From Dermatophagoides farinae (lineage: Eukaryota > Arthropoda > Arachnida > Sarcoptiformes > Pyroglyphidae), in contig NC_134680.1 in assembly GCF_024713945.1 (NCBI RefSeq), positions 2,380,001-2,444,000 of the forward strand: a stretch of 64,000 bases of DNA, given 5' to 3'. Position 1 is the first letter of the stretch. Every line of letters begins with the position of its first letter. A program made the position numbers and the translations under genes. Shown here piece after piece: positions 1-64,000 of the stretch. The notes under the pieces were generated by a model. It was not told where the DNA came from. It worked only from the letters and a program-made list of their open reading frames with translations, and ran no database searches.

Positions 1-3000
1 ACGGAAGTCAAATGATATATATAGTGTACATATATGTCGATCAAACAATCAAGACAATAAAATCAATGTAATTATTCGTTGATGATGATAATAATTTAGA
101 TTTTCTTAAAAATTAACTATTCAATCAAATGATTATACAACAAGAAAAACATACAATTCCGGTTAACAATTAATGATAATGATGATACGATAATAATATG
201 ATCGGGTCACCAATTTTTTGTTTGTTTGTTGTTGTTGTATGTTGTTGAATTCGAATAAACATTGATATAAATTCTGGCTTGAATGATGATGATGATTTTT
301 TTTTTCTCGATTCATCAACCACGATTATATTCAATGACGATGATTATTCGTAGAATGAATGAAAAACAAAGAATTCTTTTTTCACCATTCCTTTATATAA
401 AAATGTGATGAAAAAAACCTGACCACTTGTTTGTACTTTTATCGCGATTGCGTTATATATTATTATCATCATTATTATTAATCCATGAATAGGTGTAACA
501 CTAAACTATTTCAAAAAAAGTTGCGCCGACATTGTCTATATATATACAATATATATCTGTAGATGATGGTTTTTTATTCTCTCCTATTCTCTATTTCTCT
601 CTTTCTCTTTCGCTTTGGCTGGGTGGAGGGGTGTGTGCGTGTGAAATATGATAAAATTTTTCATCTAGAATTCATCATTCGTCATCATCATCATCATCAT
701 GATCATCAAACAAACATCTTCACCGCCCATAACTTTTTAGGAATTCTTTTTTAATTTTTTCTCTCTTTCTCTCTCTTTCTGTGAACGACATTTAAGAATT
801 TTTTCACATTTTTACATTGTTCATATTCTTGATAATTTTTGTCACTATTTTGTTGTTTTATTGATTTTTTGTAACTATAATTATCATCAATGTGTAATTT
901 TGTTCATGGTCAAAACTTTCAAAGTAAAGAATATTTTTGTTTTCAAACATAATGAAAATGTCAAAAAAATTGTTACCACTTTCAATACAAAATAGTGGAA
1001 ACAAAATGTTAATGGTTATAATCTTTGAATCATCATTAAATCATAATCAACAACTTAATGATTGTTGTCTTGACTGTTGTTGTTTTATTTTGATGTAAGA
1101 AAAGAATTTAACCAAAGAAATGGATCAATAAAAAAGATGGTACTCTCATCGATTTAAGAATCTGTCAGGTTCATATATATGGCATAACCTTTTATAATCA
1201 GATTACAATCACATTCATGAAAGTGTGTGTAAACATTATGTACTTTCAATTTTTTTTTGGGGGGAGATACCATCCATCTATTCAATCATGGCAAACATCA
1301 TCTTCATCATTAGTAATAATGAAAAAAAATAATAAAAACTGATTATAGACCCGATCCCATTACCATTGCAATTACAAATGAACATTTTGAACAATTGAAT
1401 GAAGTGAAGGGAAAAGAAAGAGGGAAGAAATGATGTAATAAAAATCAGAATCAACAACAACAGCAACAACAACAACAATAAATAAAAAAGAAAATAAATA
1501 TAAAAAAGTAAATTGTCCACTACCATCACTAATAGTAAAATGGTGAGGTAAGATCTTGATTGATGTATACATTAAGGCTTCGACGTTGGCTGGATATATT
1601 TCGCTGAATTTCAATTTGATGAACAAATTGTTGTTTTGTTATTTTGCCAAAATTGTCTATTGCTAAATTCAATATGTTAACCTATGTTACACCTACAGAA
1701 TCACCGCCATCCCCCACTGCTATTTTATTATTTTATTTTTTTTTCTTGTACTATCTTTTTTTTATTTTGTTATCCATCACATCTCATTGAATCTCTTGAG
1801 ATTGTAATGGAAACATTTTTTTTTCGTTTCGTTTCGTTTATTCAACTGAATCCTCAATAGCATTCAATCTTTTGTTTATTTTTTCATTCATTTTAGCTAT
1901 CTAGCTGAGTTTTTCTTTATCTTTGGTTTGTTTCGAAATTCAACGATACAAAACTATTTTTGCTACCTATTATATTCGTACATACATACAAAGACAATTT
2001 TTAAACGAATCAATTTAATTTTGTTGTTGTAATTCAAAATCATCGATTTTTTCTTCACTGTTGACCGGAACCTGAATTAGTACATTTATGTAACATCCCA
2101 TCAATGACAATGAATCATTTATTATATCCTCTTTATTAGGATCTTATTTAGATCATATTATTGTTGTTGAGGGCGTTTTTGTTTGTTTACGTAATATATG
2201 GCTTCATATTACTACAACTTATATCTATCATTTTATTTTATTTCATAAAGAATTTATCCATTCATTTATTACATTCGTTGTGTGTGTTTTTGTGTCGATA
2301 TATTTTAGGTGGGAGCTATATCTGTGTGTGTGTGTTGGATACATCCAATTTTTGGATTCATTAATTTTGTATGACATACATACATGATATATAGGATATG
2401 AACTTGTGAGTTTTAAATTTTTTTTCCACTGCATTTTTTTTCTGGGTTTTTCTTTTTGTTCCAAAAGCTAATCTGGTTTGTTTTTTATTGGATTTTTTTT
2501 TGTTTCGTTTTCATTTTGTACATTGAATTTTTGTTGGTAATTTCGAATTTTTTTTTCTTTTTTGCTTTCAATAAAAAAAATTACAAACATGGTTATAAAA
2601 AAAAGATAGAATCGAAAGAAATGAAAAAGAATTTTTCCATCGTCCATCATCACATAAACATGATGATAATTTTTAATTTTTTTTTCTTTTTTTTTAAATG
2701 GAACAAAAATTGAATTAAATTTTTTTTTTATAGTAAAAACAAATGAAACATTCAATGTTTTATCTATTTTTGGATGTGAATTTTCAAAAAAAAAGAAAAA
2801 ATAAATTTCCGGTATACAGGTGCACACTTGAATTCGTAATGTGGTTGGTTTTTTTCATCATCATCATCATCATTATTATTATTAACAACCATTTGGTACT
2901 TGATATCTGATTCTTCATCATCACCAATGGCAACAATTTCTTTTTTTTTTTGTTACAAACAAATTGGACAGAAAATGAACAAAAAAAAAAATAAGAAGCA

Positions 3001-5391
3001 ATCTTTTTCTTTTTATTCAAATATTCAATTGAAAATTATCAATTTTTTTTGTTTTGTCAGACAAATGCATACAAACAACCATACACAATCATTATTATTG
3101 AATTTGAATTTTTTTTTTTCTCTGAAATCATCAAGAAGATTTCTATGTAAAATATTTTGATTTGTATTCTTTCTACAATTTTTGTTTTAGATTGATAAAC
3201 ATAAACATCCACATTTAGCATTAGGAAAAACAAAACAAAACAAAAAAAATTATATACTAGCGGGCAAATCTAATCTAATCATAACGTATAAATATGAAAA
3301 TAACCCGAATTTGTTACGTTTGTTTTGTTTTATCCGATGATCACATAAAAATTGATTGATGAATGATGATGATGATATATATGTGATGTCTGGAAATTTT
3401 CCTCACAAATCACATTCAATTCAATCCAGACGACGTATTTTCTATAGAAATAGAAATATGTTTATGAGAGAAAAAAAAAGAATTTTTTTCTCATCACCAT
3501 TCAATTCATTCATTCATTTGCCATTATTTTACGAATGTATCTTTGATATGAATGAAAAGAGATGTGAAAAAAAATGGAAATTATTCTGCATTTTTTTTTC
3601 ACATATTCCTATGTAAATATAAAATGTTCTATTCATCATTTTTTGATGCAACTTTTTTTTTTGAATGAATGAAAAAAAAATCCATTTGTGTAGTATTCAG
3701 AAAGAATTCTCCAAGTTGGTTTGGGTGTATGAACAAACAAACAAACAAACAAACTAACAAACAAAAGAAATAACATGTTGATGATTAGTTATGGACATTA
3801 ATGTCATGGATGGATGTGGATGACCAAGTGTATATATTAATATTGTGAATATTGTGAATAAGAAAATTCATTTGAAAATACGGTACATAGATGAATGGAT
3901 ACATGGATAATTCAATTGAATATCAATTTTTATTTTGTTTCCATTTTCATTTCATTTGTGTATTTTTTTTTTTTTTTTTTTTGCCAAACAACTTTATACA
4001 AATACTATGTCTAATAATAAATATGAGAAAAAATGTCGTCAATATTTGTATGAATGAATGAATTAATTAGTAACAGAATATTCTATGCATATTTATTTTA
4101 AATGATCTTTAATATATGATTATCAATTTCAATGATGATTACCATATTTCAATGTTAGAATTTCTTCTTTTCAATCTTCTTTTTTTCAATGATATTTGAT
4201 AAGGATTTAATTGTAAAAAATGAAATGAAAACGGGAAAATCTTATTTTAAATAGTTACTTTAAGAAAAAAAAAATATCTTCGTTTCGGTAGTTGCGTCTT
4301 ATAGTTGCGATTTTATGGTAATTAGAAAAAAATTAATTAACAAAAGCTCATCCGACGTTATCGATCCGATCCAGTGTGTACATAATTGAAGTGTGTTTAA
4401 TAAAAAAAAAAATTCCGTAATTCATCATCATCACCATCCACGATGTCAAAATGATGATCAATGGATGGATGTTATCGATCGATTTCGGGAAACCAATTTT
4501 TAAAGTTGAAAAGTTTTTTTCTCTAACTCAAATTATTAGCGAGAGTGGTGTTTTTCTGGGAAAAATTTTTATGATAATAATAAAAACAAAAAATTCACAA
4601 ATCTTCGTGAACGTTTGATCTGACAATGAACAGATTATTGGCCACGAGAAAACCATATATTTGATACGCGGTTAATGTTCATGTTTGATGATGATGATGA
4701 TGATGTTGAATGATATAAAAAATCCAATTTAAATTTATAAGACACACATCATCGTTCAGCAGCAGCGTTGTAATCTTTTTCTTCAAAAAAAAAGAAACAG
4801 AACAAAACATTCACAACTTTATTTTGATTTGATTTCATCGTTTGAAACAAACAAAACTTTTAGATATCCATGGATGTGTTAATTATTCATACAGTATGTA
4901 TGTTTGTGTCTAACTTAACAAACAACAAAAACAACAATGATGACAACAACCCTAATTGTAGTGTTTTTTCTTTTGTTTCATCATCATCATCATCATCAGC
5001 ATCAATGTCATTCAACATTTTTCCTTTAATGAAAAAAATGGCAAAAAGTTTCAAAAACACATTTTGTTGATTGAAAAAAAATGTTGTGGCTGTGGACGCC
5101 ATCTTAAGGCCAATGTTAGAACTAGCAGATGGTTTTTGAACTTATGGTTTTTTTTTGGAGAAAACTGAATGATGATGATGATGATGATGATAAAAACCAT
5201 TAATTGACATTGAGACGGCATCATATTGTTCTCCGTTCGAAAATTCGGTAAGCTTTTAAAAGGGAGAGCCAAATTTTTGCTTATAAAATTTTTAATTCAT
5301 TTTCATATTCGATTTTTTTCATGGTTGATTTCAAGACGAAATTTAAAATTAATATTTTTTTCCCCTGTAAACAACAAACAACAACAACAAT
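1..5391. other. Intergenic / upstream region without a recognisable gene
   Basis: No reading frame here looks like a protein: the open frames are short and built from poly-T, poly-A and (GAT)n/(CAT)n runs. Homopolymer tracts are frequent (for example T-runs near 3960-3985). A weak TATA-like string near 4714-4721 and an initiator-like TTCAGC near 4755-4760 could mark a promoter for the gene starting at 5392, but their spacing is longer than usual. A possible 5'-UTR splice donor (GTAAGC) lies near 5249. One copy of a short dispersed repeat is listed separately. Confidence 0.5.
4241..4294 (+). repeat. Short dispersed repeat, copy 1
   Basis: This stretch of about 54 bp, ending in ATCTTCGTTTCGGTAGTTG, is repeated almost base for base at 27148-27202 in the same orientation. 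Differences are confined to a 3-base indel and the length of the A run. The surrounding sequence is not obviously shared. The repeat does not encode protein and matches no family I can name. It may be the core of a small non-autonomous element or a conserved regulatory piece. Confidence 0.6.
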
Positions 5392-6671
5392 ATGAATACC
5401 AACACCGTGAATAGCAGCAATAATAATCCGATTGTGAATGATGTTGAAGATATTAAAACGGTTACATATTTCCAGAATCAACCAATACAACAACAATGGT
5501 TTATGGTCGTCAGTCATGGCCGAATACCGATGTTTAATGCACCTGAACAACGTTGTCGACGACAATCTGAATTGAAATCCATTGCTAAATCGGTACAAAT
5601 GGATATGGATCGTCGTAAATTGATGATGAAAATCACTAATAATGATAATGATGAGCAACATTCATTGGAATTAAAATTCTATTCACCACAAGATTATCGT
5701 TTCGAGTATTCAATCGATTGTCGTCGTATGGATATATTTCGTCGTTCGAAAAAAGATCGAACATATTTTTATTTTACATTAGAATGTCCTGATACATCAA
5801 CTCCGATTTCCGTGGTTAATTTGTCCAATCAACAACAACAACAAAATTGAAACAACAACAAGATCGACAATTTCAATATGAATGTCATATGTATCATGCT
5901 ATAAGCATTTCAAATGCCGAATTTATTGCCGATCTTATGGATAAACAAGTTCAATTGAATTTGAAAAATCAGAAAAATTTCCAACGGTCCACAATTGTTG
6001 ATAAACGAAAAAAATTGTCCAAAAAAATGAATAAAGATGATGATAATATGAATAATGAAAATAATGTAATTAATTCGGCCAAAAACCTGTCTGTTGTTTT
6101 ACCTGAAATTGAAAATGTTCGTAGCTGTTCATCGACAAGCATTGAACAATCACATCCATTAGATCGATCATTGGATGAAGTTATGTTGGCCATGCATCAT
6201 GTACCATCATTATTGGATCTAGAATTATCATCAAAAACAACTATTGGAACGAATAATAATAACAATGTTCAATTTGATTTGGCCTATTCAGACTGTAGCG
6301 AACCACAACAAAAGCCATCATCTAGTAATAATCCATTCTTATCGATTGTAAATTCATTACCGATAGCTACATCAAATTGGAATAATGTTCTGAATATTAA
6401 CGTAAATGAACCGGTATCATCATTATCAACAACAGCGAAACCAATGTCGACTTTATCAAATGGAAATTCACAATCAACGATTAGTCTACCGAAATTATTA
6501 ATGGTAAAAAATGATATTTCCAAAAATGAATTACAAAAATCTAGTCCATTAGATAATCATAACAGTATATTTGATGATGATTTCGATACATTCATATCGA
6601 ATCGTATTACGAATGAATTAATGAAAACCAATCAAAATCAATCGGCAACCACTACTACTAAAAATAAATAA
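5392..6671 (+). CDS. PTB-like adaptor protein, reading frame broken once
   Basis: Two overlapping frames seem to make one protein. The first runs from the ATG at 5392 to 5850 and the second is open from about 5820 to the stop at 6671. They meet inside a glutamine (CAA) tract around 5830-5862, where one extra A would make a single frame of about 425 residues. I tested GT-AG introns across the junction and found none with matching phase, so an indel in the repeat (assembly error or polymorphism) is more likely than splicing. The end of part one and the start of part two (YECHMYHA followed by a helical NAEFIADLM stretch) resemble the C-terminal half of a phosphotyrosine-binding (PTB/PID) fold. 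The rest is Asn/Ser-rich and carries an NPF tripeptide and a DDDFDTF string, as in endocytic adaptors such as Numb or Dab. The PTB assignment is inference from pattern only. Confidence 0.45.
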
Positions 6672-7954
6672 ACGAACGTTCGAAAAAAAAAATCAAATCG
6701 ATAATTTGATATTTCTGTAAGGATTAAACTAAATCTTATCCAATCTAATCTAATAATTTTTTAAATATCATTTCAGCTTTGTTGATGATGACAATGATCA
6801 TGTTTTTATTCAAATGTTTTTTCTTCTCCATTTGTAACCACAAGAACTTTCAAAAAAAAAAAAAAAAAATCAATCAATCAATTATGTTTTATTATCTTTA
6901 TTAATGGTTTTGTTTATTTTAAATGTTTTAAATATATCATCATCAACATCATATAGTTTTTCAAATTGTTCATGAAATCTTTCAACAACAACAACAAAAA
7001 AAAATAATCTATCCAAGAATACTTGAAATGAAATAAATCTTAATATTCTATATATTTCCTATCCTGTTTGTTGTCGTTCTACTGATTAATCAAATGTAAA
7101 TTCTCAATAACCAACAATATCAATTTAAAAGCTATGCCAAAAAAGATATCAATCAATCAAAGATAAACTAATACACACAATGCTTATCTCAATGATAAAA
7201 ATTGAAAAACAATAGAGAGAAAACAACTGATTTTTTCGTTTATTTGTTCAGAAAAAAAAACATTTAATGAAAACATATGTCAATATTTTTGGGTCATCAT
7301 TATCATTATCATTTTTTTTTTGTTGGAAAAAAAGGAATCAATAAAAACAAACACTAAAAACAATCACTTGTACACATAAGACACACACACACACAAACAT
7401 CATCCTCATCAATACAGGAAAATTATTGCTATTTGATTTTTTTTTCAATTCCATAAAAATGTTTCCGTCTTTTCTGTTTGTTTGTTTGCCAGTCTGATCT
7501 ATTCTGTTTTGTTCTGTTCTTTTTCAAATGTAACAAATTTTTTTTCTTCAAATTTGTAGGTGTGTGTGTGTGTGTGTGGGCATTTTAGGATCAAAGTGGG
7601 TGATCGATATTTGATTAGATTAAATTCAAAATCAAATGAAAAATTAAGAATATCTCTTTCTGTTTGATTTGTTTGTGTGTGTGTGTGTGTGGTGTATGAG
7701 TGTGTGCAAATTCTAATAATAACCATAATCCGTTGATATAATCATAATAATAATAAATAATGGATTGTTGAATTTAATCGTTGATTCGTTCGTTTTTTTT
7801 TTGCTGATTAATATTAAGTACGTGCGCGCAAAAAAAAACTCGTATTTTTTGATTTGTTTTTTTTGAAAGGAAAAAAATTATCGATTTGTTTGTTTTTTTC
7901 TTGGTGATGATAAAATATAGTGGTAATGATGGTTGTGGTGGTTGGTGATGGTCA
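6672..7954. other. Intergenic region between convergent genes
   Basis: This stretch of about 1.3 kb separates two genes whose 3' ends face each other. I see no coding frame beyond short GT/CA-repeat artefacts. It contains (TG)n tracts near 7560-7578 and 7675-7691, several A and T runs, and AATAAA-like strings that could serve the 3' ends of either neighbour. Confidence 0.5.
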
Positions 7955-9241
7955 TTATTGTTTTGTTGTTTTTGTTAGTTCAGGAGTTTCTGTTGTCGTT
8001 ATTGTTATTGGTTGTTGTTGTCCAAGGATTTCCATTGTTTCCTGTGGCGTAATACTACGTTTACGGCCCCACATTCCACGTAATTTATTCCAATGTGTCG
8101 GTGCAGCCATACCAATTGATCGTTTTTCTTTTTTGTTCGTTCGTTCGTATTTGTGTTTTGTTTATTTTCAATTGTAAAATCAAGATTAGAATATGAATGA
8201 TTAGTATTTTCATGACATGGTTATGATATATGGATGATCAAACATACTTTTGCCCCAAGCGGATGACATTTTATTCCATGTTGCTGTACGACGACGTCTA
8301 CCCCACATACCATGTAATTGATTCCAATTATTTACTGCTGCTGTATTACGTTTACGACCCCAGGCACCTTTCAGATTATTCCAGTTACGTGTTTCAATCG
8401 GAATCTTTGATAATGGTGATAATCGTTTTCCTAAACAACATGAAATAATGTTATTATATCAAACAAATCGCAAATTGAATTAAATGTAAACATCGATATC
8501 ATTTTTCTGTTTTTTTTCTGGTTGTGATACTAACCCCAAGCTGATTGTAGTTTATTCCAATTACCCGCACGTTTACCCCAAGCACCTAGAATAGATAGAA
8601 AATAAAAAGTGAATAAAATTTTAAAAGTCTATCAATCAATCAATCAGTTTACCATTAAATTTATTCCATTGATTACGTTTTTCCCATTGATTATAATATT
8701 CGCTTATTGGTTGTTGTTGTTGTTCCAGATAATAATCAACCAAAGATGATGGATGATCCATTATAATTGATCCTAAACCCTGATCATCATTTATCATGCC
8801 ATCATTATTATTGTTAATATCATAATAATAATCAATTGGATATAATAAATCATTCATTGATTGTTGTTGTACATCATCATCATGTAATTCATCTGGATTC
8901 ATAATTTGTTCATTTTCTTTCTGACCAAATCTTATATTCATTGGTGATGATGATAATTTATGTGGCATATTTAAATGTAATAAACCAGAATCATCCGTTG
9001 ACCTTTGTTCATTATTATTATTATTATTGGATATCGATGATGATGATGATGACGATGATGGTTGTAATGAAGATGATGATGATAATGGAACAAACATTAA
9101 TGGATCAAGAATATCAGCTTGTTGTTGTTTTTGATGATGATAAGATGATGATGGTGGTAAAGTTGCCGATACACTCATTGTCATTATCATCATTATAATG
9201 GCCAATAAGGCCATCAATGATAATGATGATCGTAAATTCAT
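7955..9241 (-). CDS. Mip: Myoinhibitory peptide / allatostatin-B precursor
   Basis: Precursor of W(X6)W-amide neuropeptides, which inhibit visceral muscle and hormone release through the MIP/sex-peptide receptor. Exons by GT-AG rules and matching phase: 8653-9241, 8535-8585, 8248-8430, 7955-8127 (331 aa). The chosen ATG at 9241 opens a strong signal peptide; an upstream in-frame ATG at 9400 would add 53 residues before it. Six predicted amides have exactly six residues between the tryptophans: NQWNKFNGAW, AGNWNKLQSAW, NWNNLKGAW, NTAAVNNWNQLHGMW, TATWNKMSSAW and SIGMAAPTHWNKLRGMW. Each is followed by Gly and basic convertase sites (KR, RKR, RRRR or KKKR). The NWNNLKGAW peptide follows a single Arg, so it may be made N-terminally extended. 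A long Ser/Asn/Asp-rich spacer separates the signal peptide from the first peptide. Introns 2 and 3 split the amidation-Gly and the cleavage-Lys codons. Confidence 0.93.
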
Positions 9242-11888
9242 ATTTTGATTTGAATAATTATTATATGAATCAATAAATGTATCGCATTCCTGAATCAATC
9301 GTGTTGATTGTTTATCATTATCGTTGGTTTGTTGTTGTTTTAATGTTTCATTTATATCCATAAAATATTTACCAATATTTGTTGGTTGTCGACTATTCAT
9401 TTTGTTTTGTTTTGACAATTTTTATTTCTTTATTTTATTTTTATTTTTTTTTTATCGATAACAATTTCGATAATTCAATTTATTCGTCTTTTAACCAACT
9501 TGATTCCTTGGATCACGATTATATTTCTAGATTGTTTGCGATTTTGAAAAGACAAAAATTATTATTTTTAGAAATTGGATTCAGATTCAGATTAACGATA
9601 TGATGTGATATATTTAATGATTGTGAAATTAATATTTTTTGATATTTTTATTTTTTCACTTCTAAAATTATTATCAATTTTTATTTTCATTTTTTTATGG
9701 CTTATTCGAGAATCGGGACCGAAAATGAAAATTTTTTTTTTCTTTTGCTTTCAATTTAATTTACCTTGGCAATGTTTTTTTTGTTGTTGTTGTTGTTGTT
9801 GTTGTAGTTTTTATAATTAACAACAACAATGGCCTAATCATTATCATCAGCATTCACAATTCGAAATTTATCTTATCTTATCTTTTAAACACACACACAC
9901 TCACAAACTCCTAGTAAGGGAAATATATTTTTATTACTGTTGTTTTTTGTTTACAAACTATAAATATATCTATACTATATATACTACTATTCTATATGTC
10001 TATTCTACATTTCATTTCATTCTATATGTGAATCAATATTATAAACATTTCATGGAAACAATTATACATGGAATCAATATGAAAAAAAAGTGAAAAAAAA
10101 ATTTTTTTTTCTGAATGAACAACATTTAATGATCATTATATTTGTACTATACCAACAACAAAAACAAAAAAAAAGTGATTACTATAATTACCTATATCTA
10201 TTATAATTATTATCATGCAAACAAAAAAATATTCAACACCATCAGTTTCATCATTGAAAAAAAATAGTGTATGAAAATATTATAAAAGTTACCTGTATAA
10301 ATGTGAAATATGAATGACCTTAGGAAACCATATTATATTTCATTCATATCATTTTTTTTTTGTTTAATTTCTATTATTGTACAAATTAACAAAGGTCCAG
10401 GGTTATGGTCCATTAATCACTATCATCGTCATCATTCATTAGTGGACGACGATTATCCATACAATGTTACCAAAAAAAAAAAAAAAAAAAAAAAAAAAAT
10501 TCAGTTTTGTTTTGCATTTCAGCCATATGGTCGTCATTAGCCAATACCAAAATCATCATCAATTATCATTTGATTTATCTATTTTTTTTCTGGATAATTT
10601 TATTTCAAAACACATACACAACATTAAAAAAAATGCCTGCTGTATTCACGAATTTTGATAATTTGTCATTTTGATTCGATGGGATATATTGGTAATTGAT
10701 GAAGATGATGATAATGATGCCAACAGTTTACTCTTTTCTGAAAAATCATCATTATTATTATCATTATCATTTTATTGGATGTAAATCATAAAAATTTATT
10801 TTATAATAGTGATGATATTGATAAAATCATAAAAAAAAAATCTAGTTTACATAGGTTGAAATAGAATCGAACCAACTGAGTGAAATTCGATATATTTTGT
10901 TTATATGTTAAGTCAGATTTATTTTGCTAGCTCTTTTTCTCATAGTCCTCATATTCTTATTTTATCGTTAATAATAATGATCACAAATCAATGGACTAAC
11001 TGGCTTGAATCATTGAATCAAAATCCTTTGAATGGAAATTCATTATTTTGAAAAAAGTCATTCATAATACAATGATGATGACACCATGTTGTGGTTGTCA
11101 ACACCAATTGAAGAATTCTAATGACTATTCATCATCATCAGGAATGGATTCAAAGGAATTTATTATAAATTCATAGAATTCGAGCAATTGACTTCATTCT
11201 TCATGTTTATGTTTTTGCCTCATTTTTTTTATCTATAGATCAAAATTATGAGGCTTTCTGTAACAGTCCAAGAATCTTATATCCATTATCGGTTTTTTCT
11301 TCTGCACTAACATCATTTTCATTTTCCGTTTGAAAAAAAACTTTGTCATTTCATTCCATTTGTCGATTCCGTCATCAATTTATACTTTCATCTCAAATCA
11401 TCAATGCATACATTAACACAAGAAGCATTTATTGGTATGTCTCACTCTTTGAATGAAAAATAAGAATATCAAAAAAAAACTAAGAATCATCCTGTATATT
11501 TTTCTTTTACAGTTATCAGGATTCATTATCATCATCCTCATCATCAATGCTTGATTTGCACAATAGCGCCGGAAACAATGCATGTATGTGTATGTCTATT
11601 GGGGGGGATGGAACAAAAATTTTATTACCCACTTGCCCTTTTTTTAATAAATATCATCCATCATTCCATTCTTATTAAATTCACTTTCACTAATTGGAAA
11701 TACATATGATGATGATCATGATGAACAATATATTATGATGACAAAGTATATGTGACCGGAGGATAAAAAGTTTCTTTTTATTTGTCTTTTATATTTATTA
11801 TTTGGATGTAACAATAATGATAATTGGCAATATTTTCCAGATACAACATGTTAAAGATTAAATACTATATTGTTGACATGAAACAACA

Positions 11889-12750
11889 ATGACATTAATT
11901 GATTATTATAATAAGGATTTTATATTCCATAGATATGTGATGTCCTTCAAAGAACATCGTAAAATAAAAACGCAATTTCCTTTTCCTTTAATTTTGGCCC
12001 ATATTTTTGGATCAAAATCATCAAATACCGTTTGGAAAAAACTTGGTCATGAATCATCAACCAATTGGATATTCAACCAACAACAATCGATGTGAAACTT
12101 GTTTAGAAAATGTTCATGCTTTCGATCAAGGACAATGATAAAAGCATCACTGTCCATCATAAAATCAGAATTCAATCGAATCTTAACGGATTATGGACTC
12201 GGCAAACGCTAATATTTGTATACCACTATTAGATGAAATTCCGTTCTTTATTATGACAAGAACGAGTCGAATGAGCACTCGGAAGCGTTGATTTGAAAGA
12301 ATATGTGAAAGACATATCTGCTCAACAAGTGTTTGCAGTTTATAACACTGGTAAGGACAACAATTTATCCGATTATTTTCAATCTCATCTACTTACAAAT
12401 CATAGCCAAGATCCTTTTATATGAAGTTTCTACAAAGAAAAACTTTTGAAAAAAGTTTCTTTTACAATATTATTCAAAATTGGTAAAACAAATTCTCCAT
12501 TATGCCAATGGTGATGATCCAGAAAATAAAGAATTGTCATTTCATGGCAAACAACATCATCACCACTACTACTAGAACTAATCATTCAAATTAATCTTTA
12601 AAAAGAACAAAACAAAGACACTTACATAAAATTCTGTATTCTTATTGGTAAAATGAATCATTCCAGATTCATATATATATTTTCGAGAAAGTTGTATACA
12701 TTTGATTACCAATGACCTTCTTAATCGTCGTAAAACTTTTCACAACCGAC
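11889..12750 (+). pseudogene. Decayed protein-coding relic, family unknown
   Basis: Pieces that read like ordinary protein rather than repeat translation follow one another on the plus strand. They are a 68-residue open piece from 11889, a segment around 12280-12420 containing the string SAQQVFAVYNTGKDNN, and a terminal piece near 12675-12750 containing HLITNDLLNRRKTFHNR. They are interrupted several times, no single frame covers them, and no intron scheme joins them cleanly. I do not recognise the family. It could also be a gene with short exons that I failed to resolve, but the density of stops favours a relic. Confidence 0.3.
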
Positions 12751-15700
12751 AATAGTAATTATTATTATTATATATTTGTTTTATTCTTCTTGTTTAGCTT
12801 AATTATGATCATAAAAAAAGTATATGAATAGTCATTTTTTTCCATCTTCTACATAGGTTTGTGTCCGTTGGGTTCTATGGTCCTAACTTTTTTTCGGTTA
12901 TTGTCTACCATACTGAATGCGATTAGCTGGTCACTTTGATGATGATGGTGATAATGTCGTATTTTTACAAGACTATGCATAGAATATTTTTCACTGTATC
13001 ACAATTTTTTTCCATTATTATCACTGTCTGCTTGCCTGATATGTATGGATTATAATTGTTTATTTTTTTCTGTTTAGGTAATTATAATCATCATCATCAT
13101 CATCATGAAAGCAATGAATGAACAGTTGAAAAAAATTTCAGGTTATTTTATGATGAAGAAAAGTTTTCAAATGGAGAAAAATTTTCCACAAAATTTTTTT
13201 TTCTCCTTAGAGTAATATATATATTATGAAACAATTCTCTAACATAATACACAAACACAATCAACAACCCAATGTTTTAATAACACATTTGAATTTAATT
13301 GTCTTAATTAAATCATTATTATGGTTGTAATCATCATCATCATCATCATAAAATTGCCCAAAAAAACTGGTTAATTAATTTGAATTGAATTTTTTCACCA
13401 TAAAAAAATAAAACAGTGAAAAAAAATTTTTGTAGATTTTTAAAAAAAAAAAAATAACAAAACTCAATTTACGACAGAATGGTCACCACACACGTACATA
13501 AACACAGAATATTGTAGGGTATCATTAGTTTGAAAGCTAAATTAGTTGTTTATGTAATTTCATTGAAAATTTCGTAAAAAAAAACTAAGTTCAATTTATA
13601 TCATTCACTAAAATGTTTTTAAATATGAATTGAAAAGTTTTTTTTTGTCTAGAAAATTTCTTTCGTATTTTTTTTTGTCAAAATTAACCTACTCGATTAT
13701 TTCCATTTCAATGAATTTATTCATTATTTATTGTTGGCCACTCAAAAAAAAAACAAGACTTGATTAACTTGATTTTTTTTTCATGTGAATTTTAAGAAAC
13801 AAAAAAAAAATATATTCAAGTTCTAATTCGATTTCTTACTGTTTTCGATTATATATACAGATGAGATTCAATGTATATGAAACTTTTTTAAATCATACGA
13901 AAAAAAAAACTTTTCCATCTTCATGAAAATATCCTGGAATTTAAAATGTTCAAAGAATTTGATAATTCACATTTTTTTTCTTGCCTTCTCCATTGATTAT
14001 TTTGTTATTTACATTACAAAAATTCTTGTTAATGATAATAATATGAATTGTAGAAAAAATTTCGTCAATTCTTTTTTTTCAAACAACTTTTTTTCTATAG
14101 AAAAAAGAGCATTTTTTTAATATATGAATGAATATATATATGATTTCATTTGATTACTTTGTAATTTTTTCTCATCTAATGTTTTTTTTTAATGAAATGA
14201 AAATGTCAAAGATAACAGTAAATTTTCTATGTTAATCAACAACCGTGTGATGTTGGGCGTTACCGGGAACTCCAATCTATTTTTGTTATATACAAACACA
14301 CAACCTTACAGCACATAGGCGTATAGATTGTCATCAATTTCAATTTTTTATTTTCTCAAAAAAATTATGGCTACAAAAAATTGATTTATTTTATAATTTC
14401 AATTCGATTAAAAATTTCTAAAATATTCAGCGATGGATCATCGTCATCATCATCATAAATCACTCACCAAGATGTTATTAAATCATCAATATATGTCAAT
14501 TGATCAATCATATAGAAAAGAAAATTTTTTTTTTCCAATCTTCCCGATTCAATTCGAACCAATTATTATTGTTATTATTTTCAATTGAATAAATAAAATC
14601 AAATCGAATAAGAAAATCAGATCAGAACGAGATGATTATCATCATCGTACTTGAAAATAAATTCATTATATTTGAAACATTTGGTAATAATTATTCAATC
14701 TTAATCATCATCATCGTTATACTCGAAAGAGACGAAATTGTACAAATTTGTTTACCATAATGATTATCATTAAGTGTGTGTGTGTGCATGTTTTCCCTTT
14801 TCTTTTCATTTTAATCTAATATCAAATAAATAGGAAAGAATCTAAAAACTAAGCTAAAAAGAAGACGGAAATTAATTAATTTAAGAAAAATATTGAACGA
14901 TTTTATATCCAATTCGCTATGATCATAGGATCATAGAATCGAAGAATACATACATAATAAAAGTAGAAATACAAACATATCAAGAAAACTTTGATCATAC
15001 CATTGATTATAATAATAATAATGATGATGATTAAAACATCATCGTCATAATAAATCCATAAGTTTTTTGTTCAAATAAAATAAAAAAAAACTTATTTCAC
15101 ATTAGGGATTATTAATGATTATTAAAAATAAAATGGTCATATTTACATAGTGCATAGTAATTATTTAGACCAAATATTTGATACAAATCAAATAATTTAT
15201 TTATCTAAATTGAATATACACGTTAAGACACAATTTTCCTAATTAAATTTTTGTTTTTTGGCCATCACCTACACACACACCACATAGAGACATTCAATGG
15301 AAATGAATATTTTTCAATTTGAAATGAATGATGGCCTATCAAAGGTCAAGACTATATTAACCTAGAATTGTTTTTTGTTTGTTTACTGCAAATATTTGAT
15401 GAATGAAATGATTTCGAATTATTATAATTATGATTCATTATTATCATAAATGAATAAATAAGCGAATCAATCAGGAATTCAATATTAACAGAATATATTT
15501 CTGATCAACATCCGTATGGATTGAGATATTTTTATACAATTATTCTTTCTAAATTGATGTCTATTCGGAATAAATATCGGTTACACAGGCACAAGGCAAT
15601 GAGTATTATCATTTGCACAGAATTGCTGATAATCGATAACAGCTGCCGGATTCTATTTGAAATAATAGTCTTGATTCTTCATTGTTGACACATATTCTTC

Positions 15701-16904
15701 ACACAGACACATACTGAATGTGAATATAGCAGTGACTTTCATAAAACATCGATTGATTGATTGATTTATTGTTTATTTATTATTATTATTATCAAACAAT
15801 CAAGATAAAAATCGGTTAGCAATCAAGAAGAAGGGAAAGAAATAAATATAACAAACAAACAAACAAAAACTAAAAAAAAAATCCTTCAATAATCTTCATA
15901 TAGCACAAACGAAAAGAAGAAAAAGTTTTCCATTCCAGATTTGCTTCAAAATTATTTTGATTATTTGTCCTCGAAACTCGAACACACAAAGGTCAAATGT
16001 ACATTTTCCTGGTACTCAATTTTTCACCTCCTCTTTGAGAATCTCAAGTAGCATTATCTATCTAGATTCAATGACAATTACAAAAAAAACAAAAGTTGGC
16101 CTTGAATCAAGTTGAAAAAAAATAATTCTAAATAAATTTCACTATTCAATATTGATGACGGTAATTATTGTCAAATATTCTAAAATATTTTTTTCTTCAT
16201 TGAAAAATTTCTCCAACATCGTAAATCATAAAGGATTTTCGACCTTTTTCTTTTCCGAAGACAGATTAACCGAACGTTTAATGGCGTGCCAATGGTCAAT
16301 TAATAATACGGATTTATTTTTTTTTTAAATCGCGACAGAATGAATATTCGGTCGGATATGTTAGATTTATATGACTACGAAAAGATTTGATCTGAATGAC
16401 AACAATGGTAACGATTCTATACACTAAATCTATAAAAATTAAAAAAATAGAAATCAAAGAATCAAGAATGATGATGAACATTTTTTTGGAGAGAAAAAAA
16501 AACCATCACCATAATAATCACAGAATATAAAAAAATAAGCAGTAAAAAATTATTATTTCTTGCAAATTTTGCAAGAATTTATTTCGTAGAAAAATTTAAA
16601 ATATTCAAATTCTAGAATGAACCAGAAAAAAATAGCTCTTCAATAATCATTATTTCCCTCTTTTTCTTGCTCTATCTTTGTGTGTTTTTAATTACAATTT
16701 ATAACTAAAAAAAAGGTAAAATAAAATTGGCAAACAATTTTTTTCTCCTTCACCAAATTGAACCTCATTTGGTACAACCTCATTGGATTCATGCTGATAA
16801 AAATAAAATTGGGCTAAATTTTTTTTTTGAAAAAAAGATCAAATATTAATTCAATGTCCTTATACTATAGTAATTACTACACACACACATATTGGCCAAT
16901 CAAT

Positions 16905-17040
16905 AGGGCTACCATATTTTTCCAAACAAAAGTACGGACAATCCATTTATCATATATACAACCATATACAATCATTACAAGATAAGTACTAAAATTCCGG
17001 ACATGTCCGGACTAAATCCGGATAAAATTCTGATCGAATT
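16905..17040. repeat. Possible DNA-transposon end relic with perfect palindrome
   Basis: The stretch begins with GGGCTACCATATTTTTCC and contains the perfect 16-bp palindrome TCCGGACATGTCCGGA at 16996-17011, followed by further CCGGAT motifs. Clusters of CCGGA/TCCGG at the ends of an AT-rich stretch are reminiscent of terminal regions of hAT-like DNA transposons. I see no transposase, no second end and no clear target-site duplication, so this is only a possibility. Confidence 0.25.
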
Positions 17041-18267
17041 CTTTTGCTCTTGCTCTATCGATTATTGAAAATTTTCAATTTCGATTTAAAATTTTTTATT
17101 CTTTTATTTCTTTTTCAGTTATTTTTTTCAGTTATCCCATTCGCGCTATATCCCATCGTAAATTCAAGTGATTAAATCAAACTTAAAAAGAAAATACGAG
17201 AAAAAATCCGAAAAAGACTTACCTTTTTTCTTTACTTTCTCCGATTGATATTTTTTTTTTTTGGTCGGTCGTTAAGGAAAATCCAATCTAATTCTTCAAT
17301 TCAATAATTTTTCTATTTTGTTCACTTGTTGTTACTGGTTCAATGTATTAATCAGGAAAATGAATGAATAAATCGAATTGAGTATTGTTTTTTTTTTGGA
17401 AAAAAATACAATCTTTTCATCCGAAGTAATTAATAATGTTGCTTATTTTTTTTTCTCGTTGATTGTTTCGTTTCGTTTCTGGAAATGAATTTTCGTAGGA
17501 TTATAATTGTTTCAGGATATGTTTGTTTGTTCAAGATAGACAGAATTAATCAATCAGGTTGTTCGATTGACACTTTTTGTTTGTTTGTCGTTTTCGCTTG
17601 CTTGGTTCCAATTCAATGTGATGGTGGTGTGTGTTTGATGTTGTCTGATGAATGAATTCATTCACACACACAGGCTAGTTTATTTATATACGGAAAAAAT
17701 TTTTTTGACCAAACAAATGATTCTAAAAATGGTTGCCCTGTGTACGGTATCATAATCACTGAACGCACACACACACACACACACACAAAGCTGAAAAAGC
17801 GAACGATGATGACGTAACGGATCGATTCGGGTGGAGACAACCAAAAATTATCGTATCCGGTTGAAGTTTGTCGTTAAATGTGCATGTTAAGTGTGTGGCT
17901 CGACGACCAAATACATGACAGAGAAAAACGTATCGAAAATTTTACAAAATCGGATTCGACGCAATTTGAAAGATTGAAAAAATTCCTACGAATTCAATGA
18001 TTCTTTGAATAAAAAGGCTAAAATGAAAGAATAATGTTTTGATCTTTGATTAAAAATGTCGATGTAAAATTCGGATTTCGATTTGATACGATTCGATTGC
18101 ATTTTTTTTTGTTTTTGTTGAGCATCCAACCGAATATTCTTTCGACAATCTGCTCAATCTGTTTTTGTATATGGCTGATCAAGTAAAACACATACACACA
18201 CTCATATGAAATGGGCCAGGTTGTTCAATTCAATCAAACGAAAAAAAACAAAAACAGGTTGAAAGAT

Positions 18268-18270
<3 letters not shown>

Positions 18271-18334
<64 letters not shown>
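18271..18334. repeat. (CA)32 microsatellite
   Basis: Uninterrupted CA dinucleotide repeat, the longest in the window, located upstream of the small secreted-protein genes. Shorter CA/TG runs occur at about 17766-17787, 22371-22388, 22535-22558 and 51101-51125. Confidence 0.95.
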
Positions 18335-18336
<2 letters not shown>

Positions 18337-18979
18337 TACACTTAATTTTGCTAATAAATCTTTCCTTTTTTTGCTCAAAATGTCGTCATATTTTTTTCAT
18401 CGATTCAATCGGTTAAGTAAATATTTTTTTCTACTTTTTTCCGCAACAACAACTTTGAACAACAAAAATCATTTGATGACGATAAATGAAAATAAAAATT
18501 TGAAGAATGAGTTTGAAGAAGAAAACATGAAGAAAAAACTATCAACGATGTATCGATCAAAAGGGAGAATGGAAAATAACAACAACCTCAACAAAAAAAA
18601 AGTTCTTCGATATTTTCGAATAATTTTTTCAAATTTCGTACATCGATTGTTTCGTTCATCATTTTTGATGATGATTCGAATTCAAAATTTTTTTTTGACT
18701 CATGCGACAATTTTTGAATTATTAGCTGGAAATTTTTTATTTTTGTACAAAAACAGCAAAAAAAAAATACTAAAATTTAAGATTTATGACATTTCATTAT
18801 TTTCATGTCTTAGTCGCCGTTTTTTTTCATATTAAAAAATATCCAAAATTATTGAAACAGCAAAAGAACAAAAAAAAATCGTTTATCTACTCTCGTTTAT
18901 TGGCCGGATTAAAATCCATCTTTTTTTTTTTAGTTACCCGTGAATTATTTTTTTTTTTTTGCTTCCGATAGAAAAAACA

Positions 18980-19396
18980 ATGGCCTACACAATCATTCCA
19001 TCAAAGAAGATTGAAGCCATCTTAATTTTCTTGATTTATTCTTTATTGTTTTCTATTATTTGTGCTGAATTTATCGTTACTAATGTCGATGCCGTTGCTC
19101 CACAGAATCGTCGTCATCGTCAATATTATCCATGGCCAACACCATCAAAAAAGAATAATAATGATGATAATCAAACAAATGGAAGTAATTCTAGATCAAC
19201 AGATTCGTTACCAAATAATGTTGTATTCAATGAAAATGATCACGTGAATCCGATTTCCAAAAATGAACAAAAAGAAAAACTACGACGACGATCAATAATG
19301 GGACGAATATCTAATCTGATAAGTTGTATGAGTAGTGGTATAAATTTTAGAAAGAAAAATAAAAAACTAGAACAATCAAGTATTAACGACGTCTAA
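18980..19396 (+). CDS. Small secreted protein, unknown function
   Basis: Single-exon frame of 138 residues from the ATG at 18980. Residues about 10-38 form a hydrophobic signal peptide (AILIFLIYSLLFSIICAEF), followed by a mature part beginning near VDAVAPQNRRHRQYY. The body is rich in Asn, Ser and Lys. Toward the C-terminus a stretch flanked by basic runs (LRRRSIMGRI ... INFRKKNKK) could be a processed peptide, since RRR and RKK are convertase-like sites. Only one cysteine remains after the signal. I do not recognise the family. It lies upstream of two other small secreted-protein genes in the same orientation. The 19397-20039 interval after it holds only AT-rich sequence. Confidence 0.5.
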   Translation: MAYTIIPSKKIEAILIFLIYSLLFSIICAEFIVTNVDAVAPQNRRHRQYYPWPTPSKKNNNDDNQTNGSNSRSTDSLPNNVVFNENDHVNPISKNEQKEKLRRRSIMGRISNLISCMSSGINFRKKNKKLEQSSINDV

Positions 19397-20039
19397 TCCG
19401 GAAACTAACAATGATTCAATCAATGATCAATGAAATTGAACAAACAAACAAACAAAAAAAAATTCCAATCTCATAATGTCTTTCGAAAATTTTACTTATT
19501 TATTTTTATATAATTTTTTTCAGGCAAAATTTTTTTTTTTTTTGGAATTTTTGAATTTTTTTTTCTTATAATTATTGTTTGAATTTCGATTTATTTTTTT
19601 TTCTTTGTTTTGTGATTGTTGAAAATTGCAATTACCGATGCATGCACAATATATATTTAGTATATAGTGTTGTTTGGTTCCACGAACAATTACCAACAAA
19701 AACAATTTGTTTGTTTTTCAATAAAAACAAAAAACAAAAAAAATTCCATGAACCAATTATTCTATGTTACATTAGTATTTATTTGTTTGTTGCAAAATAA
19801 AACACATCTCCGTTCATTCACCGCCATCAACATATAAATAGTTCACCATAGAAATTCACCATGAATTTTCAGTTTTTTTTAATATTATTTTGTAAAAGGT
19901 TTTTGTCAATGTTGTCGTTAGGATCAGAATAGTTTTTTTTTATCTTGTTTTTCCAAAAAAAATCCGATTTATATTTTCGTTTATTCATTGAAAATTTTTT
20001 CCTACTCTTATCCATCCATCCATTTATTTCGATTGAATT

Positions 20040-20462
20040 ATGATGCAACAACAGAAACGAATATTACAAAATTACCTGCTAATGATGTACATAATGATTT
20101 TCGTTTTTGTTACTGTAAATGGTACCTTTATGGATTCGAATAAACCTGATTATGATGTTGAAAAACGTTTAGAATATTTTAACCGTGATAATTTACGTAA
20201 TCGTCGAATTGAATGGGAAAATACAATGATACATTTATGTGAAAGTGAAGAACATTTACAAAAAAGACGACAACAACTAATGAAACAACGAGAACAAGAA
20301 AAGAAAGATGAAAAATTAAAACAATTCCAAATTCATGAACGTGGTGTAGCAATGGCCGAACGACAACAACAATCATCATCTATTCGACCAAAACGGCCAT
20401 TGAAAATGATTGGAAAACGTTACTATCGTAATCATCAATCGATACGATCAAATTCGATTTGA
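20040..20462 (+). CDS. Small secreted protein with IHER...AE motif
   Basis: Intronless frame of 140 residues beginning at the ATG at 20040. Residues about 8-28 (ILQNYLLMMYIMIFVFVTVNG) are a signal peptide. The mature part is highly charged, with a helical Lys/Arg/Gln/Glu-rich segment (about 75-97), and then the motif IHERGVAMAE at residues 98-107. That motif recurs as IHERAIGTAE in the next gene, which starts only about 100 bp downstream. Basic pairs (KR, KRR, RPKR) could be processing sites. No known family is recognised. The shared motif and adjacency suggest the two arose by duplication and are secreted or secretory-granule proteins. Confidence 0.6.
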   Translation: MMQQQKRILQNYLLMMYIMIFVFVTVNGTFMDSNKPDYDVEKRLEYFNRDNLRNRRIEWENTMIHLCESEEHLQKRRQQLMKQREQEKKDEKLKQFQIHERGVAMAERQQQSSSIRPKRPLKMIGKRYYRNHQSIRSNSI

Positions 20463-20562
20463 TTGAATTAATAGATTTGAATTAGAATTTTTTTTTTCGA
20501 ATAAAATAAAAAACAACCCAAATCGGGGGGAATTGAAATTTTAATTTTTTTTTTGAATTACT

Positions 20563-21300
20563 ATGATTTTTTCCAATATTCCAAATTGGCCAAAAATGGT
20601 GACGATGATAAGGATGCGGAAATTGTTGTTTCAAATTCAAATATTTTATGGTTTAATGATTACTATTACCGTTCAAATTATTGATGGTGGTAGTGCTGGT
20701 GTTGATGGTGGCAATAACGGTAAATCAAATGTTCATATCGATCGTAATAGTGATATGAATTTACAAGCATTACGTGATGCCGATCAAATGATGAAATTTT
20801 CGATCGAAATGAATCAACAGGAAAATGAAATGTTAAATAATATGAGACAAGCATTGAATGAAGCAATTAAAAATGGTACTTTATCATCAAAAAAATCAAA
20901 TTTCAAAGAATCGACGGTTAAAATTCATGAACGTGCAATCGGAACAGCAGAATATGATGATCATCATGATGAAGATAGTGGAAAATTACAAAAATATATA
21001 CGGCTAATAAAAACATCACCACCACCAATTCCTCTCGAGTATGAACAAATGGAAAAGAAAAAATCAAAATATTGGAAAACCAGAAGAAATGCGATGAAAA
21101 AAGTTGTTAATCATATTGATTCGGTTTATGGTTTATTTGGTTTAAAATCAAAACGGCGACAACATCGGCAAATTAATTCTGATAAAAGTGTTGTTGGTGG
21201 CACTGGTGGTGGTAGTTATGAACAACATACACCAATTTCTATAGCACAGCTATATGGTCATCGACGACAACAACGTCAACGGCCATTGATAATGGAATAA
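20563..21300 (+). CDS. Secreted protein with IHER...AE motif, paralogue of upstream gene
   Basis: Intronless frame of 245 residues from the ATG at 20563; ATGs at codons 12, 15 and 18 would give a more typical signal peptide before the hydrophobic IFYGLMITITVQII. The mature part starts with a Gly-rich stretch, then a helical Met/Gln/Glu-rich segment (about 65-107), then IHERAIGTAE at residues 121-130, matching the upstream gene. Downstream are a proline patch (TSPPPIPLEYEQ), Lys/Arg-rich stretches, and a hydrophobic segment (VVNHIDSVYGLFGL) bordered by KSKRR. Polyadenylation signals lie about 110-165 bp past the stop. Function unknown; I infer a lineage-specific secreted family. Confidence 0.6.
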   Translation: MIFSNIPNWPKMVTMIRMRKLLFQIQIFYGLMITITVQIIDGGSAGVDGGNNGKSNVHIDRNSDMNLQALRDADQMMKFSIEMNQQENEMLNNMRQALNEAIKNGTLSSKKSNFKESTVKIHERAIGTAEYDDHHDEDSGKLQKYIRLIKTSPPPIPLEYEQMEKKKSKYWKTRRNAMKKVVNHIDSVYGLFGLKSKRRQHRQINSDKSVVGGTGGGSYEQHTPISIAQLYGHRRQQRQRPLIME

Positions 21301-21411
21301 TTTCCATCATCATCACCTGTATTGAAAAAAATGCATGAACAAACATATCCTATACCATTTATGTGTTTTATTATTCATTTTCAAAAAAAAAATGAAGAAT
21401 TATAAACCAAA

Positions 21412-21464
21412 AATAAAAATTATCAAATTATTTTAAAAGAACACCACAACATGCAAAAATAAAC
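21412..21464 (+). terminator. Polyadenylation signals of the preceding gene
   Basis: Two canonical AATAAA hexamers, at 21412-21417 and 21459-21464, lie 110-165 bp after the stop of the 20563-21300 gene and before the oppositely oriented CBM14 gene. Confidence 0.5.
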
Positions 21465-21596
21465 ATAAAAAAATATTTTTATTCAACCAAAATCAATAAA
21501 CAAATCAGGACAATGATGGTGTGAATACGGTCCAATAATTAAATAGAATTTAATGCAGCCTCGCGTTGTTGGTCCACCTCGATGATGATGATAATT

Positions 21597-22898
21597 TCAG
21601 CGACGACGACGACGGCGACGATATTCTGGTCTTACTGCTTTTGCACGATCAATATCCGCATGTGTTAGAAATGGTCCATCAGAACCGATACGATCATTAA
21701 GATCAAAAAACATTGGTGATGTTTCACAAGGAATGGCATCAGCTCTTCTTCTACAGGTATGTGTTGACTGATCAAATACTAAACGATCACTACAGAAGAA
21801 TGAATAATGCAATACCTGGATACGATTACCGGCATTATGAGCCGTATGACAACGGTGAAATATTCTACATCTAAATTATTAATATATCATAGGAATATAG
21901 GAAAAGGAAAAAAAGAATTTAAAAATTAAAATATTTAAAATTAAAATTCAACAAGTGTAATACAAATATAATTTGATTGTTTTCGTTGTTCGTTGTTTTC
22001 AAATTTTCCGAATAGAAACAAAAATGATCAACTGACCATTTTGTTTGTTTACCCGACTACTACTATCTAAATAATGACCTAACGGAATGAGACAACGATG
22101 TGTGTGTGACTGTGACCCAAAAATTATCAAAATTGATAAAAGACTGCAATAAACACACACACACGGAGAGAGAAAAATGTTCATCGCGTAAATAATAAAC
22201 GTACAATGTGAAAAATATGAAATTCATAACCGATAACAAATTCTATCATCATCATCATCATCATCAAATAGGTTAGGTAAATTTACAATATGAAAATTGA
22301 TTGATACCATTGGTTATAGTGTATCACATTTTTATTTGATTTATTGTGTCTATGTCTTGGAATTACTGTGTGTGTGTGTGTGTGTGTGTTTACCTATGAC
22401 AAGAGAAAAAAAAACCAGTAAACTGAAATCATCGATACAAAATTTTGTAATGTAAAAGAAAAAAAAACAAAATATATATGTAAATTATCCCTAGATATAT
22501 CTATTGATTTCAAAATATGAAAAACTACTGCTACACACACACACACACACACACACACCAAACTAGGGCTAAAATAAGGGAAAGATGATTTTTTGAAATT
22601 GATAAACTTTTCGAATCTAATCGCTAATTTTGTCTGTAATTATTCTTATTGAAAAATTTTCTCATAGCACCAACTTACTGATATTCAACATCGGCAAAGA
22701 AACCATCTTTATCCTTTTCACATTTGAATGTAGAATTAAAATCTTTACCCATAGTAATAATTCTAGCGCCGTCCGGCAATCCAGTTCTCGATATTCGTTG
22801 AGTCTGTATATATATAAAAAAAAAACAATTTTTTCATTAAAATTCAAACAAACAAAATGAAACAAAATGAAATTCACCAACCAATCAACCAACCAACC

Positions 22899-22931
<33 letters not shown>

Positions 22932-23011
22932 ACCCGCCGCCGAGAAATTGATGATTCAATCATAATCATAATGGTCAAAATAATCGATATAGTTATTCGA
23001 TAAAATTTCAT
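21597..23011 (-). CDS. Single chitin-binding domain (CBM14) secreted protein, CPAP1-like
   Basis: Three exons: 22934-23011, 22679-22803 and 21597-21870, all GT-AG with matching phases (0 and 2), giving 158 residues. Exon 1 encodes a signal peptide (MKFYRITISIILTIMIMIES). Exons 2-3 carry one type-2 chitin-binding domain with the expected six cysteines in the order FKC, YQC, FHRC, FFC, HTC, IPC and the hallmark strings DGFFADVEYQC and FDQSTHTC. The protein ends in seven consecutive arginines. One such domain in a secreted protein is typical of the CPAP1 class of cuticular proteins analogous to peritrophins, which bind chitin in the extracellular matrix of cuticle or trachea. A (CA)15 tract sits right beside the exon 1 donor. 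Domain call is firm; CPAP1 subclass is inferred. Confidence 0.88.
22901..22930. repeat. (CA)15 microsatellite next to a splice donor
   Basis: CA repeat (TG on the coding strand) that begins within the donor of intron 1 of the CBM14 gene: the donor GTAAGT is followed at once by the repeat. Length changes would alter intron length close to the splice site. Confidence 0.8.
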
Positions 23012-23136
23012 TGTCGTTTTGTAACGGAAATTAAACTAACACTTGGATTCTTTTCACAATCAAAAAAAAGGTTGATACAAACGTAAAAAAAAAATTTTCA
23101 ATATTAATTTAAAAAAAAATTAGAATTGATTTTAAA

Positions 23137-23628
23137 TTAGTCCATTAATATATTGAAGTATTCGGTAATTGTTTCATTATAATTAAATATAATTACGATT
23201 TTTCTAGACATACATTGAAACCAAATGTCGATGGACGATATATGAATGATATGAACATCATCTATATTTGTATCTATATCTATATTTTCTTTGTTCAACA
23301 AGAAAAATGAAAGATTCACTTTTGTGTATTGAAAATTCAAACTCTTTTGTTGTTCCACAATATTCCATTCTATTGAAATTTTGAATGAAATCGTATTTGA
23401 AGATAATTGCAAAAAAAAACTTTCTCTTTTTTTTCCTGAAAATTGACGACAATTCATCTTTCCTTTCACATTTTGTCCGATGTATTTGTTGTACTTGAAG
23501 TTAGATTGAAAAGTTTTCGGTAAAATAAAAAGAGTCATATTTTTTTGGAAAAAATAGACTTGATATCCAAATGAAAACTGGACATTAGATTGAATTTGAT
23601 ATTTGATGTAAGAGAGAGAGAGAGACAT
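23137..23628 (-). CDS. Hypothetical protein, possibly single-exon
   Basis: An ATG-initiated frame of 163 residues, long for chance in such AT-rich sequence. Composition is mixed rather than homopolymeric, with alternating hydrophobic/polar stretches (SSNTISFKISIEWNIVEQ, KIVIIFNYNETITEYFN) that look like beta strands. There is no clear signal peptide; the N-terminus comes from a (CT)n run, so an upstream exon or a different start is possible. I recognise no family. It lies between the CBM14 gene (same strand) and two small membrane-protein genes on the other strand. Confidence 0.35.
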   Translation of the reverse strand: MSLSLSYIKYQIQSNVQFSFGYQVYFFQKNMTLFILPKTFQSNFKYNKYIGQNVKGKMNCRQFSGKKRESFFLQLSSNTISFKISIEWNIVEQQKSLNFQYTKVNLSFFLLNKENIDIDTNIDDVHIIHISSIDIWFQCMSRKIVIIFNYNETITEYFNILMD

Positions 23629-23855
23629 TGAAATTCATCATCATCACCCATTAATGAATATAAGAAATATATGTTATTCAAATCTGATAGAAAAAAACGA
23701 CAATTTAAAACGAAAGATGTCGCCCATGTTCAACAAGGATCATTAATCATGATTATTTTTCTTCAATTATTATCATCATTATTTTTTTTCGTCTTCAAAA
23801 AACATTGGAAAATGTGATTTTCATTATATTTTTTTTTCTGGAATAAACGAATCGA

Positions 23856-24266
23856 ATGAAAATGAATTCATTATTATTGTCCATCATTTTATTATTTACC
23901 ATTTTATGGTGGCCCTGTTGTTTGGCAAAAAATACTAGCCATTTGATTGTTGACCAAAATAATGCTACTGTTGTATTATTAATGAATTCAACTGATAAAG
24001 ATAATCATCTTGAACGAACATTTATCATCAATGATGGATTGAATAATGTAAACAAAATAAATTCTGATCGTATTGATGAAATCGTTCCCAAACGGTGGAC
24101 AGAACAAACATTTGATTGGAAATTTATAATTACACATTGTTTATTGTTTACATTTATTATTGCCATGGCCATGATATTCTTCACCATATATGTGGTCGTA
24201 TTTTTTCATTATATTAAACAAAATAAAATTGATTATCATGTAATTATACCAATGAATGATTTTTAA
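23856..24266 (+). CDS. Small type I membrane protein, unknown
   Basis: Intronless frame of 136 residues with start ATG at 23856 (a second ATG follows two codons later). Residues 1-24 form a signal peptide (SLLLSIILLFTILWWPCCLA). The predicted extracellular part of about 75 residues has three N-glycosylation sequons (NTS, NAT, NST). One transmembrane helix (about residues 92-117, ITHCLLFTFIIAMAMIFF and following) leads to a short tail of about 18 residues. This is a single-pass receptor-like or accessory-protein layout. No family is recognised. Confidence 0.5.
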   Translation: MKMNSLLLSIILLFTILWWPCCLAKNTSHLIVDQNNATVVLLMNSTDKDNHLERTFIINDGLNNVNKINSDRIDEIVPKRWTEQTFDWKFIITHCLLFTFIIAMAMIFFTIYVVVFFHYIKQNKIDYHVIIPMNDF

Positions 24267-24485
24267 TTACCATTTTTATTATCTAATTGTAATATGATGT
24301 TAATGATTATGATGAGAAAATTTTATAAAATTCAAAATATTAAACAAGTGATTCTATTCTAATTTCAATATTTTGAGTATTATTCCGTTCACAGACAATG
24401 TTATATTTTTGTTCGTTTGCCGGATGTTTTTTTTCCAAATTTCAGAAATTCTGCCTATGAAATAAATTGAGTTGAAAAACAAAAA

Positions 24486-24833
24486 ATGTTCAATATAATT
24501 CGATTTAATTATTGGTCATTCATGTCCACAATGATCATCATTAATTGTTGGTTATTATATCTATTCATTCTTTATTGCCAAAGCAATATCTATGATTTAT
24601 TGGCCACAAAAAATAATTATAATTGTAAACATCTGTATCAATCAATAGAATGTTATCTTTTTATGGTATCGATTATAGCAACTAGTTCAATGATCATGAT
24701 AATTGTAGAGATCATCGTTTTATGGTATTATCGCTATCAAATTGGTCGATATTTTCCAGCATATCAATTCACATGTCTATTTGGACGTATAATACGAATA
24801 ATTTTCGAATTTATTTTTATTGAATTATTTTAA
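24486..24833 (+). CDS. Small multi-pass membrane protein, unknown
   Basis: Intronless frame of 115 residues, ATG at 24486. Two strong hydrophobic segments (about residues 13-32 and 57-80) and a weaker amphipathic C-terminal one (IIRIIFEFIFIEL) suggest two or three membrane passes. Cysteines at NYNCKHLY and SIECYLF lie between the first two segments and could pair outside the cell. No family is recognised. The gene follows another small membrane-protein gene in the same direction and ends about 125 bp before the retrotransposon junction. Confidence 0.45.
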   Translation: MFNIIRFNYWSFMSTMIIINCWLLYLFILYCQSNIYDLLATKNNYNCKHLYQSIECYLFMVSIIATSSMIMIIVEIIVLWYYRYQIGRYFPAYQFTCLFGRIIRIIFEFIFIELF

Positions 24834-24958
24834 TGAAATTTTCAAAACCGAAAACAGAAACAAATAATAATGATAATAAACAACAAATATAAAACATCAT
24901 CAATAATATTTTCATATACAATGATCTTTGCATTTAAAAACAATATAAAATCAATCTG

Positions 24959-24974
24959 ATGCGCGAAATTCGAT
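24959..24974. repeat. Target-site duplication of the LINE, left copy
   Basis: ATGCGCGAAATTCGAT, identical to 26098-26113. It abuts the 3' (AT-rich triplet tail) end of the minus-strand retrotransposon. Confidence 0.9.
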
Positions 24975-26097
24975 AATAATAATAATAATTTTATTTATGC
25001 GCTTATCTTGGAGATATTCGCGCGTATAAAAGGTTGAAAATAAGAGATTACAAAATGAAATTAAGTAAAAATCTAACTAAGAGAAAATGACAATTAAAAT
25101 CTGAATATAAAACTAAAAAGAAAGTAAAGTTTGATTTTGTATTGCCTTTAAATGATTGTATATGTGTTTACAAAGGAATTTAAATTTACTGTGTATGTGT
25201 TTGTTCTGTGTAAAGTTATCTAGTGATGTGATGTTTCCTAGGTTTAATTGTGTTCTTATGTTTGTGTAATTTGTACAGTATAATAAGAGGTGTTTAACGT
25301 TTTGGACTGTGTGATGATTTGTACATGTGCAAGTGTTTGTGTTTGTAATTTGAAATCTGTGTAAATATTCTTGAAAATTACCATGTCCAGTGTAAAATTG
25401 TGTGGTTATGAAATCTATATGTATGAATTTGGGGATATTTGGGAGGGGGAAAAATTCTTTAAATGTTTCATTTGTGCTTTGATGTGCAAGTGTCATGGCA
25501 TTCTGTTTTGTTGTTTCAATAAAATGTTCGATTGTTGTATTGTGTAGTGTTTCTAGTGTAATGTTGTGTCTGTGTAGGAATTTTGTTTGTTTAATTAAAA
25601 TGTTGTCACTTAGGGGTTCAATCTTCGTTAATAGTGTTGTACAAGCTTTAGAGATTGTTCTGTAACCCATAATCGAGTGTCTTAAGATTGTGTGTTGTGC
25701 GGATTCTAGTTTTTTCACTTGTTTTTTTGTTATGTGTTTGAACCATATTTCAGATCCGTATGTGAGTTGGGGTCTGATGAGACCTTTGTACAAATTTTGT
25801 CTTTTTTTTGTGTTAATTCCATATGTGTTTTTACAAAAGTTAAAAAGTGCGTTTTTTATACGAATTGTTTTAGCTATAGTGTTTTCTATGTGTAAATTGA
25901 AGTTAATTTTGTTGCGGTGTTGGTGGTTTTGCATAGTGAGACCAAGAATTTTCATTTTGTCTACTATTTGTATGTGTTCGTTGTTTAATGTGATGGGAGT
26001 GGTGAGAGATTTTTTGTGGAAGTGTAGAATTTGTGTTTTTTGTGTGTTAATGGTCAGGTAATTGTTAGTGGACCACGTGTTGATGTATGCGGTTGAT
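24975..26097 (-). mobile_element. 5'-truncated non-LTR retrotransposon (LINE, Jockey/I-like)
   Basis: A 1.1-kb LINE copy in minus orientation, bounded by 16-bp target-site duplications. It holds the C-terminal part of a reverse transcriptase frame, a 3' UTR of about 140 bp and a terminal (TTA)n-type tail at 24975-24990, the structure left by target-primed reverse transcription. The 5' part (endonuclease and catalytic RT core) is missing. An AATAAA in the 3' end may now serve the upstream CRAL-TRIO gene. The perfect duplication and uninterrupted reading frame point to a young insertion. Confidence 0.92.
25113..26097 (-). CDS. Reverse transcriptase C-terminal fragment of the LINE
   Basis: The frame is open from the truncation junction at 26097 to the stop at 25113 (about 327 residues), although the first ATG in it is at 25955. 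Upstream of that ATG it reads through TWSTNNYLTINTQKTQILHF, the typical late-palm/thumb stretch of LINE reverse transcriptases. Then come LYKGLIRPQLTYGSEIWF, a leucine-rich thumb region, and a C-terminal CCHC-like motif (CTCTNHH ... HLLLYC) usual after the RT of Jockey/I/R1-type elements. The coding strand is very rich in A and C and poor in G, unlike the flanking host genes. The catalytic YADD region is absent because of the 5' truncation, so this copy cannot be active alone. Confidence 0.88.
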
Positions 26098-26113
26098 ATG
26101 CGCGAAATTCGAT
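26098..26113. repeat. Target-site duplication of the LINE, right copy
   Basis: ATGCGCGAAATTCGAT, identical to 24959-24974. Its base at 26113 is also the last base of the CRAL-TRIO gene stop codon, so the insertion lies just inside that gene's 3' UTR. Confidence 0.9.
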
Positions 26114-26946
26114 CATTTAGCCATTGTACGTTTTAGTTTGTATGTTTTGTAAAAAGAATCAAGAAATTTTTCATCCAATCCTAATTCGGTCATCTCTTCC
26201 AATCGACGTGTATCGGATGGATAGGCATGTTTATCACGTGTACCATTCAATCGTAATGAAATATGTTTAACATCCATGAATTTAGGCAAATCAGTTTTCT
26301 TGCAATAATGAACCAAAGCACGAAGTCTTGGACTCATAAATGCCAATATCATTGACATGATACCATTCAAAAGCCATGGCAAATCAACTACATACATTTT
26401 TCGCATACCACCCGGATAATGTTCGATTGCTGAGATTTTGAATTTATTCATATCCATATCGACATTGGCCAAACCGGCACCGCCATTATCGGTTACATAG
26501 ACAAAACCATCACGTCCGGCAGCACGATCTAATCGTTCCAAACTGAATGCCATAAATTCTCTTGTAAGCACTTCTAATTCTTTAAATTTTCGTTGATTAC
26601 GTGTTGCTTCCCATTGAATTAGATGACCTTCATTATCACGACCATTGATTTCTACTTCAATTAATTCATAAAATTCTTTTGGAAATGATTTTTCGGTTCG
26701 TTCATGTACATTTAATGTTTTTTTCCATTGTAATGCTTCACACATTGCTTTAAACGGGCCATCATCGTTATCCAATTCATAAATATCATCGGCAGCAAAA
26801 CGTTCCACTTGCCATTCTTCAGTACGTACACGTTCAATATCAATAGGATGGTAAAGATGACTGTTTGTTTCCAATTCTTTTTCGAATCGAGCACGAAGAC
26901 GTTCAATTTTTTTCAATATTGCTTCACTTGGTGGTGGTAATGGCAT
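26113..26946 (-). CDS. CRAL-TRIO domain protein, MOSPD2-like
   Basis: Intronless gene of 277 residues, ATG at 26946 (MPLPPPSEAILKKIERLR). The N-terminal 60 or so residues form a charged helical CRAL-TRIO-N-like region. Residues about 90-255 match a CRAL-TRIO (Sec14-like) lipid-binding fold, with FVYVTDNGGAGLANVDMD in the core strand region and the string HYPGGMRKMYVVDLPWLLN, the usual 'ypg...vv..P' signature. Such proteins carry phosphoinositides or other hydrophobic ligands between membranes. The strings resemble the N-terminal domain of MOSPD2-type proteins, but the MSP domain and membrane anchor are absent, so it is either a shorter relative or a CRAL-TRIO-only protein. The LINE sits immediately after the stop codon. 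Confidence 0.8.
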   Translation of the reverse strand: MPLPPPSEAILKKIERLRARFEKELETNSHLYHPIDIERVRTEEWQVERFAADDIYELDNDDGPFKAMCEALQWKKTLNVHERTEKSFPKEFYELIEVEINGRDNEGHLIQWEATRNQRKFKELEVLTREFMAFSLERLDRAAGRDGFVYVTDNGGAGLANVDMDMNKFKISAIEHYPGGMRKMYVVDLPWLLNGIMSMILAFMSPRLRALVHYCKKTDLPKFMDVKHISLRLNGTRDKHAYPSDTRRLEEMTELGLDEKFLDSFYKTYKLKRTMAK

Positions 26947-29774
26947 TTTTTTTTTATTTCAAGTTTTGCTGATTGATAAAACAAATAAACTATTTCACAA
27001 ATAACAAATTGATACCGTTAATAGCGTTGCCAAATGAATGAATGATGTGGATCAACTTTTCCAACACGATTTTAATTGAAAAAAAAATACACATTAAAAC
27101 GCGACAATAAGACGTGTGTCTTACAATAAAGAATGTCGATAAATAGTCTTATTTTAAATAGTTATTACTTTAAGGAAAAAAATATCTTCGTTTCGGTAGT
27201 TGTGCCCTATTTTAGGGTACATCTGAAAATCTGTACAACAAACACGAGATTTACAATCTTTATATTAGATAAACTAAAATAGATTTAAAGTGGGAAAAAC
27301 AAAATTTTATTGGCAATGACAATGATCTAATCTAAACACAGATGATTATCAATCAACCTAACAACCTAAATAAATGTAAAATGATTCAAGGTCTGTAGCA
27401 CGATTTATTTGAATGATAAAAGAAAATTGATTGAAATAAACAATAATAATATAGAACAAATATCAGCACACAGAGAAAAAAAATCGATAAAAATGATTTT
27501 ATTTTTTTCTCAAAAAAAAATCAATCAATCAATTGAATTTTACTCAAAAATCATTCGGAATCAAATGATGAATTTTGTCTATATTGAAAAAAAAAGTTTT
27601 TCATGTAATCAACGAATACTTTTTTATTTGTCAAATACAAATTGATCGTCTGCACATCATCATCAATGGTACAACTCACAATCTTCGCTGTCGTTGTTGT
27701 TGTTGATGATAATGAATTGATTGTGAAAGAAATGAATTGATCGATCTTGACATTGGCAATGTTATCATCAACAACAACAACAACAACAAAAACATTGATT
27801 CATTCTGTTTGATCGATTGATTAATGCATGAGATAAGTTCCAGCAATGAAACGAAAAAATGAATGCGAAAGTGAAAACAGATTCGAAAACAACATTCCTG
27901 AATATTCGATTATGTTGTTGTTGAATTCAATTCTTAAATATGAAAAAAAATCAAATTTCATTCATTAATTCATCAATTAAATGAATGTTACGGATGGTGA
28001 GTATACGTCGATGACGTCAATTCTAGAATTTCTTGTTTTTTTTTTTGTTTATGAATTTTTCATTTTTTATTCAAATAGCAAATTAGCCATCATCGCTCGT
28101 AATCGAAATGGTCGCGTCACACACATACATACATTGATATAACCTTTCAATTGATCAACATCATATTATTTTGCCTCAAGCAACAAAACATTGATCATAA
28201 TCAAAATTGTTACCTGATTTTTATTGATTATTATCGTTGTAAACAAAAACAAGTATTTCTCATTTGATGATATGACCAAGAAGAAACAAATCAAAAAAAA
28301 AAAAAAATAAAATAAATAAATAAACCCAAATGAATATTATCCCAAAAATTGTATCGTGGATAAAAAAAAGTCCAATAATAATAATAACGATGATGATAAA
28401 TGCCAAGTGTATGATGAGGAGGGAAGAAGAATTTGACGACAATAATTATTGATTTGATTGTTAAAAAAAGAGAGAAAGAAAAAATTTCAAGATCACAAGG
28501 ATTGCGTGTTTTTTTCCATCATTTCGATAATCCTCAATCATTATCATCATTTCATTCTTCGATCCATGAATGAACATTATTGCACATTAATCGACATGAA
28601 TCATTGATTATCGAATGCCATCATCATAATTATGAGTTTGATTTTTTTTAAGTTTTTTTTTTAATTTTGATTCAAATAAAATCATCATCAATTTTAAATC
28701 ATAAATGATTTTACACTTTCTTTCTTTCTTATGTACCCATCCATCTATCACATATTGTCGAATCGAATGATTGATTGATTGTTGGATTGATCGATTGAAT
28801 CTATCGAACAATTATCGATTGTGTTTGTTGATTGGCACAAACACACACACACACCTTATCACAATGATAAAAAAATTGTAAAGAAACAAAATGGAAATTT
28901 TTATTTTTTCTCAGCCCGAAAAAAATGATGATTCAAACAATACAAAAGAATAGAAAATTTTTGTTTTTCATTTTTACATGAGATTTCTATTATTATAATA
29001 ATCACATCATTATCATCAAAAAAAAAAAAATAATAATGACAATGGTTCAATCAAATAAAGATTTAAGATATCGATAATTCTTTTATTAACAATATGTCCA
29101 ACATAACAACATTAACTGAAAACCAATAAATCATTACAATTATTCGAACAACAGGCAAAAATAGCAGAGTACGAATCAATAAAAAATTCTCGCCGATCGA
29201 TTAGTTCTTTTCAACCATAATGATGATTGGAAAATTGCAAATAATTCCGCCTGAAAAATCACAATAACTTACCAATGTTAATTGAATCATTGACCATAAT
29301 AAAAATAGAACATATGATTTAATAATGTTAAACATGATGATGATGATAGACCCTAACCTTTTATTCGTACCTAACTTTTACAGTAGAATGAACATGAATT
29401 GACGTCCCACTCAAATTCTTTTCTATATATAGATTATGGATCGATTGCAGTTTGATGATATGAACATGGTGGATCACAATTTTTTTGGCTAGATTTAGAT
29501 TGTCGATTGTTCGATACATTATCTTCATGTATCATAATGCTGACATTGAAATTTTTTTAAATTCAATGAATAATTCATTTGAAACGATGGGAGCGACCTC
29601 TAGGATAGAGAATGGTAATCAAAAATTCTGATCCTGCGATATAAACTCGTTGTTCGTTTCTTAATTATAATGTGATCTTGAATCGAAAACCACAGAAATT
29701 CATTTGAAAAATTTGAAATTAAAAAAAAAATTTGTTTAAAAAGAATGAAAAATTACTAAAAAAAAAATTAAAAT
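26947..29774. other. Intergenic region without a recognisable gene
   Basis: About 2.8 kb of AT-rich sequence with (CAA)n, (TTG)n and poly-A/T tracts and no frame that looks like a protein. The first 100-200 bp probably contain the promoter and 5' UTR of the CRAL-TRIO gene. A second copy of a dispersed repeat is at 27148-27202. Confidence 0.5.
27148..27202 (+). repeat. Short dispersed repeat, copy 2
   Basis: Near-identical to 4241-4294 in the same orientation: it starts CTTATTTTAAATAGTTA and ends ATCTTCGTTTCGGTAGTTG. The sequence after it (GTGCCCTATTTTAGGG) differs from copy 1. Confidence 0.6.
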
Positions 29775-31865
29775 TTATTCTTGATTCAATCGAAAATGTT
29801 TTAGATGAATTTTAAGATAGTCAAGAATTTCCGCCTGCGTCATTAGGCGGCCTTGTTTAGCATTCACTGGATTATTGACATTATCATCTTCAATATACAT
29901 GTCAAACATTTCAAATTTCGGTCGTACATCGATTATATTACGACCAGCAACCAATATGAATGGTATACCAATCGTTTTAGCTGTTAATAATCGTTTACCA
30001 ATGGTAAGATTAGAACGATCATCAATGAGAATATCCTCTCCGAATCGGTTACGGATAACATTGGCTAAATGCATAGAAAATTCTGTACCCTTTCCATGAT
30101 CTTCTTTACTATCACGTTTCGGTAATATTAAGCAAACTTTGAAAGGTACAATTAATTTTGGCCATCGAAGAAATAAGGAATTTGATGCTGAATCATATAG
30201 TGTCGATGTAGATTGTGATGATAAAGAATTGGTAGATGAGGAATCGGAATCCGATGATAATGATTGTTGATATTTACAGGATAGATATTCGACCGATGCG
30301 GCCAATATACGGCTAATGCCCAATCCATAGCATCCCATTTGTAGTGCTCTATTTAATGAATAATTTTAGAAAAAAAGTGATTAGATAAAATTATCAAAGG
30401 AATTTCAAAATTACAAACAACATACATTTGTTTATTTGAATGTTCAGCTAAATATATGGCTCCCATACGGCTAGAATATCGATCGGATAATAAAAATGAA
30501 TGGCCCAATTCTAATGCACGTTGTTTCGATGTTAAATTATGACTTTTACAATTTAGACAATGTGGTTGTTGTTGGTCATCCATATCAGCTAATAATTCGG
30601 CATTGAATGATTCAGAACAATCTAAACAGGTATACATTTCATCTTCACCGAGATTGGTTGCAAGCAAAAATTCATGTGAATGTTTTCCACCAATAGTACC
30701 AACCGATCCAACAGCTAAACCAGGAAATGAAAAAAATTAGGCTACGATAATTATAATGATTTAAAATATTACTTTTAATCACTGGTAATTCTAATAACCG
30801 GAATAAATTCTCATACATTGAACTGACCATCTGATACGTTTGTTTGGCCGTATCTTCATCCTTATCGAATGTATATAAATCTGAAACGAATCCAAGTGAT
30901 GAAATTACAATACACACACAAACACATGACGATTCAATTCACATACCTTTCATGATGAATTCTCGTGCACGAAGCAAACCGAATTTTGTCCGTAATTCAT
31001 CACGATATTTTGGTGATATTTGATATAAATAAATGGGTAATTGTCGATGGGATAATTGATTACATGAGGCCAATATTTGTGTAACCACTTCTTCATGTGT
31101 CTAAATTTAAAGAGATTTGAAAACGATTGATTAATCAATGTTCAAAGGTCAAAATTGTACTAACTGGAGCAAGACAATATTCCATTTGATGACGATCTTT
31201 TACACGAAATATCTCCTGACCAGATAATTGCCAACGTTCGGATCGTAACCATAAATGTTTGCCAACAATTGATGGCATTTGAACTTTCTGTGCACCAAGC
31301 TGATACATATGTTGATTAACTAAATCGTTCAAACGTTCTAATGATCGAACGACGAATGGCATCAATGAAAAGAATCCTTTATCGAATGATTTAATAAAAT
31401 TCTTTTCACGAAACAGCTGTTTACATCAAAAAGACAAACAAATAAATTAGGATTCATAAAATCAACAATCATAAGACAAAATGAACTTACACTATATTGC
31501 GTAATATCATCAACAATTGCCGAATCAAGACGAACAATTTCATTGAATGTTGAACTAAATAGGACTTCATTCCAACGATATAATCGTCCTCTAATTTGGC
31601 ATTGTTGATCCACCACATGATGATGGTGATGGTAATCACGTTTGGCATACGAATGATCATTCAAATTTTTATTAATCATATGATTTATTATAGATGAATG
31701 ATGATAACGATGAAAATTGATGATGCCAGTAGATATTCGTCGTTCACCATCATGATGGATATGATGATTATCGATTGAATTTGACAAACATTTTTGTCTT
31801 CGTCGTATATTCGCTTGTAATCGAATGAAATTTGATCGACATTTATTCAAAATAATAATTGTCAT
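29775..31865 (-). CDS. PARS2: Mitochondrial prolyl-tRNA synthetase
   Basis: Class II aminoacyl-tRNA synthetase charging mitochondrial tRNA-Pro. Six exons: 31491-31865, 31165-31416, 30947-31100, 30773-30880, 30426-30714 and 29775-30348 (583 aa), all GT-AG with consistent phases. The ATG at 31865 gives a basic N-terminus ([20 protein letters not shown]) suited to mitochondrial import. Motif 1 region: [10 protein letters not shown] ... GAQKVQMP. The conserved LAP|THEE string is split by intron 2. Motif 2: [31 protein letters not shown] and motif 3 GCYGLGISR follow, then an anticodon-binding domain. A CLDC ... CLNC pair lies in the inserted region (exon 5). A Ser/Thr-rich insert of about 25 residues follows motif 3. 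The bacterial-type layout distinguishes it from cytosolic ProRS. Confidence 0.93.
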
Positions 31866-34800
31866 GCCTTTTTTACACACACGCACACACTTGAATTATA
31901 AAATTTTATCAATAAAAAAAATTTAAATAATTTTTTTCCTGGAAAATAGATCAAATATTTTAAAAAAATATTTTATTTTTAAACATTGAATTAACCATTG
32001 CATGCACGCCGAAATATTTTTTTCGTCCAATACACAAACGCTATTTCGACTATCAGCAGTCTGTGTTTGGGTTAATTTTGGTAAATTTAAAATTCGAATC
32101 TATTTTTTGTGCTCGAGTTTTGTTTTCGTGGATAAATTATGTGGATGAATTGCGAAAATTGCTTATCCCGGTATTTGACCTTAACTTCCGTCGTTTGGTT
32201 TATTTTATTTTTTTTGCTGATTTTTGTGCTGAATGTGATTTTGATGGCGATTGTTTCTGCTTGTTTCTTATTTCGATGACACTTTAGCATTCACAATCAA
32301 CCACTTTTTTCGGTTCAATCGACCGACCAATCAACTCAATCATTCTAAAATGAATGAGTGATATATTTTCATAAACTAGTGTAAAATTTGAATGTTTGTA
32401 CGTTAATCCAAACAAACATACAATTTTTTTGTATGTATGTTGATCTTGAATTTTTTTTTCGTTTGTTTGTGTTTTGTTTGTCTATGCTGTTGATGATATC
32501 CTAAATCCGAGTGCAATAATAATTATTGCACTTAACTTTTTAGAAAACATGCGAAAACACACACCCACCAATTTTACATCGAACCATATGCCGCAATGAC
32601 GTTCATTAAAAACGTTTTCTTATATATGATTCGATCGATTTCTACTTGGATTAATCATCATCATCATTATCGATTATGATTGCACAATTTTTTTTCTTCA
32701 AAATCAACAAATCAATATCAAAAATGCAATTTTTTTTGTCTATTTTGCTTTCCCAACAATATTTACGGATGTTAATTTGTTTCAGACTAAATTGATCATA
32801 TAATAAATCAATCAGGCAATATATCAAATTAATTACAAATATCCGATTCATACCGATATGATCCAAATCTAACCAACGTAGTTTAATTGTTATTGATTTT
32901 AAAATCGAATTATCAATTTGGCAACGACAACAAAAACATTCAAGATTCAAATCATAAATGTTTATAATCTTTTTCATTTCTCATTGATATAGATAACAAT
33001 AATAATAATTTTCGTCGAAAATGGCGTGCGCGTGTGACAAGTAAACAAGTAACAATAACAGTAAAAATTATCCGTGTTTTGATTCACGTCATTAAATATT
33101 TCGGCATCACTTGATGGCAATCACTTTTCTCTCTCTCTCTCTGTGTGTGTGTGTGTTTGTGTGTTTATTAAGTCTGAATTGCATATCTTGATATCGAATG
33201 AATATTAAATTATGATGATGATGATGATGATGTTGAAAAGTGACTGGGAAAACCGATTTAAACCGGATTCAAAATTTATCATTTTTTTCACACTACACAC
33301 ACACACACACATAATAACAAATAATCAATATTTCTGGATGTTTGAATCCAGATCAATCCGAAATATTGAAGATTTTTTTCCTCTTCTATTTCGTTTTTTT
33401 AAAAGTGCAATTCCTTTTTCTTTCAGTGCATAACTCAATGAACTTTAACTTTGAAACATTTTTTTTATGTTCATCAACAATGCCGATGTCATTCCAATAA
33501 CAATTGACATCCGATCATCATCATCATCATCATCGATTTTCCTCACTGCCATTCATCCAGTTCTTTTTTTTCACCTTCGGGAATTTTAATCACGAATTTA
33601 TTTATTTTTCATTCATTAGTTTTTACCCGATGAACAAACAAAAAGAAAGAAAAATTAATGAATTTCTAATTCGTTTGGATAATTCATCCAGGTTTTCATC
33701 ATTTTGTTTTTCATTCTGACAAAAACAAATATCATTTTTGTTTCTTTATTCAACACAAAAAAACGCATTGTAAATGTTTGCCCAATTCATGTGCCTGAAT
33801 GAGACAATTAAAATGAATATATAGAATCTAAACAGAATAAACAAAAGAAGAAAAAAAACTTGAATGAATTTGAATATTCCAAAAACAACTACAACAACAA
33901 CAACAAACCAACTACAATTAGAAACCAAATTATTCGAATTTTTTTTGCCTGTATATTTGCTGAATGATGAAATTTTATCGTGACATCATTGATCTATTGA
34001 TGTGATGTTTGTTTATATATAACTATCATTTTTCCTAATTTTCTTTTCATTTTTTTTTCATTTCCTATTAATTCCAGAACCTATTCGGTGAATTTGACAC
34101 GCGTTCCATAAAACAATTAATTGTTGAAATATTTTTTTCCAGAATAAATAGAAAAAAAAACGAGAAACCAAAAAATTGAATTACATTGAATTATACTCAA
34201 AATTAATTGGATCAACTCTTCTCTTATCATAATGATGATGATCAAGTATTGGATCTCAAATTTCAACCATTCTTATCATATTTTCTTAATATGACCCAGA
34301 TCACTAATTAGTTTATCATTTGGATTGCTGGAGGCAAAATTTTGTTTTAAAATAACAAAAAAAAAATTTTGTCATTTTTTGAAATTAAAAAAAAACTACT
34401 TCAAAAACTTTTTCAAAAATCAGATTTTTAATCATGAAAAGAGTAATTTTTTGAACAGAGAAATTGTGTGTGTGTGTGTGGAAAACTCTCTCCAAACATG
34501 AGTGAATTATTATGGAAAAATTTCTGGGTAAATGATGGTGATGAAAGAAAAAATGTGGAAAAAAACGAGAACAAAATATGTTCGAATTTGAATCATTTTT
34601 TTTTGTCTGGTTCGAACGTCAATAAATTCGGACATTCCAATTTTTTTTTTGGATATGGACAAACTCCAGATGTGTGTGTTTTCTCAATATATCAATCGAT
34701 CATTGATCATCAATCATATTCAAAAAAATAAAAAAATTGTTTTCTTCTAATTTCCGCTAGTAATTGTTTTTTTTTCGTCTCTCTCTCGTCTCTATCGTCT

Positions 34801-37800
34801 CTCTCTCTGGTTAATATTTTCTGGTTTTTTCCCTCGATGATGAGGATGATGATGATATACATTCAATGACATATTTTTCATGATAATTTCAATGTTTTTT
34901 TGTCTGTTTTTGTTTTTTTGTATGATGAGAAAAACCATTCCCAAATGACAATTTAATTAATTGTATTGATCCAAAACGTATCTTTCTGGACTATAATCCT
35001 TCTTCGCTACATTCAAAATTAGTCTAGAATTTGGACATAAATGGCAAATTTTCATATCAGGTTCAAACATTTACCAAATTAAATTGTAAATTTGAAATAA
35101 TTAAAATATATATATTGTTTTCCCATCATTTAGTAGTTCGAATTCAGCTATAACAATGGAATCTTTGTGTTCAGATTTTAAAAAATCAGTTCATCAACAA
35201 GAAAAATATCGGGGAATTTTTTTTTTTTTTTTTTTGGCCATTTGGCAAAAAACGTCAAAACATTTGATTTCGACAAAGACCATATAATTCAACCATTCAA
35301 ACATTGATTGATCACATAATGATGATATATAGACATACAAACAAAGAAAACAAGAAAGAAAGAAAGAAGTTTTTATAAGTTCAATATATTATTTTCTTTT
35401 TTTTTTTGTTCATCAATGACGATTCATTCAAATTTTTATAATTATTTTTTTTCAATGTCAAAGATATTATTTAATGGATGATGTTGATGGATGCTAGGAC
35501 CGTGTGAAATTCGAGATGACAAATTTTTTCAATAAATACGCAATTCGTATGATGATCACGATTAATCATGCTGATGATGATGATGATGATGATGAGGATT
35601 TCGCTTTGCTTGGCTACAGGGTAAATCATCAACATGATAATAATAATAATAAATGTATTTTGTTGAACATAGATTTTTTTTTTGAACGAACCGGAACGCC
35701 CATCGTGACTACCTCATGAAAATGTAATAATAATAATAATTTCTGGCTCATTCACAATTTATGATCGAAAATTGATCGATTGATCTTTGAAATTTTGATT
35801 TAAAAACGATAACAAATCAAACCAAAAAAAAAAAAATAAAAAATATCCGTTTCGAGTACAACCTGAGTACATAAACATAAATGATATCATCATTAACTAA
35901 TAATTCAGAAACATTTCAAAAGAAAAAACAGCTTTAAATTCAATCTATATACTACACCAAAATAGGTTTCTGATGTGTGTTCTTTTTCTCATTCATTCAT
36001 TCATTCATTCTAATAGATTTAACCTCGAAAATATTCAAAACATGATCAGATTTTTTTTTTCTGTTTATTAACGATTATAACATACATTTTGTATGATGAT
36101 CATCAACCACATTATGATTTTAAGCTCTCTTTTATCATTTGAATTTAATCGATTTATATATACATATCAAAATAATAACATACATAACAATGATGATTAC
36201 AAATCTATAGAAATGCATCCTCTATACGATATAAAATAAAACCAGACGACTGTGAATGTGTATGAATAAACCAAAAAACCGATTTCACGAAAAAACGAAA
36301 ACAAAATTTATCAAAAAAAAAAATGCCCGAAAATGACTAACATTTCATGTTGAGACAGAACAAATTGGATAAAAAAAAACAATATTCTCTCATCATACTC
36401 GTTATGCAGTGTAAGATGAAAAAAAAAGAAAGAAAGTGATATGATAATCTTATCCGTAAGGGATGAAAGAAATGATTTTTTTTTACCCGCTTTTATAAAA
36501 TAATCTCAATGGTCATGGTAAAATCAATCAAATCAAATCAAAATAAAAATAATTATAAACCCAAGGATAATGTTGATGAGAAAAATTGATCCTAAAAAAT
36601 GTCTTATCATAAAGAAAATAGAAAAATTATCGTCTGTAATGATATAATTAGATCGATCGATCGATCGATTCGTTATAAATTCAATATATATTCAAAATTG
36701 AATTTTTTTTCCATTTATTATCGATTATTATTATGAATGATGGACCAATGATGAACGAATTATTCGATATATGAGATAGTGGAGAATCGATTGTTTTATT
36801 TTATTTTATTTTTTTGCCATTTTTGTTTGATTTTTCTTTCATTCACTAACTATTGAAATAATAATTATTATTATCATCAAATCATTGATCATCAATTGAT
36901 AATGAATGTCCACGTATTAATAATGGATTGAAAAAAAGTCTTATATTTCAAACCTTGTGACGGTGAAAAAGAAAAACGAAGAGGAAAGAAAAATGTACAT
37001 CTATATTATATGTAAAAATAGAATCATTGATCATTATCATTTTAATAAGAATCATCGTGTCAAGGTCATTTAAAATGATAATGAAAACTACTACTAAATT
37101 GAACTTGAAGTGAATCGTATGAAATTCTATTTGAATTTGCTGAATTTAGGTAATTCAATGTTTGTTTGTTTTTTTTTTTTTTTATTTTCGATCACGTGAA
37201 TCTATTTATTCAATTTATTTGTCATTCATAATAATAATTTTTTTTTGCCATGTCCAGATACATCGAATATCATATATTTGCTGATGATGCATCCAATGAA
37301 TTTCATTTTATGTAAATAGAAAAAATACTATTATTATTATCGCTGATAAATTCAAATCAAACGATGATGATGATGATGATGATGATGACAACAACAATCA
37401 TAACAAATTCAAATTTGGCTAATGATGATCATGATCAATGAGGGTATGATTTTACTAATAATAATAGTATTAAGAAATTATCTTATTTTCAAAGCACAAC
37501 GAAATCAATATCGACTTACAGATTGATTTTTTTTCTCAAATCAAAATCTCAAAAAAAACTATTGAAAATGAAAAAGAAAAAAAACCATGTTTTCTTTTTG
37601 ATCAATCAATCAATCGAATTTAATCAAATCAAATCAAAAAAAAAAAAAAACTTCGCCATATTTTTTTTTGTTTTGTTTCGAATTTTTTTCACCACCATCA
37701 TCATCATTCAAACCAGTCAGTTTGAACTGCTTTATTCCGCTTTTTTGTTATACAAAAATAATTTTATTTACTTTGACTTTCACACACATTGGTCACATTT

Positions 37801-38963
37801 TTTTTCACTGGATTCAAATTCGAATGCAACTTGTCATTCGACAAATCACTTGTTTCATCCTTTTTTGATCGACAACCTTTTTATTTGAAGAATTTCTTGG
37901 AAATTTCTTCAAATGATTATTTGGTTTTTCAATAAAAATGAAACAAAAAAAAAAACTTTTAATAGTTACATTGCATCAGAATTTTAAAAAATAATCATCA
38001 CTTGATGTAATAAGCTGTGTCTATCCATCCATCTATTCTACAGAAAAAATATACGTCAACATAATGAAAAATAGGATGATGATCAAATTGCATTGAAGTT
38101 GAATTTTTTTTTTCAACTTTTCAAGATGAATGTCCAATTATATTAAATTGATAAAGATAATGATCATCATCATCAATGATTGCAACAGAAACAGAAAAAC
38201 AATATGACAATGTCATACATGCAGGATGGCATGCCATATCTATAAAATAAACCAGATCAGTTTGTCAATTAATTATTATAGGAATATTTATTAAATATTG
38301 TTTTCGTCATCATTATTATCAAAATAAGAATGGGCGTGTTCATCATTCATTATCCCAAATGTTTTTGTTGTTGTTGTTGTTTTTATTCAAAATGCCTTGA
38401 CATTCATGAAATTGTTAACACCTTCTTTTTCCTTTTCCCTTTCTTTCTCCCTTCATAAACACACACACACACATACATAATGGAATGTACCATCGCTATT
38501 GGTAGTTCATGTGTGTGTGTATCTAATCAATGAAACAGAGAAAAACACTATGAACACTTTTGTTTTGTTTTTTTTGAGAGGGTTTTTTTTAGTCCCCCTT
38601 TCTATATGTGGTTCTCCTCCATTTTCATTTCATATATAAATACATCACCAAAAGATGCACCAGATTCATTATTATTCAATGTTAGAGCTAACTCTCATCA
38701 ATGAGAATCAGCAACACATTTTTTGATGCGTTGAATCTTTGACGAAAAAAAAAATTTGAATTTGAAAATTTCCTTTTTGTTCAATTTCACGATCGACTTT
38801 TGAATTTTTCATCATATTTTTACTGTTTGAACTTTTCCAAAAAAAAACCGGAAATAATTTTTCTTCTTCTCTCTCTCTTTTCAAAGTGAAATTTCTGATC
38901 TTTCTTTTCCTCAGTCTTTGTGTGTTGGTGTGTGAGTAATCAAAAAAAAAAATTTCTAAAAAA
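31866..38963. other. Long non-coding stretch
   Basis: About 7 kb with no convincing gene. Open frames are short and mostly translations of (GAT)n, (CA)n or T/A runs. The segment 31900-32300 presumably holds the PARS2 promoter and possibly other upstream transcription. Tracts of note are (GATC)n at about 36652-36670, a long T run at 35219-35236, and CT/GT-rich DNA at 33128-33160. The last 330 bp are the promoter and 5' UTR of the next gene. Confidence 0.5.
38635..38642 (+). promoter_or_regulatory. TATA box of the peptide-precursor gene
   Basis: TATAAATA lies about 30 bp before an initiator-like TCATTA (about 38667) and about 320 bp before the ATG at 38964, with no other gene between. Spacing fits a TATA-driven arthropod promoter. 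Confidence 0.5.
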
Positions 38964-39518
38964 ATGAAATTCTCAAATCAAGAATCAAAAATAATGGCCA
39001 CTTATTTAATGGCTTCAATTTTGGCCATCATGGCTATGGTGATAATGGCCAATCCAATCTCTCAAGATAGTAATAATAATGGTGTTGGTGGTGGCGATAA
39101 TATGGTTGTACCATTGGATTCGAATTCATTGAAATCAATATTGCTATATAATCGTCTACAACAATTAATTGAAAATGAACCGGAAATGTTGGATCTATTC
39201 GATATGGATCGTAATCATCTATCTCGTGTTATTGATGAATTATTATTATCACAATCAAATCAGATTCGTGTACGAAAATTTCTTAATGTTAAAAGTAATA
39301 AACGTGCAGGTAATTAATCAATTTCTTTTTAATTGTTTTTCTTTAACCATTTTTCAATCAATGAAATTTGTTGATTTTAAATTTTAATTGTTTTATTATT
39401 TTTCTTTCTTTGTATAGCCGCCATGGGTGTTGATCTACCCGATTATATTCTTCATATAAATAAGGGAAAAAATTTTGATTTTTCATCATTTCGTGAAAAG
39501 ATGCAAAAATCTGGTTAA
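38964..39518 (+). CDS. Candidate peptide-hormone precursor, unrecognised
   Basis: Two exons, 38964-39309 and 39418-39518 (phase-1 GT-AG intron), 148 residues. A hydrophobic signal peptide (ATYLMASILAIMAMVIMA) is followed by a Gly/Asn-rich spacer and an acidic helical propeptide (about residues 52-95, rich in Leu and Glu). Then comes NKR, a dibasic convertase site, and a C-terminal peptide of about 34 residues beginning AAAMGVDLPDYILHI and ending FSSFREKMQKSG directly before the stop. The terminal Gly could be an amidation donor. This layout is typical of single-copy neuropeptide or diuretic-hormone-like precursors, but I cannot match the peptide to DH31, DH44, PDF or another known family. It has its own TATA box. 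Confidence 0.6.
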
Positions 39519-40550
39519 AAAACACTGACTTTAGATCAATCGATTCCCTGGATTCAATTAATCGATTCATCCAAGACATTCACACACACACTCACTTACA
39601 CAAACACCTTTTTTGTTCCAAATACATTCCACAAGTGTTTTTTTTTCATTTTTGATTCATTTCACCCCTTGATTGTTCTCATACACTTTGTCCACATATA
39701 AGATTTGATATTTTTTTCTGGAATTTAATTTGTGATTCTTATTATTCTTTAAAATAATTTCTGTTTATGAGGCTATGCACTATGATATAGAAAAACAAAC
39801 AAACAAACGAAAAAAAAAATCAATGCAGTAGCCACAGATAACATAAACAAACAAAAAGATCAAATATTGAGATTTACGGAGAAAAAACCAAGAGAAAAAA
39901 AATGATTCTGTAATAAACCACCGAATCTGACTTTGATAGTATTTTAACATTGTTTTTTTTTCTTCATTATCATCATCATATCAATTTGGTTTTGTTTTTT
40001 TTCCATCATTTTGACTTTTGATCATCATCAATATCATCGTCATCATCATCATCATCATCGTTGAGTGGCCCTTTTTGAGTTCTTAATCATTCTTAATTCT
40101 TCTTTTATTTTTCTTTTCTTGCTTTCCTCGTGATTATCCGAAGATTGAAACAAAACAAAACAAACAAAATGAATTCGATTCATGAATGTATGGAGGCTGC
40201 GATTTTATTTTATTATTATTAAAATAAAAATATCATTTGATTGAAAAAAAAGAAACAAATTATTGAAAATTTTAAATAAAAATTGATTATTTATTAATAA
40301 TAATTTTGTAAGCTCGTTATTGTTCATCTTTGTCCGCTCGTTTCCTTTACAATTGTTGATGATTGTGATTGTATTTAAATTATGGTTGCCAGATCGGCCA
40401 TTGGGGTCGAGGAGGACAAACATTTTTACATTGGAAAACTCGCTTAATTATACAGTTTTACATTGGTTAAATTTTTTTTCGTTTGTTTGTTAGGTGAGAA
40501 AATTTCCAAAAGGAGCCGATTTATTCCAGTCCACCATGGTTCTGGTAACC
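39519..40550. other. Intergenic region
   Basis: About 1 kb between convergent genes. It contains CA-rich sequence near 39580-39605, an AATAAA near 39910, a (CAT)n tract near 40020-40065 and no coding frame. Confidence 0.5.
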
Positions 40551-41154
40551 TTAATTCAAATTATTAGATGAACGATTGATAATCGATGTATCGTTTCGTT
40601 TCAACAGAATAATTCCCAACATAATACAGGTGATACCGATTGTCCATTGAATTGTTATTGATTCATCAAAAATTATGACACCAAATATTGCCTGAATGAA
40701 TTAATGAATGAAAGAAAAAAAATTTTATAAGAAAATTATTCCAGTAAGCAAAATTAACATACCGAACAAATAAAATTTGTAACTGTATTCACTGTAGTCA
40801 CTTGAATAGTATGTTCAGAATATGCCAAAGCTAATGAGAATTGTGTCCACATCATCGAATTGACTAGAATCATTGTAGTGAATGAGAGCACCTGTAATGT
40901 TCGTATAAGCCACTTTTTGGAAAAAAATATCAACAAAAGATTTAATTATGATGATGATGATAATTATTGTCACTCACCTGAATTTCGAACGAATTATTGG
41001 AAAAATTAAATATCCATCCGATTAATAATAACACATATGAATGACATATCTGTGGTGATGTTGCGAACTTTCCAAAAACAGCGGCTAACGATGCAAATAC
41101 GCCAGATAAAATCGAGCATCGTAAAGCGATTACAGACTTTTTATTAGTTTCCAT
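40551..41154 (-). CDS. TMEM42: Transmembrane protein 42-like (EamA-type)
   Basis: Three exons, 40978-41154, 40763-40891 and 40551-40691, all phase 0 GT-AG, 148 residues. The N-terminus reads SVIALRCSILSGVFASLAAVFGKF, followed by further hydrophobic segments VLLLIGWIFNF, VLSFTTMILVNSMMWTQFSL, TVNTVTNFICSAIFGVIIF and IGITCIMLGIILL. This matches the compact half-EamA (drug/metabolite transporter-like) architecture of TMEM42, usually about 150 residues and four or five helices. The FGVIIFDESITIQWTIGI stretch resembles the loop and final helix of EamA repeats. Substrate and function are not established for the family. The gene lies about 210 bp from the ZC4H2 stop, on the same strand. Confidence 0.8.
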
Positions 41155-41364
41155 TTTGGATCAATAATAATTTGTTTTGGTAAAATTAATGAACTCAATT
41201 CCAAGCCAGTAGATGGCGAACGAATCGATTTTTATTCTCAAAAAAAAACGAGAAAATAATTGAATTGCAAAAAAATACATGCATGAAGCTAGTAAAATGC
41301 GATTAATATTAAGATCGGAGATAATGGATGAATGAAATGAGATAGTTGAATCATTGAAATGTTT

Positions 41365-42402
41365 TCAATTTTGTTTCGGTTGATTACGTCGTTTTGGATG
41401 ACGGCTTCGGCTTTTAGCCTTACATAATGGACAAATCGGTGCATTACGATGGATTTGTTGATGACAGGAAAGACAAGATTTCATTGGCGGTGGTTGTTGA
41501 CGAAAAGCAGCTGCTGCAGCAGCAGATGCTACAGAATTCGGAGTTACCGATGATGCGGATGATACTGATGAAGATGTACCATGATGATGGTCAGTATGAT
41601 GATATGATCCTAAACTGCCTGCTTGACCACTAGCACCTGTACCACTTAATCGTGATCCAGTATGAAGATCTTGAAAACCGGACATTAATGATGCTAATGA
41701 TGAGGAATATGCTCCACCACTAATAGCACCAGCAGTTCCCAATGATTTAGCGGTGGATGAATTTGATCCTGAAGTGTTTGTATTATCAGCGAATGGTTTG
41801 TTACTGACAATGTTTGTCGATCCAGAACCAGAACCGATCGCAGCATTTGTCGATGTATTCGATGATGATAATTGTTTGGCCACCAATGGATCCATTGTTG
41901 TGGCTTTTAATTCAAATTCACCTTTTAGATATGAGGATGTATTACCATGACGTTTAGCTGCAGCATCCAATACAAGATCTAATTTATCCAACATTAATGC
42001 ATCTTCATCCTTTTGATTTTGATTATTCAAATTTTCATTTAATCTAGGTAGACCAATTTCGACACGCATTTTCTCCACGCCATCTTTCATCTGTTGTAGA
42101 TGATGATGTAAACGTTTAACATTATCTACATGACGATTACGATCCTCTTCCGATTGTTTTAAAACATTTTCCAACATATTAATATCTGAATGTATTTGTC
42201 GTAATTCTTCTACATGGGTCATTTTTTCCTGATACAATGAATCCATTTCACGACGATATTCCTGTAAACATCTTTCTTCAACATTTACTAGATCCAATTC
42301 TTCATTGATTGATGAACGCATACGATCAATTTCTTGCATACGATAACGAATCTCTTTTAAATATTCCAATTTATTCATGACGAGCAATTCTTTTTCGGTC
42401 AT
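41365..42402 (-). CDS. ZC4H2: Zinc finger C4H2 domain-containing protein
   Basis: Intronless frame of 345 residues from the ATG at 42402. The N-terminal 130 residues are a coiled coil whose wording follows the vertebrate protein (KLEYLKEIR, EEELD-type heptads, LYQEKMTHVEELRQIHSDIN). The C-terminus has the diagnostic FRQQPPPMKSCLSC followed by HQQIHRNAPICPLCKAKSRS (zinc finger at about 307-327), nearly identical to animal ZC4H2, which acts in ubiquitin-ligase-linked control of neural and synaptic development. Between them lies a Ser/Gly/Thr/His-rich insert of about 130 residues, making the protein about 120 residues longer than the human one (224). An Ala run precedes the zinc finger, as in vertebrates. 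Confidence 0.95.
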   Translation of the reverse strand: MTEKELLVMNKLEYLKEIRYRMQEIDRMRSSINEELDLVNVEERCLQEYRREMDSLYQEKMTHVEELRQIHSDINMLENVLKQSEEDRNRHVDNVKRLHHHLQQMKDGVEKMRVEIGLPRLNENLNNQNQKDEDALMLDKLDLVLDAAAKRHGNTSSYLKGEFELKATTMDPLVAKQLSSSNTSTNAAIGSGSGSTNIVSNKPFADNTNTSGSNSSTAKSLGTAGAISGGAYSSSLASLMSGFQDLHTGSRLSGTGASGQAGSLGSYHHTDHHHGTSSSVSSASSVTPNSVASAAAAAAFRQQPPPMKSCLSCHQQIHRNAPICPLCKAKSRSRHPKRRNQPKQN

Positions 42403-43850
42403 TTCGAGTATGTTTTTTTTCAGCACTTCCAATAGAGATCGGACGAAATAGGATAGTTGAGATCAATCAATAGAGAAAAAAATTGGCACTCAAATTGGCA
42501 CACTGAATAACTGGAAAAAACAAGATGAAATCAATCAATCAAAGATCATCATCATTGAAGATAAAACAAAAAAAAATTAAAGAGAAAAAAATAATCGAAT
42601 GTCAATGGACAAATAAAAAAAAAGAATCCACTTTAACCCCCTCCTCAGAAATTAAAAAAAAAAACAAGGAACATCGAGTCAAAAGTAGTAGTGGTAGTAG
42701 TAAATAATAATAATAATAATAACCAAACAAATCTTAAGATCCAGCAATGGACTCAAAATAAATATATATCCTGTTGGGGGTAGTAGCAAAGCTTAATATA
42801 GTGAGTGTAGGTGGATCCTATCGATTTCGAAACGTTTGTAAATCACATAAATCTAGCAGCACTTATCATTGATCTGTCCATGTGTGTGTGTGTGTGTGTG
42901 TGGTGTTACACCCTCCGAATTTTTTTTTTCGTTAAGCATCAAAAAAAAAAAAGAAAAAAATAAATAAATGAATAAAAACCAAAGAAAAAATGCAATAAAA
43001 TTTTCATTGAAATTTTTTCAAAGAAATGAGTAATGACCCTTGATGAATCCTGATCGCCGTTTTTTTTTATGATAGTCATTAAAGACTTATGTTTTTGATA
43101 GTGTTGTTTATTGTTCAATTTGATTTAATTCGAAGCAGAATGTCAAAGGTTGTCCCTGGTAATACCATGACAATAATCTTTTGATAAGATTTTCTTTTTA
43201 AAATTTTTCAATTGATGATTCGATTGACATCATTGAAAGAATTACGTGTGTACTAGCACACATAAAAATTGATGATTGATGTTGGATATATAACCTCAAC
43301 TACAAGACAACAACCAAGAAAAAAAAACATTTTACGGAAAGTACATTTTTATTGGATTTTGATGACCTTTGATCAATATCTTTTAAAAACGTATTTGTTT
43401 TGTCGATATGGAAACGGAATTGGTGACGGGAGGGGGGGGTTAAAGCATATCGAACAAATGATACATCCGAAATTCGAATGTAGACGCATTCGATTTTCAA
43501 TTCCATTCTGATTTCGAAGAATATTGCAAAGAACAACCCAAAAAGATCAAGTAATGAAACTGATTGGTGGGTATCATGTACAAATTTTTGTTTCTGTTTT
43601 TGTTTGAAATTTGAAACTTGATTATTTTGTTGTTGTTGTTTTGGCCAATAATATACGAATATTTATTTAACAAAAATAAAAATGGCAATTTTTTTTCTGG
43701 ACTGTTGATTGAATTATCATCATCGTGTGTTTGATATGAATGAACTTTAACTAGTATGGATTCTCATTTTTTTTGATAATTGTGATTCAAATTCCATATG
43801 ATTTGCGTAGGTTTATTTGTTTGTTTTTCATTGGAATTAATTTTAATTTA

Positions 43851-43884
<34 letters not shown>

Positions 43885-44526
43885 GTTGATTTTGATTGGA
43901 TTTTTTTTCCAACAATAACAACAACAAAAACAGCAGTAGCAATTGGCCATTCGATTCTGATGTAAATACAATGTGATGAATCATCATCATACGCCCACAT
44001 AATCGAATTCTTTTTTTTTTTTTTTTTTGATCAAACTTTTTCGTTCTTTTTACGTGTATGTTTTTTTTTCGTTTGTTTTTGTTGCCGATGATGATGATCA
44101 TGTTTGGTACTTGGAAATGGTGGATGTGATTGGTTGGAATATTTCAAAAGAAATGACATAAAAAAAAATGAGAACAACATCCATTTGAGATAATAGTCAT
44201 CAATCCTAGGAACCAAGTAAAAAAAAAAAGAAGAAAAAAAACAGGATCATCCAAATAAACAGAAAAAAATTGTATTTTTTTTTTATTTTACTTTTACTTT
44301 TTTTTCTGATCAGCGCCTATAAATACGACTTCAATTTGTTCAAATCAATTTTCGATTACAAACCAGATAAAAATATACAAAATATATATATTTCTATTCA
44401 ACAGTGTAATATAGAAATTATAAAGTGTGTGCGTGTGTCTGTGTGTGTTTGTTACGGTGTCCAGATAACACACAAGCAAAGAGAGAGAGAGAGAGAGAAA
44501 AAAAAACAAAAAAAATCACATCAGAA
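42403..44526. other. Intergenic region between divergent genes
   Basis: About 2.1 kb containing the 5' UTR/promoter of ZC4H2 on one side and the TATA-box promoter of the cysteine-rich gene on the other. It holds (TG)n at 42882-42902, (CAT)n at 43852-43884, GA repeats at 44480-44500, and no coding frame of protein-like composition. Confidence 0.5.
44318..44325 (+). promoter_or_regulatory. TATA box of the cysteine-rich secreted protein gene
   Basis: TATAAATA in the context GCGCCTATAAATACG, about 200 bp upstream of the ATG at 44527. The GC-rich left flank is typical of a BREu-TATA arrangement. Confidence 0.55.
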
Positions 44527-44983
44527 ATGATGTTCATTTGGTCATCAGTATTGATGATGTTGATCACCATCCTTTCGACTATTATGATGATACCATTACC
44601 GTCATCATCATCATCATCATCGATAACGACAATTCCATTGGGTGATAATCGATTATCATCATTACCAACAACAATTTCGATTTCGAATAAACCATTCTGT
44701 AATATGTTTCAACCATGCGGTTGGGAAGTATTTCGTCCGGAACAATTTCGTAAAATTCCATCATATTTTGTCTTTAGTTCGTAAGTAGTAATTTAATTTT
44801 TTTTTTAATTTTCCAGATTCAAATAAAATGTTTGATTTGATTCATTTGTTTGTTGTTATTATATTACATTACAGATGTCAATGTTCGAATGGACAATTAT
44901 GTGTACACGATACTGATGATATGTCCATACATTCATTCGTTTATCGTTGTAAATCGGCAAATATGATAAACAACAATACCTGA
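44527..44983 (+). CDS. Secreted cysteine-rich protein, conserved-looking, unnamed
   Basis: Two exons, 44527-44780 and 44875-44983 (phase-2 intron), 120 residues. A signal peptide (MFIWSSVLMMLITILSTIMM) is followed by a Ser/Thr spacer and a compact six-cysteine domain in the last 65 residues: FCNMFQPCGWEVF, then SSCQCSNGQLC, and finally DDMSIHSFVYRC. The spacing is C-x5-C, about 24 residues, C-x-C-x5-C, about 16 residues, C. The PCGWEV and D-D-x-S-x-x-x-x-V-Y-R-C wording recalls an uncharacterised arthropod secreted family. That link is from memory and unverified. Function unknown; secretion and three disulphides are inferred. It has its own TATA promoter. Confidence 0.7.
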
Positions 44984-45836
44984 CGATAGTGATAAATGAT
45001 TTTGATGATGATGGTGGTGGTGGTGGATACGGGATGACCGAAAAAAATTGTTTGCTGATTTTTTTTTCTTAATTTTTTTTTCTTTTCATTTCTCAATTTA
45101 TTGATAATGATGATGACGATTATAATGACATCCAATCATTCATTCGATGATGATCAAAATGAATCAAACATAAAAATTATATTTACCGCCAAATTCCAAT
45201 GAATTTATCCCATTGATCCAATAGATGGCGAACACTGTTTTGATTTTTTTTTCTTCATTTATTTTTCTTTGATGATTCAAACAAAATATGATGATAATAT
45301 TATCTTGAAAAACAAAACAAAACAAAAAGATTTCTAATGTCTTAATGATAAAATGATTTTTTTTCCACAATAAAATTCCGAATGATTCGATGTTCGTAAA
45401 TTTCAATTTTTCATTGTTGAATTCATTCAAAAAAAACCAACAAGCAAAAATGGCGCCAACATTACATTCCACAATATATATACACGTGCTATAGCGTGAT
45501 TTACATACAATGTATATGTTCATAGAGACACGTACACTATGAACGGATAGACAAAGCTCAATTTTTTCCCTCTCGTCTCTTATTTGCATTGTTTTTTTTT
45601 GTACAAAAATACACACACATTGTGGTTTTTTATTTTCTTTCTATCGATTTATCGGTTTATTTTTTCAAATTGATTTTTTTTATTCATTTAAAAAATTGAA
45701 TTCTTTCAATCATAGATTTTCGTCGTTTGAAATCTGTGTGAAAATTAACCAGAATTTTGTGAAATTTGAAGGTGACAGTTGTCATTCGATATATTCTGTG
45801 TATGTGTTTGGTGTGTGTGTGTTATTGAGAATTACA
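44984..45836. other. Intergenic region upstream of SPT16
   Basis: About 850 bp of AT-rich DNA. It includes the 3' UTR of the cysteine-rich gene and the promoter/5' UTR of SPT16. A 150-codon frame on the minus strand (45164-45616) crosses it but has no recognisable domain and is not accepted as a gene. Confidence 0.5.
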
Positions 45837-49490
<3,654 letters not shown>

Positions 49491-49874
49491 CCAAACAATT
49501 TTTTTGACAGACAAGTGATGGCTGGCTGGCTTCAACAACTCTATCCATTTTTTCTAAATGATGATTGTAAATTATTTTCATTTCCATTCATTGATTTATC
49601 ATTCATGAATTATGAACCATTATTATCAACCCTGAAAAAAACAAAAAATCGCACTTGGAACACTTTTTAAAACATTGTAATAATTCTTTTTCTTAACTAT
49701 TATTCTTTAAAATAATAATTTTCATCTAAAAAAATTGAATTTTTTTGTTCGATTCTGGCGCACGCGCAAATTTTTTCTCCCTTGATTCGTGATAGTCTGA
49801 ACATTCATTCGTACCATATTCATCAACAACATATATTATTCGTTCATTGTCAACATCGACACCATTCGATAAGG
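49491..49874. other. Short intergenic region
   Basis: About 380 bp between two genes on the same strand, holding the 3' UTR of SPT16 and the promoter/5' UTR of the transporter. The region 49744-49790 is less AT-rich (GGCGCACGCGC). No other features seen. Confidence 0.5.
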
Positions 49875-51095
49875 ATGGAATTTGGCAAAGTTTTTCCCGA
49901 ACTTTGTCATTATGGCCCATATCAACGGCTATTATATTGTTTCATATTGATGCCCATACAGATTAATTATTATTGCCATATTTATTCACATTTATTCATT
50001 GCTCAAACACCGGAACATTTCTGGTGTCATATATTAACGACATCGTCATCATCATCAACGACATCTATGATGAATGGAACTTATCGACAAATTCTCGATT
50101 CTCATTCTAAATACTGGAATCGATCAACTTTAATGTCTGACAACAGCAATGAAATTGAATGGAATTATTTTCTAAAAAATGATAATCTTCAACATTATTT
50201 TTTTCTACCATCACGTTATTTTATCATCGATAATAAACACCATAATCGATCATCATCCTCAACGATAATGTTGTCAACATCAAATGATACTGATATACAA
50301 CAATATGAATATCATTTAAATCTATTAAAATTTCTTAATAATGTCAATCATTCATTAGCAATCTATATGGATCGATTGAGTCAATGTCATCAATATAATG
50401 CTAGTTATACAGATTTGATAATATTTCATAAACAATTACTTCCATTACTAACGAATACAACTTTCGATTATTCAACGATAACAAATATCCCTTTGGTTGA
50501 AATAGCCATACCGCCAATAATCGAATGTAAATCCGGATGGAAGTACACCACCAACACCGATGGACGACAATCATCAAATGTGAATCATTCGATTGTCACC
50601 AAGGTATGTCTTGTTTATTTGTACGGTTGTTGTTGTTGTTCATATCAATCGAATTTCAAATATATAAATCACATCAGACAAATCAGAATTTATCATCAAA
50701 TTGAATCGTGTTTCACCTATGAAACGAGGGAAAAAACAAGATTCATTTATTTTATTTGATCATCGATTATCTTGACACATTATGTGCTCTGTGTGTGTGT
50801 GTGTTTATGTTTGCGAATGTTTAGTGAATGTTGAATCAACCAACCAATGAATCAAACGGAAATGTTTTCGTGACAACTAAAAAAATTATCCCATTTAATT
50901 ACAATGATGATAGCGTCAGAAAAAAAATTAACATTTTTCGTTAATCATCAGAATCTCAATTTTATAGTGAGAAAAAAACACCATTTTCATTTTGCGAATC
51001 TATTTTTTATCCCTTATGTGTGCGTGTGTCGATTCGAAAATAGATGAAAAAATTCAATTCAATTTAATTGTCAACCGACAAAAACTGATTAGATT

Positions 51096-51126
<31 letters not shown>

Positions 51127-54100
51127 GACTATCTATTCAAGATGATATTATATTAATTAAGCTAATGTTCAAGCCGAATGAATGAATGGATGAACCAAAC
51201 ATAGAATCAAGACAAAACAACAACAACAAGAACGACAATAAAACAAGATGGAAGCGAGTAAAAAAAATCAAAATAAAAATCTGTCGTCTTCATAGTAATT
51301 TAGCTTGATTATATTTTGCCAATTCGTTGATCATCATTGTTGATGATAGCTGTTTTTCGATCTATCATCGAATAGAATTCTGTTTCTGTTTTTTGTTTTG
51401 TTTTGTTTTGAAACCTCTCTCTTTCCATCGAATAGTGTGAAATGTGAATGGATGTGTAAATGTTGAATGAAAAATTTTATATAATTGACTATCATCATCA
51501 TCATCAATGTTTATTGTTCAGGAAATAGAAAAACTAGGAAAATATAATTTCTATGGTCTTTTTTTCATTTCGGTCTAATTGATTCATTCATTCATTCACA
51601 CAATTCGATTTTGTATTAAGTATTAAGTTTTAACTAGCCGGATCGATACTGGCTGACTAAAACTTTTTTGTTCGTTTTTTTTTCTCACCATTTCATTTCA
51701 TTCATTTGATTTTTCTATGATAGTGATCATGAAATGTTTGTATGTTAAATTCAATTGAATCATTTTTACCGTTGATTTTTCTTTTCATTTTATTTTATTT
51801 TTTTTTGTGTATTTATGACAATGGTAAACACATTAAGAATACATTCAAAACAAACAAATAAACAAAAAAAAACAAACTGAATAGACAACACTTCATATAA
51901 ATATAAATTTGTGACTTAATTACATCTCATTTTACGGACTAAATGATTTCATTTTATTCTTTTTTTTCGATATGAATGAACATTCCTATTTTTTTTCTGT
52001 TAACAAACGAATATGTATGTATTACAAGATGTTTTTGACAATAAACCCATCATCCACTCGGTGAAAACATATTCTTATTCTGATTGTGATTCAGCTTTTT
52101 TTTTCTTTCTCATTCTAAAATCAATTTTCATTCAAATAATGGTCCGATAAATTTTATTCTCTTCGAATCCAAAATGGTAAAGTATATAACAAAAAAAAAA
52201 TGATCAAATTCTATCCATTCTGAGAAATCGATTAAAGATTCGAAATAACAAAATCATTGTACATAGTTTCGAAATACAAGCAAAATAGAAAAGAAAAATA
52301 GAATATGTTGAGACTTTTGAGAATAAAAATCGATTCAAGTATTTTTTCGTTTTGTTTTGTTTTGTATTGTATTGTGATTGTCATCGTTGCCATTTGTTTC
52401 CGCTATAGTCGTCGACGACAACGATGACGACGAAATCATCATCATTATTATTCATTAAAATCAGCCCCAAGAAATCTTTATGATGGAACCGAAGTTTTAT
52501 TTTTTTATTTATTTTTTTTTTGATCCATTTTGTCCGATTGGAAGCAATATAACAACGACTAGAAAAGGAATAAATAAATTCAAATTTAATTCAATTTAAA
52601 TATTATCATTTGTTTAAAATCAGATAAGAAAGATTTATTCTAAAGAATTCTGTCATCTTCATTGAATTCAGTCTTGTTTTTATATATTTTTTAGTTTGCA
52701 AAAAAATTCGAATAGAAATGAGTGAATGAAAATGAGAATGGACAAAGATTCGTTTTGTTATTCCAATGGCCATAAGAAAATTCTTACTAAAATTTCATTC
52801 TATCTGGTTCTATCTTACTATCATTGCTCAATTCTGTCATTTCTTTCGTTTTTGTTCTCGTGGTCATAAATCATCGCCAATTTAGCCCATTTTGTTTGTC
52901 AGCATTTCATGTATATCATGTGTGTTTGTCTGGAACAATCGAATGAATCGAAAACGAATATTCAAACAACGCAAACTCTGTTTGAAATTAAATTTCAAAT
53001 ATAAAAAATAACCAAAAAGAAGAATCCCAAAAAACAAGTTTTTTGTTTACTTCAAAACAAAGGGTACTTATTATCACTATGTTTTTTTTTTCATTCATTC
53101 ATTCATCATTTTCAATTTGATAACAGACAAAGTTTGACGTTTTCGAAGACTTTTTTTCTGTTCTTCAGTTTTTTCGTTCTGGGCACATCCAACTAGACAT
53201 CATCATCATCATTGTCATGGCTAATGATGCTGAATGTTCTTGGATGCGTGTGTGTGTGTTTGTGTGGATATATCCATTATATTATTATAAATCTGGACCA
53301 TTTGATTTCTCATTGATGACCATGTTGTTATACAGGTTCGTTGAATTGTGGATGATGGATCACATTCGAATTCGAATTTACTATTGTGATTTGGTGTGTG
53401 TGTGTGTTGACTAACCAATTATTTATGTTTGATTCTTTTATTGTTTTGTTTTTGTTTTCCTGTTGTTAGATATTTTTCAAAATCTTTTTTACAAATCAGA
53501 CCTGAACATGAACGTTCTGGCCCCTTGACCAGTATGTGATCGATTCGATCTTGTTCGATTCATAGGATTGGATTTGAATTTTTTTTTGTTTTGTTTTTGA
53601 AATATCCTTTTTTGACAATTACATGAGCAACATTAATGAACAAAATAGAAAACTATTCGAATACAAAAAACTTAGAATTTTAATTTGCCACCAAATTTTT
53701 CAACAAATTATTATTCTTTTAAAAAATTCAATAATGATGGTGATGACAAAAACAACGACAAAAACTAGATTTTAATGTTTTTTCTCATCATCATCATCAT
53801 CATCATCATTATTGTTGCTATTGCAATTGATTAATGACAATTTAGATTGATTTATACAATTATTATTTGGATCAATTTAATTGGCTAGCCAGCCAACTAT
53901 AGTCCACATCATATATATGACGATAAACAATAAAAAAAAGTAATTAAATAATACAATGGTTTTGAAATGAAGGGCAAAAACAAAAATGGAAATGGATGAA
54001 TGAAATTCGGGCTTTTTCATTACCAAATGGAGTTGATTTGTTGCGGTTGTTGTTCTGTTTTCAATCATATTTATAATTGATATGTCTTGTATCAATTTTT

Positions 54101-57100
54101 TTTCTCTTTCTCTCCATTATAGTTGTCGTTATAACTTTGTGTGTGTGTGTGTGTTCAGTTGTTGGAATTTTTCGGAATAGATGATTTTTCTGGTTTTTTC
54201 TGGTCACCAACTCAATCCTAGATACATTGAAATTAATAATGGAATCAATATCAATGATGATAATGATTCTCTCTCCGTGTGTGTGTGGTTTCAATTTCCG
54301 CTCAATTGAATTATTATTTGATTTTCGATATATTTTTTTGATCTTTTTATTTTTCATTTTATTATTATTGTTGTTGTTATTATTTTATCATGCAGTGGAA
54401 TCTTGTATGTCGAAATGAATGGCTACAATATCTAATCATCACTGTCTTTCTAATCGGTTTGCTCATTGGTTTTTTATTACATTATTTCCTATGCCATAAG
54501 TAAGTTTTTTTTTCTTTATTTCATTCAATAATTCAAAATTACTTGATTGTTATCGATTGTTTCGTACATTCATTTGAGATGATGATGATGTTGATGACTT
54601 TATTTTTTTTTATTTTATTTTTTATTTTGTTTTTCGTTTTTGTTCTAGTATCGGTTATAGACGATCATATTTTCTTATGCTCATTTTACAATGTATTTCC
54701 GGCACACTTGCATCAATGGCACAAGAATTCAAACATTTTGCCTTATGTCGTTTTTTATTGGGATTATCATTGCCAACCATTTCGTTGATTTCGACCGATA
54801 TAAGTAAGTTCAAATAATCATAAAATAACAAGAAATAATAAAAAAAATTCGATCGATATTTATTTATAGTGATTGAAATAGCCGGCATTCGTTCAATGTC
54901 GAAAATCATTTTTCTCAACGAACTGATTCGTTTGTTGGGTGTATTACCATTGGCATTGATTGCCTATTGGATACGTGATTATCAATCAATTTTATTTGCT
55001 ATATCAGCACCATTTACCCTATTTCTATTTTGGTGGTGGTTTTTTCCCGAATCGGTAAGCTATCAACTGGTACATGGACATGTACAGAAACTTGAACGAC
55101 AAATATTGGACATTGCTCATACGAATCTTCAATACGTCGATCCAGAATTTGATGATTCATTGAAGGTAATTGCAGATTTTTTTTTCTATTCAATAAATGA
55201 AACAAAATAATACAATTTCATCATTTTTAGCGGCGAATACATATCGAATTGGCCATCTATCGTGAATTTATGATATCATCATTGTTAGCCGATTGTCAAC
55301 TAGATGAACCATTAAAATTATCAATAAACAATCATTATAATCAACAACAAATGCTTGAACCTAATCAAATGTTTATGACAAAATCATCAAAATCATTCGA
55401 TGAGAATTGTGGAAAAAATCTGTCATCGAATTTATTAAATATTAAAACCGATACGACATTACGTTCAATTCTTCAGCTACCGAATATGCGAAGAAAATTT
55501 CTAGTCATATTGTTTTTATCATGGATTAATTTTACATTGAATATTGCATATAATTTTTTTCTAATCGATTTTATCCGAAAAAATCCATCGATATCATCAT
55601 CATTAAGAAAATCTTTTAATACAAACAATGGTGATTATCGTCTATATTATTTATTCACCTTCGGTATTATAATCAGTATATTGGCTAGTATGGCCACCTA
55701 TATATGTGTATTAGATAGATTCGGACGTAAATTTACATTTCTAATCTGTTCATTATTGGCTACATTATCAACTTTGATCACCGGTTTTTCAATGTCTTCC
55801 ATTAATCTACGAAATTATTCTTATACATCAATTCTATTCGATTGGAATGAACATTACGAATATTCATTGATCAGTTTTGGCCTTATGAAACTTTTCCATT
55901 CAAGTGCCTTCATTGTTCTTGTTATATGGTCATATGAGCTTCTTGCACCAAATGATCAATGTCGACCCGCATATCGTACCTGTTGGGCATTTGGTCATTT
56001 ATTTCTTATTTTACTGCCTGTTATAATGTATTATACATCCAAATATCCCCGAATATCACTATACATATCAACAACAAAATTGGCACAGATTTTTCAGCTC
56101 AAATTCAACTCAACATTAGCTATCACGGAATTGGATGAATCGAAAACAACATTAATCATTCAATATCCATGGCATTATTTGCTCAGTACATTATTATTGT
56201 TCATATCCAGTATAATGAGCTTAATACTACCGGAAACAAATGGTGATGGCCTATTGCCAAGTTCATTGTTGGAAGCGGAAATGTTCTGCTGTACATTCAT
56301 TGGTTCACCATTGAATAACAATGTACCAGTTAGACTAAATTCAATAATAAAATGCCAACAACGACAACAATTACCATGGTATTCATGGCATGTATTATTC
56401 AATTTTCAAGCACCAAACATCCGTCCAATGGGTATATTGAAAAAACGACAACTTATTACCACTACAACATCAACATCAAAATTCGAAAATGTTCGTTCAC
56501 CGAAATCATTGAACCAACAAACGACAAACAGGAAAAGAATATTCCACAAGAATAATTCATCACCATCATCCTCTTCTTCTTCTTCCTCCTCTTCACCATC
56601 ATCATCATCGCCAAAATTGACAACATTAGATGCAAACAATTTAACATTTATCGCCAATCATAATCATCCAATCGTTACGATTCATAATGAATTCAATAAT
56701 AATAATTTAGAAGGTATGTAGAAATTATTTCCAAATTACTCATCTATATCTTATCTACAATAAATGACCAATCAACTTTTATAGAACAAGTTGAATTATT
56801 GAATCATAATGATCCCGATAAATCTTGGAAAATGACTACAGCGACGGCAACAACAACTTCTACAGCGACAATAGCGAGGACTGAGACACGGCCAATTGAA
56901 TGTTTGAACCGAGCAACATCACCAACAAAAACAGCTATCGTAATAGTACATAATAGTTTCAATGATAACAATCATCATCATCATCATAATCATAATGACA
57001 ATCATCAACAACAAAATGATGATGACAATATACAGATTTCAACCGCCATACAATCGAGTGATAACAATATGAATGAAATGGCATCCAGTATGACAAACGA

Positions 57101-57899
57101 GCATGAAAGAATAGAATCAAATGAATTGTCATGTCGTATATATAGGAAAACAAACACTTTACATTCGAATCATTATCAACAACATTCCCATATGATGATG
57201 ACAGCGATGGAGTCGGATAATTCTCGTTGCTTTAGCGACAATCATAATAATAACGATGATTTGGTCGACATTGGTATTCGGCCGATAATAAATCATTTGA
57301 ATAATAATGATATTATTGTTGATACCAACCATAACAACGATACTAACAACAACGCTGACAACGATGATGATGACGATGGTGATGGCCATTATCCTAATTC
57401 GTATCAGAATCCAATACAAAAAATAAGCATCTCGGTCATGGATGGCAAAAATTGTTGTTGTTCCAAGTTAGTTATTTCTTATTCAAAAATTTTTGACCCA
57501 TATTTTTATTGAAATTTGTTTCTTTATGATTATTATTATCTTCTACTTTACATATTTGTTGTAAATAGTTCGCTGTTACAGAATCATCATCACCATCATA
57601 AACGATCGATCAGTGAATGTGAATTATCGCCACATAATACATCTCAATCTCCTTCCTATCATACTGATGATGATAATCATCAGACCTTATTATTTAATGA
57701 TGGTCACAATCATCATCATCATTCGTTACCACGACCACGTTCCAATAACAATGGTCAAAATCGAGATTTAAATCTAGCTATAAATGATTCGAATATGCAA
57801 ACATTATTTACGAATAGCTCAAAAGTGAATATATTTGATCCGATTGATGAACGGATGTTGGAAACTTATTTCAATAACCATTCATGGAATAACGAATAA
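49875..57899 (+). CDS. SLC22-family organic ion transporter with very long tail
   Basis: Major-facilitator carrier for organic cations/anions at the plasma membrane. Seven exons: 49875-50603, 54396-54499, 54649-54803, 54870-55165, 55231-56713, 56785-57466 and 57569-57899; phases agree; 1259 residues against about 550 for the family. ATG at 49875: MEFGKVFPELCHYGPYQRLL is the usual SLC22 N-terminus before TM1. A large glycosylated loop (about 200 residues, many NxS/T) ends SIVTK|WNLVC, the family's conserved end of loop 1, split by intron 1. TM2-TM6 follow. The loop 2-3 motif is degenerate (NIGYRRSY instead of D-x-x-G-R-R), but LDRFGRK is intact after TM8. The last helix ends at LPETNGDGLL (about residue 765). 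About 495 residues of Ser/Asn/His/Asp-rich cytoplasmic tail remain (most of exons 5-7). AATAAA overlaps the stop codon. Confidence 0.85.
50604..54395. other. Large first intron of the SLC22 gene
   Basis: 3.8-kb intron between GTATGT at 50604 and TGCAG at 54395, far longer than any other intron here. It contains (CA)n at 51101-51125, (TG)n tracts near 50790, 53253 and 54141, (CAT)n at 53788-53810, and homopolymers. I see no nested gene on either strand. Confidence 0.7.
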
Positions 57900-57981
57900 A
57901 ATTTTTTTCTGTTTAATAATGCTGCCATCCTGTGTCTTCGATTGAGAATAGATATTTATTTTTAAATTTTAAAATTTTATT

Positions 57982-59450
57982 TCAATTATAATTGGCTGCC
58001 CATGGAGCAACAGTGGCTAAAATGTAGATCACTACAAACAACAGGAATATTAGTGGAAAAAGTATTCTAGATGTGTGATCAATCTTGTTTCTAACATATG
58101 GGTTACGTTGTAAATCGGCTTCACCGACGAAAAAATAAATCATTCGATCTACAAAACGGCCGGCTCGAGCATACCAGCCATTATTTCCACAATAATAACC
58201 GAGCAATACGGGAGGAGGTGGTGGTCCGATGGTGGCCACACCTTGTGCCTGAGCAGCTAGATATTCTTGTAGCTTTTTTCGGTGATTCTTTTTATCCATA
58301 ATGAAATGTGCCCACGCAATGGCAACAGCATATTCGACCATGACTAAATAAACAAAACCTTGTATCCACATCATCCACCAATGAAATGCTGTCACATAGT
58401 TAACTTGAATATCATTATTATCATCAATATCTTCACTAATCAGATCCATCAATGGAACGAGCATAACTGTGACACGTGCAGGCCAACCATTCAATTGACA
58501 CCAAAATCCAATAAAACTTATTATAACCGTAAGGAATGTAAGAAGATAATATCGAATAATGTAATAATTGAGATTTCGTACAAGTTTCATCGTAGCAACA
58601 ATACACGTATTCTGCCGTATTGGATTCTGCCATGGTCGACATATTTCATATTGGTACCATAAACGAATTTTAAATTCTGGATATTCATCTTTATGTATGT
58701 CGAATAATTTCCATGTGAGCATCAATTGTTCATGGTTATAAAGAACTGTAAAAAGATGACAAAAAATTTCAACAATATCTGTGGCTGTCATTATTAATGA
58801 TACTTACGCGATGAAAATCGAATGTGACAATGTTGATAATCCATTGGATATAGTTGTAGATTTAATGAACATTTAACCTGTGTAAGTACTCGTATGGCAA
58901 AATACATTAATCCCTGTGAATTGATGATCAATTTTTGTGCCGGTATAAATGAATCAACAACACGTGCACGTAGAGCATTTATAATATACGTATCCGGTAG
59001 CCAAAACATTCGAATTTTGTCCGATTCAGATATTGTCACTTGACCTTCTATTAGATCAAGATTTATTCTTGTATCATACCATTCCTGTACAATGATTAGA
59101 TCCATTTCCAGATGTTGATTAGCATTGTCAACATTTTTCAATAAATTCATATATAATGATAATGATATATTTGTTGTTGCTGTTTGTGCCCAATGGGATG
59201 GAATGTTATTAGTTTTTTTAATTTTTGAAAAAAATTAATTAGTTTTTCTTCTTTACTTACTATTTTGACCATATGGGTTCAATGGTCGTACATTTGGATT
59301 ATAATCATCTGGTATCAATGATGCTAGATCAAAATCCAGGCTTGTATCATAACATTCGACATTGTTTACAGTGATGAAAACGGTAATGATTACTATGGCC
59401 GTCGACAATAATAGTGACCAATTTGACAGTGTCATCATCATCATCATCAT
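57982..59450 (-). CDS. Cys-loop ligand-gated chloride channel subunit (copy A)
   Basis: Three exons, 59261-59450, 58808-59179 and 57982-58745 (phase 1 both), 441 residues. The start is a run of six ATG codons followed by a signal peptide. The extracellular domain has MFWLPDTYIINAL (WxPD loop) and the Cys-loop C-x13-C (LYPMDYQHC). Four membrane helices follow in the last 230 residues. M1 leads to NGWPARVTV, the P-A-R filter motif of anion-selective channels; M3 ends in VEYAVAIAWAHF; the M3-M4 loop is short (about 75 residues) with a proline run; M4 ends APWAANYN. It resembles the invertebrate pH-gated chloride channel (pHCl/Hodor) branch, but that placement is inference. Unusual residues line M2 (Pro at 7', Asp at 10'). 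Convergent with the transporter gene, 82 bp between stops. Confidence 0.87.
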
Positions 59451-59599
59451 CAAAAACAATAACCCGATTTCGATGACAAACACTAACGATGTGTTGAACT
59501 GGAAACCTCGAAATTCAATCAAAACGTATTTATTTTATTTTTCAGACAAATAAAATTAAATTCAAAAATTAAAAAAAAAATAATTGTTAAAAATTCTGT

Positions 59600-61144
59600 C
59601 TAGTCATAATTGCCAGCCCATGGTGCGGCCGTTGCCAATGAATAAACCATACAAAACATAAAAAATAATAATGAAAACAAAACTCTAGCCAAATAATCAA
59701 TCTTATTTCGTACATATGGATCACGTTGAAAATCAACTTCACCATAGAAATAGAATAAAAATAGATCGAAAAAGTCGCCACATTTTTTATACCAATTATC
59801 ATTACCGAAATAATAACCATCATAATATGGTTTCAATGGATTCGTTATCGTTGATATATTACCGGCGGCAATCTGATCCTGTTGTTCTTTCCATTTTTTA
59901 TGATGATTCTTTTTATCTGCAATAAAATGTGCCCATGCCAGTGCCAGCGCATATTCAGCTATGACGGCCCAAATAATACCCTGAATCCACATCATCCACC
60001 AATGGAATGATGTTACATAATTACATTGTATTTCATTATTAACCGATATATCTTGTGTGATTAGATTCAATAACGGTATGACTGTAAGAGCAATTCTTGC
60101 AGGCCACATATTAACCGGAATCCAAAAACTAATAAAACTAACGATAACGGCAAGAAAATCGAGTAAATAATAACGTATTACATAGTAACTAAGATGACGA
60201 ACTAATTTTATCGTCACAACTATACATGGATTTTCCGGTATCGGATAATTATATGAAGCACATGAATCCCAAGTATACCATTCACGTACACGAAAATGTG
60301 GATATTCATCCTGATAGATATTTAAATGATTAATCCATATGAATATTTCACTTGTATTGTGTAATACTGAAACGAAACACACAAAGATGATATGAATAAT
60401 AAGAATTCGAAACATAAAAAATTGGAATACACAAAAGACTTACTAGTGGAAAAACGGATATCACAATAATTATGATCATGTGGATATTTTTCTAAATTGA
60501 TTGAACATTGTAGCTGTGCATCTAATCGTCGTACATAATGCATCATACCACGTTCAGTGATGGTTAATTTTTGAATCGGATTTACCGCCTGAATAACCGA
60601 TATTGATTGTGCATTCACAATGAACAGATCGGGTAGCCAGAATTTTTGTATGAGTGATTCTTCATTGATGCTAACCTGAAGATCAATTTGATCAGAAAGT
60701 ATACGTGGATCATACCATTCAAGTATGAGTGTAAGATCAAGTTCATAGTTTTGATGTACATCACCGACATCTTTTAATTCATTGACAAATATCGATATCG
60801 ATACATTGGTAATCGCTAATAATAAATCATAAATATGAATGCATTTACAATCAGTCATACATACATCCATCATCATTAAAATTATGGTACTCACTATCAG
60901 CAGTATATGGATTCAATGGTCGTTTTTGACGATCATAATCAATTGGTAAAATTGAATCAATATATTGTTCTATTGATGGTCCACGAATATAAATTGGTGG
61001 TACGAATGGTACTGTTACCGCTTGTAATTTATTGTCATCATCATCTTTATTGTCGGCTTTGATGATTATGATGGATGAAAATATAAACAAAAATATATGA
61101 CATAACCGCCACCACCAACACATTGTCATCATCATCATCATCAT
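59600..61144 (-). CDS. Cys-loop ligand-gated chloride channel subunit (copy B)
   Basis: Three exons, 60895-61144, 60444-60815 and 59600-60366, 462 residues. Intron phases match copy A, and exon 2 is exactly the same length as in A (372 bp). Six ATG codons open the frame, then a signal peptide and an acidic stretch. KFWLPDLFIVNAQ, Cys-loop C-x13-C (EKYPHDHNYC), WPARIALTV (P-A-R), HWWMMWIQG at the start of M3 and the C-terminal APWAGNYD mark it as the closest paralogue of copy A, 149 bp away. Pro at 7' of M2 is shared with A. A Tyr-rich DGYYFGNDNWYKKC segment in the M3-M4 loop recurs in copies C and D. Ligand unknown; anion selectivity is inferred from P-A-R. Confidence 0.87.
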
Positions 61145-61354
61145 CGGTATTTGTGTACTAATAGAAAGATCAAAATGAATTTTGAATTTGTTGAAATTTT
61201 ATTTTCGTTTCTCGAATATGAATATTAAATTAAAATATATAAATTTTTTTTTTCATCTCATTTCATATGGAATTATTATTGTTATTAAATGTAGTTCAAA
61301 TGATGATGGCATATATTCACAGTAAAGAGGACAAACCATTCCTGCCATGGCCAT

Positions 61355-62866
61355 TCAATGCATACGATATTTCCATGCCCATGGTGGAAAACTAGCCACA
61401 ACATAAAGGCAGCTATAAAAGAAAAATGCAGCCGGAAATGCAACACGTGAAAAATAATCCACTTTATTACGATTAACTGGATCGGCAAAAAAATCTATTG
61501 GGCCGTATATAAAATGTAAACATTTTGTTACGGCTGCACCAGATTTTTTGAACCAATTATTTTTGCCAAAATAATAGCCATCCGGACTTGTCTGCAATCG
61601 GATAAAAAAAAGAAATGAATGAATGAAAAAAAAATAAATTTAAAATTCATTAATATGAAATTCGTACATACATAATTATTCTTTCGGGCATGATGTTTAT
61701 CGACGATCAAGTGTGCCCAACCAAATATCAATGCATATTCCATTTCGGATACATATATAAAAAATTGACAACCCCATTGCCACCAGAATAGTGATGTTAC
61801 ATGTCTTGATGTTGTCTCACCATATGCGGTAATACTAACACTTTTCAGTGTCATTTCAACAACACCGGTAAGTATAGCACGACCAGGTGCACATACAGTT
61901 GGTGTCCACATTTGTATAAAAACCATGAATACTAACAATGCAGTGGGTGTATAATAACGCATTATATAATAACCAACATGTCGAACCAATTGAACACGAG
62001 CGAATGCACATGAATGTTGTGTTAAATTATAGCCAAGATTCGGATTGAATGGATCCATTAATCTTGGTCTGCAAATATCGGTTATTTGTTCACGAACTCG
62101 AAATTGTTCATTACCATCGGGCATTCGAAATTTTGTTATGTTCAACGTTATATTATCATTCCATATTGCAACTTGATGAAAAAAAAATTTCAAAACAAAA
62201 TTTAAATTCCAATTCCAAAAAAAAAATGTTCACTTACGACTTTCAATTTCGAAATAACAATGTTGTTCATCAAACGGTAGATTTGATGTAATAAAATGAC
62301 ACATAAACATAGTCGATAATCGTTGACAGAATTTTACACGATGATTTTCCGGATAAATACTTGCATATTGTATATCACGAAGACTATTGACCACTTCTGA
62401 CGAAACACCATTACGGAAATAAACTTTCGGTATCCATAATCGTTCATAATCAGTAATCTGAACTTTTTTATATATTTTTCGTGGCTCGCTATAATTCACT
62501 GGTGGTGGTGCAAGCTCTTCCGGTAACGATAACAATCGATAATCATACCATTTTAAACAAAGATATAGATCCGTATCTAGATGCTGTAAAAAAATGATCC
62601 AATAAAAACAAATACATCTATACACAAATAGCTAAATAAAAAAAAATTAATTAATTTACCAATTCATCATCTGTTCCATGGAAAATATTGATATAAAGTG
62701 TAACATTCACTTGTATAGAATGTCGAACATCATCTTTAATGGGCATCATATCACGATTATAATCTGGTGGTAAAATGTAATCCAGAAGCCAATTCTGTGC
62801 CCTTACAACTGGAACAATCAACAGACATAATGTTGTTATTATCAACATTGGAATAGAGAAATTCAT
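61355..62866 (-). CDS. Cys-loop receptor subunit with altered pore motif (copy C)
   Basis: Four exons, 62660-62866, 62238-62583, 61672-62171 and 61355-61591, 429 residues. Signal peptide MNFSIPMLIITTLCLLIVPV, then NWLLDYILPPDYNRDMMP. The WxPD loop reads RLWIPKVYFRNG, so the Asp is replaced by Lys. Cys-loop C-x13-C (NLPFDEQHC) is intact. The filter motif is CAPGRAIL (P-G-R rather than P-A-R), and M2 carries Glu at 8' and Lys at 12', which is odd for a pore. An extra intron lies just before the SPDGYYFGKNNWFKKSG segment in the M3-M4 loop. M4 ends FPPWAWKYRMH. It may be a chloride channel, a changed-selectivity channel or an accessory subunit; the sequence cannot decide. Confidence 0.83.
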
Positions 62867-63024
62867 TTTTAGTTTTCAGTCTATCGAACACACGTTTGAA
62901 TTGATTTTGAACATTGTTGAATATTTATTTATTTCAAATAAAGTTTTTTTTACAAGTCATTAACAAATGAAAAATATAGGACAAATATCAACAACAAAAA
63001 CAAGAGAGAAAATGATAAAAAAAT

Positions 63025-64000
63025 TCAATATTTGGCCACCCATGCCGGAATAGTAGCAACAATATAGATTAATGTAAAAAATAGTAATGTAGCCGGAAAT
63101 ACAACTCTGGCTAAATAATCGACCTTATTTCTATTCACTTCATCTTCATGAAACGGTAAATTACCATAAATCATCCGTAAGAAATTGGTCAATACTTGAC
63201 CACATCTTCGATAAAAACCACCTTTACCGAAATAATAACCATCTGGACTTTCAATACCTCTTGCACGTGCATTCTTTTTGTCTGCAATATAATAAAACCA
63301 ACCATAAGCTAATGCAAATTCCACTAGACACATATAGACAAAAAATTGACAACCCCACATCCACCAATATAATGATGCAACATCTTTACAAGGAACCTCA
63401 TTATAACATTCACGGCTAAGACCGATTATGTTGACTAAACAAATGACAGTCAATACCATACGACCATTTGCTGAATAAGCTGCAACCGGATACCAGAATT
63501 CAACGAAAGCAATACAGACCAATAAGAAACTAAGCAGATAATATCGGATAATATAATAATTTACATGGCGAACAATTCTAAGGCCAGCATAAATGCAGCT
63601 ATCATCATTCCAACGATGCTCTAGATTATGATAGATTCGATCGAAACGATTCAGTGGTTCTTTTTCCGGATTACAATCGCCCAATAAACTTTCACGTACA
63701 ACGAATTGATTATTATGACCAGGTGATTTAAGATGTTCATGCATTTGTAACCGAACATAGGGAATCGATGTACCAACTGTGATGAATAAACAATGAAAAT
63801 ATATTAAATTAAATGTCAAAATCATATTTAAAAATCATTATTACACTTACGTGTTTGTAGCTTAAAATAACAATAATGTTCATCGAATGGAAAATTCGAC
63901 AAAATAAATCGACAAATGAATGATATGTCGATACGTGAACACCAATTAAATATTTTATCATGTGAATAAACTTCAACAACTTGAAAACTATTAACAATTT
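63025..64000 (-). CDS. Cys-loop receptor subunit, partial, N-G-R pore motif (copy D)
   Basis: C-terminal part of a fourth array member, running off the window. Visible exons are 63025-63776 (last) and 63851 to beyond 64000, with a phase-1 intron at the same place as in copies A-C. The Cys-loop is C-x13-C (NFPFDEHYC). M1 leads to YSANGRMVL, so the selectivity-filter position has N-G-R, without the proline typical of anion channels. The M3-M4 loop carries the SPDGYYFGKGGFYRRCG segment shared with copies B and C; M4 ends IPAWVAKY. Missing here are the signal peptide, loops A-E and the WxPD region. Closest in wording to copy C. Confidence 0.83.

Follow-up and report, generated by a model that had tools for sequence, protein, structure and literature searches.

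The stretch of Dermatophagoides farinae DNA analyzed here (64,000 nucleotides; "the window") ends within an 8.1-kb, head-to-tail array of five minus-strand Cys-loop channel genes, A to E (Table 1). All five gene models have GT-AG introns and open frames. The first-pass annotation counted at least four genes and held that the array runs past the window; both statements stand, and the full count is five, with gene E lying wholly outside. Its estimate of about 150 to 210 bp between each stop and the next start agrees with the measured gaps of 149 to 210 bp. Inspection of the next 10 kb upstream, which it had proposed, revealed one more copy (E), and nothing further was seen. No sixth copy was present among the best candidates of an LBD family search of contig C4 from E to 4.04 Mb, no channel gene was recognized among ORFs of at least 90 aa at 2446 to 2464 kb (Pfam on four ORFs), and querying the whole genome with D, B, and E gave no additional array copy.

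Table 1. Genes and spacers of the array (window positions unless a contig is named)
Feature	Position	Strand	Length	Exons or signals	Paired extra cysteines (residues)
Gene A	57982-59450	-	441 aa	3 exons: 59261-59450, 58808-59179, 57982-58745	
Spacer B-A	59451-59599		149 bp, stop-to-ATG	AATAAA-type hexamer 60 bp past B stop	
Gene B	59600-61144	-	462 aa	3 exons: 60895-61144, 60444-60815, 59600-60366	
Spacer C-B	61145-61354		210 bp, stop-to-ATG	AATAAA-type hexamer 151 bp past C stop	
Gene C	61355-62866	-	429 aa	4 exons: 62660-62866, 62238-62583, 61672-62171, 61355-61591	78 and 155
Spacer D-C	62867-63024		158 bp, stop-to-ATG	AATAAA-type hexamer 91 bp past D stop	
Gene D	63025-64461	-	432 aa	3 exons: 64246-64461, 63851-64181, 63025-63776; 5' 461 bp outside window (window part, 63025-64000)	81 and 153
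Spacer E-D			197 bp, stop-to-ATG		
Gene E	C4:2444659-2446074	-	430 aa	Entirely outside window	75 and 154

The predicted products of A to E have the features of Cys-loop (pentameric ligand-gated) channel subunits, i.e., an LBD, a C-x13-C loop, and four membrane helices. Their Pfam LBD E-values (A, 1.4e-29; B, 5.4e-23; C, 1.8e-15; D, 1.2e-15; E, 1.5e-12) indicate that the family match is not due to chance; among the five, the Pfam membrane-domain model was matched by B only (E 0.001). The C-x13-C loop is intact in all five, as the annotation had it. Its four membrane helices were likewise recovered: a hydropathy scan (19-residue window; cut, 1.1) flagged M1, M3, and M4 in every gene and M2 in four, the M2 of E falling under the cut yet aligning with the others. 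The scan additionally flags one extracellular stretch each in A and B. A second cysteine pair, in loop C, is invariant in 5/5 array genes and in a sister gene described below (L012); this pair, whose disulfide is predicted from sequence, is the mark of the two-Cys-loop group (as in GluCl, HisCl, pHCl, and the glycine receptor). The YYFG segment reported for B to D was found in those three genes, with YYCG in A and HYFG in E. The M3-M4 loops, described earlier as unusually short, proved ordinary for this genome and were dropped as a special trait: they measure 58 to 77 residues in the array (58 in D), 56 in L012, and 74, 54, 46, 43, 88, 54, and 135 in the seven other genes that yielded a count, the last counts coming from rough models in which introns make them unreliable.

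Phylogenetic trees grouped A to E in one clade with support of 100/99, 100/97, and 100/97 in three trees, and the same clade appeared in separate trees of the extracellular (88/81) and membrane (99/98) parts. Acetylcholine-receptor-type loci were represented in the first tree only (4 of about 9), and the third tree was built without the long-branched L028, L038, L020, and L013; apart from A to E, L012, and three PDB stretches, every row is an automatically spliced model, and some of these are partial (e.g., L034, which lacks loop D). The alternative that the copies were drawn from different ancient classes, named in advance as the outcome that would refute an expansion, was rejected by this clustering, and the proposed lineage expansion held up. 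Within the array there are two subgroups, A+B and C+D+E, and the intron pattern agrees. The dispersed gene L012, 0.5 Mb away, is sister to the array in the three trees (97/93, 99/97, and 100/99) and again when the extracellular part (95/99) and the membrane part (96/94) are analyzed separately; AU tests rejected its placement with AB alone (p 0.008) or with CDE alone (p 0.008). Genome queries with D, B, and E returned the five array genes and L012 first (E 4.9e-19, 6.9e-18, and 2.7e-20 for L012, respectively) and then reached weaker matches to other receptors (best, 3.3e-7, 1.4e-11, and 2.6e-6). An intron at position 135 (phase 1) is shared by 5/5 array genes and L012, one at 33 (phase 0) by C, D, E, and L012, and one at 11 (phase 1) by A and B. 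Equivalent positions also occur in the RDL, LCCH3, and HisCl models, which indicates that the introns are old and that the array copies are not retrogenes. NG86 dN/dS ratios were 0.31 to 0.40 (AB, CD, CE, and DE) and 0.49 (AC), at dS values of 1.4 to 1.8 that are close to saturation. A profile of the array gave 74 pattern matches in prokaryote genome contigs, of which none was confirmed. Adjacent copies forming one clade point to a lineage that expanded in place.

Gene expansions laid out like this array are of a known type; what is unusual here is the rebuilt signal-binding site. Its pocket columns were mapped by alignment and by what we take to be the glycine-receptor numbering. In GluCl, Arg 56, Ser 121, and Thr 198 bind the gamma-carboxyl of the agonist (PMC4178172). 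The aligned residues in A to E are V, I, C, C, and C at 56; A, V, C, C, and C at 121; and I, I, L, W, and F at 198, so that none of the five genes keeps the loop D Arg, the loop E Ser, or the loop C Thr; the Thr place is less certain than the other two because loop C varies in length. Cysteine stands at both the loop D and the loop E places in C, D, and E (3/3) vs none of the 22 other rows (one gapped). The mite HisCl carries S and M at the Arg and Ser places. These pocket residues argue against amino-acid agonists and say nothing more on gating. As the paired places share a carboxylate contact, their cysteines are presumed to lie near each other in space. The pocket of C, D, and E might therefore have become a thiol site for redox or metal sensing, with an extra disulfide acting as a redox switch or locking the pocket, or with a cysteine metal site to which the next subunit would add its lengthened loop C; we consider this elaboration rather unlikely.

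We favor, with a probability of roughly 0.6, the reading that A to E are tandem-expanded orphan subunits that are probably chloride conducting and are opened by a nonclassical stimulus rather than by glutamate, GABA, or glycine. A single divergent two-Cys-loop, anion-type channel gene would have expanded in tandem at the DNA level, and its five full-length products should form homo- or heteropentamers. A, B, and E, in which PAR is present, would conduct chloride; for C and D, a partner may be required. Glutamate, GABA, and glycine would be expected not to open these channels, since the carboxylate residues Arg, Ser, and Thr are replaced in 5/5; the stimulus could instead be pH, a metal, or redox state, or opening could be constitutive. 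The mode of working may resemble that of fly secCl and pHCl-2 of secretory epithelia, with no family membership implied. In one report, secCl is open without ligand and did not respond to ten transmitters and related drugs tried, and pHCl-2 is proton gated (PMC6522505).

In AU tests of the deep placement, joining the array and L012 with HisCl (p 0.36), the GABA group (0.16), L015/L020/L037 (0.134), the glycine receptor (0.099), or GluCl (0.089) was not rejected; without L012, the array was rejected as a partner of HisCl (p 0.006) and of L015/L020/L037 (p 0.012). One tree put L028 with the array and L012, at a support that is not firm (74/87). The best PDB matches were glycine receptors for B and C and a GABA-A beta-2 chain for D, and array stretches are 22 to 32% identical to glycine receptor alpha-2. 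The array has sequence kinship and two Cys-loops in common with the glycine receptor and GluCl, whereas its agonist carboxylate residues are replaced.

The first-pass annotation had set the genes near the pHCl/Hodor group (Hodor being a name for CG11340), a position that these results do not bear out. We regard it as unlikely that the array forms a mite branch within pHCl/Insect group 1 (secCl, pHCl-2/Hodor, and SsCl), i.e., among acid- or metal-gated chloride channels of epithelium in the gut or the excretory system. The divergence of the array, its two Cys-loops, and its lack of an amino-acid site would fit such an origin, and no canonical pHCl was recognized, by reading, among the other anion-type models of the genome; L034, a guess for that role, was rejected on its best PDB matches, which are GABA-A alpha subunits. 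Insect group 1 (secCl/CG7589, CG6927, and pHCl-2/CG11340; Tribolium CLGC1-3) likewise comprises divergent anion-type subunits that are tandem in some insects, with three genes within 10 kb in Tribolium (PMC2064938) and two in an ant (PMC4938653). Unlike that group, as compared by description, the array shows an altered PAR in C and D, and C, D, and E carry a loop D/E cysteine pair. The PDB pHCl chain 21wy does not come out as a near relative: it scored 89.5 bits vs 142.2 for glycine receptor alpha-2 with part of L012 as query and was absent from the best 60 of 146 (D), 216 (B), and 118 (C) PDB matches; the grouping with L015/L020/L037 was neither shown nor rejected. Sarcoptes SsCl (pH gated and ivermectin activated) is, like the array, a divergent mite chloride channel. 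The peptides DFYMSGHL and VDLWFP, encoded by its published primers (103 codons apart, in frame) scored 47 at L020 (101 apart), 35 at L015 (102 apart), and 36 at array gene D, there at a noncorresponding place (Cys-loop to end of M1), a comparison that carries little weight because it covers only 14 residues. The DNA pattern of these peptides gave nine matches genome-wide at two mismatches vs three for a control. A literature search for pHCl-A found no paper.

It appears quite unlikely that A to E are a divergent set of amine-gated channels, histamine-like or other, that would parallel the "divergent histamine" clusters of ticks. HisCl likewise lacks the Arg and Ser of the carboxylate site and is nevertheless amine gated, so loss of that site is compatible with an amine transmitter, and the AU test did not reject the array with L012 and HisCl. 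The Ixodes "divergent histamine 3" cluster is, like the array, a tandem, long-branched, orphan Cys-loop expansion in an arachnid; it numbers 14 copies, of which eight form a tandem next to conserved HisCl genes (PMC9219234). The array numbers five, and the HisCl pair of the mite (L035 and L036) lies on another contig, C3, and does not adjoin the array (the likeness is drawn by description). A to E also lack most of the tabulated HisCl loop B and C residues. A HisCl query of the PDB at E 1e-75 gave no match.

The pore region raises the further reading, which we consider improbable, that the subunits are nonconducting or modulatory partners or decaying copies. PAR ahead of M2 is kept in A, B, and E, is PGR in C, and is lost in D with a two-residue insertion, leaving anion selectivity unsure for C and D. 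The M2 9' residues are M, L, M, V, and Y, the 6' threonine is missing in 4/5, and gene A has a proline at 7' and, close to the outer end of the M2 helix, acidic residues that are odd for an anion pore; the Pfam membrane model, as noted, was matched by B only. Against decay, the open GT-AG models and the dN/dS of 0.31 to 0.49 at high divergence argue for selection on protein sequence, and the pre-M1 arginine, Cys-loop, and M4 residues are retained. An assembly artefact or a neighborhood of unrelated ancient receptors, for which we found no supporting point, is scarcely credible, as A is 28 to 49% identical to the other members (A-B, 49 to 50%), too divergent for duplicated reads, and the clade is single.

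Certain pore positions that we take to be tied to picrotoxin-like drugs are altered in the array, as is, by alignment alone, an M3 position tied to avermectins. These alterations suggest that known acaricide classes may not act on the array channels, and the annotated promise of acaricide targets is doubtful for those classes. A published inventory of Psoroptes ovis gives 16 cysLGICs, all of which share 63% identity or more with a cysLGIC from another species (PMC12364353). A hand count of the D. farinae genome gives about 31 cysLGIC loci including the array, which suggests that similarity-based inventories may miss divergent subunits; the two genomes may also simply differ. To our knowledge, the arthropod Cys-loop channels known as nontransmitter receptors are few and come mostly from flies. 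A compact set of five genes in which the amino-acid site has been dismantled and a cysteine pair recurs would offer a direct test of pocket re-use.

The genome searched comprised 62.4 Mb in 22 contigs, with the window at C4:2380001-2444000, and its channel genes were modeled by a spliced-alignment script. Five tandem Cys-loop channel genes (A to E) run on the minus strand from 57982 to a would-be window position of 66074; thus, the array extends past the window, as the first-pass annotation had proposed on the basis of four genes. In the gene models, all introns are GT-AG and all frames are open. The spacers measure 149, 210, 158, and 197 bp, matching the earlier estimate of about 150 to 210 bp, and all four contain an AATAAA-type hexamer 34 to 151 bp past the stop codon, which in AT-rich DNA may hint at five separate transcripts. 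Beyond these five, no channel gene was recognized in the flanks adjoining the array on either side, and Pfam searches of six neighboring ORFs gave one BTB domain above the cutoff and one Sugar_tr just under it.

Channel genes discussed in the text (A to D, window positions; others, contig positions). Residues are those aligned with GluCl Arg 56 (loop D), Ser 121 (loop E), and Thr 198 (loop C), which hold the agonist carboxylate; the pore 9' residue; and the M3 residue at the glycine-receptor alanine 288 column.
Gene	Location	Arg	Ser	Thr	9'	M3	Description
A	57982-59450	V	A	I	M	M	array
B	59600-61144	I	V	I	L	M	array
C	61355-62866	C	C	L	M	W	array
D	63025-64461	C	C	W	V	W	array
E	C4:2444659-2446074	C	C	F	Y	W	array
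L012	C4:1942127-1943592	H	A	F			minus strand; 431 aa, two Cys-loops, PAR kept
L015	C4 about 4.043 Mb						divergent anion-type, open
L020	C6 about 4.015 Mb						best fit to SsCl primer peptides
L026	C5 3.087 Mb						low-scoring acetylcholine-receptor-like, rough model
L027	C8 4.347 Mb						low-scoring acetylcholine-receptor-like, rough model
L035	C3 about 5.31 Mb						HisCl
L036	C3 about 5.29 Mb						HisCl

The array is a set of Cys-loop subunits, sharing two Cys-loops with the GluCl/HisCl/pHCl/glycine group. By hand count, the genome holds 17 anion-type loci outside the array, including the dispersed gene L012, and about nine of acetylcholine-receptor type. In a 29-row tree, A to E form one clade (100/99), divided into A+B (100/98) and C+D+E (100/99), with L012 as sister (97/93). 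The array clade and its union with L012 recurred in a second alignment without acetylcholine receptors (100/97 and 99/97) and after removal of four long branches (100/97 and 100/99), so the single lineage proposed earlier holds at 100/97 or better in three trees. Separate extracellular and membrane trees also recovered the array (88/81 and 99/98), A+B (98/97 and 90/79), C+D+E (99/94 and 98/95), and array+L012 (95/99 and 96/94); the C+D pairing was weak in the membrane tree (46/4). AU tests rejected placement of L012 within either half (p 0.008 for both).

An intron at 135 (phase 1), in glycine-receptor numbering along the stretch used, is shared by all five genes and L012. An additional intron lies at 33 (phase 0) in C, D, E, and L012 and at 11 (phase 1) in A and B; C has one extra intron in M3-M4. 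L012 shares both introns of D and E, and it is possibly a survivor of the pre-array gene. Corresponding introns recur in the LCCH3 (L033), RDL (L014), and HisCl (L036) models (at 10 for the first), from which we infer that the array grew by DNA-level copying of a gene whose introns were already old and that the two halves lost different introns. The array is not recent, given the 28 to 49% identity of A to other members and pairwise dS of 1.4 to 1.8. Unlike this old array, the nearly identical L035 and L036, about 23 kb apart, are a recent duplication.

AU tests rejected none of the unions of array+L012 with older classes, with p values of 0.36 (HisCl), 0.16 (GABA group), 0.13 (L015/L020/L037, other loci of this genome), 0.099 (glycine receptor), and 0.089 (GluCl); a further locus, L028, joined array+L012 in one tree, not firmly (74/87). 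The first-pass annotation had placed the array near the pHCl/Hodor group. PMC4569296 and PMC5708620 describe the scabies-mite channel SsCl as alkaline gated and ivermectin activated, and its qPCR primers are printed in PMC2890653. Both primers can be read through in register in two frames, of which the one with LGIC-like words gives DFYMSGHL, then VDLWFP 103 codons on. Among this genome's models, scored at spacings of 90 to 117, L020 fitted best (47, spacing 101; 14 residues compared in all). Array D scored 36, but spanning the Cys-loop to the M1 end, and L015 scored 35 (spacing 102). The aspartate before the M3 tryptophan is absent from all five array genes. The peptide fit, on only 14 residues, leans away from the array, and L020 is a candidate for SsCl-type pH-gated function.

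Elsewhere in the genome, L015 lacks a standard C-x13-C Cys-loop, its first cysteine being displaced and its second position having no aligned cysteine. There are three RDL-type GABA receptor genes (L014/L040, L023, and L031/L032); one RDL-type model finds its best solved-structure match in 9she (entered as GABA receptor subunit beta; Drosophila RDL). That match and five hits to the Group 7 allergen family are consistent with a mite genome. L026 and L027 may be divergent genes or incomplete ones. Ticks (PMC9219234), Tribolium (PMC2064938), and an ant (PMC4938653) are known to carry tandem expansions of divergent subunits; no earlier report of this array appeared among the papers listed by searches of an open-licence library, from which most subscription papers are absent.

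The carboxylate-site residues are replaced throughout the array. Cysteine occupies both the arginine and serine columns in C, D, and E, and in none of the 21 and 22 other rows, respectively (rows with a letter there, for arginine). These columns should be near each other in space; because arginine and serine contact one carboxylate in relatives, the cysteine pair is expected to be close together and might form a disulfide or a metal site. Loop C has 20, 25, and 26 residues between its two cysteines in C, D, and E, each of which carries one or two histidines there, compared with 11 residues in A and B. A counterargument is that HisCl likewise lacks the arginine and serine.

At the pore, A, B, and E retain PAR; C reads PGR instead, and D has lost the motif and gained a two-residue insertion. 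Of the five, only E retains the 6' threonine. The 6' and 9' positions are linked to picrotoxin-like drugs. The M3 column is that of glycine-receptor alanine 288. Glycine there is associated with ivermectin binding (PMC4569296). Given the altered 6', 9', and M3 positions, picrotoxin-like drugs and the ivermectin class are predicted to have weak or no action on the array channels. According to PMC6522505, secCl is open without ligand and pHCl-2 is proton gated; the array channels may work like either without necessarily belonging to their family.
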